Origin: Bryobacteraceae bacterium
GTDB taxonomy: Bacteria; Acidobacteriota; Terriglobia; Bryobacterales; Bryobacteraceae
Direction of reading: 5' to 3'
Length of the DNA stretch: 64,000 bases
Assembly: GCA_019752335.1 (NCBI GenBank)
Contig: JAIEMJ010000024.1
Span: 124,001 to 188,000, forward strand
Shown one piece after another: positions 1 through 64,000 of the stretch (positions are counted from its first letter, which is position 1; each line of letters starts with the position of its first letter). The position numbers and the translations under genes are program-made. The notes below the pieces were generated by a model. The model saw only the letters and a list, made by a program, of their open reading frames with translations, was not told the DNA's origin and made no database searches.

Positions 1-1674
<1,674 letters not shown>

Positions 1675-1716
1675 TGGCGGGAATTGGCGATCCCCGAATA
1701 TGGGCAGACGTGCCCG

Positions 1717-1799
1717 TAACGAACCCCGACCGTGAGGGAGGGGACGCGCCTGAGGGGAGTCTAGGAGGCTATCCCCTCCCTTACGGTCGGGGTTCGTTA
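1717..1799. repeat. Composite inverted repeat, family 1, copy A
   Basis: Two 28-base arms (1717-1744 and 1772-1799) are inverted copies with one mismatch, separated by 27 bases. The arm core is GAACCCCGACCGTAAGGGAG. The same arm sequence occurs in two more inverted pairs at 4223-4389 and 4461-4587. It fills most of the mnmG-rsmG spacer. It could act as a strong hairpin in RNA but has no T-tract, so I call it a REP-like repeat rather than a terminator. Confidence 0.9.
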
Positions 1800-1818
1800 G
1801 CGGGCCGGCGAGGGCTAC

Positions 1819-2424
1819 ATGCGGATTGAAGACTTCCGGGCGCTCGTCGCGACTCGTCTGTTGGGGATCTGGGAAGTAGAGGACAAGGCGCTGGCGAAAC
1901 TCGCGCGGCACCATGACCTCTTCGACCGGTGGAATCAGCGCATGGACCAGACGGCGGTGCGGGATACCGGTGAGGCTGTTGAGCGGCATTACTGCGAGGG
2001 GATCTTCGCGGCGGGTCATGTTCCACGTGGAACATCTCTCATCGCGGACATCGGGAGCGGCGCCGGTTTCCCTGGGGCCGTCATGGCCGCAGTGCTGCCC
2101 GGGGTGACCGTACATCTGGTCGAGTCCAATCTGGACAAGGCGCTCTTCCTCCGGGACTCGACGCGCGGCTGGCCGAACGTCAAGGTGCGCTCCTCGAAGG
2201 CGGCAAACCTGCCCGACCACTTCGATATGCTGGTTGCCCGGGGAATGCCCTACCGCGACATCCTGGCGCTGATGCCGAAGCTGGCGAAGTCGGCGATGCT
2301 GATCACGACAGCCGCCGAGGCCGAACTGGTCGCCGATGAGATTGGCTTTGTTTCGTCAGCGCCCATAGCCATCCCCTGGGCCCGAGAACGAGTACTGTTC
2401 CACGTGGAACATCAGCCACTCTGA
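1819..2424 (+). CDS. rsmG: 16S rRNA (guanine527-N7)-methyltransferase RsmG
   Basis: SAM-dependent methyltransferase that methylates G527 of 16S rRNA. At 201 aa it is close to the family size. The SAM-binding loop ADIGSGAGFPG lies at residues 76-86, followed by a VESN acidic loop and the VARGM segment typical of the family. It sits between mnmG and parA, as in many bacteria. Two parS sites overlap its coding sequence: one encodes residues 67-72 and the other lies over the last codons (LFHVEH). So part of its protein sequence is set by the need to keep a centromere site. Confidence 0.95.
   Translation: MRIEDFRALVATRLLGIWEVEDKALAKLARHHDLFDRWNQRMDQTAVRDTGEAVERHYCEGIFAAGHVPRGTSLIADIGSGAGFPGAVMAAVLPGVTVHLVESNLDKALFLRDSTRGWPNVKVRSSKAANLPDHFDMLVARGMPYRDILALMPKLAKSAMLITTAAEAELVADEIGFVSSAPIAIPWARERVLFHVEHQPL
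2019..2034. promoter_or_regulatory. parS: parS centromere site 1
   Basis: TGTTCCACGTGGAACA is a perfect 16-bp palindrome matching the widely conserved parS form TGTTNCACGTGNAACA, which is bound by chromosomal ParB. It lies inside rsmG, about 430 bp upstream of parA. A second identical copy is at 2396-2411. Confidence 0.93.
2396..2411. promoter_or_regulatory. parS: parS centromere site 2
   Basis: A second perfect TGTTCCACGTGGAACA palindrome, identical to the copy at 2019-2034 and 377 bp from it. It overlaps the last codons of rsmG and lies about 40 bp before the parA start, so bound ParB could both seed the partition complex and affect parAB transcription. Confidence 0.93.
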
Positions 2425-2450
2425 CTTCCGCCGTGCTATCCTGACTCTTC

Positions 2451-3242
2451 ATGGCCCGCATCATAGCCATCGCCAACCAAAAGGGCGGTGTCGGCAAAAC
2501 CACTACCGCGATCAACCTCGCCGCTTCCCTCGCCGCCAACGACCTGCGTATTCTCCTCGTCGATGCGGACCCCCAGGGAAATTCCACGACGGGCGTCGGG
2601 ATCGACAAGCGCAGTCTACGCCACACCACCTACGACGCTTTACTCAGCGCGGTGCCCACAGCACAGATCGTGCGTGCCACCGACTTCGAAGGCTTGTTCC
2701 TGCTTCCCACCGACCAGAACCTCGTCGCCGCCAACATCGAGCTGGTCGACGTCGAGGACCGCGAATTCCGGATGCGCCGCGCGCTGAACCAGGTCCGCGA
2801 CCAATACGACTTCATTCTGATCGACTGCCCCCCGGCGCTCGACCTGCTCACCCTCAACTCGCTCCTCGCCGCGGACTCGCTGCTGATCCCCATCCAGTGC
2901 GAGTTCTTTGCCCTGGAAGGCATCAGCCAGTTGATGGACACCGTCGACCGCATCAAGGAAGCCTTCGCCCACCAGATCAAAATCGAGGGCGTCCTGCTCA
3001 CCATGTACGACGATCGAAACAACCTCACCCGTCAGGTGGCTGCCAACCTCAAAGAATTTTTTACGACGGAAGTCTTCGAGACCGTCATCCCGCGTACCGT
3101 CCGTCTTGCCGAGGCTCCCAGCCACGGCAAACCCGTCCTCGCCTACGACGTGTCCAACAAGGGCACGGAGAGCTACATCAAACTCGCAAAGGAGATATTG
3201 TCCAATGAACAAACCGCTCGACAATCGGCGGGGGCTCGGTAG
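2451..3242 (+). CDS. parA: Chromosome partitioning ATPase ParA (Soj)
   Basis: Deviant Walker-A ATPase that drives segregation of the ParB-parS complex on the nucleoid. The P-loop KGGVGKTT is at residues 11-18 right after the first beta strand, the LLVDADPQGN motif follows, and IDCPP marks the Walker-B region. Length (263 aa) fits chromosomal ParA lacking an N-terminal DNA-binding extension. The start is the first ATG after the second parS site. parB begins 38 bases before this gene ends, so the two are translationally coupled. Confidence 0.96.
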   Translation: MARIIAIANQKGGVGKTTTAINLAASLAANDLRILLVDADPQGNSTTGVGIDKRSLRHTTYDALLSAVPTAQIVRATDFEGLFLLPTDQNLVAANIELVDVEDREFRMRRALNQVRDQYDFILIDCPPALDLLTLNSLLAADSLLIPIQCEFFALEGISQLMDTVDRIKEAFAHQIKIEGVLLTMYDDRNNLTRQVAANLKEFFTTEVFETVIPRTVRLAEAPSHGKPVLAYDVSNKGTESYIKLAKEILSNEQTARQSAGAR

Positions 3243-4104
3243 GGGCATCGACTCTTTCTTCGGCGCCCGGGCCACCAGCCCTGGTGCTAGCGCTGGCGCC
3301 GCCACCGCCATGGCCTCCGAGGGCAACGGTCTGATGATGCTGCCGATCAGCCAGATCGAAGCCAATCCGACGCAGCCGCGCCAACACTTCGACCTCGTCG
3401 CCTTGAACGAACTGGCCGCCTCGATTACGGCGAACGGGGTGATTCAACCGCTAGTCGTGCGTCGTAAGGGTGATGGCTTTGAATTGGTCGCTGGCGAACG
3501 CCGCTGGCGCGCTTCCAAGATGGCTGGCCTCGCCGAGGTCCCAGTGGTGGTGCAGGAGATCGCCGACGATAAGGTGCTCGAAATCGCCCTCATCGAAAAC
3601 ATCCAGCGCGCTGACCTCAACCCGATCGAAACCGCGACCGCCTTCTCCCGCCTGGTCCGCGAGTTGAATCTGAGCCATGAAGAAGTGGGCCAGCGCACCG
3701 GCAAGGAACGCGCTACGATCACCAACTTCCTGCGCCTCCTTAAGCTGCCCGATGACCTGCAGCAGCTCGTCGCCGAGGCCCGCCTCACCATGGGGCAAGC
3801 CAAGGCCTTGCTCGGCATTGAGGATCAGGACAAGCAGCGCGAACTGGCCCAGAAGGCGATGCAGCTTGGCTTGAGCGTCCGCGCCGTCGAGAAGATGGTG
3901 CAGAACCTGCAGACGCCGCCCGAAGAAAAGCCTGTCGTGGAAGTGCCGGTGGACCCCAACGTCGCCGCGGCCGTGGAAAGCTTTGAGCGCGTCCTCGGAA
4001 CTCGGGTCCGCATTATCGCCACCACCGAGAATCGCGGCCGTATCGAAATCGACTATTACTCGCAAGCCGAGCTCCAACGCATTTACGAGCAAATTGTAGA
4101 CTAA
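3205..4104 (+). CDS. parB: Chromosome partitioning protein ParB (Spo0J)
   Basis: CTP-dependent DNA clamp that loads at parS. I chose the ATG at 3205, preceded by AAGGAG, because the protein then begins with the standard RRGLGRGIDSFF leader; the frame is open further upstream but reads into parA. Box I NPTQPR is at residues 54-59, the CTP-binding GERRWRA at 97-103 and ENIQR at 131-135, followed by the helix-turn-helix region and the C-terminal dimerisation domain. At 299 aa it is a normal length. Two parS sites upstream are its evident targets. Confidence 0.96.
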   Translation: MNKPLDNRRGLGRGIDSFFGARATSPGASAGAATAMASEGNGLMMLPISQIEANPTQPRQHFDLVALNELAASITANGVIQPLVVRRKGDGFELVAGERRWRASKMAGLAEVPVVVQEIADDKVLEIALIENIQRADLNPIETATAFSRLVRELNLSHEEVGQRTGKERATITNFLRLLKLPDDLQQLVAEARLTMGQAKALLGIEDQDKQRELAQKAMQLGLSVRAVEKMVQNLQTPPEEKPVVEVPVDPNVAAAVESFERVLGTRVRIIATTENRGRIEIDYYSQAELQRIYEQIVD

Positions 4105-4222
4105 CGTCCTTATTATCAATAGGATACAAATAAGATCCGGGCAATACTGTGACCCCGCGGAGCCCATCGCGTTAGGCTTAGAAGCTCAGAAAAAATGGGT
4201 CCCGATGCGGTTTCCGACCCCT

Positions 4223-4389
4223 AGCGAACCTCGACCGTAAGGGAGGTGGATTGCGCTGCCCGCACTGGGCGCGGTTCATCGTTTTTCCAGAAAACCCCAG
4301 TAAACTCGGCATTCTCTTGATCTTCTGGAAGCTCGGCGAAGATTCGAGGCCGATGGAGCGATCCCCTCCCTAACGGTCGGGGTTCGTTA
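4223..4389. repeat. Composite inverted repeat, family 1, copy B
   Basis: The left arm at 4223-4250 is a slightly diverged copy of the arm seen at 1717 (GCGAACCTCGACCGTAAGGG, then AGGTGGA). The right arm at 4362-4389 reads TCCCCTCCCTAACGGTCGGG and on into GTTCGTTA, the inverted form. The arms are 111 bases apart, much wider than in copy A, so arm sequence rather than hairpin geometry is what is conserved. Confidence 0.88.
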
Positions 4390-4460
4390 AGGATGCCTAC
4401 CGGCATCGCCAAACAGCCCACCGCGTGAGAAGCTCAGACAAAATCGGCCGACGTGCCCAC

Positions 4461-4587
4461 AACGAACCCCGACCGTAAGGGAGGGGATGTTGGTCTGCGG
4501 GCATATTCCTGCATGTATTTGATTTTATTTAACTTGCTGGCCCATGAGGCTCGCGAGGCGATCCCCTCCCTAACGGTCGGGGTTCGT
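4461..4587. repeat. Composite inverted repeat, family 1, copy C
   Basis: The left arm is at 4461-4487 and the right arm at 4562-4587, with 74 bases between them. Identity to copy A extends leftward through GACGTGCCC, so the repeat unit is larger than the arm alone. It is the third inverted pair of the family in this window. Confidence 0.88.
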
Positions 4588-4662
4588 CCGAAGGTCCAAG
4601 ACCGCAGGCAACACAATTTTTCTGAGCTGTCTGAGAAGTCCAGCACAACAGGCATACTGTAA

Positions 4663-4682
4663 CCCATCGATCACGCGATGGG
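4663..4682. repeat. REP-like hairpin, family 2, copy 1
   Basis: CCCATCG and CGATGGG form a 7-bp stem around a 6-base loop, followed by CTGT. Closely related hairpins stand at 37035-37055 and 61102-61121, and the last is also followed by CTGT. The 37-kb copy lies directly before a decayed HUH transposase. Confidence 0.75.
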
Positions 4683-4711
4683 CTGTCCGGTTCCTGGGTA
4701 CGGTCAGGGAC

Positions 4712-4734
4712 CTAGTAATACGCGTACTAGTATT
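4712..4734. promoter_or_regulatory. Overlapping palindromes upstream of the aminotransferase gene
   Basis: CTAGTA (4712-4717) pairs with TACTAG (4725-4730), and AATAC (4717-4721) pairs with GTATT (4730-4734), so two dyads interlock within 23 bases. The position, about 50 bp before the start codon at 4780, fits an operator, but no regulator is identified. Confidence 0.35.
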
Positions 4735-4779
4735 TTTGATGGAAAGCCATAAGCCCTACCCGCACGGTAAACTAGGCAA

Positions 4780-5973
4780 ATGGCGATTTCCCAGTTGAGC
4801 CCCCCCCAACGCTTCCTTTTTGGCCCCGGCCCCTCGCAGGTCGATCCCCGGGTGTACGCCGCGATGGCGAAGCCCATCGTCGGCCACCTGGACCCCTACT
4901 TCTTCCAGATCAACATGGAAGCGCGCGAAGTCCTAAAACGCCTTTACGGTACGGCCAACGACTTCACCCTGGCCATCTCCGCCACCGGCTCCGGTGGTAT
5001 GGAGACCTGCATCGCGAACTTCGTCGAGCCCGGCTCGAAGTTCGTTGTCTTCACCAGCGGCTACTTCGCCGATCGCATGGCCGAGATGGGTCACCGTCAA
5101 GGGGCCACGGTCGTGCGTTTCGACAAAGCCTGGGGCGAGGCTTACACCGACGCCGAGGCGCGCGAATTCATTCTGCGCGAGCGTCCGCAAGTGGTGGGCT
5201 TCGTTCATGCGGAGACGTCCACCGGCATCCATCAGCGTCCGTCGGCGATCTGCGCCGCGGCCCGCGAAGTGGGCGCCCTGGTCATCGCCGACTGTGTCAC
5301 CAGCTTGGGCGCCATGCCGATCGAGCTCGACAAAAACGGCATCGACATCGCCTATAGCTGCTCGCAAAAGGGACTCAGTTGCCCTCCCGGACTCTCGCCC
5401 ATCACCGTTTCGCCCCGTGCGATGGAATGGCTGAAGAGCCGCACCAGCCAGGCCGCCACCTGGTACTTCGACCTCAAGCTGCTCGCTGAGTACTTCGACG
5501 GCGCGCACCGCTATCACCACACCGCACCCATCTCCATGTTCTATGCCCTGCGCGAGGCCCTCTCCACCATCGAAGACGAAGGAATCGCCCAACGCTTCGA
5601 ACGCCACCGCATCAACCACCTCGCCTTTGTCGCCGCCATGGACGCGATGGGCCTCGAAATGAACGTCGCCAACGCGGCCGACCGCCTGTGGACCCTGAAC
5701 ACGGTGAAGGTGCCGGCCGGCGTCGACGACCTCAAGGTGCGTCAATACCTCATGGCCAAGTACGGTATCGAAATCGGCGGCGGTTTCGGACCCCTGGCCG
5801 GGAAAATCTTCCGCATCGGCCTGATGGGCGTCCTCTCCACCGAACCCGACGTCCTCTTCCTCCTGCCTGCCCTTGAGGAAGCCCTCCGCGAGAACGGCTA
5901 CGCGGCTCCTGCCGGAGCCGGTGTGGCCGCCGCGCGCGCGATGTACGCGTCGCTGGTCGGAGTCTCCGTCTAG
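4780..5973 (+). CDS. PLP-dependent class V aminotransferase (alanine-glyoxylate / serine-pyruvate type)
   Basis: Fold-type I aminotransferase of the serine-pyruvate/alanine-glyoxylate family. The FGPGPSQV start (residues 14-21), the VIADCVTS segment with the PLP-pyridine aspartate at D171, and the Schiff-base lysine K197 in SCSQKGL are all present, as is the C-terminal GGGFG...FRIGLMG region. Length (397 aa) is typical. The exact amino donor and acceptor cannot be read from sequence; glyoxylate transamination or a role in serine metabolism is likely. It stands alone downstream of the repeat field; the next gene starts 10 bases after its stop and may be cotranscribed. Confidence 0.88.
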   Translation: MAISQLSPPQRFLFGPGPSQVDPRVYAAMAKPIVGHLDPYFFQINMEAREVLKRLYGTANDFTLAISATGSGGMETCIANFVEPGSKFVVFTSGYFADRMAEMGHRQGATVVRFDKAWGEAYTDAEAREFILRERPQVVGFVHAETSTGIHQRPSAICAAAREVGALVIADCVTSLGAMPIELDKNGIDIAYSCSQKGLSCPPGLSPITVSPRAMEWLKSRTSQAATWYFDLKLLAEYFDGAHRYHHTAPISMFYALREALSTIEDEGIAQRFERHRINHLAFVAAMDAMGLEMNVANAADRLWTLNTVKVPAGVDDLKVRQYLMAKYGIEIGGGFGPLAGKIFRIGLMGVLSTEPDVLFLLPALEEALRENGYAAPAGAGVAAARAMYASLVGVSV

Positions 5974-5983
5974 TCCATTTCCT

Positions 5984-6873
5984 GTGGGAATCGGCCTCCT
6001 ACTGCCGCTGCTGCTCTTGGGCCAGGAAGCCGAATTCCGGGCTGAAAAGAAGCTGGTGCGTGTCGCCGTACGTACCGCGGACGCGCGCGGTCTGCCGATT
6101 CCCAATCTGGGTCCGAACGACTTCCGCGTCGTCGAAGACGATCAAGAAATCCAGGCTGAGAGTGTCTCGCAGGAGGAACTTCCGCTGGACATAGCCTTGG
6201 TCCTCGACGTTTCGTACAGCATGCGAGTCCATCTGAAGCAGCTTGCCGGACAAGCCCGCACCGCCCTGCAGATCCTGCGCCCGGATGACCGCGTCGCGAT
6301 TTATACCTTCGCCGGCCGAACGCGGCTCGAGCTCGACCTCACCCAAGACCATGAGGCCGCCGCGCGCCAAATCGACCGCGTGGCCCGGGGCAATCTTAGA
6401 CCCGCCACGGTGCTCTTTACCCCTATCTTCACCGCCGCCAACCACCTGCGACAGACCGTGGCCAAGGACCGTCGCCGAGCCATCCTCATGGTGAGCGATG
6501 GGCGCGGTATGCGGGGAAAATCGGAGGCCGAAACCCTGGCCGCGCTCTGGGAGGCCGACGCCACTGCTTACCTTTTGACCACCAGGGAAGCGGCGAAGGT
6601 GTCAGAGAAACAAACGTTCCTCCAGGGCGCGAATGTTCCGGCGCTGCTCGAAAAAGCAGGCGGTGAGTGGATGTCGTTGCAGTCCGGGGGGAGTCCATTC
6701 GCCGATGCCCTGAGGCGAATCCGAGCCCACTACACGTCTATTACCCGCCCTATTACCCGCCGAGCGCCCGCGGCCCCCAGCGCCGCAAAGTGCAGGTGGG
6801 ACTCAGCGCAGCCGCTGCGAAGCGGATGCCGGGCGCCAAAGCGATCAGACGCAAGGAGTACCAGCTTCCCTAG
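5984..6873 (+). pseudogene. Acidobacterial VWFA-related exported protein, interrupted by a -1 frameshift
   Basis: The likely start is the GTG at 5984, which gives a hydrophobic signal peptide (GLLLPLLLLGQ) and avoids overlap with the preceding gene. The von Willebrand A domain has its MIDAS motif DVSYS about 60 residues in. Near base 6740 the frame breaks. In the original frame the protein runs on as unrelated Arg/Pro-rich sequence to 6886. In the next frame the text resumes as VYYPPYYPP, then RRKVQVGLS and RRKEYQLP to a stop at 6873, which is the expected end of this family. One missing base after the HYT codons explains it. It may be a real lesion or a sequence error. Confidence 0.8.
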
Positions 6874-6977
6874 CGAGAGCCGCTAACCTTTACGCCTTTT
6901 GTGTCGTCATCACATCGGTACCGCTGTTGGTACAATGGCGTAACCCGGCCACGGGTTCCTACAAAAGGTGAAGAGAT

Positions 6978-8777
6978 ATGCAGCCGCTTCCTTCCGTTCC
7001 CGCATCGCCTAGTGCGTTGCCGCCTCCCCCGGCGGCCCCCGCGCGTCACGAACCCGCGCCACGCGGTGGCGCCGGTAAATACCTGACTATTCTGGGACTT
7101 GTCGTCGTCGCCGGACTCGCTTGGTGGTTGTGGCAGAAGCAGCTCTCGCAACAAGCCGACGCCGAACGCGCCGCCGCGGCGATCCGGACACACACCGTCG
7201 CTGGCGGCCGGGTGGAACGCTCCATGCGCCTGACGGGCGTCACGGCGGCCGAAAAATTTGTCTCTTTAATTGCGCCCCAATTGCGTGGTGGCCGGTCTGA
7301 CCGTGGCCGCGGCGGCAGTTCGTCGAGCCTGGCCAGCGTTTCCCTGCCCTCCTTAGGCGGCGGCGCACGCGCCAGCAGTTCATCCGGTGGCTCGTCCTCT
7401 TCTACGGTAGCGTCCAGTGGTTCGGGCGGCGCTGGAGGCGGCGCGGCGGCAGGCGACGGGTCAGCGGCTCCGTCTTCGACCGGCGATTCGGCCTCGGCGG
7501 GTGGCGGAGGTGGTGGACGCTCCGGCTCCGCGATGAGGGCGGCGACCTCCCGCACCGGTGGCGGAGGCGCCCGCTCTACGGCAGGCTCTAGCGGTGGACG
7601 TATCCAAACTGGCGAAGCGAGCCTCGGTTCAACTGGTGGCCAACTCGACAACGGCTTCGGCGGTGGTGGCGGCGGTGGTGGCACCCCGGGCGGTGGCGGT
7701 GGACGTGGCGGCGGTGGCGGAGACTTCACCCTTACCCTGCAAAATCTGGCCAAGCCCGGTTCGCGCGTGGCCCCCAACCAAACCGTCGCGGAGTTCGACC
7801 GCCAGTACATGATGCTGCGCCTCGACGACTACAAGTCCTCCATCCTGACTTACGAAGCCAACATGAAAAAGCTGCGCTCCGAGGTCGACCTCTACCGCGT
7901 ACAGCACGCGCAAACCATCGAAGTCGCCAAGTCCGATTTGGCGAAGGCCGAACTCGACGTGAAAACAATTCCCGTGCGCTCGAACATCGAAGCGGAACGG
8001 CTACGCCTGGCGCTCGAAGAAGCCAAGGCTCGCTATAACCAGCTTCTCTCCGAAGTGCAGTTCGTCGAAGTGTCGGTAGCGGCGCAGATCAAGAATGCCG
8101 AACTCGACATGAAAGCAGCCCAAATCGAACTCGGCCGCGCGCAGGCGAACGCTGATCGCATGCTGGTGAAGTCGCCCATCGGCGGCATCACGGTCATGCA
8201 GCAGACCTTTGCGGGCAGCGAATTCCGCCCCGTGCAGGAGGGTGATCCGCTGATGCCGGGCTTCCTTTTCATGCAAGTGGTAGACACCAGCTCGATGATC
8301 ATCAACGCCACGGTCAACCAAGTGGACGCCGAGCGGATGCGGATCAACGCCAAGGCCAAGGTCCGCTTCGACGCTTACCCTGGTCTGGAACTGCCGGCCC
8401 ACGTCGTATCCGTAGCCGCGGTGACCAAGGCGGGCGGCTTCCGGGCGACCTTTATGAAAGAGATCCCCGTCCGCCTGAAGCTGGACGCCATGGATCCGCG
8501 CGTGATTCCGGACTTGTCGGTGAGCGCCGACGTGATCCTGGAGAGCGAAGACGCGCCAGCGTTGGTGCCGCTTGCGGCTCTGACGGCTGCCCATGAAACC
8601 AACCAACCGGCAGGCAAGCGCTTCGTCTTTGTTCGCGAAACCACCGGCTGGGTACGCCGCGAAGTGGAGATCGGCTCCGGCAACTATGTGCTGACGGCGG
8701 TGCGCAGCGGCCTGAAACCGGGGGAAGTGGTGGCCCTGGAGCCGCCCATCCAAACGCCGGAACCTAGCAAGACCTGA
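6978..8777 (+). CDS. HlyD/MacA-type periplasmic adaptor with a large Gly/Ser-rich insertion
   Basis: Membrane-fusion protein of a tripartite exporter. It has a Pro/Ala-rich cytoplasmic N-terminus, one membrane anchor at about residues 35-51 (YLTILGLVVVAGLAWWLW), and then the adaptor body. A coiled-coil hairpin lies at about 280-390, a lipoyl-type half-motif with VKSPIGG, and a beta-barrel with a C-terminal membrane-proximal domain. Between the two halves of the lipoyl domain, residues about 105-255 are almost only Gly, Ser, Ala and Arg. AAGGTGA precedes the start. It is the first gene of an operon of three adaptors, a permease and TolC. Confidence 0.85.
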   Translation: MQPLPSVPASPSALPPPPAAPARHEPAPRGGAGKYLTILGLVVVAGLAWWLWQKQLSQQADAERAAAAIRTHTVAGGRVERSMRLTGVTAAEKFVSLIAPQLRGGRSDRGRGGSSSSLASVSLPSLGGGARASSSSGGSSSSTVASSGSGGAGGGAAAGDGSAAPSSTGDSASAGGGGGGRSGSAMRAATSRTGGGGARSTAGSSGGRIQTGEASLGSTGGQLDNGFGGGGGGGGTPGGGGGRGGGGGDFTLTLQNLAKPGSRVAPNQTVAEFDRQYMMLRLDDYKSSILTYEANMKKLRSEVDLYRVQHAQTIEVAKSDLAKAELDVKTIPVRSNIEAERLRLALEEAKARYNQLLSEVQFVEVSVAAQIKNAELDMKAAQIELGRAQANADRMLVKSPIGGITVMQQTFAGSEFRPVQEGDPLMPGFLFMQVVDTSSMIINATVNQVDAERMRINAKAKVRFDAYPGLELPAHVVSVAAVTKAGGFRATFMKEIPVRLKLDAMDPRVIPDLSVSADVILESEDAPALVPLAALTAAHETNQPAGKRFVFVRETTGWVRREVEIGSGNYVLTAVRSGLKPGEVVALEPPIQTPEPSKT

Positions 8778-8801
8778 CTTTTTCGAAAGAGGAATTGACG
8801 C

Positions 8802-10109
8802 ATGTCAAAGGATATTCGACCCAAGCATCGCCTCGGCGACACGGCCGGAGCGCGCCGCAAGCGCATGGCCATGTGGACCGTCTTGCTCGCCCTGAGCGGC
8901 GTGGGTGGCTACGCGGCCTATCGCTATGGCGCCACCACGACGCCCGTTGAGGTGCAGGTGGGCAAGGTGCGTAAAGGTGAGTTCGTCATCTCCGTGCGCA
9001 CGCGCGGCGAGATTAAGAGCACGCACTCCGAAGTGATCATGGCGCCGCAAGCGCCCGACTTGCGTATCACGAAGCTGGCCGAATCCGGCCGCCCGATTCG
9101 CAAAGGCGAAGTCGTCGTCGAATTCGATGCGGCGGCGCAGGAACAGCAGTTGCTCGAGAAGTCGACCAGCGTGCGGACCGCTGACAGCCAGATTGTGCAG
9201 ACGAAGGCCTCACACCGCATCGTCGACGAAATGGATGCGATGAACCAGATGACCTCTGAGTTCAACCTCGAACGCGCCAAGCTCGACGCCAGCAAAGCCG
9301 AAGTAGTGTCCGCCATCGAAGGCGCCAAGAGCCGCCTCGACGTGGGCATCTTCGAAGGCGAACTGAACCAGCAGAAGACCACCAAGAAGGCGCACGACGT
9401 CTCGCAAGGCGCTGACCTCGACCGTTTGCAGCAGACTAAGGATAAAACCATGCGCGATATGGAACGCGCCCGCGGTTACCTCAGTAAGATGGTGCTGCGC
9501 GCCCCGAACGACGGCATCGTGAACGTGATGCCCAACTACCGCACACCCGGTTCCTGGGGCCAGTCGCCGCCGCCGTTTAAGGAAGGCGACCGCGTCTCCA
9601 CCGGCAATGCCATCGCCGAAATTCCGGACTTGAGCGAGATGCGGGTGGAACTGAAGCTCGACGAAGTGGACCGCGGCAAGCTTGAAATCGGACAGGCCGT
9701 GCGTGTCCGCGTCGACGCCATCCCGGAAAAAGAGTTCGAAGCCACCCTGGACTGGATCAGCCCCATCGCCCAGGTGAATTTCCGCGGCATGGGCGCCACC
9801 GAGAAGACCTTTCCCGCCCGCGCCACTCTCAAGACCGTAGAAGCGCGGTTGCGTCCCGGCATGTCGGCGTCGGTCGAGATCGTCATCGAGAGCCGTCCGA
9901 ATTTGTTGTTGATGGATGCTCGCGCCAGTGTGATGAGCAAGGGCAAGCCGTCGGTTTACATCCAGCGCGGCCAGGAGTTCCTGCTGGTCCCCGTGGAAGT
10001 CGGCGCGCGTAACGACAAAGAGATCATTGTCGTGAACGGCCTGAAAGAGGGCGACGTGGTGGCGCTCGAAAATCCGGTGGAAGCGGCCAAGAAAGCCAAG
10101 AAACTTTGA
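8802..10109 (+). CDS. HlyD/MacA-type periplasmic adaptor
   Basis: Second membrane-fusion protein of the operon (435 aa). It has a short basic N-terminus, one membrane anchor at about residues 26-44, a lipoyl domain split around a coiled-coil hairpin (about 105-225), then VLRAPNDGIVNVM, the beta-barrel and a C-terminal VALENP end shared with its neighbours. Unlike the adaptors on both sides it has no glycine-rich insertion. A GAGGA ribosome site stands before the ATG, and the gap to the upstream gene is 24 bases. It probably links the inner-membrane permease encoded at 12124 to the TolC protein encoded at 13400. Confidence 0.87.
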   Translation: MSKDIRPKHRLGDTAGARRKRMAMWTVLLALSGVGGYAAYRYGATTTPVEVQVGKVRKGEFVISVRTRGEIKSTHSEVIMAPQAPDLRITKLAESGRPIRKGEVVVEFDAAAQEQQLLEKSTSVRTADSQIVQTKASHRIVDEMDAMNQMTSEFNLERAKLDASKAEVVSAIEGAKSRLDVGIFEGELNQQKTTKKAHDVSQGADLDRLQQTKDKTMRDMERARGYLSKMVLRAPNDGIVNVMPNYRTPGSWGQSPPPFKEGDRVSTGNAIAEIPDLSEMRVELKLDEVDRGKLEIGQAVRVRVDAIPEKEFEATLDWISPIAQVNFRGMGATEKTFPARATLKTVEARLRPGMSASVEIVIESRPNLLLMDARASVMSKGKPSVYIQRGQEFLLVPVEVGARNDKEIIVVNGLKEGDVVALENPVEAAKKAKKL

Positions 10110-10119
10110 GGAGCCTCCG

Positions 10120-12120
10120 TTGAAGAAGATCATCATTCGCGTAGCCATTGCGTTGGCGGTGCTGGGCGGCGTCGGCTACGGCGGCTATCAACTCTTTAAC
10201 GCCATGCCCCAGCGGCAGGCGTCGATCCCGACGACGAAAGTCCGCCAGGGCGACGTCGTCGTGCGCAGCTTCACCCGCGGCGAACTCCGGGCGGTGCGCT
10301 CGGCCACTCTCTCCGCGCCCAATCTTTTCGGCACGGTGCAGGTGACGAAGATGGCCGCCCTCGGCGCGTTCGCGCGCGAAAAAGACCTCGTCGTTGAATT
10401 CGACGACGCCGAAGTCATATCGCGTTTGGAAGAGAAGCAACTCGAGCTCGATCAGATTGACGAGCAGGTAAAGAAATCCCGTGCGGACCTGTCGATTCGG
10501 AACAATCAGGACCAGGTCGAACTGTTGCGCGCCCGTTACTCGGTCCGCCGCGCAGACCTCGAAGTGAAGCGCAACGAGTTGCTCTCCGCCATCGATGCCA
10601 AGAAGAACACGCTGACGCTCGACGAGTCCAAGCGCCGTTTGAAGCAGCTCGAAAGCGACATCAAGTCGCGGCAGGAGCAGGCGCAGGCCGAGCTCGCCGT
10701 GCTGATGGAGCGGCGCAATAAATCAGTGCTCGAACTCAACCGCGAGCGCGCCCGTCTGAATCAGGTCAAACTACTCAGCCCGATGAGCGGCCTGGTGGCG
10801 ATTAAGCAGAATCGCGGTTCGGCGATGATGTTCGGCATGCAGTTGCCCGACATCCGCGAGGGCGACCAGATTCAACCCGGCATCCCGGTGGCCGAAGTGC
10901 TCGACCTCTCCGAGCTCGAAGTGGTGGCCAAAGTGGGCGAGCTGGATCGCGCGAATCTGCGCGAAGGCCAGGATGTCGTGATGCGCTTAGACGCGATTGC
11001 GGACAAGAGCTTCACCGGCAAGATCAAGTCAATGAGCGCCACGGCCAGTGCGAACATGTTCTCGTCGGATCCGGCCAAGAAATTCGACGTGCTCTTTAGT
11101 GTCGACATGCGGCAGTTGCTGACCACGCTGGGCGCTAAGCCCGATTATATAGAGCGCGTAATCGCGACGGCGGAAGCCAATCGCAAGAAGGCTCCGATCG
11201 GTCCGCCCCCGGGCGCCATGGCCGCCATGATGGCCCGCATGGGAGCCGGTGGCGGTGGTGGCATGGGTGCTGGCGGGATGGGCGGCGGCATGATGGGAGG
11301 TGGCGGTGGCGGTGGTAGCATGACCAGCGGGGCTCCCGGCTTCTCCATGGGCGGACCTTCGACGGGCGGTTTTGCCCCGGCTGGTGGCCAAGATCCGAGC
11401 GCGGGCGGCGGTCAGCGCCGGGCCGGTGGTGGCGGTGGCATGATGGGCGCCTTTACGCGCGACCTTCAGCCCGACCAGGCCACCAAGATGCGCGACGCCA
11501 TCACCAAGGCGCTGGGCGGCAAGAGCATCGTCGAACTCGAGGGCGAAGAGCGCAGCAAGGTGATGGCTTCCCTGCGCGAGGAGTATCAGAAGATCACCGG
11601 TAAGCCGATGCCGTCCCGCAGCAGTAGCGGTCCCGGCGGCGCGCCGACCGAGGTCGCCCAAGGCGGGCGCCGCAATGGCGGTAGCGGTCCCGGTGGACCT
11701 GGCGGCGGCATGATGGGCGGATTCGGCGCCAATGGCTTCTCGGCCAAGGACATGGAAAACGCCAAGCTGCCTTTGCCTCCCGAAGAGGATTCGCAGATTG
11801 ACGTCTTGTTGCGGCCGGGTCTGCTTTCGGACGTCGAAATCATCGTCGAAAAGATTCCGAATGCGATTAACGTGCCCACGCAGGCCGTCTTCGAAAAAGA
11901 CGGCAAGCCGGTGGTCTACGTGAAGACCGAGCGCGGTTTTGAGCCGCGCAATATCCAAATTTTCAAACGCAGTGAATCCGTCATGGTCCTTACGGGCGGG
12001 GTGAAGCCGAACGACGTGATCGCCTTGGCCGATCCCTTCGCCAAGCCCACCGACAAGAAAAAGAAATCCGACGGCGGGGGCGGCGCCGGCATGCCCATGG
12101 GCCAAAAGGGGAGCCGTTAA
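10120..12120 (+). CDS. HlyD/MacA-type periplasmic adaptor with Gly/Met-rich insertions (TTG start)
   Basis: Third adaptor of the operon (666 aa). The start is TTG at 10120, with GAGGAG just upstream and only 10 bases after the preceding stop; the protein then begins MKKIIIRVAIALAVLG, a clean membrane anchor. Lipoyl and coiled-coil parts occupy about residues 40-250. Within the beta-barrel region an insertion of about 200 residues (about 360-560) contains two Gly/Met-rich tracts (GGMGGGMMGG and similar) around a short helical stretch. The usual barrel and C-terminal domain then resume (LLRPGLLSDVEI). Methionine-rich tracts can bind Cu(I) or Ag(I) in other proteins; here that is only a suggestion. 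Confidence 0.83.
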   Translation: MKKIIIRVAIALAVLGGVGYGGYQLFNAMPQRQASIPTTKVRQGDVVVRSFTRGELRAVRSATLSAPNLFGTVQVTKMAALGAFAREKDLVVEFDDAEVISRLEEKQLELDQIDEQVKKSRADLSIRNNQDQVELLRARYSVRRADLEVKRNELLSAIDAKKNTLTLDESKRRLKQLESDIKSRQEQAQAELAVLMERRNKSVLELNRERARLNQVKLLSPMSGLVAIKQNRGSAMMFGMQLPDIREGDQIQPGIPVAEVLDLSELEVVAKVGELDRANLREGQDVVMRLDAIADKSFTGKIKSMSATASANMFSSDPAKKFDVLFSVDMRQLLTTLGAKPDYIERVIATAEANRKKAPIGPPPGAMAAMMARMGAGGGGGMGAGGMGGGMMGGGGGGGSMTSGAPGFSMGGPSTGGFAPAGGQDPSAGGGQRRAGGGGGMMGAFTRDLQPDQATKMRDAITKALGGKSIVELEGEERSKVMASLREEYQKITGKPMPSRSSSGPGGAPTEVAQGGRRNGGSGPGGPGGGMMGGFGANGFSAKDMENAKLPLPPEEDSQIDVLLRPGLLSDVEIIVEKIPNAINVPTQAVFEKDGKPVVYVKTERGFEPRNIQIFKRSESVMVLTGGVKPNDVIALADPFAKPTDKKKKSDGGGGAGMPMGQKGSR

Positions 12121-12123
12121 CGC

Positions 12124-13380
12124 ATGAGTATCTTCTCCGGGCTGTTACCTGAACTCTACATGGGGCTGCAAAGCCTCTTTGTCCACAAGCTACGTAGCTT
12201 GCTCACCATGCTGGGTATGATCTTCGGCGTCGGCGCCGTGGTCGCCATGCTCTCGATCACCGCGGGCGCGCAAAAAGAGATGATGAGTTACATCGACTTA
12301 CTCGGCGTGAATAACATCATCGTCGAGGCCAAGGAAGCCGTCGACCGGAACGAGTTGCAAGCCCGCCGCGCCATCTCCCCCGGACTCACCTTCCGCGACT
12401 TCCGCGCCATCAGCGAGAACGTGCCCGGCCTGGCCGCTTCCACGCCGCGCAAGCGCTTTAAGCCGCAGAAGATTTTGCCCAAGGTCGCCAGTGAACCGCC
12501 GTTGCTGATCGGCGTCGAGTCCGACTATCTCGAAATCAATAGCCTGAAGGTCGTGGAAGGCCGCTTCTTCACCGAGGAAGACAATATGAACTCGGCCCCG
12601 GTCTGCGTCCTCGGCGAAAGTGCCAAGGTGAACTTACTTGGCTATGAACCCGCCGTCGGTAAGTTTGTCAAGGTCAACGAAAACTGGCTGCAAGTGGTAG
12701 GCGTTTTGGCCCAGCAGGCGACGGCGGACTCGGACGTCGAAGGTCTCGAAGTTACCAACCGCAATAACCTGATCATCTCGCCGCTCAATACGGTGATGCG
12801 CCGTTTTGAGGACAACACCTCTTATCTGAAGGATGAAATCGACGGCATTTACATGAAGGTCGGCAACAATACTGACTCGATTGAGACCGCCAGCATCGTC
12901 ACCGCGATTCTGGCGTCCACGCACAAGGATTCGGGTGACTTTACGGTTACCGTTCCGGCGGGCTTGCTCGAGCAACGCCGCCGCACGTCGTTCATCTTCA
13001 GCGTCGTTATGCTTTGCATCGCGGGCATTTCGCTGCTCGTGGGCGGCATCGGCATTATGAATATCATGCTCGCCACGGTGCTGGAGCGCACGCGCGAAAT
13101 CGGCATCCGGCGCGCGATCGGTGCACGCCAGGCCGACATCATCCGTCAATTTCTGATGGAGGCGGTACTGATTTCCATCATGGGCGGTGTCATCGGCATT
13201 CTGTTTGGGCTAACGCTATCGAAGATTATCGCGACGGCGGCCGGCTGGTCCACGGTCGTGACGGCCGCCAGTGTGATTGTCGCCTTCGGCGTCTCTTGCG
13301 GCATCGGCTTGCTCTTCGGGATTTACCCGGCGGTGCAGGCGGCGAAGCTCGACCCGATCGAAGCCATTCGCTACGAATAA
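12124..13380 (+). CDS. MacB-like ABC transporter permease (FtsX fold), no ATPase domain
   Basis: Inner-membrane subunit with MacB architecture: TM1 at about residues 20-45, a large periplasmic MacB_PCD domain (about 50-280), and three C-terminal TM helices in the FtsX domain (about 285-410) containing GGIGIMNIML and TREIGIRRAIGA. MacB normally has the nucleotide-binding domain fused at the N-terminus; here it is absent and no ATPase gene lies in the operon. GGGGAG precedes the ATG, three bases after the previous stop. The protein must use an ATPase encoded elsewhere or act as part of an atypical complex. Confidence 0.9.
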   Translation: MSIFSGLLPELYMGLQSLFVHKLRSLLTMLGMIFGVGAVVAMLSITAGAQKEMMSYIDLLGVNNIIVEAKEAVDRNELQARRAISPGLTFRDFRAISENVPGLAASTPRKRFKPQKILPKVASEPPLLIGVESDYLEINSLKVVEGRFFTEEDNMNSAPVCVLGESAKVNLLGYEPAVGKFVKVNENWLQVVGVLAQQATADSDVEGLEVTNRNNLIISPLNTVMRRFEDNTSYLKDEIDGIYMKVGNNTDSIETASIVTAILASTHKDSGDFTVTVPAGLLEQRRRTSFIFSVVMLCIAGISLLVGGIGIMNIMLATVLERTREIGIRRAIGARQADIIRQFLMEAVLISIMGGVIGILFGLTLSKIIATAAGWSTVVTAASVIVAFGVSCGIGLLFGIYPAVQAAKLDPIEAIRYE

Positions 13381-13399
13381 TTTATACTGACGAGATTCA

Positions 13400-15139
13400 A
13401 TGTTACTTTCTCTGCGATATCCCTTAGCGATCCTGACGCTCTGCTCTCTTGTTTTCGGCCAGGATTCCGCGCGCAAACTGAAGGCCCCTGAAGATACGGC
13501 GAACCCGTTCACGGAGAAGCTACGCACTTACGACGAAGTCGCGGCGCCTCGCTTCTACCAGAACGCCTATGTCAAGCAATCCGTCTTCATCCGGGCGGAC
13601 CCGACGTTTTCCCTCGCCGACCCCACACGGCTGAAGGATTTTGTCGTCGGCGACAAGCTGGAGCTCTCGCTGCGTTCTTACCTCGAGCTCGTGCTCGCCA
13701 ATAATACGCAGATCCAGTTACAGAAGGTGCTGATTCAACCGCAGCGCAATGCGATCCAGCGCGCCTTTGGCGTCTTTGATCCTATCGCCACGGCCCGCTT
13801 CACCGCCACCCGTCAGGAGACGCCGACTACGGACGCCCTGGCCGGCGCGGCTGTTTTGAGCCAGTTATCCCAACCCTTCAATCTTGGCGTCACTCAGTTG
13901 CTCGAAAGTGGCTTGCAGTATCAGGTGAACTACAACGCGAGCAAGCTTTCCACAAATAACTCGTTCGCCAACTTCAATCCGAACTATAACTCCGCCCTCA
14001 ACGTCACCCTGACCCAGCCACTGCTGCGCAACCGCGGCGGGTACTTCAATAAGATCCCTGTCTATGTCGCCCGCGCCAATCTGCGCTCGGCCGAGTTCCG
14101 GCTCGAAGATACGATCAACCGCTTGCTGGCGAACTCGGAAAACGCCTATTGGGATGTCATTGGCGCGCGCGAGAATCTGAAGGTGCAGGAGCAGGCACTC
14201 GGGCTCGCCGATACCAGCTTGAAGCGGGCCCAACGCGAGCTCGAACTGGGCGCCATCTCGGCCCTCGACATCTACCAGCCGCAAGCGACGTATGCCCGGG
14301 CCGAAATTCTCGTCACGCAGGCCCGTTACCGGCTGGCCCAGTTCGAAGACGTGTTGCGCCTGCAAATCGGCGTCGACCTCGATCCCGACCTCCGCAAATT
14401 ACCACTCGTGCTGACGGAGCCGGTCTTACCGCCTACGGACACCAACCCCTTCGACAAGGAGGCTCTCGTCACCGAGGCTCTCTCCCTGCGTCCTGACCTC
14501 AAGGCCATCCGCCAGGACGTTTTAGGCGACGACCTCACCATCCGGCAAGCCGCCAACAATCTGCGCCCGGATCTTTCGCTCTTCGGCAACTACACCAGCC
14601 AGGGACGCGGCGGCAATCTCATCCAGCGCCGCAACATCTTCAACGCCGACGGCAGCACTTCTCCGGTATTGCAGGTAACTCCTGGCGGCTTCCCCGACGC
14701 CCTTAGCCAGATGTTTGGCTTCAGTTACCCCGTGTATGGCTTCGGCTTGCAACTGCGCCTGCCCCTCCGCGACCGCCGCGCCGCGGCTGACTTCGCCGAC
14801 CAAGTCGTAGCCAAGCGCGCCGACCTTCTTACCCAACGCCAGATCGCCCAGCAAGTGCGTCTCGACGTTTTGAACGCCATCAACCTCGTCGAGAACAGCC
14901 GCGCCAGCGTCGAACTGGCCAAGATCGCCGCCGACCTGGCCCAAAAGCGTGTCGAGGCCGAGCAGAAGAAATACGACCTTGGCACCACCACGCTCTTCTT
15001 CGTCCTCGCCGCGCAGCAGGACCTCTCCCAGGCCCAATCCGACCTGGTGACGCAGTCCGTCACCTACCGCCGCAACCAGCTCAACCTGCTGCAGCGCAGC
15101 GGCAAGTTGCTCTCGGACCGCGGCGTCGTCTTGCAATAA
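13400..15139 (+). CDS. TolC family outer-membrane efflux protein
   Basis: Outer-membrane channel partner of the adaptors upstream. A signal peptide (LAILTLCSLVFGQ) is followed by two outer_membrane_efflux repeats with long helices. LRSAEFRLEDTINRLLANSENAYWDV is the first long helix region and VENSRASVELAKIAADLAQKRVEAEQ the second, and the DLGTTT and RNQLNLLQ endings are typical. At 579 aa it is somewhat longer than E. coli TolC. It closes the operon that begins at 6978. Confidence 0.9.
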   Translation: MLLSLRYPLAILTLCSLVFGQDSARKLKAPEDTANPFTEKLRTYDEVAAPRFYQNAYVKQSVFIRADPTFSLADPTRLKDFVVGDKLELSLRSYLELVLANNTQIQLQKVLIQPQRNAIQRAFGVFDPIATARFTATRQETPTTDALAGAAVLSQLSQPFNLGVTQLLESGLQYQVNYNASKLSTNNSFANFNPNYNSALNVTLTQPLLRNRGGYFNKIPVYVARANLRSAEFRLEDTINRLLANSENAYWDVIGARENLKVQEQALGLADTSLKRAQRELELGAISALDIYQPQATYARAEILVTQARYRLAQFEDVLRLQIGVDLDPDLRKLPLVLTEPVLPPTDTNPFDKEALVTEALSLRPDLKAIRQDVLGDDLTIRQAANNLRPDLSLFGNYTSQGRGGNLIQRRNIFNADGSTSPVLQVTPGGFPDALSQMFGFSYPVYGFGLQLRLPLRDRRAAADFADQVVAKRADLLTQRQIAQQVRLDVLNAINLVENSRASVELAKIAADLAQKRVEAEQKKYDLGTTTLFFVLAAQQDLSQAQSDLVTQSVTYRRNQLNLLQRSGKLLSDRGVVLQ

Positions 15140-15256
15140 TCCGCGCTAAGCCCCACAAAACAGGCGCTTGCCGCAGTTCACCGGAGCGAGGTCCCATTAC
15201 TCTTGCCAATCGCTCCCATAAAAATGTCCATCAATACCAGTACGGCCTTCCAAGGT

Positions 15257-15262
15257 TATAAT
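15257..15262 (+). promoter_or_regulatory. Probable -10 element for the first glutamine synthetase gene
   Basis: A perfect TATAAT stands 30 bases before the ATG at 15292, with AGAGGAG as ribosome site. No good -35 hexamer is seen at the expected distance, so the promoter may need an activator. Confidence 0.45.
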
Positions 15263-15291
15263 CATAGCTACCCATCGTTTAGAGGAGTCTG

Positions 15292-16722
15292 ATGTCCACC
15301 GAACTTAGCAGCTTTTTGACGCTCACGTATGCTGAGCTGGAAGAATTGAACCTGGCCGCGAAGGCCCAGCGTAAAGCCCGCGTTGACCCGGCCACCATTC
15401 AGGCGGAGCGCCTGAAGTACCTGCAGGATACCCCCAGCATCAAGGCCGTCACGTTGCTGTTCAGCGACCTCGAAGGCCGCCTCCACATGCTGGACTATGA
15501 CAAGAAGTTCCTCGTCAAGAGCTGGGATAACCTCACCTTCGACGGCAGCTCCATCCGCGGCTTTACCGCCCAGCGCGAGAGCGACCTGCGCCTGAACATC
15601 GACTGGAACGCCTTCTACTGGACGCCGGCCGACGTCTTCGGCCCCGGCAAGGTGATGGTCTTCGGCGAAGTGGTGGACAAGGACGGCTCGCCCTATCGCG
15701 CCGACTTGCGCGCCGTGCTCAAGGAGTACGCGAACAAGCTGTACACCAAGGAAGGCTACACGCTCAACGCGGCCAACGAAATCGAAGGCTTCCTGTTCGC
15801 CGGCACCGACGCCGAGCGCAAGTATCACGAGACCGGCAAGTTCGAGTACGTCAACACCGGCGGCTACTACCACTCGCTGCCTGGGGATCCGCTGCGCACC
15901 TTCATCGACAAAGTGGCCGAAGTGCAGCGCGCCATGGGCTTCGAAAACGAGAAGGACCATCCGGAAGTGGCGCCGTCGCAGTTCGAGATCAACTATAGTT
16001 ACGGCGACGTGGTCTCCGCGGCCGACCAGATTCAGCTCTACAAGCTCATCTGCCGCCAGGTAGCCACCCAGATGGGCTACAGCGTCAGCTTCCTGCCCAA
16101 GCCCGTCGTGGGCGTGAACGGCAGTGGCATGCACACCAACGTGTCCATCATGAAGAACGGCAAGAATCTCTTCTGGGACCCCAAGGGCGAAGAGAAGATC
16201 AGCAAGATGGCCTGGCAGTTTATTGATCGCATTCTGACGCACGGCAACGACATCTGCGTCCTGCTGAACGCGAGCGTCAACGCTTACCGCCGCCTCGATC
16301 CGCACTTCGAAGCGCCGAACCAAATCAAGGCCTCGGCCACGGACCGCGGCTCGATGGTGCGCATCCCGATCGGCAACGAGAAGAGCGCGCGCGTTGAGGT
16401 GCGCTCGGTGGGTCCGGACGCGAATCCGTACATGGTGCTCTACTCGGTCTTCAAGACCGGCCTCGACGGCGAGACGGCGAAGATCAAAAACCTGCGCCAG
16501 GCGGATCGTTATCTGCCGGACAACATCTACACGGCGCTTGAAAACTTCAAGGCTGCGAAGTGGACCGACGAGTTGCTGGGCGAAGACGTGAAGGGCCGCT
16601 ACGCCGATTTGAAGCAGGCTTCGGCCGACCGCTGCGCCCGCCTCTTGGGCACGGTGGTGAAGACGCCCGAGGTCCAGTTCCACCACGAAGTCTACAACCA
16701 ATACCTCTGGAACCAGTTCTAA
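15292..16722 (+). CDS. Glutamine synthetase family protein (type I fold, divergent)
   Basis: Glutamate-ammonia ligase fold of 476 aa. It keeps the latch FDGSSIRGF (about residues 84-92), the EIEGFLF metal-ligand region, the HHEV-equivalent segment DHPEVAPSQFEINY, the ATP-binding NGSGMHTNVS, and the RIP loop with NPYM. The segment aligned with the adenylylation loop reads DNIYTALENF rather than YDLPPEE, so GlnE-type adenylylation is doubtful. An N-terminal extension of about 50 residues precedes the beta-grasp domain. The next gene is a second, more canonical synthetase, separated by a terminator. This one may serve another amine or another nitrogen state. Confidence 0.85.
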   Translation: MSTELSSFLTLTYAELEELNLAAKAQRKARVDPATIQAERLKYLQDTPSIKAVTLLFSDLEGRLHMLDYDKKFLVKSWDNLTFDGSSIRGFTAQRESDLRLNIDWNAFYWTPADVFGPGKVMVFGEVVDKDGSPYRADLRAVLKEYANKLYTKEGYTLNAANEIEGFLFAGTDAERKYHETGKFEYVNTGGYYHSLPGDPLRTFIDKVAEVQRAMGFENEKDHPEVAPSQFEINYSYGDVVSAADQIQLYKLICRQVATQMGYSVSFLPKPVVGVNGSGMHTNVSIMKNGKNLFWDPKGEEKISKMAWQFIDRILTHGNDICVLLNASVNAYRRLDPHFEAPNQIKASATDRGSMVRIPIGNEKSARVEVRSVGPDANPYMVLYSVFKTGLDGETAKIKNLRQADRYLPDNIYTALENFKAAKWTDELLGEDVKGRYADLKQASADRCARLLGTVVKTPEVQFHHEVYNQYLWNQF

Positions 16723-16741
16723 GGCGCTGGAATGTTCGCTT

Positions 16742-16779
16742 AGCAAAAACGCCCTGGCCGCAAGCCAGGGCGTTTTGCT
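16742..16779 (+). terminator. Rho-independent terminator between the two glutamine synthetase genes
   Basis: ACGCCCTGGC and GCCAGGGCGT pair around a CGCAA loop, and the stem extends into flanking A and T runs (AGCAAAA / TTTTGCT). It lies just after the stop at 16722 and separates transcription of the two genes. Confidence 0.88.
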
Positions 16780-16806
16780 GTCTAATAGGAAGTTAGTTGC
16801 ACCGTC

Positions 16807-18216
16807 ATGACCCCTAAAGAAGTACTCGACTACGCCAAACAAAACGACGTCCGCCAGGTGGATCTGCGCTTCACCGATATCCCCGGCCTGACGCATCACA
16901 TCAGCTACCCCATTAGCCAACTGGAAGAAAGCAGCTTCGAGGCCGGTTTCGGCATCGATGGCAGTTCCATTCGCGGCTGGGCGGCGATCAACGAAAGCGA
17001 CATGCTCCTGATTCCGGACCCGGCGACGGCGTTCCTCGATCCGTTCACCGAGATTCCCACCCTCGTGATGCTGGGCAATGTGCTCGATCCGCTGACGCGG
17101 CAGAAGTACGAACGCGATCCGCGTTACATCGCCCAGAAGGCCGAAATGTACCTGAAGAATTCGGGGCTGGCCGATACTTCTTTCTTCGGCGCCGAGGCCG
17201 AATTCTTCGTCTTTGACAACGTCCGTTTCGACAGCACCATCAACTCCGGCTTCTACTTCATTGACGCCGAGGAGGGCCGCTGGAACTCCGGCCGCGAGCA
17301 CAACAACCTGGGCTACCGGCCGCGCGTGAAGGAAGGCTACTTTCCGGTGCCGCCCACCGACATGTACATGGACCTGCGCAGCGAAATGGTGGAGGTGATG
17401 ATCGCCTGCGGGCTGACGATTGAGTGCCACCATCACGAAGTGGCCACCGGCGGGCAGTGCGAGATCGACCAGAAGTACGACACGCTGCTCAAGAGCGCCG
17501 ACAACATGGTGCTCTACAAGTACATCGCGCGCAACGTGGCCCATCGCAACGGCAAGAGCGTCACCTTCATGCCGAAGCCGCTCTTCGGCGACAACGGCAG
17601 CGGCATGCACTGCCACCAAAGCCTGTGGAAGGACGGCAAGCCGCTTTTCGCCGGCGACGGCTACGCGGGCCTGTCGCAGATGGCGCTGTGGTACATCGGC
17701 GGCCTGCTGAAGCACTCGCGCGCGCTTTCGGCGATCATCGCGCCGACGACGAACAGCTACAAGCGCCTGGTGCCCGGCTACGAAGCGCCGGTGAATTTGG
17801 CGTACTCGCGCCGCAACCGGTCCGCCGCGGTGCGCATTCCGATGTACTCGGCGTCGCCGAAGGCCAAGCGCGTCGAGTTCCGTCCGCCGGACCCCAGCGC
17901 GAACCCTTACCTCGCCTTCGCCGCGCTGTTGATGGCCGGCCTCGACGGCATCCTCACCAAAGCCGACCCCGGCGAGCCACTCGACAAAGACATCTACGAC
18001 CTTTCGACGGAGGAGATGAAAGCCGTCCCCTCCATGCCCGCGTCGTTGGACGAGGCGCTGACGTGCCTCGAAGAGGACCACGCCTTCCTGCTGAAGGGCG
18101 ACGTCTTCACCGAGGAGTTGCTTGAGACCTACGTCGCCTACAAGCGCAAGAACGAGGCCGACGCCGTGCGTCTGCGTCCGCACCCGTACGAGTTTTCGTT
18201 GTACTACGACATTTAG
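16807..18216 (+). CDS. glnA: Glutamine synthetase, type I (GSI-beta)
   Basis: Assimilates ammonium by ATP-dependent amidation of glutamate. The 469-aa length matches dodecameric [37 protein letters not shown], the ATP-site [10 protein letters not shown], the flexible loop with [17 protein letters not shown] and RIP are all present. Tyr397 in DIYDLSTEE stands exactly where E. coli GlnA is adenylylated, so GlnE control is likely. It is the housekeeping enzyme; the divergent paralogue lies upstream behind a terminator. Confidence 0.95.
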
Positions 18217-18230
18217 GTCAGCCGGAGTGG

Positions 18231-18524
18231 CTAAGAGCGCAACAAGGCCAGGTGGAGCGAGACCAAGGCGTCAATATTGCGCGTCATCAAGCCCGATATG
18301 TGCCGCAACTCCGCGGCGTCCCATGTGGAAACGCGTGCCAGAGGCTCTGAAATGCTCTCCTTGAGAGCCATCCGCGCTGCGTTGAGATCCTCCATCAGGC
18401 GTTCATGCCGTCCAGGATCTGGGTGCGGAATCCCGGATTCCCGCAGAGCCACTTCGATGGTGTGAATGGAATTCGAGTATCGCTGTAGAAGTTGCGTTAC
18501 TCTTTGCCGTTCCGTGGAAGGCAC
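18231..18524 (-). CDS. Small helical protein of unknown function (DUF4325 cassette, gene 3)
   Basis: A 97-aa soluble protein that looks almost all-helical (NSIHTIEVALRESGI, LMEDLNAARMALKESI, LRHISGLMTRNIDALVSLHLALL). I do not recognise a family. Its start overlaps the end of the upstream gene by 28 bases in another frame, and that gene overlaps the one before it, so the three genes form one translationally coupled unit. Helical content and context suggest a partner of the membrane protein encoded before it. Confidence 0.65.
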   Translation of the reverse strand: MPSTERQRVTQLLQRYSNSIHTIEVALRESGIPHPDPGRHERLMEDLNAARMALKESISEPLARVSTWDAAELRHISGLMTRNIDALVSLHLALLRS

Positions 18525-18757
18525 GAGGCTGCCGGGAAGGGGGCAAGCGGAGTCCAGCCCAAGGAAACCGCGTCGAGGGCCGCGATGCCATTCGTACAGA
18601 GGCCGCAGAGAGCGTCTCGCAACACCCGGTCATTGGTGTGCCTGCGCTGAATGATCCAGCCGACATAGTAGGCCGCGCCGCCCGTGAGAAGCAGATTGCC
18701 TATCTCACCCAGCGTGAGCTTGAGTTCAACGAACCCAAGTGACCCAAACTCAGCCAT
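18497..18757 (-). CDS. Small single-helix membrane protein (DUF4325 cassette, gene 2)
   Basis: An 86-aa protein with one predicted membrane helix at about residues 18-37 (GNLLLTGGAAYYVGWIIQ), a following Arg/His-rich segment (RRHTNDRVLRD) and a cytoplasm-like amphipathic tail. No family recognised. It starts 8 bases inside the end of the DUF4325 gene and its own end overlaps the third gene. The membrane anchor next to a STAS-like regulator suggests a membrane effector or sensor, which is inference only. Confidence 0.65.
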   Translation of the reverse strand: MAEFGSLGFVELKLTLGEIGNLLLTGGAAYYVGWIIQRRHTNDRVLRDALCGLCTNGIAALDAVSLGWTPLAPFPAASCLPRNGKE

Positions 18758-19103
18758 TCGCCTGCTTGATGTAGCTGCGAATGTCCTTCACCAAGTTTGG
18801 CTCGTCCTTTGAGACGAAATCGAGAGTGTCGTTCACCAAGCGCTGGCCGTGCTTCCGGGCCAGACCGCCAAAAGCCTCTTCCAAGAACGAAGTAGCATAC
18901 CCGTAGCCACCATCAAGGTCGATCAGCAGCACGGCATGGTCATTGACCGCCTCAACAAAGGCGGGCTCAAGAATTTCGTCGCGAAATGCTTCTCCAGAAA
19001 AAGTTCCCTCCACCCTAAAACGAGGGCCGGGTGATTTGCTGAAACAATCAGCGATTCTTAACGTGAGCGTCTGCTTGACATCCTGCATGATGCACCTGCC
19101 CAT
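18750..19103 (-). CDS. STAS-like domain protein (DUF4325; cassette gene 1)
   Basis: A 117-aa protein whose core, with AVLLIDLDGGYGYATSFLEEAFGGL at about residues 57-82, matches the STAS-like DUF4325 family: a hydrophobic strand, a Gly-rich turn, then an SFLEEAFG helix. Such proteins resemble anti-sigma-antagonist folds and are found beside kinases, ATPases or unknown genes. Here the partners are a one-helix membrane protein and a helical protein, both translationally coupled. The three genes point against the glutamine synthetase genes and in the same direction as the long cluster that follows. Confidence 0.8.
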   Translation of the reverse strand: MGRCIMQDVKQTLTLRIADCFSKSPGPRFRVEGTFSGEAFRDEILEPAFVEAVNDHAVLLIDLDGGYGYATSFLEEAFGGLARKHGQRLVNDTLDFVSKDEPNLVKDIRSYIKQANG

Positions 19104-19240
19104 ACGATACTACGTGAAAGACAGCGCGCGCTATGTGAAGATCGTCGAGTATTCCGGGGCTGCTGTACGTCGGTTGCCACGGTCACGATGAAGTGGTGGT
19201 TTTCGAGGAGTTGTGGAGGTGACGGACCAGGGGGTCCGTC

Positions 19241-20005
19241 TTACAGTTTGCGGGCGATGACTTCGAGGACGTTGCGGAGGTACTGCTCGTCGGAGAGGTC
19301 TTCGGTGGCGGCGGGGGGGAAGTCGGCTTCGGCTTGGAAGCGGGCGGCTAATTCTTTGTAGAGCTCCAGGCGGGCGGCGGGGTCGAATTGATCTCTCCGC
19401 AACAGCGCTTCGAACGTCACCGCGATCAGGCTCCGCGGGACGCGCATGCGCAGTCGCGCGGCGAGGTGCGGATAGGCCGAAAGCGAGTTGAACTTCGTGG
19501 GCGCGATGCGGGTGAAGTCTGGCTCTTCGATCTCCGCCTCCACCACCACGACCGTGCCGGCCGCTAAGTCACCCAGGCGCTGGCGGCGCCCGTTGAAGAA
19601 GGTGATCGCGCCGCCGAGCAAGTAGAGCAGGGGCAACGTATCCACGGGCCGGAGTAAGTTGCGTAAGATCACTTGCGCCGGACGCAGACGCAGACCCTCA
19701 GCGTCCATCACCCGCAAACGCAGCACGCGCTTGCCGACGGTTTGGCCGCGCCAGCGCCATTCGAGCGCGATGCTGTAGCCCGTGGAGACGACGAAGTAGA
19801 ACAAGTAATAAACGGCGCTCGCGACGTCGTCACCGACGATGCTCAACGCGCGGACCGCATAGCCCACGGTGGTCATGATGACGCTGATACAGAACGTGTC
19901 GAGCACCATGGCCAGGCAGCGGCGCACGGGTCCGGCTAGCGGCAAGCTAAACGTGACGCCTTCGGGCGTGCGGATGCGCAGGGCGTCGGCTTCAATCGCG
20001 CGCAT
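19241..20005 (-). CDS. RDD family membrane protein
   Basis: A 254-aa protein with an RDD domain in its first 150 residues: three predicted TM segments (about 30-50, 60-80 and 115-135), with the conserved RCLAMVLD start, the GKRVLRLRVMD segment and the RNLLRPVDTLP region. A soluble tail follows with a YPHLAARLRMRVPRSLIAVTFEALLRRDQFDPAARLELY stretch, common in RDD proteins next to SpoIIM genes. Its start overlaps the end of the SpoIIM gene by 14 bases. It is the last gene of the minus-strand membrane cluster. Confidence 0.87.
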   Translation of the reverse strand: MRAIEADALRIRTPEGVTFSLPLAGPVRRCLAMVLDTFCISVIMTTVGYAVRALSIVGDDVASAVYYLFYFVVSTGYSIALEWRWRGQTVGKRVLRLRVMDAEGLRLRPAQVILRNLLRPVDTLPLLYLLGGAITFFNGRRQRLGDLAAGTVVVVEAEIEEPDFTRIAPTKFNSLSAYPHLAARLRMRVPRSLIAVTFEALLRRDQFDPAARLELYKELAARFQAEADFPPAATEDLSDEQYLRNVLEVIARKL

Positions 20006-20993
20006 GCCGCCCCGCTCGCGTGAGGAAGAGAAATAGGCAGACGAGTTCCAAGAGTCCCACGGCGATCTTTAGGTCATAAGGCAAAATCGGCTCGTGATAT
20101 TGCGAGAAGAAGGCCTCGACGATGCCGGCCCACACCAGCAGAATCGCGACGCCGCCGAGTAAGTGCAGGACGTCCGGAGTTACTTGGCGCAGACGTTCAG
20201 CTAAGCGGCGGCGTTCGCGCCGGCGGATGAGCGCACCGGCCAAGACGAAGCCGCCCTGCCCACCGAGGAGAATCGCCGGAATCTCCACCGAGCCATGCGG
20301 AAGCAGCCAGCCGAACAGAAAGCGCGCGTAGCCGGCGTGGATATAGTCGTAGCCCACGGCGCCTAGAATCACGCCGTTGTAGAAGAGGCTCACGGCGGTG
20401 CCGAAGCCCCAGGTCATGCCCATAGCGCAAGTGAAGATCGCCACGCGCGTGTTGTGAGTCATCAGTTCGGCGGAGAAGCTGGTTTTGCGGCCGGCCAGGC
20501 GGTCGCCTTCTTTCTGCGACTTCTCCTCGCCGGCGACGCGCTCAGCCGGGGTCTGCTTGAGGTGGCCGAAGCCGACAAGAGCGTCTTTCGCCGAGGGGTC
20601 CACCTTCAGCGCGAAGGCGCCGAAGGCGGCGCCGAGAAAGAGCAATCCCGCCGAGAGCGCGAACTCGCGGTGGCGCCGGCGAAAGGCTTGGGGAAAAGTC
20701 ACCGTGAACCAGCGCCAGACGTTCGATTTCCAACTGCCCCCGCGCGTCTCATGAATCTGCCCGTAGGCGCGTGCCACCAAGGACTCAAGGTAGCCGCGCA
20801 GCGCCGTCTCGCCGGGCAGCGCGTTCAGCTTCGTCAGGCCGGCGCCGCCGCGTTGATAGAGGTAGTGCAGGCGCAGCGCTTCATCGAGCGCGAGCACGCG
20901 TTCCGGGTCATCATCCAAGCGCGTCAGGACGCGCTCCAACTCCTGCCAGTAAGGCCGCTCGCGGTTGACGAATCTTTCGAGGTCGACGATCAC
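19992..20993 (-). CDS. Stage II sporulation protein M (SpoIIM/DUF95) family membrane protein
   Basis: A 333-aa integral membrane protein of the SpoIIM family. An N-terminal soluble part (about 1-110) with FVNRERPYWQELERVL is followed by about five TM helices. TRVAIFTCAMGMTWGFGTAVSLFYNGVILGA and LLPHGSVEIPAILLGGQGG are the family's conserved segments. In non-sporulating bacteria these proteins usually occur with RDD, DUF58 and MoxR genes, exactly as here. Function is unknown outside Bacillus, where SpoIIM is part of a peptidoglycan-degrading complex. Confidence 0.9.
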   Translation of the reverse strand: MIVDLERFVNRERPYWQELERVLTRLDDDPERVLALDEALRLHYLYQRGGAGLTKLNALPGETALRGYLESLVARAYGQIHETRGGSWKSNVWRWFTVTFPQAFRRRHREFALSAGLLFLGAAFGAFALKVDPSAKDALVGFGHLKQTPAERVAGEEKSQKEGDRLAGRKTSFSAELMTHNTRVAIFTCAMGMTWGFGTAVSLFYNGVILGAVGYDYIHAGYARFLFGWLLPHGSVEIPAILLGGQGGFVLAGALIRRRERRRLAERLRQVTPDVLHLLGGVAILLVWAGIVEAFFSQYHEPILPYDLKIAVGLLELVCLFLFLTRAGRHARD

Positions 20994-22312
20994 AGCAGTT
21001 GCCTCTGTTTCAGAGTCCGGTATTGCTCAATCACTTCGTAGGTGAAGCGTTGCGGATCGAGCAGGGAAAATTGGATGCCTTCCTGGCGCAGGCCGCGGCC
21101 GCATTCCATCAGTTTCTGCCACGATAGGTGCGACCCCAACCGGTCATAGATTTCGTCCGTCTTTTCCGGCGGGGGACCAGTAAACAGGGGCCGCATGCTT
21201 TCCGGCTGGAGTAAGTTGACGCAAACCAAATGCTGGCGCGCGAGTAAGCGGGCATGGCGAGCGAAGCTTTCGGCGAGGATCGGATCGTCGAGGGCCGTGA
21301 GAAACACTAACATGGCGCGGCGGCGCAGGCGCGTGCGAATTTGCGTGAATAATTCGTCGAAGTCCGGGTTGACGAGTTGCGTTTGCAGGTTGACCAACGA
21401 GTCCCGGCAGAGGCCGAAGTGCGGCGCGCCGCTGGAGGCGCGCAGGAAGCGATGGACTTCGTCCGAGTAAGTGACGAGGCCGAAGCGATCCCCTTCGCGC
21501 TGCGCGGTGTCGCCCAGAATCAGAGCCGCGGTGAGATACCGCTCGAGTACGGTCTGGCCGCCCACCAGCCGGCCACTCAGCCGCGCGGCGTCGATCAGGA
21601 CATAGATCTCTTGCGTGCGCTCCACGCGGAAGACGCGAGTGACGGGCTTGCCGCGGCGGGCGGTGGCCTTCCAGTCGATCTCGTCGAAGCCGTCGCCGGG
21701 GAGATACTCGCGCAACTTCTCGAACTCGCGGCCCTTGCCGATCTGGCGCGGCTGGCGAGGCCCGGCCATTTGGCGCGAGAGCGCGGCCAAGGCGGCGCGT
21801 TCGGCCATCAGGTTGGGATAGACGCGAATGCGGCCAGTGGCGGAGAGCCGGCGGCGATGGGACCAGAGTCCTAACGGCGAGGCGGCTTCGACGAAGCAGT
21901 CCACCAGTGGGAAGTCGCCGCGGCGCGTCGGTAGCACCGGCAAAGTGACGCGGCTCCAGGTGGCGCCCGCGGGCAGTTGCGCCTGGATCTCGACGCTATC
22001 GTGCTCCAGTTCGCGCGGCAGCGGTAGTCCGGCGCGGATGGTGAGGCCGCGCTGCGCCGGATTCTCAAAGCGAATCGCCACCTCGCCGGGACGTTCGAGG
22101 GCCAGCCTGGTGAGGGGGTCGAGTTCGGCGCGAAGACCGCGCAGGATGCCTGAACCCAGCACGGCGTCCAGGGCCAGGGTCGCGACGAGCAAGGTGAGCA
22201 ACGCGGCGCCGAGGATCACATACTGGCTCAGCAACGCGGCGGCGGGCAACGCGACGAGGGCGAAGACGAGCAGCAGGCGCGTGCGGGGCACAAGGCTGGC
22301 GAAGTGTCCCAT
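20990..22312 (-). CDS. DUF58 domain protein
   Basis: A 440-aa protein with two N-terminal membrane helices (about residues 12-55), a beta-rich middle and the DUF58 signature LREYLPGDGFDEIDWKATARRG (about 205-226) followed by a VWA-like domain. DUF58 proteins pair with MoxR AAA ATPases, which are thought to act as chaperones that insert metal or assemble partner complexes; the MoxR gene is immediately upstream with no gap. It overlaps the SpoIIM gene start by four bases. Confidence 0.92.
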   Translation of the reverse strand: MGHFASLVPRTRLLLVFALVALPAAALLSQYVILGAALLTLLVATLALDAVLGSGILRGLRAELDPLTRLALERPGEVAIRFENPAQRGLTIRAGLPLPRELEHDSVEIQAQLPAGATWSRVTLPVLPTRRGDFPLVDCFVEAASPLGLWSHRRRLSATGRIRVYPNLMAERAALAALSRQMAGPRQPRQIGKGREFEKLREYLPGDGFDEIDWKATARRGKPVTRVFRVERTQEIYVLIDAARLSGRLVGGQTVLERYLTAALILGDTAQREGDRFGLVTYSDEVHRFLRASSGAPHFGLCRDSLVNLQTQLVNPDFDELFTQIRTRLRRRAMLVFLTALDDPILAESFARHARLLARQHLVCVNLLQPESMRPLFTGPPPEKTDEIYDRLGSHLSWQKLMECGRGLRQEGIQFSLLDPQRFTYEVIEQYRTLKQRQLL

Positions 22313-23278
<966 letters not shown>

Positions 23279-24286
23279 TTAGCGTTTACGCTCCAGGGCC
23301 AGAATGGCGCGGCGAAAGGCCGCGACGGGGTCAGATCGTTCTTGTAGCGCTGCGCGGACGGCTTCGCGTTGCGTGGGAGTCGGTGTGGCGAAGCGCTCCC
23401 ATTCGCGTCCGCAGACGGCGAGGAGTTCCGAAGTGGGGATGCCGCGGCGGAGTAACTGGCTCAAGCCGGACTCCGTGGTGCGGTCGCTGTGTAACTCGAG
23501 CAAAGCCGTCGCTTCGGCCGCCAGCGGCACCAGCGGAAAGCTCGCTTGCCAAAGGAAGAGCGCGGCGAGCGCGACGAAGGCCAAGAGCAAGCCCACTAAG
23601 CCATAGCGCCGGACGAAGACCATCACGCCGGGGTCATCGCGGACGCCTAAGTGGGTTTCGTCAAAGACGATGCGGCGCGCCGGGCCCACGATGCGGGCGA
23701 GTAACTCGCTGTCGCGCTCTTCGGTGAGGGTTTGGTTACTGAAGAGGTCAGCGTTGGCGGCCAGCACGAAGGCGCCTTTGCCGAACGGGCGTTCGATCAC
23801 CGTGGGGGAGATTTGGGTCCAGTCAGCGGACGGCGCGAAGCTCAAGGTGGTTTCGCGGCCACTCTCCCAGGCCGGCGTATCGAGCATCTCCTCGGTGGGC
23901 TTAGCATATTTCAGCGTGAGGCCGAGCGCCTTCAGCTCTTTGGGAGGCTTTTGCATGAGCACCGGCGTGAGGGCAAAAACCACGCGTGCGCCGCGTTTCG
24001 TATACGTCTGCCAGTCGCCTTCTTCGAGCTCAAAGACATTGTTTTGGAGAATGAATATGGTGACGCTGGAGAGGTCCGGAGCGTCGAGCGAATTGAAGTT
24101 GCGGCTGACGGGGCGCAAGCGCGCCAGGCTATCGTGCAGGACGCGCACGCCGCGACGATCAGCGCGTAGCGAAGAGCCAGGCGGATAGATGTCGCCGCCG
24201 CCGAAGCGGGTTTCGAGCAATAAGGCGATGCCCCAACCGAAGGCGCCTAGCAGCGCCAGCAGCGCCAACGGCGCGAGCTTACGCAT
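23279..24286 (-). CDS. DUF4350 domain protein
   Basis: A 335-aa protein with an N-terminal anchor (LALLALLGAFGWGIALL), a DUF4350-type extracytoplasmic domain (GSSLRADRRGVRVLHDSLARL near the start, ALTPVLMQKPPK, FGKGAFVLAANADLFSNQTL), a second TM helix at about 230-252 and a C-terminal soluble tail. DUF4350 is GATase-like and unassigned; it is regularly coded with DUF4129, MoxR and DUF58 proteins. It begins 8 bases inside the upstream gene. Confidence 0.85.
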   Translation of the reverse strand: MRKLAPLALLALLGAFGWGIALLLETRFGGGDIYPPGSSLRADRRGVRVLHDSLARLRPVSRNFNSLDAPDLSSVTIFILQNNVFELEEGDWQTYTKRGARVVFALTPVLMQKPPKELKALGLTLKYAKPTEEMLDTPAWESGRETTLSFAPSADWTQISPTVIERPFGKGAFVLAANADLFSNQTLTEERDSELLARIVGPARRIVFDETHLGVRDDPGVMVFVRRYGLVGLLLAFVALAALFLWQASFPLVPLAAEATALLELHSDRTTESGLSQLLRRGIPTSELLAVCGREWERFATPTPTQREAVRAALQERSDPVAAFRRAILALERKR

Positions 24287-25808
24287 GGGACTTGATCCTC
24301 TCGAAGTTCGCGAGAAACTCCGCGACGGCTTCGGGCGTCGCCGGATGTTCGCCGTACCAAGTACGCTCGTACATGCGCAAATTGTCGGTGAAACTAGCTT
24401 CCACTTGCGTCAGGCCTTTCGCGCGACGCCGTAGTTCGCGTAAGTAGTCGAAGTTACTCTTGCCGCGATGGACAAGGATCCATTGCTGCTGCGCCAGATG
24501 GGCGAGGCAGCCGAGATACAAAGCGCGCAGGGCCAGCCTCGTCTCGCCTTTGGCGAGTAAGTCGCGGCCGAGGAGGGTCCATTCGTCTTCGGGCCGGTCA
24601 GTCGGCAGCACAGACTCGTCGGTCAGCTCGACCGCGGCTGGAGTAATTACCGCGGCTTGCGTAATGGGCGCTAAGTTACTGCGCCATTGGCGGAAGATCA
24701 GGCCGAGGATGAGCAGTACACAGAAGGCGATCACCAAGTAGCTGGAAGCGCGCAAGCCGGTGGCGGGGGCGTCCTTCTCTTGTGGCAGCTTGAGGTTGCG
24801 GTCCACCAGGCTATCCAGCCAATCGAAGAAGCTGCGGGCGCCACGGTTGATGGCGCGGAAGAGACTGCGGGTGCCGTCCTGCAGCGCTTCCAGCCAACCC
24901 GGCACGCGCGGCTTCTGCGCCACTTTCGGCGTGCGCCAGGCAAAGTCGCGGCTTTCGAGCGTCTGGGTGATGGCCTGATCGAGTTGCCGCGCCGGAAGTG
25001 GCGTTTCGGCATTGATGTGGACGGCGAAGCATAGGAATAGCATGGCGGCGGCCAAGGCGCGGCGCAGGTCAGCGCCGGTGGTGACAGATTCGCCCTCAAA
25101 GCTGCGCAGCACCTGCGCGGCGCGCCAAAGCGGTTCGAGGACGCAGTAAGTGAGGGCGAGCGAGATCCGGAAGAAGGTGGTCGTGAAGATCAGGTTGGTG
25201 CCGGCGCGCGTGAATTCTGATTCCACGCCCAAGAACATGCGCCCCAGCATCGGCAACAGGGCGAGCAGCGTGAAGAGGTTCACCCAGACCAAGAGACCGA
25301 AGAGCGCGAAGAGCGCCAGCGCGATCCAGGTTTGCCAGATGCCCCGCTGGCTCAGCCGCCGGGCTTGCCGGAACGCGACCCGCCAACTTACCGCGTCGCG
25401 CGCCCGCAGGACGGCGAAGTGCTGGTAGAAGGCCGCGACGGCCGCGAACGGGAGAATGGCCAGGGCGGCGGCGGGCAGGATGAGTAACTTCGTCGGCTGG
25501 ACGAGGCATTGTAAGAGCAGCAACCCCGGGCGATCCAGCGCTTCGCCGGGTTCGAGTAACTGCCGCAGACGCAGCGAGAAACTCGCTTGCGCGGCGAACA
25601 TGACCAACAATAAGACTCCCAGCAATAATGACTCGATGCCGACGCGTTCAGCGGCGGCGCTGCTGTGGGTCATCTCTTCCCAGAAGAAGAGAAAGGCGAG
25701 ACAGAAGAGTCCGGTGCCGCTGAAGTAAGTGATCCACGCGGTGGCCGGTAGGCGGCGCAGGAGGCCGAAGGCTTGTTCGAGTAAGTCGAGGCCGGAGGTG
25801 GCGGGCAC
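24279..25808 (-). CDS. Multi-helix membrane protein with C-terminal DUF4129 domain
   Basis: A 509-aa protein. The first half has about six TM segments (including FSGTGLFCLAFLFFW, LLLGVLLLVMFAAQ and LALFALFGLLVWVNLF); a further helix at about 355-372 (SSYLVIAFCVLLILGLIF) leads into a cytoplasmic C-terminal DUF4129 domain (about 420-505), with LRALYLGCLAHLAQQQW and DNLRMYERTWYGEHPA. It lies between the 97-aa B-box protein gene and DUF4350. Confidence 0.82.
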   Translation of the reverse strand: MPATSGLDLLEQAFGLLRRLPATAWITYFSGTGLFCLAFLFFWEEMTHSSAAAERVGIESLLLGVLLLVMFAAQASFSLRLRQLLEPGEALDRPGLLLLQCLVQPTKLLILPAAALAILPFAAVAAFYQHFAVLRARDAVSWRVAFRQARRLSQRGIWQTWIALALFALFGLLVWVNLFTLLALLPMLGRMFLGVESEFTRAGTNLIFTTTFFRISLALTYCVLEPLWRAAQVLRSFEGESVTTGADLRRALAAAMLFLCFAVHINAETPLPARQLDQAITQTLESRDFAWRTPKVAQKPRVPGWLEALQDGTRSLFRAINRGARSFFDWLDSLVDRNLKLPQEKDAPATGLRASSYLVIAFCVLLILGLIFRQWRSNLAPITQAAVITPAAVELTDESVLPTDRPEDEWTLLGRDLLAKGETRLALRALYLGCLAHLAQQQWILVHRGKSNFDYLRELRRRAKGLTQVEASFTDNLRMYERTWYGEHPATPEAVAEFLANFERIKSHA

Positions 25809-26102
25809 TTAGTTCGTCCCCCGGAAATCCGTGGTGGCGAGAATGAGCGTCTGGCCGAGCCAATAGAAGAGGGTGAAAGCGAGCAACAGCCCGAGCAGCG
25901 GATAAGCGTAGTCCAGGCGCCAGGGGCGGCGCGGCGGTGGCAGCGCGGCGCTCGGTAGCTTGGCCAGGCAAGTAACGCAGAGCAGCCGGTGGTCGTGTTC
26001 GGTGAGACACTCGCGGCAGTAGTAGCGTTGGCACGATGGGCAGCGGCCCGCAGCCTCGCGGACGTCGTGGCGGAAGCAGCGTTGTTGGGCGAGGGGCGTC
26101 AT
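25809..26102 (-). CDS. B-box-type zinc finger membrane protein (97 aa)
   Basis: The start is taken at 26102, where the ATG overlaps the stop of the upstream gene (ATGA); the frame is open further upstream but reads the shadow of that gene. A cysteine/histidine cluster at residues about 8-45 (CFRHDV, CPSCQRYYCRECL, CVTC) resembles the B-box-like zinc finger found beside rhomboid and RDD domains. One TM helix follows near the C-terminus (LLGLLLAFTLFYWLG). The same finger type occurs in the 204-aa protein encoded at 27036. Confidence 0.75.
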   Translation of the reverse strand: MTPLAQQRCFRHDVREAAGRCPSCQRYYCRECLTEHDHRLLCVTCLAKLPSAALPPPRRPWRLDYAYPLLGLLLAFTLFYWLGQTLILATTDFRGTN

Positions 26103-27043
26103 TCCACTTCCCGATTCTTGCGTGCCAGGATGAGAAACAGGCCTACGACGGCGGCTACCAGGCAGATGATTTGCACACCGGTGCCCATCGGCAGAAAGGC
26201 GGGAGACGCGCGCAGGGGATGCGGATCCAGCGCGCGCGTGGTAATTCGGGTGCCCAGGCCGGCCAGGGCGAGCACACCGTAAGCGGCCTCGCCCACAATG
26301 ATGCTCCAAAGGGATGCCAACACTCCGGCGCCCACGTCGACACGATAGGCGCGGGCCAGTCCAAAGAGGGAGAGCAGAAAGGCACTCAGGACGAAGGCAT
26401 ACTCCAACCAGTCAATCGCTACGCCATGCGAGGCGCGCTGGTTCCACAGCGAGAGCAGGCTGGCGATGGCGATGGCGCCAAAGGCGGCTTCGAAGAAATA
26501 GCCGAGATTGCGGGCCAGCGGCTTGGCGGGGGCCTGCATGGGCGGCGGAGCGAGCCCGGGCGCGGGCGGGAGATCGGGCGGCGTTTGGGTTTGCCCCTCG
26601 GGGGCCTCGCCTTGCGCTTGTTGGATGAGCGGCGCGAGTTCGTTGAGTAAGTGGTCGTAAGTCCAGCGGCGATTGATGGCGGGGAGCGGGTGCAGACCCA
26701 GGCAAGTCTGAATCTGGCACTCGGCTTCCGGGCCAAGCCGGGCATACGCGGCGGTCCAGGCGGCGAAGGGGACGAAGGGGAAGAACCAGGCCCAATGCAC
26801 CAGGACGCCGAGCGCGAGTAAGCTCAGGCAAGGAACTAACAATGCGGTCAGCACGAGTAAGTACTCGCCGAAGCGATTGCGGAAATGCAGCCCCTGAATA
26901 TCGCCAAAGTAAAAGCGCTCGTAGACATCGATGAACCGCGACGAGCGTACGTTGAGTAAGTGGTCCTCCGCCAGCCAAACCTGATGCCGGCGGAAGAGGC
27001 CGAAGCCACGGCCGGGTAGCTGGCGGTAAACTAAGCTATCCAA
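26099..27043 (-). CDS. Polytopic membrane protein of unknown function
   Basis: A 314-aa protein. It opens with a soluble part that reads DSLVYRQLPGRGFGLFRRHQVWLAEDHLL. Two TM helices follow (about 58-90), then a Pro/Gln-rich linker (about 150-185), then four TM helices (about 190-305). The N-terminal arrangement suggests a membrane-anchored regulatory protein, but I cannot name a family. It overlaps both neighbours by a few bases and is part of the same operon. Confidence 0.7.
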   Translation of the reverse strand: MDSLVYRQLPGRGFGLFRRHQVWLAEDHLLNVRSSRFIDVYERFYFGDIQGLHFRNRFGEYLLVLTALLVPCLSLLALGVLVHWAWFFPFVPFAAWTAAYARLGPEAECQIQTCLGLHPLPAINRRWTYDHLLNELAPLIQQAQGEAPEGQTQTPPDLPPAPGLAPPPMQAPAKPLARNLGYFFEAAFGAIAIASLLSLWNQRASHGVAIDWLEYAFVLSAFLLSLFGLARAYRVDVGAGVLASLWSIIVGEAAYGVLALAGLGTRITTRALDPHPLRASPAFLPMGTGVQIICLVAAVVGLFLILARKNREVE

Positions 27044-27650
27044 GGCGGCCCCCCGGAAACAGCCACGTGCCGATGAGCGTCAGCAGTAGACCAAGCCACG
27101 CCAGCACCTGGACGATGCCCAAAACGATCGCCAGAATCGCACGCCAGCGGCCGCGCGGCAGGGGGCCCGCAGGTTGGCGCAGGGCGCGTAGCCCCAAGTA
27201 AATCCCGATGGGAGCGCCGATAATGCTGGTCGAGACGAGTAACAGTGGGAGCGTCGCGCAAGCCAGTGCGACGGTATCCAGATTCGTCCGCCGCGGGACC
27301 CAGCGTCCGGCCGCCTCGCGGCGCCCCAAGTCAATACAAGTGGGGCAAAGGCTCTGCTGGCCGACGGCGAAGCGGCAGAGGCTGCATAGAAAGCGGCCGC
27401 AACGGTCACAAGGCACCACGGCTTGTTTGGTGGGATGGTGAAAACAAGCGGCATCACCGGCCGCGAGCAGGTTCGCGGCGCCTTCTTTCGCGGGCGGACG
27501 AAAGGCGGCGGGAAACAATTGGCCCCACTGTTGCGCGCGGCAGCGCGGGCAGCGCGCGCCCTCGGCCTGCGAGAGTTCGGCAAGGGGAAGCGCTTGGCCA
27601 CAGCCGAGGCAAGCGACAGCGCTGGTGAGTAAGTGAGGCGCGGTCATCAC
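27036..27650 (-). CDS. Zinc-ribbon/B-box membrane protein
   Basis: A 204-aa protein with an N-terminal zinc ribbon (CLGCGQ and CPRCRAQ, residues about 15-40), a B-box-like finger (CFHHPTKQAVVPCDRCGRFLCSLC and CPTC, about 68-105) and two long hydrophobic segments (about 125-150 and 165-195). The same type of finger occurs in the 97-aa protein of this operon. Such fingers usually mediate protein contacts. The start may be either of two adjacent ATG codons. Confidence 0.75.
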   Translation of the reverse strand: MMTAPHLLTSAVACLGCGQALPLAELSQAEGARCPRCRAQQWGQLFPAAFRPPAKEGAANLLAAGDAACFHHPTKQAVVPCDRCGRFLCSLCRFAVGQQSLCPTCIDLGRREAAGRWVPRRTNLDTVALACATLPLLLVSTSIIGAPIGIYLGLRALRQPAGPLPRGRWRAILAIVLGIVQVLAWLGLLLTLIGTWLFPGGRLG

Positions 27651-27653
27651 GAT

Positions 27654-28400
27654 TTAGTTTTCGTATATCACCACGGTATCGCAAAGGCGGTCATGCAAGG
27701 CTTGCTTGCGATCATCGAACGCGGCCATGATATAGCCGATCAGCAGAATCACGCTGCTGAGTAACTGCGCAAAGTAACGGCCGATCGCCCGTCCCCAAGT
27801 GAGCGTACTGCCATCCGTTCGCACGACGCGCAGCCCTAGCGCGAGTTTTCCCAAGGTCGCCTGCTGCTTCACCGTCATAGCCGCTTCGTAAGTGGGCTGA
27901 ATCAGTAAGTAGGCCAGGATGGTGGCGAGTCCGCTGACGGCCGTGTCGCGGCCTAAGCCCGAGATCGCGAAGACGATGGAATACTGCACGATGCCGATCA
28001 GGATGCCGTCAATGACGCGGGCGCCGAAGCGAATCCAGAAGCCGGCGTAGCGCTGGCGGGGTTGGCTGAGATCGACGCCCAGCGTGAGGCCGGTGGCGAA
28101 GCGCGGCTTGCAGGCCGGGCAGATGGAGCGCTGGCCGAATTGGAGTAAGTCTTCGGGCGAACGGGGGAGTCCGCAGAGGGCGCAAAAGCCGATGGCGGGA
28201 GGCGCGTCCGGGACGGCGGGCGTAGCGAGTAAGTCCGGGCGAGCGATGGCCAGCGGCTGCCATTCCGCCATGCCGCGCTGCCACACCAGCGTGGTGGCGA
28301 GGATCTGTCCACTGCTCGCCAAGGCGGCGAAGTCAGCGTCGTCCAAGGGTCCGCGCGAAGCCGGACCGAGTGGGGTGCCTTCGGCATAATACCAGGGCAT
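27654..28400 (-). CDS. GYF_2-RDD membrane protein with internal zinc ribbon
   Basis: A 248-aa protein. Residues 1-50 form a GYF_2 domain (MPWYYAEGTPLGP and TTLVWQRGMAEWQP). A short zinc ribbon follows at about 72-98 (CALCGLP and CPACK), then an RDD domain (about 115-245), with GFWIRFGARVIDGILIG and ATLGKLALGLRVVR. It is followed after 3 bases by the zinc-ribbon gene and preceded by a paralogous GYF_2-RDD gene. Confidence 0.88.
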   Translation of the reverse strand: MPWYYAEGTPLGPASRGPLDDADFAALASSGQILATTLVWQRGMAEWQPLAIARPDLLATPAVPDAPPAIGFCALCGLPRSPEDLLQFGQRSICPACKPRFATGLTLGVDLSQPRQRYAGFWIRFGARVIDGILIGIVQYSIVFAISGLGRDTAVSGLATILAYLLIQPTYEAAMTVKQQATLGKLALGLRVVRTDGSTLTWGRAIGRYFAQLLSSVILLIGYIMAAFDDRKQALHDRLCDTVVIYEN

Positions 28401-28433
28401 GTTCCCGAAGGGTACCGCAGTTCCGGGGGCGAG

Positions 28434-29135
28434 CTATTTGTGGATGACGAAGGTGTTGGCGATGCGGTCGTGCAGAGCGCGCTTCTGGGGGTCAAACGCG
28501 GCGGCGACGTTGTCCACCAGGGTCCACAGCCCGGCCAGCGGGCCCACGAACGGGACCAGGCCCAGGATGCTGCCCGCGCCATAAATCAAGTGCCGGATGA
28601 AGGCCTGTTGCAGACTCAGCATGCCGCCATCGGGCAGGATGACGCGCAGGCTGAGGGCGAGTTTGCCCAGCGTGCCGCCGTAGGTGCTGGTGGTGAAGGC
28701 TTCGTAAGCGGCATACATCGCGGCATTGATGAGGCTGGCGACGATCATCGCCGGGCCGGCCGTGGCGAGGCCTAAGAAGTCGCCGGCCAGGATTTGTTTG
28801 AAGAAGGACGCGCCCACCACCAAGAGGATCACCAGGAGCGAGGGGATCGCCAATACCAGGCCGTCAATGATGCGCGCCAGAAAGCGGATCCAGAAGCCGC
28901 CGTAACGGCGCCCGGGCGTGAAAGGGGCCGGCATGGTGTACGTTTGGGCGGGCAGACCCGGCAGGGCGGGCGGCAGTAGGTCTGGCCGGGTGTCGGCCGC
29001 GGATTGCCAATTCGGCATCCCCGCCTGCCACACCAACGTCTCCGGACGAATCACACCCGTAGAGATCAGCGACTCGAACTCAGCCTGCTCCACAGGACCC
29101 CTCTGCTCACCACCGGCGGAATAGAACCAGGACAT
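28434..29135 (-). CDS. GYF_2-RDD membrane protein
   Basis: A 233-aa protein: GYF_2 domain at residues 1-50 (MSWFYSAGGEQRGPV and ETLVWQAGMPNWQ), a Pro-rich linker, then an RDD domain at about 78-230 (GFWIRFLARIIDGLVLA, GTLGKLALSLRVI). It is the first gene of the minus-strand cluster and a paralogue of the next gene, but lacks its zinc ribbon. The intergenic space to recA (about 200 bases) must hold its promoter. Confidence 0.88.
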   Translation of the reverse strand: MSWFYSAGGEQRGPVEQAEFESLISTGVIRPETLVWQAGMPNWQSAADTRPDLLPPALPGLPAQTYTMPAPFTPGRRYGGFWIRFLARIIDGLVLAIPSLLVILLVVGASFFKQILAGDFLGLATAGPAMIVASLINAAMYAAYEAFTTSTYGGTLGKLALSLRVILPDGGMLSLQQAFIRHLIYGAGSILGLVPFVGPLAGLWTLVDNVAAAFDPQKRALHDRIANTFVIHK

Positions 29136-29254
29136 GCAGATCCTCCTCAGGCCCGATTATAAGGCCTACCCCTGTTTGTCCACAGTACTGCCCACAAAAT
29201 AGATCCTAAAAAAATGAGAACAATGGTCCGCTGAATCCACTTATAGAAGGGCGG

Positions 29255-29280
29255 TATACTGTGGGTTCTCCCCCCGAGAA
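29255..29280 (+). promoter_or_regulatory. recA promoter -10 and overlapping palindrome (candidate SOS operator)
   Basis: TATACT at 29255-29260 is a good -10 element, with only a weak -35 (CTGAAT at 29231). Directly downstream, TTCTC and GAGAA (29266-29270 and 29276-29280) form a dyad around CCCCC, placed over the likely transcription start. That is where a LexA-type repressor would block recA, but the sequence does not match a LexA box I know for certain. Confidence 0.4.
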
Positions 29281-29332
29281 GTGAAGTGGCCGTGCTGCGT
29301 CTAAACGCACCGGCCTTCGAAAGGGATCTCTC

Positions 29333-30412
<1,080 letters not shown>

Positions 30413-30476
30413 TCTGAAACATTTCGCGGATTTGATGTTTTAGCGCAAAAAAGGGCCTGGCGAGGCTCTGAAATGG

Positions 30477-30502
30477 TGAAAAAGGCCGTTTTCCGGCCAT
30501 TT
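30477..30502 (+). terminator. Probable terminator after recA
   Basis: GGCCG (30484-30488) and CGGCC (30494-30498) form a stem with a TTTTC loop, extended by a run of A before and ATTTT after with one mismatch. It lies about 70 bases after the recA stop. Confidence 0.55.
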
Positions 30503-30663
30503 TCATGACAATTTGCTTGCATCGGCGCGGTGTGTACCGTATCATCATGGTCGTAATCGCCCTTTGCCGCGTAGCGCGTGAGTGCTGCGCGAGTGGCGAG
30601 AGAGCGCACTGATGTGACGCCTCGACGATGTTCAATAACGGGAATTAGTAAAGGAGAATTAGT

Positions 30664-31011
30664 ATGGCTGACAAGATGACTCAGACCCAGCTTGTCGCGA
30701 AACTCGCGGAGGGGGCCGAAATCACCAAGAAGCAGGCCAAGGCTGTCATGGACGGCTTGACCACGATCGCGGTGAGCGAAACGAAGAAGAACGGCGTGTT
30801 TATCATTCCGGGAATCGGCCGCCTGGTCCGCCAGGAACGCAAGGCTCGCATGGGCCGCAATCCGGCCACCGGCGCGGCAATAAAGATTCCGGCCAAGAAG
30901 GTCGTGAAGTTCCGCATCGCGAAAGCGGTGAAGGACGCGATCGTACCGCCGAAGGTAGTCGCGGCGAAGGCCCCGGCGCCCGCCAAGAAGGCTGCCGCTA
31001 AGAAGAAGTAG
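30664..31011 (+). CDS. HU/IHF family DNA-binding protein with Lys/Ala-rich tail
   Basis: Nucleoid protein of 115 aa. The DNABII fold is clear: an N-terminal helical dimer part (MTQTQLVAKLAEGAEITKKQ), then the beta arm with IPGIGRLVRQERKARMGRNPATG, where the RNP tip intercalates DNA. The last 20 residues are Ala/Lys/Pro-rich (APAPAKKAAAKKK), a histone-H1-like tail seen in several HU variants. AAAGGAG stands before the ATG. A terminator follows at 31033. It is probably an abundant, monocistronic protein. Confidence 0.92.
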   Translation: MADKMTQTQLVAKLAEGAEITKKQAKAVMDGLTTIAVSETKKNGVFIIPGIGRLVRQERKARMGRNPATGAAIKIPAKKVVKFRIAKAVKDAIVPPKVVAAKAPAPAKKAAAKKK

Positions 31012-31032
31012 TTGGGGTCTTCGGACGCAACG

Positions 31033-31060
31033 AAAAAGCCCCGCGAAAGCGGGGCTTTTT
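31033..31060 (+). terminator. Rho-independent terminator after the HU gene
   Basis: GCCCCGC and GCGGGGC pair around GAAA, with five A before and five T after, a textbook intrinsic terminator 21 bases after the stop at 31011. The A/T symmetry means it could also act for the opposite strand. Confidence 0.93.
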
Positions 31061-31133
31061 CTGTTTTCGTGTACCCGGTTGGCCAATACCGCGGACCCAA
31101 CCGTAAGTAGATAAGTCGCCAGGAAGGGCCGTT

Positions 31134-31307
31134 TTAGGCTTCCTTCTTCTCTTCCGGCTTGGGCTCGTCCTCAGTCTTCAAAGCCTTCTTAAAGTTCTTG
31201 ATCCCCTCGCCCAAGCCTTTCGCCAGGTCGGGGAGCTTCTTACTGCCAAACAGGAAGACAGCGATCACCAAAATCACCAATAATTCCTGAACGCCGAATG
31301 GACCCAT
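31134..31307 (-). CDS. tatA: Sec-independent translocase protein TatA/E
   Basis: A 57-aa protein: one TM helix ([13 protein letters not shown], residues about 9-21), the [23 protein letters not shown] amphipathic helix and an acidic/basic tail. These match TatA. The start at 31307 gives [12 protein letters not shown]; the open frame upstream reads antisense to the next gene and is not coding. Its neighbour on the other strand begins with a twin-arginine signal, and other proteins in the window carry such signals. Confidence 0.93.
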
Positions 31308-31349
31308 AAAATCGCCTCCTAAAGGACAACTTGAGTGTACCATTGGGCG

Positions 31350-32393
31350 ATGGACCGTCGTAGATTTCTGGCCACTACGCCGCTGATTGTCACTACCGCG
31401 AAAGGGCAGGCGCCGTTGCCGCGCATGGGCTCCGGTGAGCATCTCTACGAAGCCACGCACGACTTTTTGCGGCCCCCGCCAGCAATGAAGTTCGGCAATA
31501 CGCATGGCATCGTGGTGACAGCGGACGGCCGAATCGTGCTGTGCCACACGGTCCATAAGACGAGCGAGTCGCCGGACGCCGTCGCCATCTTCGACCCCAG
31601 CGGCGCGTTCATCGAAAGCTGGGGCGCGGACCTGCGCGGCGGCGCGCACGGCCTGGTGCTGCGGCGCGAGGGCTCGACCGAGTTTCTCTACCACTGCGAC
31701 AACGTGAAGGGCTTCGTCCGCAAAACGACCCTGAAGGGCGAGGTGTTGTGGATTCTGCACGCGCCGCTCGAAAGCGGACTCTACGCCAAAGCCAATGAAT
31801 ACCGGCCTTCGACGCTGGCCTTCGCGCCCAACGGCGACTTCTACATCGCCGACGGCTACGGCAAATTCTACATCCACCACTACGACGCCAAGGGCCGCTA
31901 CGTGCGCAGTTTCGGCGGCTCGCGCGCCGAGATGGACCGGCTCAAGGGCCGCGAAACTGGCCCCGGCACGACGATCTGGCCCCATGCCATCGCCGTCGAT
32001 ACGCGCGGCCCGCGTCCGCTGCTGATGGTGGGCGAGCGCGGCGACAACGCGCGCGTGCAGTACTTCAGCCTGGACGGGAAGCCGTTGCACGTGGTGAAGG
32101 AGGGGGTCCGCTGGCCGTCGACGTTCGATTTCCGGCAGGGGCTGCTGCTGATGCCGGACCTGAAGGCCGTCGTGACGCTCTTCGACGCGAATAACCGTCC
32201 GCTGGTGCAGTTGGGTGATGGACGGCAGGCGGACGGGAAGACGTATGAGGGGTTGCGCGCGCAGGATCGCGCGGCGTTCACGCCCGGGAAGTTCGTCGCG
32301 CCACACGCGGCGTGTTTCGACGCGGAGGGCAATATTCTGGTGGCGGAGTGGGTCGAGGTCGGGCGGGTGACGCGCTTGCGGAAAGTGGGCTAA
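31350..32393 (+). CDS. Tat-exported beta-propeller (NHL/6-bladed) protein
   Basis: 347 aa from the ATG at 31350, which gives the twin-arginine leader [11 protein letters not shown]. The body has repeated blade motifs such as [34 protein letters not shown] and [14 protein letters not shown], the pattern of NHL or 6-bladed propellers like peptidyl-glycine lyase. No catalytic residue set is obvious, so it may bind or hydrolyse a peptide or sugar. It diverges from tatA, sharing a 42-base promoter region. Confidence 0.78.
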
Positions 32394-32417
32394 GCTCGGG
32401 CGGGTTATGCTGGAAGC

Positions 32418-32951
32418 ATGGCTCCCACGACAGAACTCGTTTCCGTCGCTGAGTACTTGGCTGCCGAGACGAAGCCGGCTCGCGAGTACGAGGACGGCGT
32501 CGTCACGCAGAAACCCATGCCTACCCGGAAACACGGATTGATTCAAGGTTGGTTGGTTGAACTTCTTCGCCGGGAGGCTCCCGAGTGGGAACCTGGTTCA
32601 GAAGTGACCGTGCAAGTCCGCACGGGGAAATTCCTGGTCCCCGATCTGATCGCCCAACGCCGCGACCTCATCCAGGACCCTTACCCCACGGAGCCCGTCG
32701 CGCTCTGTGTCGAGATTCTCTCGCCGTCTGACCGGTTGAGCGATGCGCTGGCGAAGTGCGAGGCATACTTGGCTTGGGGAGTGGCGGATACCTGGATCCT
32801 CGATCCGGACCAGCGTTGCGCCTGGACCTACTCGGCTGGGGATCGCTTGCGCGAAGTCCCTGCTGGCGGCTCCTTGCGGGCGCAGGGTGTTTCGATTCCT
32901 CTGGCGACGGTCTTTCAACCGCTGGATGGAAGCGCCCCCGGCCGGGGGTAA
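32418..32951 (+). CDS. Uma2 family (DUF820) putative endonuclease
   Basis: A 177-aa protein of the Uma2 family, which has a PD-(D/E)XK restriction-like fold. The conserved acidic motif is visible as LVPDLI at about residues 74-79 and [13 protein letters not shown] at about 94-106, then an E-x-Y segment (CEAYLAWGV) and the WILDPD strand. The biological role of Uma2 proteins is unknown; they are often present in many copies in Acidobacteriota, Cyanobacteria and Chloroflexi. Confidence 0.87.
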
Positions 32952-33072
32952 ACGAAATAGAAAGGACGCGGGCATCCGGTTTGTTGACCCCACGTCGACG
33001 AATTTGACGCATGTTCAGGTGGAACGCTCGAGTTCGCCTCCGGCATCCTACTTCAATCGACTAAGGGTAGCT

Positions 33073-34002
33073 ATGAGACTTCATACCTTCGACTGGCGCA
33101 CTGGGCGAGTGCTTCTGACTTTCCTGACCACCGTGATGGCTGCATCCGCCGGCACCATCAGCGTCGCTTGCACTCCGACAAATAACGCGATCACGGGCGG
33201 AAATGGGACCGCGAGCTTTACCTGCCCAGGGCTCACCGCGCCGTCCGGCTTTCAGATCGCCTCGGTGAATGTAGGATTCCAAGGCAGCTTCACTTACTCC
33301 GACACGGTCTCGCCTTCCCAAGCTGTTTCCATGACGTTTGACGCCCCGACCCTCGGCTTTCCTCCCAAAACCGTGTCCCTGACCGGGGACAATGTGGCTG
33401 TAGGGTCGACGACCGCGGGATTCGTCTCGACCACCGGCCTGGCTAGCTTTCCCAGCTTTACGGTGGGACTCACTTCGACGGTGACCAGCGGCGTCGTTGA
33501 CGAATCGCTCGGAAACGTGCGAGCCACCTATTGCTATGACGTCACGGCCCCAACTCCCTTGTGTCCCGTGCTGCCGACCAGTGGTAGCAGTGGAAGTTGG
33601 ACTTTCGGCGGCGCCAGCGGCCTTTGGTATGACCCGCCCACCACGTCGAGCTATGACTACGCCGGCACGGCGGGCACCACCTTTACCAGGATTCGTCTGG
33701 TAACCGGATTCGCCGCCGTGAATGTACTCTACGGACCCGGGTTTGGCACGTCGCTGGGTTCGTTCGCGGGCGGTTCGACGGTGGACTTTGTGGCCTTGAC
33801 GGGAAGCGCCCTCTCCGCATTCCGGATCAGTGGAATCAACCCAAGCGTCGATGCGGCGGACCCCAACGCTTACCCGCTACAGATGTTCTTTTCGAGCCCC
33901 AGCGGGACCTTTACGCAAACTGCGGTTCCCGAACCGAGCACGGTTTCGCTCTTTCTTGCCGGAGCGATGGCGGCGAGGTGGTTGAAGGCCAAGCGGATTT
34001 GA
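33073..34002 (+). CDS. PEP-CTERM sorting domain protein
   Basis: Exported 309-aa protein. The chosen ATG at 33073 gives a signal peptide (VLLTFLTTVMAASAG). The body is Ser/Thr/Gly-rich, beta-type, with Cys pairs (SVACTP, ASFTCPG, and CYDVTAPTPLCP). The end has VPEPSTVSLFLAGAMAARWLKAKRI: the PEP motif, a hydrophobic helix and a basic tail, recognised by an exosortase encoded elsewhere. A surface or exopolysaccharide-matrix function is likely. Confidence 0.85.
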   Translation: MRLHTFDWRTGRVLLTFLTTVMAASAGTISVACTPTNNAITGGNGTASFTCPGLTAPSGFQIASVNVGFQGSFTYSDTVSPSQAVSMTFDAPTLGFPPKTVSLTGDNVAVGSTTAGFVSTTGLASFPSFTVGLTSTVTSGVVDESLGNVRATYCYDVTAPTPLCPVLPTSGSSGSWTFGGASGLWYDPPTTSSYDYAGTAGTTFTRIRLVTGFAAVNVLYGPGFGTSLGSFAGGSTVDFVALTGSALSAFRISGINPSVDAADPNAYPLQMFFSSPSGTFTQTAVPEPSTVSLFLAGAMAARWLKAKRI

Positions 34003-34100
34003 AAAGGTTAGTTGTCACCATCGGCTAACCGGCGAAAGCGATCACCTGGATCCTAGCGGCGTGCTGAGCACGGTCAGGTTGCTATCCTGGAGGCCGAAGC

Positions 34101-35507
34101 ATGCTGCGCGTTCGTTTTGCCCCCTCACCCACCGGCTACCTGCATATTGGCAGCGCCCGGACCTTTATCTTCAACTGGCTCTATGCCCGGCGGCACGGGG
34201 GGACCGTGGTACTCCGGCTCGACGACACCGACGTCGAGCGCAACACGCAAGCCTCGGTCGATTCGATTTTCGACGGCTTGAACTGGCTGAACCTGGGCTG
34301 GGACGAGTTCTACCGCCAAAGCGACCGCCTGGCCTTGCACCGTGCGGCCGCGGAGACGATTCTGCGGAAGGGGCTCGCTTATCGCGACTTTACCGAGGCG
34401 CGGGCGGCCGAGGAGTCCGACGTTACCAGTGGCTGGCTTTTTAACCCCGGCATGCGTGAGTTGACCCCCGAGGAGAGTGACCGCCGTGCCCAGGACGGCG
34501 AACCCTTTGTGCTGCGGTACCGCGTGCCGCGAGGCGAGAAGCATGTCGTGGCGTTTGCCGATGGCGTCTTCGGAAAGCAGACCAAGCTTGCGCAGGACAT
34601 CGAGGACTTTGCCCTGCTCCGCTCGAACGGCATGCCGACGTATCATCTGGCCTCCTGCGCTGATGACGTCGATCTGAAGATCACGCAGATCATCCGCGGG
34701 CAGGATCACCTCACGAACACCTTCAAGCACGTGCTCATTTTCGAAGCGTTGGGCGGCGACATGCCCAAATTCGCCCACTTGCCGCTGCTGATCGCGCCCG
34801 ACGGCGCGAAGCTTTCGAAGCGTAAACACGGGCCCGTGGTGAGCGTGACGACCTATCGCGACGCCGGCTTCCTGCCGCATAGCTATGTGAATTTCCTCTG
34901 CCTGCTGGGCTGGTCGCCGAAGAATGACCGCGAGCAGATGTCGCGCCAGGAACTGATCGACGCGTTTGGCTTTGAAGGGATCAACCGTTCGAACGCCGTG
35001 GTGAACTTCTCGGAGGAGTCGCCCATCGATCCGAAGGCGCAGTGGCTGAATGGCCAGCATTTGCGCACGATGCCGCTCGACGAGTTGCTGCCTTTGGTGG
35101 CGCCGTCGTTGCCGCCGCAGGAGGATGCGGAGCGATTTCGCTTCACCGTCGACGCCGTGCGGCAGCGCTTCACCTCCTTGCACGACTTCGCCACGCGCGG
35201 ACGCGGCTACTTCTTCGCGGACTTCGAGATTGACCCCAGCGCGCTCGACAAGCTGAATCAACCGCAAGCCCGCGTGTTGCTGGCGCAGTTGGGTGAACGG
35301 CTGGAGCAGATTCCGGAGTTCTCCGAAGCGATCTGCGAGGCGGAACTGCGCAAGCTGGCGGAAGAGCGCGGCGTGAAGCCGGGGCTGTTGATCAACGCGA
35401 GCCGCGTGGCGCTGACGGGCCAGGCGGTGGGTCCTTCGGCCTTCGTCGTCTTCAGTTGTGTGGGACGCGAGCGAGTGATTGAACGCTTGAAAAGGGTACG
35501 GGCATGA
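34101..35507 (+). CDS. gltX: Glutamyl-tRNA synthetase
   Basis: Class I synthetase charging tRNA-Glu (and perhaps tRNA-Gln). The HIGH motif is HIGS at residues 15-18 in APSPTGYLHIGSARTF, the KMSKS motif is KLSKR at about residues 236-240, and the DRFDDTD-like LRLDDTD element is present. At 468 aa it is full length. GGAGG precedes the ATG. The last four bases overlap the next gene (ATGA). Confidence 0.96.
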   Translation: MLRVRFAPSPTGYLHIGSARTFIFNWLYARRHGGTVVLRLDDTDVERNTQASVDSIFDGLNWLNLGWDEFYRQSDRLALHRAAAETILRKGLAYRDFTEARAAEESDVTSGWLFNPGMRELTPEESDRRAQDGEPFVLRYRVPRGEKHVVAFADGVFGKQTKLAQDIEDFALLRSNGMPTYHLASCADDVDLKITQIIRGQDHLTNTFKHVLIFEALGGDMPKFAHLPLLIAPDGAKLSKRKHGPVVSVTTYRDAGFLPHSYVNFLCLLGWSPKNDREQMSRQELIDAFGFEGINRSNAVVNFSEESPIDPKAQWLNGQHLRTMPLDELLPLVAPSLPPQEDAERFRFTVDAVRQRFTSLHDFATRGRGYFFADFEIDPSALDKLNQPQARVLLAQLGERLEQIPEFSEAICEAELRKLAEERGVKPGLLINASRVALTGQAVGPSAFVVFSCVGRERVIERLKRVRA

Positions 35508-36997
35508 TGATTTTAGGCATTGGCGGCCTCACGAATGACGCCGCTTGCGCGATTCTGCGCGACGGCGAACTGGTGGGCGCGCTCGAAGAAGACAAATTGC
35601 GGCATGGTCCGCCGGGGCAGTTGCCGGAAGCGGCCATGGCGGGCTGTTTGCAGTTGGCCGGCGCGACGCCGCAGGACATTGGCTGGATCGCGATCGCCAA
35701 GCCCTTCGACACGCAGTTTCACGTCGAACTGCGGAGCCGTTTTCCGCGCGCGCGGATCGCGCTGGTGGAGCACCATCGCGCACACGCCGCCTCGGCCTTC
35801 TATCTGTCGGGCCACAGCGCGGCCACCGTTCTCACGCTGGACCGCAAGGGCGACTCCCGCTGCGGCGCCCGTTGGAGCGGCCAAGGCACCACGCTGACGC
35901 TCCAGGAAGAGGCCATCTTTCCTGACTCGCTTGGCGAACTCTACAGCCGCGTGACGCGCATGCTGGGCTTCACGCCTAATGCGGACGAGCATAAAGTGCA
36001 GTGGATGTCGGCGGCGGGGCAGCCTCGCTACCGGGAGCTGTTCGCGAGCATGATTGAGTCGAGTGAGGGCACCTGGGCGCGCCTGGATCTCTCTCGTCTG
36101 GAGCAAGTGGCGCTGACGAATCCGCAGGACGTGGCCGCGTCGCTGCAGCGCGCCGTGGAGGACGCGGTGTTGCGCATGGCGGGCCACGGCGAAAACCTAT
36201 GCCTCGCCGGCGGACTCTTCCAAAACGCGATGCTCGTCGCGGCGCTCGAGCGTTCCGGCCATTGGCGCCGGGTCTTCGTGCAGCCGGCCGCGGGCAACGC
36301 CGGCACCGCGCTGGGCGCGGCCGCGCACGCCTGGCACGAAGTTTTGCATGAGACGCGCCCGATTCCCTTTCCCACGCTGGCCCTCGGGCCGAGCTACACG
36401 GCGGAAGAGATCAAGCAGGTGGTGGAGAATTGCAAGCTCGGCTTCCGGCTGCTGGGCACCACGAACGAGATGGTCTCGACGGTGGTGGGGCAGTTGGCGG
36501 AGAACAAGATCGTGGCCTGGATGCAGGGCCGCATGGAGTTTGGTCCGCGCGCGCTGGGCTACCGCAGCATTCTGGCTTCGCCGACGGATCCCTACGCCAG
36601 CGAGAACTTGAATCAGTACATCAAGCACCGCGAGGCGTTCCGCAAGTTCGCCGCGTCGGTGCCGGTGGAGTTGGCGGGCGAGTACTTTGAGGCGGGCGAG
36701 AACGCGGGCCACCTGGCCACGATGAGCCGGGTGAAGCCGGCGTACCGCGAGCAGTTCCGCGGCGCGCTGCTGGGCGAGGACGGCATTCGCCTGCACACGG
36801 TGAGCGCGTCGGAGAATCCGCTGTATCACCGGCTCCTGCTCGAAGCGGGGCGCGGCCTGGGCCTGCCGGTGCTCTACAACACGTCGTTTAACCTGTTCGG
36901 CGACCCCATCGTCTGCGGACCACGGGATGCGGTCCGCAGCTTCTATTCCAGCGGGATCGACGCGCTGGCGGTAGGAAATTTTCTGCTGGAGAAGTAA
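35504..36997 (+). CDS. Carbamoyltransferase (NodU/CmcH/TobZ family), short form
   Basis: A 497-aa protein. The N-terminal part has the actin/Kae1-like fold with GIGGLTNDAACAILRDGEL and the EHHRAHAASAF metal/ATP motif, then LCLAGGLFQNA. The C-terminal YrdC-like half contains GRMEFGPRALGYRSILASP and the catalytic LLYNTSFN region. Family members (NodU, CmcH) usually have about 560-600 residues. The shorter form lacks part of the N-terminal domain insert. It makes a carbamoyl-ester from carbamoyl phosphate on an unknown acceptor. It is translationally coupled to gltX, an unusual pairing. Confidence 0.87.
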   Translation: MMILGIGGLTNDAACAILRDGELVGALEEDKLRHGPPGQLPEAAMAGCLQLAGATPQDIGWIAIAKPFDTQFHVELRSRFPRARIALVEHHRAHAASAFYLSGHSAATVLTLDRKGDSRCGARWSGQGTTLTLQEEAIFPDSLGELYSRVTRMLGFTPNADEHKVQWMSAAGQPRYRELFASMIESSEGTWARLDLSRLEQVALTNPQDVAASLQRAVEDAVLRMAGHGENLCLAGGLFQNAMLVAALERSGHWRRVFVQPAAGNAGTALGAAAHAWHEVLHETRPIPFPTLALGPSYTAEEIKQVVENCKLGFRLLGTTNEMVSTVVGQLAENKIVAWMQGRMEFGPRALGYRSILASPTDPYASENLNQYIKHREAFRKFAASVPVELAGEYFEAGENAGHLATMSRVKPAYREQFRGALLGEDGIRLHTVSASENPLYHRLLLEAGRGLGLPVLYNTSFNLFGDPIVCGPRDAVRSFYSSGIDALAVGNFLLEK

Positions 36998-37034
36998 GAC
37001 GGACCCCGTGATCCGGAGTGAGTTGCCTAAACAG

Positions 37035-37055
37035 CCCACCGCGTGAAGCGGTGGG
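37035..37055. repeat. REP-like hairpin, family 2, copy 2, next to decayed transposase
   Basis: CCCACCGC (37035-37042) pairs with GCGGTGGG (37048-37055) over a five-base loop. It belongs to the same family as 4663-4682 and 61102-61121. The decayed HUH transposase gene starts five bases after it, as REP-associated tyrosine transposases usually sit beside their REPs. Confidence 0.78.
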
Positions 37056-37060
37056 GCAAC

Positions 37061-37465
37061 ATGACGTTCAATCTTACATTAACCACGTACGGTACCCGCC
37101 TCCCTGGCGACGGGCGAGGCAATTCGGATCGTCGCGGGGCGCGCATCGAAGTGAGTCCCGCCTTCGAGACCTTCGCCCGGCAGCGATTCTGGAAGTCTGC
37201 GGTCATCGCGGCTGGCACTTGGTGGCTCTGCATGTCCGACCGGAGCACGTGCATGGCTTGGTGAAGGCCGGGGATGCCACCGCGGGCCGGGTGATGGGCG
37301 ATTGGAAGCGCTACTGCAGCCGCGCACTGCGGCTCCACTGGCCCCATCGCCAACAATTCTGGACAGGCGGCGGCTCCACCCGGAGAGTGAAGGGATCCGG
37401 GCTGAATCGCATCGTTGGCCGCATTCTCGACGAACAAGGTACTCGAGACGTACGACGAGAGAGCA
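37061..37465 (+). pseudogene. Decayed HUH (Y1, IS200-like / REP-associated) transposase
   Basis: Reading from the ATG at 37061 gives MTFNLTLTTYGTRLPGDGRG, the normal opening of REP-associated and IS200-like transposases (xxITFxTYGTxLPGD). A frameshift in about 37110-37190 moves the remaining homology to the next frame: ILEVCGHRGWHLVALHVRPEHVHGLV carries the HUH motif (HVH at about 37245), then DWKRYCSRALR and FWTGGGSTRRV. The catalytic Tyr region after this is no longer readable. The gene is therefore non-functional. Confidence 0.78.
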
Positions 37466-37639
37466 GAGCCGCCCCGCTCACGTTAACCCATCGCTCCGGT
37501 CTCGGGGTGTTTGATTTCCGAGCGCACTATTGCGGTGGGCCTCGCTTCGAAGCTGATCTGGTAGCCCTTCGTCCCGAGGAATCGACACTTCGTCGGAAGA
37601 TCCCCCACGTCCGCCGGATGGCGTGCGACACTCGCAAGT

Positions 37640-38566
37640 ATGGCCACCCCGGTAATCTCAGTGAAGGGTCTCGAGAAATCGTACGGCACGTTTCAAGCCG
37701 TACGCGGAATCGACTTTGAAGTCTACCCCGGCGAGGTCTTCGGCCTGCTGGGCCCGAATGGAGCCGGCAAGACGAGTACGGTGGAGATCCTGGAAGGGCT
37801 CCGTCCGCGCTCCGCGGGCGACGTGACGGTGCTGGGTCTCGATCCTGCCGCCGACACTGACTCCTTGAAGGACCGTATCGGCGTGTGCCTGCAGCAAACG
37901 AACCTGCCCGACAAGATGATGGTGATCGAAGCGCTGGAGCTTTTCGCGTCGTTCTACACGAAGACGACGGACCCTCTGGCGATCCTGAAGCGGCTGCAAC
38001 TGGAAGACAAGGCCAAGAGTTTCTACAGCACGCTCTCCGGTGGACAGAAGCAGCGTTTGGCCATCGCGCTGGCGCTGGTGAATGATCCTTCCGTGATCTT
38101 CTTCGACGAGCCCACCACCGGGCTGGATCCGCAGGTGCGGCTCGAAATTCACGCGCTGATTCAGCAACTGCGCGGTGACCAACGCGCGATCATCCTCACC
38201 ACCCATTACATTGAGGAAGCCGAGCGGCTTTGTGATCGGGTGGCCATTGTGGACGAAGGGCGCATTGTCGCCCACGGCACGCCGCGGGAGATTCAAGCGC
38301 GCACTTTAGGCCTTTCCAAGATCGAAGTGGTGACGGCGGAACCCCTGCCGACGCTGCCGGAAGCGGCGGCTTTCTCGGCGGAGAAGCTTGTCGCCGGGGC
38401 CGACGGGAAGTCGCTGACGGTGCTGGCGTCGCGGCCCGCCCCGGCCTTGGTCGAGCTGGTGAAGTGGATTGATATCCAAGGCGTGGAACTGGTCGATGTG
38501 CAACTGAAGCGGCCGACGCTCGAAGATGCGTTTATTGAACTAACCGGAAAGAGCCTGCGCGACTAA
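37640..38566 (+). CDS. ABC transporter ATP-binding protein
   Basis: A 308-aa ATPase of the ABC-2 export type. Walker A GPNGAGKT is at residues 38-45, the signature LSGGQKQ at 132-138, Walker B VIFFDEP at 152-158, then the H-loop TTHYIEEAE. A C-terminal extension of about 90 residues follows, as in ABC-2 ATPases with DrrA-like tails. It is followed by its probable permease, fused to an amidohydrolase. Confidence 0.93.
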   Translation: MATPVISVKGLEKSYGTFQAVRGIDFEVYPGEVFGLLGPNGAGKTSTVEILEGLRPRSAGDVTVLGLDPAADTDSLKDRIGVCLQQTNLPDKMMVIEALELFASFYTKTTDPLAILKRLQLEDKAKSFYSTLSGGQKQRLAIALALVNDPSVIFFDEPTTGLDPQVRLEIHALIQQLRGDQRAIILTTHYIEEAERLCDRVAIVDEGRIVAHGTPREIQARTLGLSKIEVVTAEPLPTLPEAAAFSAEKLVAGADGKSLTVLASRPAPALVELVKWIDIQGVELVDVQLKRPTLEDAFIELTGKSLRD

Positions 38567-38584
38567 CGCAAGGAGAGATTCAGC

Positions 38585-40783
38585 ATGGCCCCTTACTTAG
38601 CCTATATTCGGATGAACCTGCGGCTGACGATGCGCGAGAAGTCGGTCGTCTTTTTCAATTATGTATTTCCGCTGATCTTTTTCTTTGTCTTCTCGATTGC
38701 CTTCCAAGCCGAACGCGGCGGCGTGATCAACATGGTCTTCGCCATGATTCTGGTGATCGGCATTTTGGGCAACGGACTCTTCGGCGGTGGCATTCGCATG
38801 GTGCTGGAGCGCGACGCGAATATTCTGCGGCGCTTCAAAGTAGCGCCAATCTCTCCGGCGCCGATCTTAGTAGCATCTTTGGTCGTGGGACTCGTAAGTT
38901 ACCTGCCCAGCGTCCTGCTCACCTTTTTGATTTCGAAATTCTACTACGGCATGGCGACGCCGGAGCATTGGCCGTCGTTGGTTTTGTTCATCATCATCGC
39001 CGTGGTGGCCTTTCGTTCGATCGGCCTGATCATTGCGTCGGTGGCGAACTCCATGGGCGAGAGCCAGATTCTCACGCAGCTGATCTATTTTCCGATGATG
39101 TTCTTGAGCGGCTCCACTTTTCCCACCTCCAGCTTCCCGAATTGGCTGCAAACGGTGACGCAGTTTATTCCTGCGACGCACATCAATACGGGCGTACAGG
39201 GCATCCTGATTCGCAAAGAATCCTTCGGGGAGAATATCTGGGCGGCGGCGGCGCTCGTGCTCACCACGGCGGTCGCCATTTTCATCTGCATGAAGATCTT
39301 CCGTTGGGAGAAAGAAGAGAAACTCAAGAATTCGGCGAAGCTCTGGGTGGCCGCGGCGCTGCTGCCCTTCGTCGCGATTGGTGTCTATCAGAGCCAGGCG
39401 AAGACAAACCTGACGCGGCAAACGCAGATTGACCGGCAATTGTCGCGCTCCCGCACGCGGCTGATTCGCGACGCGCGGCTGATTTTGGGCGACGGGCGCG
39501 TGATCGAACGCGGCGGAATTCTGATTCGCGACGGCAAGATCGCGCAGATTTTCGAGGGCGCTTCGCCGGAGCCGAAGAGCCTTAACGCCGACACGGTGGA
39601 AGGCGCCGGCAAGACCGTGATGCCCGGCCTGATCGACGCCCACATTCACATCGGAGCGCCGGGGGGCTTTTACGATAACCCGGCCGACTACGCTAAGCCC
39701 AAGCAAGGCGAGCGTGCGCTCGCCGCCTATCTCTACTCCGGCGTTACCGCTACGCGCAGCGTGGGCGACTGGCTCGACGCCGCGCTGGCCTTGCGCAAGA
39801 AGATCGAACAACTGCAGTACATCGGCGCCGACTATGCCACGTGCGGGCCCATCTTCACCGTGGAAGATGGCCACCCGACGGAGCTGATTCGCAATGTGCC
39901 GGCGGCGATGAAAGCCAATGCCCAGGCGCAGTTTGTGCGCCTGCCGAAGTCGCCGGACGAGGCGCGCGGCATGGTGCGGGACTTAAAGAAGGCGGGGGTG
40001 GATTGCATCAAGGGCGTATTTGACGCGGGCCAGCCGGGCTATCGCTTCAATCGCGCGACGCCCGAGCTAATCAACGCCATGGCGGCCGAAGCGAAGAGCC
40101 TGGGCTTGCCGGTGGCGATTCACACGGGAAGCGCGCAGGACGTGGCCGATGCGATTACGGCGGGGGCGAATAGCATTGAGCATGGCTCGATGTCGGAGGC
40201 GATTCCGGATGAGACTTTTGCGCGCATGGCCAAGGCGGATATTGCCTATGACCCCACCTTGAGCGTACTGGAAGGCATGACCGGGTTCGCCACCGGACGC
40301 ACCGAGTTACTCGAATTTTCGTTGGTGCAGCAAGCCGTACCGGCGGGATTGCTGGCCTCGACGCGAAGGTTCATGAATGCGTCGCAGAGTAAAGAGATGC
40401 GCCAGGGTCTGGGCAGTTACAAGATGGATATGAAGATCGCGGGCGATAACCTGGTGCGCGCGCATGCCGCGGGAGTCCGCCTGGTGACCGGGACCGACGC
40501 GGGGAATCCGCTGGTGTTTCATGGGCCCGCCGTCCATCGCGAGATGAAGCTCTGGGTGGCGGCCGGATTACCACCCGGCGCCGCCATCCAAGGGGCGACG
40601 GGAAATGCCGCCAAGTTATTGGGGATTGATCAACGCACGGGCACCCTGGCCGTCGGTAAGGAAGCGACGATTCTGTTGGTGGATGGCAATCCGCTGGCCG
40701 ACATCTCAGCCACCGAGCGGATTACGCTGATCTTGCTCAAGGGTGAACGGATCATTCGGCCGGAGTTATTCACCCAGGAGTAG
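38585..40783 (+). CDS. ABC-2 permease fused to an amidohydrolase
   Basis: One unbroken 732-aa frame. Residues 1-240 form an ABC-2 permease with six TM segments (near 22-39, 47-68, 94-116, 129-151, 158-178 and 219-238). A seventh TM (about 252-268, LWVAAALLPFVAIGVY) leads into an amidohydrolase of the imidazolonepropionase/prolidase-like group: H353 and H355 in DAHIHIG, K476, H513, H533 in SIEHGS, and D638 in TGTDAGN. All expected metal ligands are present, so the enzyme should be active. The seventh TM would place the hydrolase outside the cytoplasm. The partner ATPase is 18 bases upstream. No stop or frameshift is seen at the junction. Confidence 0.88.
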   Translation: MAPYLAYIRMNLRLTMREKSVVFFNYVFPLIFFFVFSIAFQAERGGVINMVFAMILVIGILGNGLFGGGIRMVLERDANILRRFKVAPISPAPILVASLVVGLVSYLPSVLLTFLISKFYYGMATPEHWPSLVLFIIIAVVAFRSIGLIIASVANSMGESQILTQLIYFPMMFLSGSTFPTSSFPNWLQTVTQFIPATHINTGVQGILIRKESFGENIWAAAALVLTTAVAIFICMKIFRWEKEEKLKNSAKLWVAAALLPFVAIGVYQSQAKTNLTRQTQIDRQLSRSRTRLIRDARLILGDGRVIERGGILIRDGKIAQIFEGASPEPKSLNADTVEGAGKTVMPGLIDAHIHIGAPGGFYDNPADYAKPKQGERALAAYLYSGVTATRSVGDWLDAALALRKKIEQLQYIGADYATCGPIFTVEDGHPTELIRNVPAAMKANAQAQFVRLPKSPDEARGMVRDLKKAGVDCIKGVFDAGQPGYRFNRATPELINAMAAEAKSLGLPVAIHTGSAQDVADAITAGANSIEHGSMSEAIPDETFARMAKADIAYDPTLSVLEGMTGFATGRTELLEFSLVQQAVPAGLLASTRRFMNASQSKEMRQGLGSYKMDMKIAGDNLVRAHAAGVRLVTGTDAGNPLVFHGPAVHREMKLWVAAGLPPGAAIQGATGNAAKLLGIDQRTGTLAVGKEATILLVDGNPLADISATERITLILLKGERIIRPELFTQE

Positions 40784-40823
40784 GCTCCCGGCGGCCGTAA
40801 TGGGCGATGCCACAGACGCAGTT

Positions 40824-41153
40824 TCACGCGTCGCCACCGACCCGAACCACGTCGCCGGGCTTGATGCGCTCCAGCACCTCAAGCACGCTGGGGACCAAGA
40901 CGGCTAAATCATCAAGGGTCGTGGTTTTCGCTTGAAGAACCAAGACAGATATTGCACGCCCTGTGAGTTGCTGTTGGTGCGGTAGATTTTTGTCCACAGT
41001 GATCAGCACTTGAAAACCAGCTTCTTCCGCCGCAGAAAGAAGGCGCCCATTGGATAGCCCCTTCAATCCGGCGTAGCGACAAGTTTGGCATTCGTGATCG
41101 CGAAAACCATGCCGCAAGTCCTCATCAAGGCATTGGTCGAGAAGAAGGCGCAT
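40824..41153 (-). CDS. DUF5615 PIN-like toxin
   Basis: A 109-aa PIN-fold protein. LLLDQCLDEDLR at the N-terminus supplies the first acidic residues, and VLITVDKNLPHQQ is the conserved Asp-containing segment of the family. DUF5615 proteins are predicted RNases and usually stand after a DUF433 gene, as here: the DUF433 stop is directly before this start. It is probably the toxin of a type II module. Confidence 0.87.
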   Translation of the reverse strand: MRLLLDQCLDEDLRHGFRDHECQTCRYAGLKGLSNGRLLSAAEEAGFQVLITVDKNLPHQQQLTGRAISVLVLQAKTTTLDDLAVLVPSVLEVLERIKPGDVVRVGGDA

Positions 41154-41360
41154 CTAGTGGCAGGCAAACAACGACTCTTTTGCTTCTTCGAGCGCCCGCA
41201 GAGTTGCTTCGCGAGAAACAGTCGGGAAACCTTGCAAAAAGCGCTCCATACTGTGTCCGGCTTCCAGGTAGTCGAACAAGGTGCGCACCAGCACGCGCGT
41301 TCCGCGAAAGGTGGGCTCACCGGACATGATGGCTGGATCACGGACAATCACGGATTCCAT
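41154..41360 (-). CDS. DUF433 antitoxin
   Basis: A 68-aa protein with the DUF433 pattern: IMSGEPTFRGTRVLVRTLFDYLEAG followed by a helix with FLQGFPTVSREATLRALEEA. It has a winged-helix-like fold and is the predicted antitoxin and autoregulator of the DUF5615 toxin directly downstream. A second, MazEF-type module follows on the same strand. Confidence 0.88.
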   Translation of the reverse strand: MESVIVRDPAIMSGEPTFRGTRVLVRTLFDYLEAGHSMERFLQGFPTVSREATLRALEEAKESLFACH

Positions 41361-41389
41361 ATCTCTAGTTTAACCTTCACCACGTAGGT

Positions 41390-41716
41390 TTATTCGAAGA
41401 TCGTGGCGAGCTTGATGAGAACGAGTTGCAGGAGCGAATCCGGCAGCTGTTCGATGCGTCGCCCACCGCGCGCAACCAGATCCAGGGTGCGAGGCTGATC
41501 GCAGCGAATGACTCCTGTGGTCTCCGTACCGGAAAGCGTGACTGCGAAGCCGGCGTGTCGAGCAAAATTCCCACCGTTGGTGATGGGCAATACGACGGGC
41601 GCTTGGGTAAACCGGTTGAAGGCGTCCGGGGAGACGATGAGCACCGGACGATATCCAGTTTGCTCCCGCCCGGCAGTGGGATCCAGCCCAACCCACCAGA
41701 TCTCGCCTCGCCTCAT
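41390..41716 (-). CDS. MazF/PemK family toxin (mRNA interferase)
   Basis: A 108-aa protein that starts MRRGEIWWVGLDPTAGREQTG, the standard MazF N-terminus, with RPVLIVS and VVLPITN strands, and VIRCDQPRTLDL. This is the ribosome-independent mRNA endonuclease of a MazEF pair. Its start overlaps the stop of the antitoxin gene by one base (TGATG), so toxin is made after antitoxin. Confidence 0.93.
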   Translation of the reverse strand: MRRGEIWWVGLDPTAGREQTGYRPVLIVSPDAFNRFTQAPVVLPITNGGNFARHAGFAVTLSGTETTGVIRCDQPRTLDLVARGGRRIEQLPDSLLQLVLIKLATIFE

Positions 41717-41973
41717 CAGAGCAGTTCTTTGCCCACCGGACCGTCGTCCAGCCAGGCTCGATCAACATCATTGGGCGCGGCGCTGGCGTCGCACTGGGCG
41801 ATCAGTTCATCCAGGGTAAAGCGGGGCCGATCTTGCCGTTGGATCACCAGGCGCTCGCCTTCCACCGCCAATCCGACTTTGGTTCCTGGCCGCAGATTGA
41901 GCACATCCAGCAGCGCCGGAGGCACCGCGAGCATTACCGAGCCCCCTACTTTACGCAAATTGGTCGTGTGCAT
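41716..41973 (-). CDS. AbrB/MazE family antitoxin
   Basis: An 85-aa protein with an AbrB/MazE swapped-hairpin domain: LRKVGGSVMLAVPPALLDVLNLRPGTKVGLAV in residues about 6-38, then an acidic/helical tail (FTLDELIAQCD and ASAAPNDVDRAWLDDGPVG) that would wrap the toxin. A 7-bp perfect dyad lies directly before its start, a probable autorepression operator. Confidence 0.92.
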   Translation of the reverse strand: MHTTNLRKVGGSVMLAVPPALLDVLNLRPGTKVGLAVEGERLVIQRQDRPRFTLDELIAQCDASAAPNDVDRAWLDDGPVGKELL

Positions 41974-41977
41974 GAAT

Positions 41978-41997
41978 AGTTATACCATGATATAACT
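41978..41997. promoter_or_regulatory. Palindromic operator/promoter of the MazEF-type module
   Basis: AGTTATA (41978-41984) and TATAACT (41991-41997) form a perfect inverted repeat with a CCATGA spacer, 5 bases before the antitoxin ATG on the minus strand. On that strand it also supplies a TATAAC-like -10. This is the expected layout for MazE autoregulation. Confidence 0.65.
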
Positions 41998-42035
41998 TGG
42001 CAAACAAGTTCCCAGCGCTTGGCTACCGAGATGAC

Positions 42036-43300
42036 TTACGGCGGCGTTGCCGGTTTCTTACCATGGAGACGGATGGTGATCGTCTGGCCATCGTGCTGGA
42101 ACGCGACCAACTCCGCGGTCGGACCGTCGACGCGTAGCGTCCGCGGCGGGTTCCAGAACTGCCAATCGGCGTAGATGTGATACGCGCGGCCCAGCGGCAA
42201 AGACAGTGCTACGCGGGACGAGCCAGAGGGGGCCGTCGCATGAGTGCTCTCTTGCGCGCCCACCTTCGCGAAGGCGCGCGCACCGGTGGCCGGCGTGCCG
42301 TCGGCCCACTTCACTTCGACGAAGAGTTGGCCATAGCGCAAGGGTGGTAGCATTCTCAGTACCGCGTTGGTGACGTGCTGACGCGGATCTAGCGAGAAGA
42401 CTCGGCCTCCGCCAGCGTTGGTGGGGCTTGTCGCGAAGACCGGGTCAAAAGGTTCGAAGTCGTTAGGAACTCTGTTGACATTGGCCCCTATGATCACGGG
42501 CCCAGTGGGAATGTTCTCCAGCATGAAACGTCCGTCTGGCCCAGCGCGCACATAGTTTCCGAGATTGCGCAACCTTCCATCGTCCTGCACTTGGTACAGC
42601 CCAAGATCGAGCCCTGGTAGCGGTCGGCCGTTGGCGTCCAGAGCGATTCCGCTGATCGTGCTCTGGGTCCTGAAGTACGACCTCAGGACGAGGCAGGCGC
42701 CTGGTGAAATCTGGATATGGCTGCCCACCGGAGCGAACTTGGCCTTGGTGAGCGCTAAGCGAAACTCGCCGCCGGGTAAGTTCTCGAAGGCGTACCTGCC
42801 GCGCTGATCGGTCACCGTTCGCCAACTGCGGCTACCTTGGGTTACGGAAACAGCCGCGCCTGGCACGGGAACGAGATCCTCGGCGGGTGTGTCAAAGTCC
42901 AAATTTTGGCTAGCGAGACCGGCAGGGATCCCAGGTTTTTCCAGGCCGCTGGCCACTGCTTTGTCCAGCGCTGGTATTGCGAAGCCCGATTGGAACTGCG
43001 GTGCACGTAAAAGACGTAGTCTTTTCCGGGCAAATAGTCTGAGCGGCTACAACTGCCGCCCCCAGGTACAAAGACTTCAGCGCCGGGTACGCCCTTGAAG
43101 GGCTCCTCGACACGAAAGCGAAAGAGCGAGTTTTGGTAACCGCGGTTAGGGTCGTGGTTATGGTCAATGAGTCGCGCGCGGAAGATCATGGCCCACTTCG
43201 CATAGATCTCACAGGCGGGGGGCTTATCCGGGTTTCCACAGGAACAGGCGAAGGCGGGACCAGCCAAGGCGAGCAGCGTGGCTAAGGTGAGGAATCGCAT
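42036..43300 (-). pseudogene. Secreted carboxypeptidase-regulatory-like domain protein, split by a frameshift
   Basis: Two overlapping frames seem to be one gene. The N-terminal frame starts at 43300 with a signal peptide (LTLATLLALAGPAFACSCG), a CSCGNPDKPPACE motif and NTR/TIMP-like features (FRARLI, VFVPGGGSCSRSDYLPGKDYVFYVHR), then runs out of family sequence after SQYQRWTK. Text resumes at about 42960 in another frame: VPGAAVSVTQGS, WRTVTDQRGRYAF, a Cna-B-like beta-sandwich, and a second (ISGIALDANGRPLPGL). One base lost near 42960 joins them into a protein of about 420 aa. It is cotranscribed with the DUF1592 operon. Confidence 0.7.
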
Positions 43301-43309
43301 TCAGCGCCA

Positions 43310-43690
43310 TCAATAGAGCCGCTTCAGCTTGAGCAACTGCTTCGTCGACGACCGCTGAAAGACCCCGCCGCTGTTGCCGGCGATGGTGGAGCTTTCGCGG
43401 TCCCTCGCCAATTCCAGCACCCCGTCGCGGAGGGTGCCGGTGTAACGGAGACGCGTGTCGTTGATCTGGTTCCCGCTCTGCTCCTGCACGGCGACGACGA
43501 AGATGACTGCGTCGCCTACGACGCGGCCTTCGCTCAGCGGTGAACTGCCGCGGTCGTCGTAGAGCTTGCCGGTTAGTTTGGTGCCTTGCTGCTCCAGCTT
43601 GAAGGTCACATCCTGTGGACCCAAACGCGTCTGGATTTGGCCCGTCCAGAAGCCCGTCACATCGGCGGCCAGGAACAGCAGCCAGATCAC
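43310..43690 (-). CDS. Secreted protein of unknown function
   Basis: A 126-aa protein with a short N-terminal hydrophobic leader (MIWLLFLAADVTG) and a beta-rich, lipocalin-like pattern: FWTGQIQT, VTFKLEQQGTKLTGKLYD, GRVVGDAVIFVV and LRYTGTLRDGVLELA. Related small beta-barrel proteins are common next to DUF1552/DUF1592 genes. Its start overlaps the DUF1552 stop by four bases. Confidence 0.68.
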   Translation of the reverse strand: MIWLLFLAADVTGFWTGQIQTRLGPQDVTFKLEQQGTKLTGKLYDDRGSSPLSEGRVVGDAVIFVVAVQEQSGNQINDTRLRYTGTLRDGVLELARDRESSTIAGNSGGVFQRSSTKQLLKLKRLY

Positions 43691-44991
43691 GACTTCACCA
43701 AACCGGTCACCGGGCCGGTGCTATCGGCGAAGCGTTCCACCGGCGCGCCGAAGGCATCCAGCATGGAGACATAGAGGTTCGCGAGCGGCGCGTCTTCGCT
43801 CATTACCCAGTGGCGGCCGGTTTCCATGCGCCCGCCGGCGCGGCCGCTTACCAGGATGGGCAACTTATGCGGATCGTGCTTGTTGCCGTCGCTCAAGGCC
43901 GACGCGAACAGCACCATTGAATTGTCGAGCACCGTGCCTTCGCCCTCTTTCATTTCGCTCAAGCGGCGCAAGAGGTAGGCGTACTGCTCGATGTGCCAGC
44001 GGTTGATGAGCTGGTATTGACGGAGCTTGTCGGCGTCCTTCTGGTGATGCGAAACGTCGTGGTGGCCGGCGCTGACGCCCTCGAGCCAACGGAAGCTGAC
44101 GTTGCTGACGGCGTTGCCGAACATGAAGGTGCTGACGCGGGTGGTGTCGGTTTGAAAGGCGACGGCCATCATGTCGAGCATCAGGCGGACGTGCTCGGCA
44201 TGGTCCTTGGGGCGATCGGTCGGGGTGGCTTTGGGGTCGAAGGCGGCGCGGGCCTTCCAGGCCTTCGCTCCACCGGCGCTCGAACGCTGGACGCGCTCTT
44301 CGAGCGAGCGCATCACGGAGAGATACTCGTCGAGGCGGTGCTTGTCGGCTTGCCCGACTTCGCCGCGCAGACGGCGGGCGTCGCCGAGTACCCGGTCCAG
44401 CAGCAGGGTATCGAGCTTGGCGGCGTTGGCGTTCTCGCCATGGGCCGCGCCGAAGAGGCGCTCGTAGACACTCCGCGGGTTGATCTCGCGCGCCAGCGGC
44501 GTCGTTGCGTCGCTCCATGCGATGTGCGACCCATAGACGCGCGTATAGCCCACCACGGCGTCGACACCAATCGCCACCGGCGTCACGCCCAGTTCAAGCG
44601 ACGGCAGCGGCGTCAGCGTTTTCACCTTCAGCGCCGCCTGCTGGTCCAGCGAAATGGCGTTGGCGATATCGGCGCCGGGCGTCTTCTTGATGGTGGCGCA
44701 GGTGAGGATGGCGGCTTCCTTCACATAGTGGCCATCGCCGCCTTTGGAGTTGGCGTTCCAAAAATTGCTGAAGACATTCAGATGGCTCTTGAAGGGCGCC
44801 AGAGGCTCGAGCGTCGGAGTGAGAGCGAAGTCGCGCCCGGCTTCCTTGGGCGTCCAAGCGTCGACGTTGACGCCGTTGGGCATGTAGAGCGCGGCCAGGC
44901 GCACAGGCGGCGCGTCCGGCGCGGCGGCGCCTTCGAGCCAGGGCAGACTCAAGGCCACACCAGCCCCCTGCAATAACGAACGGCGCTTCAT
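43687..44991 (-). CDS. DUF1552 domain protein (Tat-exported)
   Basis: A 434-aa protein that begins MKRRSLLQGAGVALSLPWLEG, a twin-arginine signal, then RLAALYMPNGVN, the standard DUF1552 opening. GHHDVSHHQKD and GEGTVLDNSMVLFASALSDGN give the family's C-terminal half, and the architecture resembles the sulfatase/alkaline phosphatase fold. It always occurs with DUF1592-type cytochrome proteins; here it starts four bases within the end of that gene. Confidence 0.92.
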   Translation of the reverse strand: MKRRSLLQGAGVALSLPWLEGAAAPDAPPVRLAALYMPNGVNVDAWTPKEAGRDFALTPTLEPLAPFKSHLNVFSNFWNANSKGGDGHYVKEAAILTCATIKKTPGADIANAISLDQQAALKVKTLTPLPSLELGVTPVAIGVDAVVGYTRVYGSHIAWSDATTPLAREINPRSVYERLFGAAHGENANAAKLDTLLLDRVLGDARRLRGEVGQADKHRLDEYLSVMRSLEERVQRSSAGGAKAWKARAAFDPKATPTDRPKDHAEHVRLMLDMMAVAFQTDTTRVSTFMFGNAVSNVSFRWLEGVSAGHHDVSHHQKDADKLRQYQLINRWHIEQYAYLLRRLSEMKEGEGTVLDNSMVLFASALSDGNKHDPHKLPILVSGRAGGRMETGRHWVMSEDAPLANLYVSMLDAFGAPVERFADSTGPVTGLVKS

Positions 44992-46868
44992 GGTTTCGTA
45001 CCTTTCACCGGCGGTTGACCGGCCTGGAAGCGAAACGGCACGCTGGTGACGATCGCTTCGATGAGGGCTTGCGCCCGGTAATCGTTTTGGCGCGTGTAGG
45101 CCACGATTTGGTCCACGGCGCAGGAGTCAGCTAAGGTGAGCCCGCGGCCGAGCGCGTAGCCCAGCATGCGGTTGGCGAGGTTGCGAATGACGAGGTCCTT
45201 GCGCTCCAGCAGGACCTTGCGCAAGGCGTCCGGCCCGGCGATCTTGGTGCCGTCGGCCAGTTCGCCGGAGTTGTCCACCGGCTGGCCGGCCTCTTCGTCG
45301 CGCCAGCGACCAAGGACGTCGTAGTTTTCGAGCGCGAAGCCGAGCGGGTCAATGCGGCTGTGGCAACTCGCACAGACTGTATTCGCGCGATGCTGCGTCA
45401 GGCGGGCGCGCATGGTCTTAGGCGGCGCGCCCGGCTGGTCGGTCTCCAAGGCCGGTACATCGGGCGGCGGCGGCGGGGGCGGTGTACCCAGCAACGAATC
45501 GAGAATCCAGGCGCCGCGCAACACCGGGCTGGTGCGGTACGGATACGACGACACGGTGAGCACCGCACCCATGCCCAGCAGGCCACCACGACGGCTGCCC
45601 TCGGGCACGGCCACCCATTGCGGCTGCGTGTTGGCGTTCTGGTTGAGCGGCATGTTGACGTTGTAGAGCTTGTTGAGGTGGCGCGTGCTGATGGTGTGGG
45701 TGGAGTCGATCAGATTGAGCAGAGACAGATCGCGGGCCAGCAGTTCGCGCAGGAAGAGCACAGGCTGCAAGCGGACATCGCTGCGGACGTCCTCGTCGCC
45801 CGCATAAGCGGCGAAGAGCTTGGCGTCGGGCGCCTTGTCGCCCATCAGGTCGCGGGTGTGTAGCCACTGTTCGGTGAAGCGGCGGGCGAACTCGAGTGAA
45901 CGGTCATTGCGTAGCATCAGGCCGATGAGCGGCTTGAGGACGGCGGGATCCTGTAGCTTCCCGGCGGCGGCCAGGTCGGTGAGCAGGTCGTCGGGCGCGG
46001 TGCCCCACAGGAAGTAGGAGAGGCGAGAGGCCATCGAATACTGGTCCACCAGACGCGGCGTGGGCAGCGGATTCTGGGGTTCGGTGCGGAAGAGAAACAG
46101 GGGCGACACGAGCGCGCCGCGCAGCGAAAAGAAGATGGCCGGCTCGAAAGGTTGCCCCTGGCGCATGGCGGAGTCGAACAAAGCCAGGTATGGCGTAAGG
46201 TCGGCTTCGCCTACGGGACGGCGGAAGGCGCGCGGCAGGAAGTTCGCGAAGATCTTGCGCGCGGCCTGTTGCGGCGAGACGCCCGGGCCGGGCTTCGCGA
46301 CGAGAATCTTGTAGCGCGACTTGAACTCGCGTCCGGCGAAGTCCATGGCAAACTTGGCGGCAGCCATGTACTTCTCGGCGTGCAGCGGCGAAAGGAACAA
46401 CGTTTCGGCCGCATTGTCGAAGCCTTCGCCGCCCGCGCCGTCCACCGGCAAAGAGGCGCCGATGTCCATGTGCATGTCGAGCAGATCGCGCAGGGTGGCC
46501 GTATACTCGTCGCGATTCAAACGGCGGATCGGCGCGCGGCTGGGCTGCACGGGACCGGTGCCGCAGACCTCCGTATGCAAGGCCTCGTCCACCCAAGTAG
46601 TGAAGCGTTCGCGGGCGTCGAGGGGCGGGGCGGGTGAGCCTTTCGGCGGCATCTCGCCGTTGCGGACGCGGTTGGCGAGCGCGGACCACTGGCGCGAGTT
46701 GCCGCGCAGCGAGCCGGGGTCGGCCACTTGCTTCAGGGCGAAGCCGCCCACGGCGGTCTGATGGCACTTCGCGCAGTACTGCTGGAGGAAAGCCTGCCCT
46801 TCGGTAAAGGGGGCCTCCGCAGCCAGCAGCGACATGGCGAACAGCGCCGTTAACATTCTCTTCATCAT
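44988..46868 (-). CDS. DUF1592/DUF1588/DUF1587/DUF1595/DUF1585 protein with N-terminal cytochrome c domain
   Basis: A 626-aa exported protein. The start is set at the tandem ATG at 46868, giving a signal peptide (MLTALFAMSLLAAEA); the frame is open further upstream but without family sequence. A planctomycete-type cytochrome C motif CAKCHQ follows, then DUF1587 (RRLNRDEYTATLRDLL), DUF1595, DUF1592 (SMASRLSYFLWGTAPDDLL), DUF1588 (RRGGLLGMGAVLTVSSYPYRTSPVLRGAWIL and CASCHSRIDPLGFALENYD) and DUF1585 (LVIRNLANRMLGYALGRGL). The domains function together with DUF1552; substrates are unknown. Its first 65 bases are partly duplicated at 48523-48570. Confidence 0.92.
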   Translation of the reverse strand: MMKRMLTALFAMSLLAAEAPFTEGQAFLQQYCAKCHQTAVGGFALKQVADPGSLRGNSRQWSALANRVRNGEMPPKGSPAPPLDARERFTTWVDEALHTEVCGTGPVQPSRAPIRRLNRDEYTATLRDLLDMHMDIGASLPVDGAGGEGFDNAAETLFLSPLHAEKYMAAAKFAMDFAGREFKSRYKILVAKPGPGVSPQQAARKIFANFLPRAFRRPVGEADLTPYLALFDSAMRQGQPFEPAIFFSLRGALVSPLFLFRTEPQNPLPTPRLVDQYSMASRLSYFLWGTAPDDLLTDLAAAGKLQDPAVLKPLIGLMLRNDRSLEFARRFTEQWLHTRDLMGDKAPDAKLFAAYAGDEDVRSDVRLQPVLFLRELLARDLSLLNLIDSTHTISTRHLNKLYNVNMPLNQNANTQPQWVAVPEGSRRGGLLGMGAVLTVSSYPYRTSPVLRGAWILDSLLGTPPPPPPPDVPALETDQPGAPPKTMRARLTQHRANTVCASCHSRIDPLGFALENYDVLGRWRDEEAGQPVDNSGELADGTKIAGPDALRKVLLERKDLVIRNLANRMLGYALGRGLTLADSCAVDQIVAYTRQNDYRAQALIEAIVTSVPFRFQAGQPPVKGTKP

Positions 46869-46878
46869 TTTAATCCCG
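46814..46878. repeat. Direct repeat copy A (at the start of the DUF1592 gene)
   Basis: The start-proximal DNA of the DUF1592 gene. Its first 25 bases match 48523-48547 with one mismatch, a 16-base block is missing in the other copy, and the rest (ATTCTCTT...ATTTTAATCC) matches again. Together the copies flank 1.6 kb of accessory DNA. Confidence 0.85.
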
Positions 46879-46968
46879 CAACGGGTCCATCTGTGAGGGT
46901 GCGGCGGAGTCGTTCTTATCTTTCTCAAATCGTGGCTTATGCTAGAAGGAGAACCTGGAGGCTTGCAC

Positions 46969-47094
46969 ATGCTGGAGCGAGTGGAATTGAGAAACTTTGG
47001 CCCGTTGTCCAAGCTGGATTGGCGTTCTCTGGGGAAAATCAATCTTGTGATTGGCGGGAATTGGCAGCGTACCGCAGTTCGACATTTTCGATGA
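46969..47094 (+). pseudogene. N-terminal remnant of an AAA ATPase (OLD/AAA_15-like)
   Basis: A GGAGG site (46957-46961) and ATG open a frame encoding MLERVELRNFGPL, SLGKINLVIGGN, the usual start of AAA_15/OLD-like ATPases whose next residues should be the Walker-A GxGKT. Here homology ends exactly at GGN, and the frame stops after 41 residues. The stop overlaps the start of the DUF2971 gene (ATGA). The C-terminal end of such an ATPase lies at 48123-48212 beyond that gene, so the ATPase was disrupted. Confidence 0.78.
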
Positions 47095-48119
47095 AGCTCT
47101 ACCGATACCGGCCAGCAAGCGAACTCGTATTCAAGGAGTTACGATACAGCGAACTCTACCTCGCGTCCAGGGATGAACTGAATGATCCGCTGGACCTGAA
47201 TGCACAGCTCAACTTCTTCCAACGGACGAACGACGAGACCCGGGTGCTAGCCAGGTTCCTTCAGGGGCAGGCATTCATTGCTCACAGCGTGAGCCGCGGG
47301 ATCGACGACGGCGGACGCATGTTGAAACTGATGACGGTGGAGCGACTCGCACCGTTTCTTAGACGTAGCCGTAAGAGCGCCCAGGTCGATATTATGGCGA
47401 AGAAGGATCTCTTCGATGTTCTGCGGGATTTTTATCGTGAATGCAATACGGATCAAGGCGTCGTCGGTCTAGATGCCGAGGAGTTGATCCTTTTCCTTGA
47501 CGGGCTCTTCGGCAACTTTTTCAACCACAGCGCGGTAGCCTGCTTTTCAGAACGTCCCGACGACTTTCTAATGTGGTCGCATTACGCGGGTGGGCACGCC
47601 GGTGTCTGCCTCGAATTTGAAGCCGAAATTGATAATGAAGATGAGGATCTCGCCCACTTGCCCGTATTAGGGTATGGATCGCTCGGCAGGGACTGTATTC
47701 CCTACAAACAAGATATCCGTCGGGTAAGATATGGAGCGGAATTGACCCGGCTTGACTTTGTGGACTTTTTGCCAGTGTTTCAGAACGCAGGTGACATCGA
47801 TCTCATCAACCTCTCCAAATCGTACTGGCATCCGTATGCCCACAAATTGAAGGGCCTCTTCCTCGAGAAGCTCGATCCATGGAGCTACGAGAAGGAGTGG
47901 CGAATAGTGGACGTTAACTTTCAATCAACCTTGTCCGAGGATAGGATTTGCAACTACAGCCCAGTTGCCCTCACTGGTGTTTACTTCGGCGCACGCGTTT
48001 CTGAAACAACGCGCCAGCGAGTAAACCGCATCTTGAGCCAGTACCCAAACCAGCCCCGGCGATATCATTGCCATGTCGACGGTACTCGGAAACTTGACAC
48101 CCACGAGACCGAGGACTAG
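47091..48119 (+). CDS. DUF2971 domain protein
   Basis: 342 aa, starting at the ATG at 47091. MKLYRYRPAS...RYSELYLASRDELNDPLD is the DUF2971 opening, followed by ACFSERPDDFLMWSHYAGGHAGVCLEFE and WSYEKEWRIV, the other two family blocks. Function is unknown; DUF2971 genes occur often in genomic islands and defence-rich regions. This copy lies between two pieces of an AAA ATPase gene. Its base composition is visibly more AT-rich than its neighbours. It probably came with the island. Confidence 0.85.
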   Translation: MKLYRYRPASELVFKELRYSELYLASRDELNDPLDLNAQLNFFQRTNDETRVLARFLQGQAFIAHSVSRGIDDGGRMLKLMTVERLAPFLRRSRKSAQVDIMAKKDLFDVLRDFYRECNTDQGVVGLDAEELILFLDGLFGNFFNHSAVACFSERPDDFLMWSHYAGGHAGVCLEFEAEIDNEDEDLAHLPVLGYGSLGRDCIPYKQDIRRVRYGAELTRLDFVDFLPVFQNAGDIDLINLSKSYWHPYAHKLKGLFLEKLDPWSYEKEWRIVDVNFQSTLSEDRICNYSPVALTGVYFGARVSETTRQRVNRILSQYPNQPRRYHCHVDGTRKLDTHETED

Positions 48120-48122
48120 AGA

Positions 48123-48212
48123 TGGCTCGGAGATCCCGCGCTCGCCGAACGGGGAATCCAGTTCTTCCTGGCCAGCCACTCTTATTTTGTGGTAGTGGTC
48201 CAACGCCTTCAA
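48123..48212 (+). pseudogene. C-terminal remnant of an AAA ATPase
   Basis: This frame reads LALAERGIQFFLASHSYFV-like text (WLGDPALAERGIQFFLASHSYF), the switch/Walker-B-distal region of AAA_15/OLD-like ATPases (xQVFLATHSyyvl). No start or continuous frame remains. It fits as the other end of the ATPase whose first 30 residues are at 46969. Confidence 0.68.
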
Positions 48213-48225
48213 TCTCACTCTGGCG

Positions 48226-48471
48226 ATGTGCCTAAGCCGGCATTCCAAATACTCGACCGAACTGCCTTCGGCTTTCAAGGATCTCGATCTTTCTCAAGCG
48301 GCGGTCTGCTTTGTCCTCGTGATCAACGGACACAAAGAGGAATGGCTGCCGCCGTTGCAGGAGGCTCTGCAAAAGAAACTCCGCCCCAAGACACTCGCCT
48401 GGGATTTGAAGCCCCCGGCAGTGGCGGTGCTGAATGAGCAACTTGCCCAGAAATATGGGCTCATTGCCTAA
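48226..48471 (+). pseudogene. Probable C-terminal remnant of the ATPase's partner gene
   Basis: An 81-aa frame. Its latter part reads AVCFVLVINGHKEEWLPPLQEAL, KTLAWDLKPPAVAVLNEQLAQKYGLI, a sensible protein end with no internal repeats, but its first residues overlap the ATPase remnant in another frame and there is no ribosome site. I read it as the tail of a small partner gene left after the same deletion. It could also be a short intact gene of unknown function. Confidence 0.5.
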
Positions 48472-48522
48472 TCAAGCGATTGCGGGCCGGTCGGGCTCAG
48501 GCAGTTCAGATGGAAGAACTTA

Positions 48523-48570
48523 CCTCCGCGGCCAGCAGCGACATGGCATTCTCTTTCTCATTTTAATCCG
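48523..48570. repeat. Direct repeat copy B (duplicate of the DUF1592 gene start)
   Basis: Same orientation as 46814-46878: 25 bases with one mismatch, then a 16-base gap, then ATTCTCTT...ATTTTAATCC with two small indels. It lies just before the cupin gene, outside any coding sequence. Confidence 0.85.
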
Positions 48571-48583
48571 ATATACTCTCCGC

Positions 48584-48988
48584 ATGATGCCCTCTCGCCG
48601 CGACCTCGCTTTGCTCCTCGCCGCCGCCCAGTTGCCGGCACAGGAGAAGACACTGCCCTCGAAGTTCTACGCTTACGAAGATCTGCCCGTGAAAGCGAAC
48701 GGCGAGAACCGGTCGCGCGCCATTCTCGACGGCAAGACGCATACTGGCTTTCGGATCGAGATGCACGAAACTGAGTTAGGCGCTGGCTTGGCGCCGCATG
48801 CGCCGCATCACCACTTACACGAAGAGCTGATGATTGTGCGCGAAGGTACGATGGAAATTACGATTACCGGCAAGACACAGAAACTCGGGAGGGGCTCCGT
48901 GGCTTACGTGGCTTCGAATGAAGAACACGGCTGGCGCAATATCGGCACGACGCGGGCCTGCTACACCGTCATCACGCTACGCGGCTAG
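48584..48988 (+). CDS. Cupin domain protein
   Basis: 134 aa from the ATG at 48584, which gives an N-terminal RRDLALLLAAAQLPAQ leader resembling a Tat signal. Residues about 60-130 form one cupin barrel: HAPHHHLHEELMIVREGTMEI holds the metal-ligand histidines and glutamate, and EEHGWRNIG the last histidine. Probably a periplasmic metal-binding protein, substrate unknown. The open frame extends upstream over the direct repeat, but that part has no family sequence. Confidence 0.8.
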   Translation: MMPSRRDLALLLAAAQLPAQEKTLPSKFYAYEDLPVKANGENRSRAILDGKTHTGFRIEMHETELGAGLAPHAPHHHLHEELMIVREGTMEITITGKTQKLGRGSVAYVASNEEHGWRNIGTTRACYTVITLRG

Positions 48989-48993
48989 TCAGA

Positions 48994-50052
48994 ATGCTTA
49001 CTTACACCGGCTGCCGTGCCCGCCAAGCCCGCTTACTCGCGACGATGGAACGCGAGCGTTGGGACTTATTCGTCACCACCAACTACCGCACCGTCTATTG
49101 GATAACCGGAGTGTTGGCCCCGGCGGAAATTCCCATCTACTTCGCGCTGACGTCGCATGGCCACACGTCGCTGATTTCCTCCGTGAAGCCCGGCGAAGGC
49201 GCGCCGGTGAACGACTATTTCGCGTTGCCGACTTACTCACTTGAACGCAACATCACCGACTTGGCCCACGACGCGGCGCGCTTGCTGCGTTTCTTCCCTC
49301 CGGGAACGCGTTATGGCGTCGAAGGAAATTTCTCGTGTACTCATGGCACACGCTGCCAGGCGCTCGCCGCCGTGCAGCGTCTGCGCCGCCATAAGGACGA
49401 AGACGAAATCGACGAGATCCGCGCCAGCTTGCGCCTCTGCGCGGCGGCCTATCGCCGGGCGCGCGCGATCCTCGCGCCGGGGCTCACCGAACTCGACGTT
49501 TACCTCGCTATGCACGAGGCGATGGTGCAAGAAGCCGGCACCCCGGTAGACCTCAAGGGCGACTTCGCTTGCGGCCAGCGGTCGCTCACGGCCGGCGGTC
49601 CGCCCACACGCCGGCGCCTGGAGGTCGGCGACCTCTACCCGCTCGACATCTTTCCCGCGACAGCCTTGTACAGCGGCGACACCTGCCGCACGTTCTGTGT
49701 GGGTGAACCGCGCGACGAACAGTGGAAGGCCTTTGAGACGGTACGTTACGCGCAGCGTCTGGCCGAGCAAATCATCCGCCCGGGCATCGCCGCGCGCGAC
49801 CTGGACCGTGCGGTCCGCGAATACCTCGATCCCACCTTCTTCCACCACACCGGCCACGGCATCGGACACCACGGCCACGAAGCCCCGCGCCTGACGCCCG
49901 GCAGCGACGACCTGATCGAACTGGGCGACGTCTTTACGCTGGAGCCCGGCACCTACCAGGCTGCCCTCGGCGGGGGGCTGCGTCTGGAGAATAACTACGT
50001 CCTCGGTCCCCACGGCCTCGAGAATCTGTTCGACTTCCCGATGGAGTTGTGA
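48994..50052 (+). CDS. M24 family metallopeptidase (Xaa-Pro aminopeptidase-like)
   Basis: A 352-aa protein with an N-terminal creatinase-like domain (about 1-125) and a pita-bread catalytic domain. Metal ligands are readable: DIFPATALYSGDTCRT (two Asp), HHTGHGIGHHGHEAPRL (His), FTLEPGTYQ (Glu) and LENNYVL (Glu). All five are present, so activity is likely, removing an N-terminal residue before proline or acting on a related substrate. It starts 5 bases after the cupin gene. Confidence 0.9.
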   Translation: MLTYTGCRARQARLLATMERERWDLFVTTNYRTVYWITGVLAPAEIPIYFALTSHGHTSLISSVKPGEGAPVNDYFALPTYSLERNITDLAHDAARLLRFFPPGTRYGVEGNFSCTHGTRCQALAAVQRLRRHKDEDEIDEIRASLRLCAAAYRRARAILAPGLTELDVYLAMHEAMVQEAGTPVDLKGDFACGQRSLTAGGPPTRRRLEVGDLYPLDIFPATALYSGDTCRTFCVGEPRDEQWKAFETVRYAQRLAEQIIRPGIAARDLDRAVREYLDPTFFHHTGHGIGHHGHEAPRLTPGSDDLIELGDVFTLEPGTYQAALGGGLRLENNYVLGPHGLENLFDFPMEL

Positions 50053-50083
50053 ATACGGCAATGAAAGGCCCGCCCCGACGCCG

Positions 50084-51637
50084 TTAGAAGCGGCTGATGA
50101 GGCCGTAGGCGATGGGACCTGCGGTGCTGATGGCGTCGAGGGTGCGGAAGCCTTCGCGGAAGTAGAACTGGTACTGGGCGGGGCGGGAACTGAGGTTGAA
50201 GGTGAGCGTGCCGCCGGTGCAGTCGGCTTCCACCTGGTAGCTGCCGCGGTCGCTTTCGACGCGGACGACGCTGCCGTCCACGCCGAGATTCGAGGTCGCG
50301 AGGATGCCGAGTTGGCCAGCGTTGGCGGTGAGGAGTCCGACGAGGCCGTAGTTTTCGAAAGTGAAATTAGGGACGCGTTGGAGCTTGGCGCTGTAGAGAC
50401 CGGAGACCAAGCTCAGCGGATCGATGCCAGCGGGGCAACCGGTGACGCTGGCATGGGCGCTGCCGGAGGCGCCACGGCCTTCGCGGGTGCTGACGAGATA
50501 CAGCGAACGGCCGTTGTTGTAGAACCAGAAGTCGTACTGCATGGGGAACGACGAGAGGTTCATAGTGAGGGTGCCGCCGGTGCAGTCCGGGAAGATCTGG
50601 AAGCTGCCCGCGTCGACCTCAAGCCGGATAGCGCCGGGAGAAGATTCCTCAAAAGCCGGCCGTAGGGACGTGGCGTTGATGGCGAGAGTGCCGGACTCGG
50701 CCACGACAAAGCGCCCAGCGATGCTGAAGTTGGCATCCGCTCTCGACTTTGGCTGGGCCTGGGCGTTAAAGGTCCACGCGCCGATGCCGCTCAGGAGCGA
50801 GAGCGGATTCGCCGGGCAGCCGACGGCCGAAGCGCGGCTCACCACGCCCAGGATGAAGCGGTCGCTGGTGCTGATGACGTCCAACTCCTGGAAGCCGGCC
50901 CGGAAGTAGAACTGGTACTGCTGCGGCAAGGAGCCAAGGTTGAAGGTGAGCGTGCCACCGCTGCAATCGGCATTCACTTGAAACTGGCCCGGACCGCTCT
51001 CCAGACGCGTGATTCGATGCGAGTCACCTTGGCTGGAAGTTTGCGTGATGGCAATAAGGCCGATGGGGCGGCCGGCCTGGTTGGCCGCGACGCTGGCCTC
51101 GAAACGTCCGGATGCCGCATAGGCTAGCCGGAAGATATTGTTGTCGGCGCGCAGATTGAAGGCATAGGGTCCAGAAAGCAAAGCGAGAGGATTGACGCCG
51201 GCCGGACAACCGGCGGCTCCCACCGTGGCGCTTCCCGTACCGGTTTTCCCTGGCGAAGTACTGATGAGGTAGAGCGAGCGGCCGCCGTCGGCGAAGACGA
51301 AGTCGTACTGGACGGGGAACGACGCGAGGTTCATGGTGAGCGTGCCACCCGTGCAGTTGTCGTTGAGCTGGTATCGCCCAGAGCCTGATTCTTCCCGCGT
51401 GGTGTTGACGGCCTGGAAGCTGTTCGATAAGGCGGAGGTGGCCGTGATGGTGAGGAGGCCGCCCGGGGTCGCGGTAAACTGCCCGGCGATGACGAATAGC
51501 GGGGGGAGGAAGGCGTTGGTCTGGACGTTGAAGTTCCACGTACCGCTGAGGGCTGCAAGGGGGTTGGCGGGGCATTGGCCGTAAAGCGGCGTGACGAGGG
51601 CGGTGAGCAAGAGCGTCTGACAGAGTTGTTTGCGCAT
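50084..51637 (-). CDS. Secreted protein with four internal repeats in an ABAB pattern
   Basis: A 517-aa protein with a signal peptide (LLTALVTPLYGQ). The rest is four repeat units of about 125 residues, each starting with CPAxxxPLxLLSG and containing CxGGTLTxNLxSxPxQYxF, followed by an end with LxxISTS. Units 1 and 3 are alike (FPVQYDFVFADGGRSLYLIST) and units 2 and 4 are alike (LPQQYQFYFRAGFQELDVIST), so a two-unit block was duplicated. No known domain is recognised; the units could be beta-sandwiches with a conserved disulfide. The gene is monocistronic. Confidence 0.82.
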   Translation of the reverse strand: MRKQLCQTLLLTALVTPLYGQCPANPLAALSGTWNFNVQTNAFLPPLFVIAGQFTATPGGLLTITATSALSNSFQAVNTTREESGSGRYQLNDNCTGGTLTMNLASFPVQYDFVFADGGRSLYLISTSPGKTGTGSATVGAAGCPAGVNPLALLSGPYAFNLRADNNIFRLAYAASGRFEASVAANQAGRPIGLIAITQTSSQGDSHRITRLESGPGQFQVNADCSGGTLTFNLGSLPQQYQFYFRAGFQELDVISTSDRFILGVVSRASAVGCPANPLSLLSGIGAWTFNAQAQPKSRADANFSIAGRFVVAESGTLAINATSLRPAFEESSPGAIRLEVDAGSFQIFPDCTGGTLTMNLSSFPMQYDFWFYNNGRSLYLVSTREGRGASGSAHASVTGCPAGIDPLSLVSGLYSAKLQRVPNFTFENYGLVGLLTANAGQLGILATSNLGVDGSVVRVESDRGSYQVEADCTGGTLTFNLSSRPAQYQFYFREGFRTLDAISTAGPIAYGLISRF

Positions 51638-51818
51638 GAATTTTCTTTCTACGGCTTACGGCGGTTACCGATAGTACCGTTGGGCTAATTCTTCGACAAG
51701 GTCTAAAGATAAGGTTGTCCAAGAATTGAGACATGCAGGACTACTAGAGCTCAAAAGAGGCTTGCGCCGGACTGGCGATGGTGACAAACGTTTAGGCGAA
51801 CCGCTCATTCTCCCCATG

Positions 51819-52020
51819 AACCACCGCGTAAAACATTGATTCTTAATGACCCGTCACTCTTTGAAACCACCCCGTACCATTGATGTTTATGGGCGGCGAA
51901 AATCCGGTAAACGAGCTGCTTACTGCGTGAGCGGCTGGGAGCCGGCGCTTGGTTTCCGGCCCTCCTGACGCCCCAAGGCGTCGGGGACTCTCCACAAACC
52001 ACCCCGTAAGCGATTGATTC
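51819..52020. repeat. Three copies of a 24-base direct repeat
   Basis: Copies lie at 51819-51842, 51865-51887 and 51997-52020. The consensus begins AACCACCCCGTA (the first copy has G at the eighth base), continues with a few variable bases and ends CATTGATTC. Spacing is uneven (46 and 132 bases), so they are not an array. They could be binding sites or relics of a repeat family. Confidence 0.72.
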
Positions 52021-52056
52021 TGTTAGAGCCGATTTTAGGTCAGGAGAGTCTGGACG

Positions 52057-52079
52057 AGGACAGGCCGGAGGCCTGTCCT
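52057..52079. repeat. Perfect hairpin (AGGACAGGCC / GGCCTGTCCT)
   Basis: A 10-bp stem with a GGA loop. It resembles widespread bacterial intergenic palindromes of the GGACAGGCC type. It has no T-run and lies some 150 bases after the stop of the oxidoreductase gene, so it may also terminate that minus-strand transcript. Confidence 0.7.
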
Positions 52080-52226
52080 ACCGTGGGCGACCTCGGCTTC
52101 TGGTCCTCATGACGCGTGCAGCGCGTCGGTGGCTTCGTTCCGGGCTTGCTGGGCGAGGGAATTTCGGGGTGGGTCTTCGTTCCCCAACGCGCGCCGCGCG
52201 TCGGGGGGGGCAGGCCCACCAAACTT

Positions 52227-53236
52227 CTAGATGCGCACGACGAGCTTGCCGAAGTTCTTGCCCTCAAGGAGACCCATGAAGGCGGCGGGCGCATTCTCGA
52301 GGCCCTCCACGACGTCCTCGCGGAATTTGATCTTGCCTTCCCTCATCCAGGCTCCCATCTGCGCGGCGAACTCGCCGTGGCGATGGCCGTAGTCGTCGAA
52401 GATGATGAAGCCTTGCATGCGAATGCGCTTGGTTAAGAGGACACGGGCCAACAGGCCGAGACGGTCCGGGCCGGGGGGCAGGGCGGTGTCGTTGTAGTGG
52501 GCGATGAGTCCGCAGACGGGGATGCGGGCTTTGGCGTTCAGCAAGGGGAGCACGGCGTCGAAGACGGGTCCGCCGACGTTTTCGAAGTAGACGTCGATGC
52601 CTTTGGGACACGCGGCGGCGAGCTCCTTGCGTAGCTCGGGGACATTGCGGTCAATACAAGCGTCGAAGCCGAGTTCGTCGACAGCATAGCGGCACTTGTC
52701 GGCGCCGCCCGCGATGCCGACGACGTGGCAACCGTGCAGCTTGGCGATCTGACCGACGACGCTGCCGACGGCGCCGGTGGCCGCGCCGACTACGACAGTC
52801 TCGCCGGCCTTCGGCTGCCCGATATCGAGCAGGCCCATGTAGGCGGTGAAGCCGGGCATCCCCAGCGCACCCAAGGCCAACGACGGGCGCTCCATTTGCG
52901 GATCGAGCTTGGTGAGACGTTGGCCGTCGGAAAGGGCGTAACTCTGCCAGCCGGTGTAGCCCATGACGAGGTCGCCGGCGGCGTAGCCCGGCAGTTGGCT
53001 CTCCACCACGCGCGACACCGCGCCGCCCACCATCACTTCGCCCAAGCCCACAGGTGCGGCGTAGGACTTGGCGTCGCTCATGCGGCCGCGCATGTAGGGT
53101 CGAGCGAGAGGTAGAGGGTTTGCAGCAGAATCTGGCCAGGGCCGCAGGCGGGCACGGGCACCTCTTCCAGGCGGAAGTCCGTGGGTTGCGGCGCGCCGAC
53201 GGGGCGCGAGTTGAGGACGATGCGGCGGTTGATCAC
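52227..53236 (-). pseudogene. NADP-dependent zinc-free MDR oxidoreductase (CurA/prostaglandin reductase family), frameshifted
   Basis: The C-terminal 288 residues (52227-53093) are intact: MRGRMSDAKSYAAPVG, GFTAYMGLLDIGQPKAGETVVV, the NADP-binding AATGAVGSVVGQIAK, and the C-terminal EGKNFGKLVVRI end. The first 47 residues are read upstream in another frame, from GTG at 53236: VINRRIVLNSRPVG, FRLEEVPVPACGPGQ, LYLSLDPY. One missing C in the SLDPY-MRGRM codons near 53094 breaks the gene. Restored, it would be about 336 aa, the family length. It may be real or a sequencing error. Confidence 0.86.
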
Positions 53237-53254
53237 CCTACAACGGTATCACCG

Positions 53255-53932
53255 TCAGTTGTCGTCACCGTTGGCGCGGCGTAGTTGTAGATCTTCCACG
53301 CCGGCGGCGCTGCCGATGGCGCTCGCTGCGGTGACCAGGTCGCCGCGTAGCCGCACGCGGTAGATCACTTCGAGCGATAGGCCGCCCTTCAGCGTGCCGA
53401 GCGAGACGAGGTCGTGGCTCGCCAAATGCGGCGCGACGCTCTGCGTGAAGACGCTGGCCAAGTCCTGCCCGGGCGGGACGCGGAAGCGCAGTAAATACTC
53501 GGGAGGACCGGGTTCACCGGCGCGAAAGAGCTTCGCCATGGCGAACGACGCCACCGTTACCACGCCAATGCCGATTAGCGCGACCCAGAGGTCACTGGTG
53601 CCGGCGGCCATGCCGACCACCACCGCGAAGATGACATAGGCCGTATCCTGCGTGTCCTTGACGACGGTGCGAAAGCGGACGATGGAGAGCGCGCCGACGA
53701 GACTGAAAGCCCGCGCGACATTGTCGCCCACCACCTGGCTCACCATCGAGATCAGGATGCACAGCAGCACCAGCGTGACGGCGAGCGACGAACTCGCCTC
53801 TTCACGGCGCACCTGCCGGTAAATCCAAGCGACGACCGCGCCGAGCACCAGCGCGGCCACCAAGCGGCTAAAGACCACCTCAGGCGCGACGCTGGCGGAG
53901 TTACTCACCAGCGGCTTCCAGATTTCAGGCAT
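53255..53932 (-). CDS. DUF4956 membrane protein
   Basis: A 225-aa protein with four predicted TM helices in its first 130 residues (VAALVLGAVVAWIYRQ, LAVTLVLLCILISMVSQVVG, ALSIVRFRTVVKD and VAFAVVVGMAAGTSDL), containing the family core GALSIVRFRTVVKDTQDTAYVIFAVVVGMAAG, then a cytoplasmic domain. It overlaps the VTC gene by 8 bases. DUF4956, VTC and CotH genes commonly occur together. Confidence 0.92.
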   Translation of the reverse strand: MPEIWKPLVSNSASVAPEVVFSRLVAALVLGAVVAWIYRQVRREEASSSLAVTLVLLCILISMVSQVVGDNVARAFSLVGALSIVRFRTVVKDTQDTAYVIFAVVVGMAAGTSDLWVALIGIGVVTVASFAMAKLFRAGEPGPPEYLLRFRVPPGQDLASVFTQSVAPHLASHDLVSLGTLKGGLSLEVIYRVRLRGDLVTAASAIGSAAGVEDLQLRRANGDDN

Positions 53933-54617
53933 GCGTCAGTTGGGCTCCGTAGCCTAAGGCTGCGGCGGCGGTGCGGTACTTGGAGACGGGATTCTGCACC
54001 AGGCCGAACTCGGCGATCAGGCGGGTGAAGACTTCGGGCATCGGCTGGCGGTACTTCAGTTCGAGAATCGCCTGGATGCGCGGCAGCGGGCTGGCTACGC
54101 CCGGTTGGACAAATTGCAGCCCGTTGGTGCGGGCGGCCTGCAGTTGGTCATCGAGCGTGAGGCGAATCGGCTGGCCGAGTTCGCTCACGCCGACGCGGGC
54201 CAGCCGCCGGTAGGAGATTTCGCAGACGGGCGACAGGGCGCGCGCCGAGATGCGGCGGCCAAACCAACTGGTGTGGCCAAAGTGGTCCAGCGAGTCGGCC
54301 GGGATGATGGTGCGCCACTTGCGAACGACGTCGCGATGCTTCATCTTGCGTTCCAGGAAGAGTTCGCTGGCCGCGCCGTAGCGGCGCACGCGGTACTTGC
54401 TGCGGCCATAGGAGCCGCGGCGGCAGAGGACGTCAAACTGCGGCGTGTCGAAGTAGAGGCTGCTGGTGCGGTAGCAGTCGTCGGCGTCGAGTTGCGCGAG
54501 CGGGTCCGGGTTCAACTCCCGGCGCGCCCAGGCGCGGATTTCGGCCGCCTGCGCGGCGGTGAGCGGAAACTTGAGTTCGTGTACCGGAGAACTGCTGGTG
54601 CGGGCGTGGGTATTCAT
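53925..54617 (-). CDS. VTC domain protein (polyphosphate polymerase-like)
   Basis: A 230-aa protein of the VTC/CYTH-like tunnel fold. Basic and acidic tunnel residues are visible in HELKFPLT, YRTSSLYFDTPQFDVLCRRGSYGRSKYRVRRYG, FLERKMKH, RLTLDDQLQ and ELKYRQPMPEV. The yeast homologue Vtc4 makes polyphosphate from ATP. Here it lies between DUF4956 and CotH genes, overlapping both. Confidence 0.92.
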   Translation of the reverse strand: MNTHARTSSSPVHELKFPLTAAQAAEIRAWARRELNPDPLAQLDADDCYRTSSLYFDTPQFDVLCRRGSYGRSKYRVRRYGAASELFLERKMKHRDVVRKWRTIIPADSLDHFGHTSWFGRRISARALSPVCEISYRRLARVGVSELGQPIRLTLDDQLQAARTNGLQFVQPGVASPLPRIQAILELKYRQPMPEVFTRLIAEFGLVQNPVSKYRTAAAALGYGAQLTHA

Positions 54618-56569
54618 TGGGGCCTCCCGGGCATCGGCGCGCCGAACATGGGCGGCATGGGTGGCATCAAATCCTGGTTGATGCCTTTGGTGAGCTGTTC
54701 GGCCGTCAGCTGGCCGGAGTGGTCGCTGTTCCAGGAGGCGAACCAGCGTCCGAGGGTCTGTTGGAGTTCGTCGCGCGTGAGCGTACCGTCTTTGCCGGTG
54801 TCGAACTTGGGAAAGAGCATCATGCCGAGCATTTGTCCGGGGCCCCCTCTGGGTTCGCCACCGCGATTGCCCTGCCCGCCGGGGCCCTGACGATTCACCT
54901 GCATGCCTTCGGACTTCCCGGCGAGCTGCTGCCGGACGGAGTCGGCACGAGGGGTGACGAAGGCCTTGATCGGCTTGATGTCGCCCCCGAAACCGCCACC
55001 GGGACCACCTGGGCCACCGGGACCACCCATCATGGGCATGGGGCCCATGCCGGGAGGAGGTCCAAAGCCACCGGGCATCATGGCGGGAACGGACTGGCCC
55101 GCCACCACCTTGTCAAAGCGCGCCAGCTTCTCCGCGGACTCTTCCGCCACCGCCGGACGAATCGCCGCGGCTAACTCATCCACTTGCTTCGCCAGGCGCG
55201 CCGGTTGGAAGATCGTCTGGCTGAATTCGTTTAAGCGAGCGCGATAGAGCTTCTGAAAAGCTTCCTGGGCATACACGCGCTCCAGGAATTTGTTGTCGCC
55301 CTGCCAGGGGTGACGGATGCTGAGTTGCTCACGCTGCTCCTGCGTCCCCGCCATGTTGAACTGGCCGAAGGAATGATCCAAATCCCAGGGGAGAAATTCG
55401 AATTGGTTCTTGGCATTCAGATAGACGTAAAAATTCTGGCCCATACCCAGCAAGCTATCGAGTGTGGAGAGCCACACCGTCGTCGCCATGTAACGCGAGA
55501 AGTTATCCAGATTCAAAAACTCGCCGACGCGGGCAGTAAACTCAGCATCCGAGGCATGGCTCACCAGACGGCCGAACTCCATCACGCGATTCTTCTGCGC
55601 GGCGGTTAACTTATTCTTCGCGTCGTAGGGCTGCTCGTAGGCTTCCCAATCGTTGCCCAGATCCTGGAATAGCTTCTGCGTCACCGGCTTAAAGAGCGCG
55701 CCGGCCTTCGTGGCGTAGTGGTGCGCAATGAAGTGGTTATCGATGTCCTCCACCAAGGAGTACAAACCAAGGTACTTACGGTCATACTTGCCGTCCACCG
55801 TGACGTAGACCTTCGCATAGGACGTCCGCGGCGCCGGTACCTTGGCGTCGCGATAGAGCCGGTGCGACAGAACTTCATTCATCCAACTCGTATCGGTCAC
55901 ATTGCTATGTAAGTTTAGTGTCGTCACGCCGGCGAACTCGGCGTCCTTCGTATAGCGATTGACATCGATCTTCATCGACTTCTTCAATTGCCCGCGCGAC
56001 ATCATGAACGTGCCATTGCCTTTGTAGCGCACCGCGACGTCGGCGAGCGGCTGACCGGCAAAGTCAAGGCTGGCGTGGACATACTCAAACTCGATGCCCA
56101 TCGCGCCCGAGAGGCCATTTTTCTTGCCTTTGGGGGCTTGTAGCATCCGCTCGCCAGGGCCACCCGGACCGCCGGGGCCAGGCATTTCGAAGATGGAACC
56201 GAGACCTTCGCCAAACTGCGCCTGGGTCACCTTGCCGGACTTCGCCGCGTCCCACTGGGCGAACCAATCGCCGCCGAGGGCGGCGAATTCGGCGCGCGAG
56301 AGCTTGCCGTCGCCGTTGCGGTCGCCCTTCAGAAATGCCGGGGCGATGAACATGGCGGGGGAGAACATACCGGGACCGCCTCGACCTAGACCGGGGCCTG
56401 GGCCGGGACCACCGCCCTTGGGTTCCATCGCTTCCCATTGCGCGGCGGTGAATTTCAAATGCACCGTCCAGACCTCGGTAGGTGCGAAGAGTTCACCGCT
56501 CTTCACGGGCGCTTTCGCCGCCGCACTCAGGATCCACCCGGCCAACAGGACCCAACTCAGTTTCAACAT
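54614..56569 (-). CDS. CotH kinase family protein with EF-hand repeats
   Basis: A 651-aa exported protein. A signal peptide (SWVLLAGWILSAAA) is followed by EF-hand-like loops (DRNGDGKLSRAEF at about 80-92, DAAKSGKVTQAQF at about 100-112), the CotH kinase domain (about 160-480) with YKGNGTFM, TLNLHSNVTDTSWMNEVLSHRLYRD, VEDIDNHF and DLDHSFGQFN, a Gly/Pro/Met-rich linker and two C-terminal EF-hands (DTGKDGTLTRDEL, NSDHSGQLTAEQL). Atypical kinase residues (NLHS..., DLDHS) are kept. With VTC and DUF4956 it probably acts on extracytoplasmic phosphate or protein substrates, perhaps Ca-controlled. Confidence 0.9.
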   Translation of the reverse strand: MLKLSWVLLAGWILSAAAKAPVKSGELFAPTEVWTVHLKFTAAQWEAMEPKGGGPGPGPGLGRGGPGMFSPAMFIAPAFLKGDRNGDGKLSRAEFAALGGDWFAQWDAAKSGKVTQAQFGEGLGSIFEMPGPGGPGGPGERMLQAPKGKKNGLSGAMGIEFEYVHASLDFAGQPLADVAVRYKGNGTFMMSRGQLKKSMKIDVNRYTKDAEFAGVTTLNLHSNVTDTSWMNEVLSHRLYRDAKVPAPRTSYAKVYVTVDGKYDRKYLGLYSLVEDIDNHFIAHHYATKAGALFKPVTQKLFQDLGNDWEAYEQPYDAKNKLTAAQKNRVMEFGRLVSHASDAEFTARVGEFLNLDNFSRYMATTVWLSTLDSLLGMGQNFYVYLNAKNQFEFLPWDLDHSFGQFNMAGTQEQREQLSIRHPWQGDNKFLERVYAQEAFQKLYRARLNEFSQTIFQPARLAKQVDELAAAIRPAVAEESAEKLARFDKVVAGQSVPAMMPGGFGPPPGMGPMPMMGGPGGPGGPGGGFGGDIKPIKAFVTPRADSVRQQLAGKSEGMQVNRQGPGGQGNRGGEPRGGPGQMLGMMLFPKFDTGKDGTLTRDELQQTLGRWFASWNSDHSGQLTAEQLTKGINQDLMPPMPPMFGAPMPGRPQ

Positions 56570-56651
56570 GCTTACAGAATAGGGGCGGCGGGAATTTCCC
56601 GCAGTTAAGATTGGTTAAGCTAAGTTCGCGTTAGAATCACTCTGAGCGAAA

Positions 56652-57347
56652 ATGTTCGCAACCTCTAACAGCTTCGTCTTTGCGATCATTCCTTGTTGGA
56701 ATGAGAGCTCCGTTCTGCGGCAAACGGTAAGTGAGTTGCTGGCTCTGGGCCTTCAGGTAGTCGTCGTCGACGATGGCTCCGACACGCCGATGCGCCTGCA
56801 CTGCGACGGACTCCCGGTGCACCTGCTGCGCCACTCCGTGAACCTCGGACAAGGCGCGGCTCTGCAAACCGGCATGGACTACGCGCTGGCCCAAGGTGCG
56901 GCCTACCTGATTCACTTCGACGCCGACGGCCAACATGACCCCGGCGCCATCGCGGAGATGCTGGCGATTTTGCGGCAGGGAGACGTCGATGTATTGCTCG
57001 GTTCACGTTTCCTGAATCAGACGCACGCCCGGGCCGTGCCCTGGTCCAAGCGTCTACTGCTGCGGGGCGGGATTGTGGTGTCGTGGCTCTTCTCGGGCCT
57101 GTGGCTTACCGACACTCACAATGGCCTGCGTGGCCTGACGCGCCGGGCCGCGGAACAAATCCGCCTGACGGAAAACGGCTTCAGCCACGCCACCGAAATT
57201 CTGGAGGAGATTAGACGGGCGCGTCTGCGTTATCGGGAAATTCCCACGTTGGTGCGCTATACGGAGTATTCGCGAAGCAAAGGACAAAGTATGGGAAACA
57301 GCGTCAACGTTTTCGTCGACCTGCTACTCCACAAGTTACTCCGATGA
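56652..57347 (+). CDS. Glycosyltransferase family 2 (dolichol-phosphate mannosyltransferase-like)
   Basis: A 231-aa GT-A enzyme. DDGSD at residues 40-44, the metal-binding DADGQHD at 90-96, GSRFLN and NGLRGLTRRAAEQI are the family's conserved blocks. Without a membrane segment, it probably uses a nucleotide-sugar to load undecaprenyl phosphate. It overlaps the DUF2304 gene by four bases, which itself overlaps a membrane glycosyltransferase, so the three likely act in one pathway. Confidence 0.9.
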   Translation: MFATSNSFVFAIIPCWNESSVLRQTVSELLALGLQVVVVDDGSDTPMRLHCDGLPVHLLRHSVNLGQGAALQTGMDYALAQGAAYLIHFDADGQHDPGAIAEMLAILRQGDVDVLLGSRFLNQTHARAVPWSKRLLLRGGIVVSWLFSGLWLTDTHNGLRGLTRRAAEQIRLTENGFSHATEILEEIRRARLRYREIPTLVRYTEYSRSKGQSMGNSVNVFVDLLLHKLLR

Positions 57348-57664
57348 CGAAAATTCAACTCCTGCTAATCGTCTGTCTGGTGCTGGGCGCGGCCTGGTTT
57401 GCCTGGAGCGCCCGGCTGAGTTACCGCATCGCGCTCTTCACCCTCATGTTACTTGGTGTCTACTTTGTGGCCCTGCCGGACCACACGACGGCAGTAGCTC
57501 ACTTCCTAGGCGTCGGACGCGGGACGGACTTACTCCTTTACTTAAGTCTGGTCACCGGCGGCTACACCATCCTGCTGCTGTACCGGCGCACGCGCCAGTT
57601 GGAGCGCAAGCTGACGGAGCACATCCGCGCCATGGCCATCGAGCGCGCGGAGACTCTACGATGA
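57344..57664 (+). CDS. DUF2304 small membrane protein
   Basis: A 106-aa protein with three hydrophobic segments (LLLIVCLVLGAAWFAW, RIALFTLMLLGVYFVAL and LLLYLSLVTGGYTILLLYRR) followed by a basic coiled tail (RTRQLERKLTEHIRAMAIERAE). It matches DUF2304, which typically follows a GT2 gene of the DPM1 type. It may anchor the GT2 enzyme at the membrane. Confidence 0.9.
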   Translation: MTKIQLLLIVCLVLGAAWFAWSARLSYRIALFTLMLLGVYFVALPDHTTAVAHFLGVGRGTDLLLYLSLVTGGYTILLLYRRTRQLERKLTEHIRAMAIERAETLR

Positions 57665-59097
57665 CGATGAGGCTGGCCTACGCGGCCGCCATCCTGGCGG
57701 CGATTCCGTACTATGTGCCGCGTCTCTTGCGGGGATTCTGGTTGGACGAAGCGGGCACCTATTGGATGGCTTACGAAGGGCTCGGGGCGGCGATCGACAA
57801 GTGTGCGCATTGGCCGGGCCAATCCATCCTGTACGGCGCCCTCGCCTCGCTCTTCTGCCTGGAGGTGGAGGGACCTTGGCGTGAACCGTTGCTACGGCTC
57901 CCCAGCCTTTTCGGCATCGGACTCATGCTCTTCTTCTGCTCCCGCCTAGCCGCGAAAGCCGTGGGAGAAATGGCGGCCTGGTGTACTTTTGTCTTGCTGC
58001 TCTTCCACCCGGCCAGTCTCGATTTGTTTGCGATGGCCCGTCCTTACGGGCTGGCGGCCGCGGCGGTAGCGGGATCTTACTATTTTCTTTACGAATGGGT
58101 AGAGACCCGCTCGCGCCGCGCCGCCGCCAGTTACGCCGTGGCGACCGCGCTGATTTTCTACCTCCACTATCTCTTTTCGGTCGCCTTAGCCGGACAAGCT
58201 CTTTATCTGGCTTGGGTATTCCTGGTTGAACGCCGCACCGAACGCTGGCGTGACTTAGTGCTGGCCTACGCCGGCGTTGGCGTGCTGTTGCTGCCCCTGG
58301 CGGCTCACATGCGGCTGCTGGTGCGCGACGCGTATACGCTGCCCGTGGCGGGCCGGCCGTCGTTACGCGCCCTGGCCAAAGTGTTGGTGCCCAGCGTGGC
58401 CCTGGTTAGCAGTGCGCTGGCCTTGGCGGGAGCGTTTTTCCTTCGCCGCAAATGGCAGATGCCTGGGCATAGCGTGCTCGCGCTGTTACTCGGCTGGTTC
58501 GCCGCAGGGACGCTCGTCCTCTTCGTGATAGCCCGCGTCAGCCCGCACGCGGTCTTTATCCCGCGCTACCTCGGGTCGGCGATTCCGGGGGAAGCCTTGC
58601 TACTCGGCGTCCTCGGCGCGGTGCTCTTGCCGGGCCGGTGGGCCGCTGGCTGGGCCTGTCTCATCGCGCTCGCCACCACCGCAAACCCCCTCGAATACAG
58701 ACAGCTCTGGCTGAACGGCTTCGATGACGCCCGGCCCATCCTGGAGATGGTACGGCAAGTGAATCCCGCTGAGCCGCCGCCTCTCTTCTTCCAGAGCGGA
58801 CTGATCGAGTCGAACTTCCTTGACTGGCGTAAGGGGCCCGAGGGCACTTATCTCTTTAGCGAACTCAGTGCCTACCCGGTAGCCAATCGAGTCTATCCGT
58901 TGCCGATCCGCTTCACCGCGCAGGAGAAGCCCTATTTGACGGGGCTGCTTGATGGCGAGCTGAAGCAGGCCCCCATGATCCTGTTTCTCACTCGCGGCGA
59001 TCCACCGGCGCCCGTCATCGAGGAGTTTACCCGGCGCGGCTATCGTCTGGAAATCGCGAAGCCAAACGTCTACTCGCTGGCTTTGTTTCGCCGCTAA
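57661..59097 (+). CDS. Polytopic membrane glycosyltransferase (GT39/PMT-like)
   Basis: A 478-aa membrane protein with about ten TM helices. The N-terminal periplasmic loop has LRGFWLDEAGTYWMAYEGLGAAI, resembling the DE motif of GT39-type lipid-phosphate-sugar glycosyltransferases, then PSLFGIGLMLFFCSRLAAKA and DLFAMARPYGLAAAAVAGSYYFLYEW. The C-terminal 130 residues are a soluble domain. It starts four bases within the DUF2304 gene, so a lipid-linked sugar produced by the GT2 enzyme is its probable donor. Confidence 0.8.
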   Translation: MTMRLAYAAAILAAIPYYVPRLLRGFWLDEAGTYWMAYEGLGAAIDKCAHWPGQSILYGALASLFCLEVEGPWREPLLRLPSLFGIGLMLFFCSRLAAKAVGEMAAWCTFVLLLFHPASLDLFAMARPYGLAAAAVAGSYYFLYEWVETRSRRAAASYAVATALIFYLHYLFSVALAGQALYLAWVFLVERRTERWRDLVLAYAGVGVLLLPLAAHMRLLVRDAYTLPVAGRPSLRALAKVLVPSVALVSSALALAGAFFLRRKWQMPGHSVLALLLGWFAAGTLVLFVIARVSPHAVFIPRYLGSAIPGEALLLGVLGAVLLPGRWAAGWACLIALATTANPLEYRQLWLNGFDDARPILEMVRQVNPAEPPPLFFQSGLIESNFLDWRKGPEGTYLFSELSAYPVANRVYPLPIRFTAQEKPYLTGLLDGELKQAPMILFLTRGDPPAPVIEEFTRRGYRLEIAKPNVYSLALFRR

Positions 59098-59100
59098 GGG

Positions 59101-59829
59101 CTACAACTCAGCCGCGGTTTGCGACGGCGACGTCACGCCCGGCGGCAGTTCCATGATCTTGATACTGCGAAAGTGGATCTCCGCGCCCTCGGATTCGAGG
59201 CACAGATAGCCCTTTTTCTGCGTCGATTTCGCGATGCCGTTGACGAACTTCCCGTTCACCGACAGCTTGATCACGCCGTCCACGCATACGACGGTATAAG
59301 TATTCCATTCGCCACGCGGCTTGCATAAATTCTCAATCGACTTACTGCGTTCGCCGCGCGGATTGTCCGGTAGCGTCTTCACACCGCCCACGCCGAACAG
59401 CTCACCATGTACGTAGGCGATTGGCGGCACCACTCCGTTCTTCGTATTCAGCTTCACCCAATCGAGCTCCAGCATCTGCACCTCTACGCCGTCGGGCAGG
59501 CGATTTTCTCCTGGCCGGGCGCCGCTCCAGACGAACATACCGGAGTTGCCGCCGGGCTCCAGGTGCATCCATTCGATGTGCAGAATGAAGTTTTCGTACT
59601 GCCGGTCGGACCGCATGACGCCGATGGGATGCCCCGAACAGACGAGCATCTTGTTCTTCACGCTCCAGGTGTCTTTTTCGGTATTCACCGGGATCCAGCC
59701 CTTGAGGTCGCGCTGGTTGAAGAGGTCGCGGAAGGTGTAAGGCGGCGCTGACGCCGCGGCCTTGGTGGGCGTCGCCAGGCCCAGCGAACTCATCCATAAT
59801 GCCGCGCGGCGGCTGAAGGTGTGACTCAT
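59101..59829 (-). CDS. DUF1080 (3-keto-disaccharide hydrolase-like) protein
   Basis: A 242-aa exported protein with a [15 protein letters not shown] twin-arginine-type leader. The concanavalin-like fold opens with [18 protein letters not shown], and continues with [31 protein letters not shown] and [18 protein letters not shown], all DUF1080 signatures. The family is implicated in sugar/keto-disaccharide hydrolysis. It diverges from an alpha/beta hydrolase gene 17 bases away. Confidence 0.92.
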
Positions 59830-59846
59830 CTTGATATCCTACGCCC

Positions 59847-60992
59847 ATGCCGACCGAAAATATGTTGGGCGCCTACGGTGACTGGGCCGCGCGCCTGGCC
59901 AGTGATCCCGCGCGCTTGTCCTTCCGCCAACCGCGCTTCAAGAATCTGGCCGAATGGCGCAAGACGGCGCGCGAGACTTACCGCCAAACCTTGCTGCAAC
60001 CCAACAGTGGCGGCGTGCCCAAGGCCACCGTGCAGCATCGGTTCGAATACGACGGACTCGCGGTGGAGCATTTGAGCTGGCAACTCCCCTACGGCCCGCC
60101 CACTGAGGCCGTCCTGCTGAAGCCCGCGGGGGCCAAAGGCAAGCTGCCGGCCGTGGTGGGCTTGCATGACCACGGCGGCAACAAGTACTTCGGCCTGCGC
60201 AAGATCACGCAGATCAGCGCCGAGCGCCATCCGTTGATGGTGCAGCATCAGGATCACTACTACGGCGGCAAGGCCTGGGCCAATGAACTGGCGAAGCGCG
60301 GCTACGTGGTGCTGGTACACGACGCCTTTGCCTTCGCCAGCCGCCGCGTCCGCGTGGGCGACGTCCCGGCCGTGCTGAAGGGCAAGCTGACCGAGGTAAA
60401 CCCTGAAGACCCCGAGGAGATCCAGCGCTATAACGTCTTCGCGCGCGGCCACGAAGACGAGGTATCGAAGAGCCTGCTTTGCGCCGGCGTCACTTGGCCG
60501 GGTGTCTTTACCAGCGAAGACGAACGCGCGGTGGACTACCTGGTGAGCCGCCCCGATGTCGACGCGAACCGCGTCGGCTGCTGCGGACTCTCGGGCGGCG
60601 GTCTGCGGACCGTTTTTCTGACGGGCCTCGATCCGCGCATCAAGGTCTCCTGCTGCGTTGGGATGATGACCACCTGGCGGGACTACCTGCTCAACAAGTG
60701 CCACACCCACACCTGGATGTGTTACATCCCGACGCTGCCGCGCGATCTCGACTATCCGGAGATTCTCGGCCTGAACGCGCCGAATCCGGTACTGGTGCTG
60801 AACAACAACCAGGACTCGCTCTTCACCCTGCCCGAAATGCAGCGCGCAGACCGAATCTTGACCGAGGTCTACCAGAAGGCCAAGGCGCCCGAGCGTTACA
60901 AGGCCAGCTTCTATGAGGGTCCGCACAAGTTCGATCAGCCCATGCAAGCCGAGGCTTTCGCTTGGTTTGATCGCTGGCTGAAGCCCGCCTAG
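59847..60992 (+). CDS. Alpha/beta hydrolase (dienelactone hydrolase / acetyl-xylan esterase-like)
   Basis: A 381-aa hydrolase. LPAVVGLHDHGGNKYFG shows the strand and oxyanion region, VDANRVGCCGLSGGGLRT carries the nucleophile elbow G-L-S-G-G, and the late PNPVLVLNNNQDSLFT (Asp) and GPHKFDQPMQ (His) complete the triad. The family acts on carbohydrate esters or similar substrates. There is no signal peptide, so it is cytoplasmic. Confidence 0.82.
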   Translation: MPTENMLGAYGDWAARLASDPARLSFRQPRFKNLAEWRKTARETYRQTLLQPNSGGVPKATVQHRFEYDGLAVEHLSWQLPYGPPTEAVLLKPAGAKGKLPAVVGLHDHGGNKYFGLRKITQISAERHPLMVQHQDHYYGGKAWANELAKRGYVVLVHDAFAFASRRVRVGDVPAVLKGKLTEVNPEDPEEIQRYNVFARGHEDEVSKSLLCAGVTWPGVFTSEDERAVDYLVSRPDVDANRVGCCGLSGGGLRTVFLTGLDPRIKVSCCVGMMTTWRDYLLNKCHTHTWMCYIPTLPRDLDYPEILGLNAPNPVLVLNNNQDSLFTLPEMQRADRILTEVYQKAKAPERYKASFYEGPHKFDQPMQAEAFAWFDRWLKPA

Positions 60993-61101
60993 CCGCGGCC
61001 GGTCGGCTGAGCCGAACGGGAGCGAAATCTGGAACGCCCATCGCGTCGGCAGAAATAGCCCTGTTTTGCTGGGGTTTTGGCCGTAAATCGTCGAAACGTA
61101 C

Positions 61102-61121
61102 CCCATCGCTTACGCGATGGG
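61102..61121. repeat. REP-like hairpin, family 2, copy 3
   Basis: CCCATCGC and GCGATGGG form an 8-bp perfect stem with a TTAC loop, followed by CTGT, as at 4663-4682. It lies between convergent genes (60992 and 61154) and could also end both transcripts. Confidence 0.78.
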
Positions 61122-61153
61122 CTGTTCGGACTTCGCTTCCGGTCGGCTTACTA

Positions 61154-61828
61154 TTAGCGCGCAAACATTCGCAGACCCTGGCCCACCAGCGCCGCGCCGA
61201 GGGCGCCCGCGAAGGCTGGACCAAACACCGGCGCCGCGCGGTGTACGGCGTGGTAGCCCAGGAATAGGAAGCCGCCGCCGGTGAGCGCCAGCAGGCCCTG
61301 GACCAGGCCGGGAGCGATCCAGGGGCTCGCGTAGCTCTCGGCGACCAGTCCCAGCCAGGTGACGCACTGGAAGCCCGCGCTGGCGAGCATCGCCTTGCGC
61401 TCGCTCTTCAGCGCCGAGCGCAGCAGCACGCCCAACGCCAGGCCCTCGGGAATCTTATGCAGCAGAATCCCCGCGATGATGCCTGCGGTCATGTGGCGTT
61501 GCCCCGCGGTGAGCGACGCCTGAATCAGCCAGCCGTCCAAAAAACAATGTGCCGCCGCCGCGCCCAGTAACACCGTGGAGACGGCGTGCGAGCAGGTGGA
61601 GCAGACCGGTTGCAGGTAGCGGTCGATCACGAAGAGCAAGGCGAAGCCGCCGGTGAGCCAGGCGAGCGCGGCGGGCCAACTCGCATTCGTCGCGACCTCG
61701 GGCAGAATCCAGAAGGTGGCGATGCCGATCAGGAGTCCGCCGTTGAGCGACACCAGGCGGCGCGCGATCGCGGGCAGGCTACCGAGCCAGACCCCCAGAA
61801 ACGTAAAGCATAAGGCGGACCATAACAC
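61154..61828 (-). CDS. ZIP family metal transporter
   Basis: A 224-aa protein with about eight short TM helices. HCFLDGWLIQ (TM4) and GILLHKIPEGLALGVLLRSAL (TM5) carry the conserved His/Glu metal ligands of the ZIP family. Direction of transport is probably into the cytoplasm, for zinc or a similar divalent ion. Length is normal for bacterial ZIP. It has no operon partner visible. Confidence 0.9.
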   Translation of the reverse strand: MLWSALCFTFLGVWLGSLPAIARRLVSLNGGLLIGIATFWILPEVATNASWPAALAWLTGGFALLFVIDRYLQPVCSTCSHAVSTVLLGAAAAHCFLDGWLIQASLTAGQRHMTAGIIAGILLHKIPEGLALGVLLRSALKSERKAMLASAGFQCVTWLGLVAESYASPWIAPGLVQGLLALTGGGFLFLGYHAVHRAAPVFGPAFAGALGAALVGQGLRMFAR

Positions 61829-61968
61829 CCCCTTAGCTTAGCGCATTTTGATAATGCTCTATCTATAGCGGCTGCATGTACAAGGGGATTTCGTAGAGAG
61901 CGCCGTCGCAAATCGCTTCGCGAGCGGCGTTCTTTGTGTCCTGAGGCCCACGTTTCGTGCAGCGCTCA

Positions 61969-62400
61969 TCAGATAGCGTGGTTGGCCTTCCAACTTCGGA
62001 TGCGCCATCCTGAATAGACAAGGGGCAGGTAGATAACAGCCATCGTCGTGACTGCCAACGCGGTAATCGCAGGGAGAATGAGCCAGCTGACCGGACGGGA
62101 TCCCTCTGCAAATAGGAACGGCCAAAGGCCGATGGGAATCGGTGGTATGTCGGTCCATGGAGGTACACTTCCAACAGCGAAAACCACGACAGTGTAGGCT
62201 GGCTTTTCTGGTGTCAGCATTCCTCCAATAACCGGCAATACGATCAAACAGGCGACTAGAGCTATTAGATGGCCACGAAAGGCTTCGCCGCCGTGTTCGA
62301 AAAGTAGAGCGTTCAGAGTTCCGCTGAACAGAACGCCCCACAAACGCCACTGCAGCGCAAGGGCGAGCCGCTTCTCAAGCGCTGTAAACTGGCCGTCCAT
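61969..62400 (-). CDS. Small membrane protein of unknown function
   Basis: About 143 aa from the ATG at 62400 (an in-frame ATG is seven codons earlier). Four hydrophobic segments are visible (WGVLFSGTLNALLF, LIALVACLIVLPVIG, YTVVVFAVGSV and LPAITALAVTTMAVIYLPLVY). It has no family I recognise. The base composition is less GC-rich than neighbouring genes. Confidence 0.55.
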   Translation of the reverse strand: MDGQFTALEKRLALALQWRLWGVLFSGTLNALLFEHGGEAFRGHLIALVACLIVLPVIGGMLTPEKPAYTVVVFAVGSVPPWTDIPPIPIGLWPFLFAEGSRPVSWLILPAITALAVTTMAVIYLPLVYSGWRIRSWKANHAI

Positions 62401-62468
62401 GTCTGTCCCACGGTAGCGCAAATCGACGGCAGCAATATAACCGGATTTCTTTGTTGATCGCCCGTTCG

Positions 62469-62918
62469 CTAAACCCCGAACTGCCGCAGGTGATGATCAA
62501 GATGCTTGTACATCAGTGTTGCCCATTCCGTCGCCGACAGCGTTCCAAAAAACGGATGTGGGTGTGTCGTACATCCTGTCGCTCCGTTACGGGAGTACCG
62601 GTCAATCAGTGCGAGCAGACGTTTTTGCTCGACTTCGAGATCCCGGTCGTCTTTCACCACGAGATCCTTGGCGGTGGGTGAATTGCGACGGAGCGGTTCC
62701 GGGCCGAGAGCTACGGGCTTAGCGAATCTGCCGATGATCCTCCCCACGAATAGCCGGTTAAGCTTCAGATCACCCACGGCCATTTCCAAGCCAGTCGCGC
62801 AGTGAGCTAGAGCTTGCGGGGCGTTCATTTTTCCCCACTGCCTCACGCTGTCCGGTTTCAACTGGGCGATCCGCTCGCGAATTTCCTGCACCGCCGCAGG
62901 TTCATACAAGGTCTTCAT
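62469..62918 (-). CDS. DUF1569 protein (DinB-like)
   Basis: A 149-aa helical protein: KTLYEPAAVQEIRERIAQLKPDS, WGKMNAPQALAHCATGLEMAVGD, LVVKDDRDLEVEQKRLL and HPFFGTLSATEWATLMYKHLDHHLRQFGV. These match DUF1569, related to DinB four-helix bundles that bind metal through His residues (HC, HPFFG, HLDHHLRQ). Role unknown. Confidence 0.87.
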   Translation of the reverse strand: MKTLYEPAAVQEIRERIAQLKPDSVRQWGKMNAPQALAHCATGLEMAVGDLKLNRLFVGRIIGRFAKPVALGPEPLRRNSPTAKDLVVKDDRDLEVEQKRLLALIDRYSRNGATGCTTHPHPFFGTLSATEWATLMYKHLDHHLRQFGV

Positions 62919-62946
62919 GCGCTCTCCCTCTCATGCGTTGCTCACT

Positions 62947-64000
62947 CTACGGCAATTGGTCGTAAGCCGGCAGCGTGAGGAAGTCGATGAAGCGCTCCGT
63001 GGCGATCAACTTATCGAAGATCCGGGCCGCTTCGGCTTTGGCCGGAGTGCCCGGATTCGCCGCGAGTTCCGCGGCCATCGTCTCGCGTACCAAATCCATG
63101 GTGACCGTGCGGCCGTCGGTGAGTTGGACCCCGTGCCGCACCCACTGCCACACCTGCGCGCGAGAGATCTCGGCCGTCGCCGCGTCTTCCATCAGGTTGT
63201 AAATCGGTACGCAGCCGTTGCCGTTCAGCCAGCTTTCGAGATACTGCAAGCCGATGTCGATGTTCATGCGCAGGCCGCGCTCGGTGATGTCGCCTACGGT
63301 GGGCTTGAGTAATTGCTCGGCGGTGACGACGTCGTCGCGTTGCTTCGCAATCTGGTTCGGCCCGGGCATGTGCTCATTGAAGACGGCGAGCGCGACGGGC
63401 ACCAGCCCCGGATGGGCGGCCCAGGTGCCGTCGTGGCCGGCGAGGACTTCGCGGAGCTTATCTAAGCGGACCTTCTCAAAGGCGGCGGCGTTGGCCTCCG
63501 GGTTGTTCTTGATGGGAATCTGCGCGGCCATGCCGCCCATGGCGTGGATGCCGCGGCGATGGCAGGTTTTGATCAGCAGGCGCACGTAGGCGTCGAGGAA
63601 GTCGCGGTCCATGGTGACTTGCGCGCGATCGGGCAGCACTTTATCAGAGCGATGGCCGAGCTTCTTGATGTAGCTGAAGATGTAATCCCAACGGCCGCAG
63701 TTGAGGCCAGCGGAGTGGTCGCGCAGTTCCCACAGGATCTCGTCCATCTCGAAGGCCGCCAGAATGGTCTCGATCAGCACAGTGGCGCGGATGCTGCCTT
63801 GCGGCACACCACAATAATCTTGCGCGAAGACGAAGACGTCGTTCCAGAGCCGCGCCTCCAGGTGGCTCTCCATCTTCGGTAAGTAGAAGTAAGGCCCGGC
63901 GCCCTTGGCCAGCAGGGCTTTCGCGTTGTGGAAGAAGTAGAGGCCGAAGTCAAAGAGCGAGCCCGACATCGGCGCGCCGTGGACCAGGAAGTGCTTCTCC
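62947..64000 (-). CDS. aceB: Malate synthase A (5' end outside window)
   Basis: Condenses acetyl-CoA with glyoxylate to malate in the glyoxylate cycle. The frame remains open to base 64000 ([10 protein letters not shown] precedes [15 protein letters not shown]), so the start is outside the window; about 351 residues remain of about 530. [65 protein letters not shown] and [14 protein letters not shown] identify the A-type enzyme. The aminotransferase at 4780 may also handle glyoxylate but is far away. Confidence 0.95.

Follow-up and report, generated by a model that had tools for sequence, protein, structure and literature searches.

Does an exporter that carries a hydrolase at its C-terminus carry it in order to cut what it exports? 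This question is raised by a single reading frame in the window, by which we mean the whole 64,000-nucleotide stretch of Bryobacteraceae DNA that was analyzed. According to the original prediction, made from the letters alone, this frame combines the six transmembrane helices of an exporter, one further helix and an amidohydrolase whose metal ligands are all present, and the reading frame, Pfam matches, hydropathy and alignments bear out that architecture. We put the odds at about one in two that the protein belongs to an exporter with an outer, amidohydrolase-derived domain that is catalytic here and also has a second, non-catalytic role. What is new is the fate of the enzyme in relatives, where the active site has been lost repeatedly and the scaffold retained.

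The fused frame and its ATPase partner

The frame encoding the fused ABC-2 permease/amidohydrolase (38585–40783, + strand, as are all features below that make up the gene pair) starts with ATG, has no internal stops and specifies 732 residues; a Shine-Dalgarno-like AAGGAG precedes it at 38570–38575. The permease domain (aa 1–245; 38585–39319), which matches Pfam ABC2_membrane over aa 8–208 (4e-20; 72.7 bits against a cut-off of 26.9), comprises six helices and ends in a conserved FRWE motif, of which R240 and W241 are invariant in a seven-member alignment that includes distant fusions. A seventh hydrophobic helix (aa 253–271; 39341–39397) and a linker (aa 272–290; 39398–39454), whose R284 and R288 are conserved even without catalysis, lead into the amidohydrolase domain (aa 291–732; 39455–40780). 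This domain was identified by Pfam Amidohydro_1 (aa 344–721; 3.1e-29; 102.7 bits against a cut-off of 25) and by sequence matches to solved structures, and it is of the branch named cog1228. Its ligand set is complete, with codons verified in the sequence and columns in homologues: the HxH pair H353 and H355 (39641–39649), the metal-bridging lysine K476 (40010–40012), H513 (40121–40123), H533 (40181–40183) and D638, a metal ligand or catalytic residue (40496–40498). The C-terminal scaffold (40520–40780), defined by column conservation as HGP..H.E..L..AG and then EATLLLVDGNPL.DI..TERI..GER..R, is retained in relatives after active-site loss.

The fusion in the window protein is real, and it is old. 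A sister genome has the equivalent frame at 81% identity (dN/dS of 0.06 in the permease, 0.12 in the enzyme part), and many genera contain fused frames of full length, so that the same architecture is indeed found elsewhere and the fusion is more than chance; the recurrence also rules out a sequencing or assembly artefact. The fused gene is single-copy in its genome, the other hits among the 12 matches listed being partial matches to other amidohydrolases or permeases. We found no PHROG matches that would indicate a phage origin, and among the 33 plasmid records that were matched, none had a single place covering 80% of the query. AlphaFold models of the window protein and related loci, built with five sequences per model, had mean pLDDT values of 47.3 and 40.0, implying low confidence.

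Genome searches spanned the family, the class and the phylum. Within the window's family, 160 of 237 genomes, in 47 of 76 genera, match at E ≤ 1e-45. A separate scan of genome contigs gave four loci; by their record labels, the sister locus (L038) is from Bryobacter sp., L041 from a Bryobacterales bacterium and L040 from Candidatus Sulfopaludibacter. The fusion is rarer outside the family. The 399 genomes of the class yielded fused matches outside the family in G326, G352 and G355, the first of which has 9% contamination, so its match may be stray. Both parts were matched by profile in four of 396 genomes of the phylum (G000, G874, G720 and G867), and in G867 the two parts are two genes split by a TAG.

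Directly upstream, a DrrA/NodI-like ABC ATPase gene (37640–38566; ABC_tran, 1e-28) ends 18 bases before the permease ATG, and reading its sequence shows GPNGAGKT (Walker A), LSGGQ (signature) and DEPT (Walker B). Of 110 related loci, 106 have a same-strand ATPase next to the permease; three of the remaining four have merely 2, 17 and 274 bases of upstream sequence. The best NCBIfam matches are drrA (2.8e-72; 243.6 against a curated cut-off of 312.45) and drrB (55.1 against 223.05), both of them below their cut-offs, as are nodI (180 against 424) and nodJ (31.8 against 206.65). The pair thus resembles the DrrAB and NodIJ ABC-2 exporters in being a two-gene ATPase and ABC-2 permease system, and differs from them in its sub-cut-off scores, its seventh helix and its attached outer domain. 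We propose that the ATPase would drive a homodimeric permease, the dimer being assumed from the ABC-2 fold class.

Nod-factor export, hinted at by a NodU-like neighbor, finds no support in the sub-cut-off NodI and NodJ scores. The neighbor itself, a carbamoyltransferase gene at 35504–36997, adjoins a glutamyl-tRNA synthetase gene; its N-terminal profile match begins at position 124 of 346, and it may be shortened. An ORF with a weak IS200/Y1 transposase match (37018–37719) overlaps the start of the ATPase gene, and a perfect hairpin at 37035–37056, present in two genome copies (one with a single mismatch), is reminiscent of a REP-associated transposase. Beyond the fused gene, adjacent genes at 43687–47042 have DUF1552 and PSD/PSCyt cytochrome domains, a pair known from Planctomycetes-type gene sets.

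Across related loci, a survey of flanks of a few kb, made with a crude gene caller and including one large cluster that was an antisense artefact, found that the ATPase alone recurs widely; 24 of 112 loci have an upstream gene that by eye is DJ-1/PfpI-like. These neighborhoods bear on the idea that the system combines efflux with detoxification, a toxic amide being exported and inactivated outside and the enzyme being lost where the toxic compound is lost. The ATPase and permease do score on the daunorubicin-resistance models DrrA and DrrB, though below cut-offs, and ochratoxin-degrading amidohydrolases are among the solved relatives of the enzyme. We nevertheless regard this explanation as improbable: the conserved neighbors seen in those few-kb flanks, with that gene caller, include no gene for resistance or biosynthesis, and the conserved remnants described below would be left unexplained.

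Topology and likely chemistry

The six ABC-2 helices fit the family-averaged hydropathy, which also shows a seventh, weaker hydrophobic segment with its maximum at aa 262 (by a simple scan with helix limits chosen by the analyst, not a trained topology predictor). Hydropathy and charge together agree with an ABC-2 permease whose N-terminus is inside, in which case helix 7 would bring the enzyme out. The mean number of K and R residues is 7.3 after helix 7 versus 4.9 before it, and because the linker after the helix is positive, the charge rule alone is ambiguous on topology. This strongly positive linker would suit a cytoplasmic enzyme that processes its substrate before export, with helix 7 not crossing the membrane. 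That arrangement appears very unlikely to us when the free relatives of the enzyme are considered: all seven of the free-standing relatives inspected in other genomes (L031–L037) begin, by eye, with an apparent signal peptide, and the homologues in the two unfused operons carry a membrane anchor at the N-terminus. These relatives make it most likely that the enzyme lies outside the membrane, as originally predicted. The permease C-terminus would then cross the membrane a seventh time and carry on the outer face a domain that may descend from a secreted cog1228-type amidohydrolase.

The seventh helix is also found without the fusion. Permease-only relatives either end just after helix 7 (L069, L096, L098 and L099) or have a short tail after it (L027, L154, L155 and L170), so that this helix belongs to the permease family.

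The best solved-structure matches of the domain are a possible prolidase (2p9b), the arginine carboxypeptidase Cc2672 (3mtw) and an Xaa-Pro dipeptidase (2qs8), with cyclic amidohydrolases among the more distant ones; the score on the Xaa-Pro dipeptidase model NF051886 (168.1 bits) is below the curated cut-off of 500. Since the best solved relatives are named as prolidase or arginine-carboxypeptidase types, they do not favor the beta-lactam or cyclic amide substrates first suggested. Aminoacylases and ochratoxinase are of the same cog1228 branch. By analogy only, these relatives of the domain point to amides with a free carboxylate. The cog1228 amidohydrolases (prolidases, Cc2672, aminoacylases and metallo bile-salt hydrolases) have the same HxH, K, H, H, D set; none of the solved chains matched was matched together with an ABC-2 permease, unlike the window protein, and the searches made found no fused cog1228 member described elsewhere. 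Because the whole binuclear metal site is kept, the window domain probably cleaves an amide bond, perhaps of an N-acyl-amino-acid or dipeptide-like compound, at or near the exporter mouth; the window protein is thus probably an active enzyme on an exporter.

The statement that no characterized protein has such a design stands in part. Our search, which covered the open-access literature, found no paper describing the fusion or close variants; automatic annotation of such proteins likely exists. An analogous design is nonetheless in print: in ZmaM, a prodrug peptidase is joined to an ABC half-transporter (PMC9889268), and ZmaM-type fusions (zwittermicin; EdeA, PamJ) likewise combine an exporter part and an extracytoplasmic amide-cutting hydrolase in one protein. 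According to the same source, those proteins consist of an N-terminal serine peptidase of the beta-lactamase superfamily and an ABC half-transporter and lie in biosynthetic clusters, whereas the window system has an ABC-2 permease, a C-terminal metal amidohydrolase, a separate ATPase and no conserved cluster in the flanks examined. Pfam found no PF00144 peptidase domain in the fused protein, and the likeness to ZmaM is one of analogy only.

Repeated loss of the active site and selection on the remnant

We collected frames from 156 family genomes, at least four matching genomes (G089, G094, G150 and G228) having yielded none; with seven frames cut by contig ends excluded beforehand, this left 149 complete permease frames from 46 genera. 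All six ligands are present in 84 of the 149, one is changed in 5, two or more are changed or missing in 57, and the remaining 3 (G027, G074 and G243) end before the enzyme. Of the 57 ligand-losing frames, 34 lack the K476 and H513 columns, and with them the catalytic core, 33 retain no ligand at all, and 40 are shorter than 690 residues. Intact frames occur in 27 of the 46 genera, ligand-losing frames in 23 and both kinds in 6. Some frames are irregular in other ways: two of the 57 (G076 and G217) are broken within the enzyme part, G007 has an early break in the permease, and two of the 84 (G206 and G254) are open frames without about 80 N-terminal residues.

Alignment error is an unlikely source of the ligand losses, given that those very rows do align over the PGLID flank and over the C-terminal motifs and that 40 of the 57 frames are short; single-site differences may depend on the alignment, a few rows (e.g., L025/G024) differing between the 111-row and 156-row versions. 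A sequencing or assembly artefact was rejected for the losses too, as they are seen in single-contig (G182 and G183) and near-closed (G231 and G238) genomes. That ligand loss means loss of catalysis is supported by a 2026 preprint on a related metallo bile-salt hydrolase, in which replacing any one of the six ligands with alanine reportedly abolished activity (PMC13081902). On our best reading, a little more than half of the genomes would still have a catalytic enzyme.

To count the losses on a phylogeny, we used a quick maximum-likelihood tree of permease and linker columns from which the trait's own columns were omitted (107 rows, 48 with at least two ligands lost and 51 intact; L068, L092, L027 and L128 carry a long-branch warning). 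Because its rows were chosen so that almost all ligand-losing cases known by then were in it, the ligand-losing share of this tree is no rate; the census provides that. Parsimony requires 15 changes in ligand state, at least 9 of them forced by well-supported branches, and 11 changes for deletion of the core (33 rows), at least 8 of them so forced; a looser definition gives 17 and 11. Among the supported branches is one that contains 18 ligand-losing rows, drawn from several genera, and not a single intact row. These counts carry no direction, but a deletion of about 100–200 residues is not easily reversed, and ligand loss has recurred within the family.

What remains of the domain is far from random. 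When 40 short and 12 full-length ligand-losing rows were compared with 49 intact rows, G302, G304, G317, G342, T344, P347, D351 and G386, among others, were 80–100% identical in the ligand-losing rows, as were H646, G647, T672, A676, G686, G701, P703, G720 and R725, while the short rows show decay at H353, H355, S392, G394, P422, D638 and N641: conserved positions at the domain edges stay, and the ligands and their neighbors go. Estimated with a simple counting method, dN/dS for aa 301–732 is 0.05–0.24 in 17 ligand-losing pairs and 0.06–0.23 in 11 intact pairs (close relatives chosen by the analyst, several with dS > 1.5, so that the values are rough), and the remnants are under purifying selection. 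The ATPase motifs are about equally frequent in both groups of loci, with Walker A in 46 of 49 ligand-losing and 47 of 51 intact loci and the signature in 48 of 49 and 49 of 51.

Could the remnants be neutral passengers, kept in frame merely by the need for the permease? In each of the 17 ligand-losing pairs (and in 10 of the 11 intact pairs) the domain has a higher dN/dS than the permease, and some lineages have dropped the domain, both as this idea would have it. A passenger could, however, gain stops, yet the short forms span 567–658 aa with near-invariant C-terminal motifs and whole-domain dN/dS never exceeds 0.24, which leads us to give neutrality little credence.

The census and the selection on the remnants also decide how far the original prediction of hydrolysis on exit can be carried. 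It is plausible for the window protein, with its complete ligands; for the family, with 57 of 149 frames having lost at least two ligands, 34 of them without the core, and the remnant under purifying selection, hydrolysis on exit is not supported as the general function. One could still hold that hydrolysis coupled to export is the fusion's whole point and that lineages without ligands are losing the system. The 84 intact frames, the purifying selection on the catalytic core of the intact pairs tested (dN/dS of 0.05–0.30) and the precedent of ZmaM as an exporter-borne cutting enzyme (PMC9889268) speak for this, but it seems unlikely in view of the 57 ligand-losing frames, the supported branch in which 18 such rows of several genera occur without an intact one, and the low dN/dS of the remnants.

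The active site has been destroyed repeatedly and the rest of the domain kept; cutting is therefore probably not all that the domain contributes to the exporter. If the scaffold had a second, non-catalytic role, for example in docking, in gating or in capturing the substrate, this would account for its retention under selection in relatives that have lost ligands or core. For the family as a whole, enzyme activity would be optional and the scaffold would be what selection keeps most widely, which a model of hydrolysis on exit does not predict. With slightly less assurance than we give to the account of the window protein, we suggest that a secreted metallohydrolase was recruited as a permanent outer domain, that its scaffold became a transporter part (gate, substrate receptor or assembly clamp) and that catalysis then became optional and was retired many times. 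There is a partial parallel in an amidohydrolase-superfamily domain likewise retained without catalysis: according to the title of a paper cited in PMC4581275, the ATCase holoenzyme needs an inactive DHOase for its assembly. That pseudo-DHOase belongs to another amidohydrolase branch and has a soluble partner, whereas the window's family lost catalysis repeatedly, often with deletion of the core. If our reading is true, a single bacterial family holds a graded natural set that begins with the active enzyme, passes to forms without ligands and without the core, and ends with permeases that have no such domain. Since some genera contain active as well as inactive versions, this would be a natural experiment in the conversion of an enzyme into a structural component of a transporter. 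It would also offer a defined place to seek an exported amide compound, in a soil group that is large and little studied.

Other fusions, unfused operons and loss of the domain

Permeases of the same family are also found fused to a CIA30-like C-terminal domain (L156:4126–5544, L163:3971–5446, L168:3811–5277 and, by eye, L169); they share the window protein's permease family and differ in the C-terminal extension, which lacks the amidohydrolase. One locus, L092, has both domains. In a tree of the amidohydrolase domain, 18 sampled family fusions form one group (92/97); the L092 amidohydrolase sits beside free ones (94/84), and in the permease tree L092 falls inside the permease–CIA30 group (100/99). 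The L092 lineage thus likely represents a second, independent fusion event. If our reading of the window protein is right, ABC-2 exporters would also be shown to evolve accessory outer domains by fusion, be it an amidohydrolase, CIA30 or both.

The original prediction had named a gene boundary at the junction in homologues as evidence against the fusion, and such boundaries do exist in two distant operons and, as a stop, in one family member, though not in the window genome or its sister. In G573 (L095), genes for an anchored amidohydrolase–CIA30 protein, the ATPase and the permease are consecutive. In G867 (L229:2089–5816), the ATPase, permease and anchored amidohydrolase–CIA30 genes are collinear in this order, and the last two genes are in the same frame, separated by one TAG; this arrangement is a possible picture of the step before fusion. 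In G243 (L185), a TAG follows 267 aa at the junction, and the enzyme part continues in frame downstream. The link between permease and amidohydrolase is not universal, since none of 20 non-fused permease loci has an amidohydrolase match in its flanks.

The domain is also dispensable somewhere, because three of the 149 frames end before the enzyme and three Acidobacteria loci of family f11 (L096–L098) are permease-only. In the permease tree, permease-only L096–L099 and L072 sit among fused rows, with support that is partly weak, which suggests domain loss. At one such locus (L099:2779–3768, in G074), the permease ends just after helix 7 and no amidohydrolase lies nearby; other members of its genus (g50) are fused.
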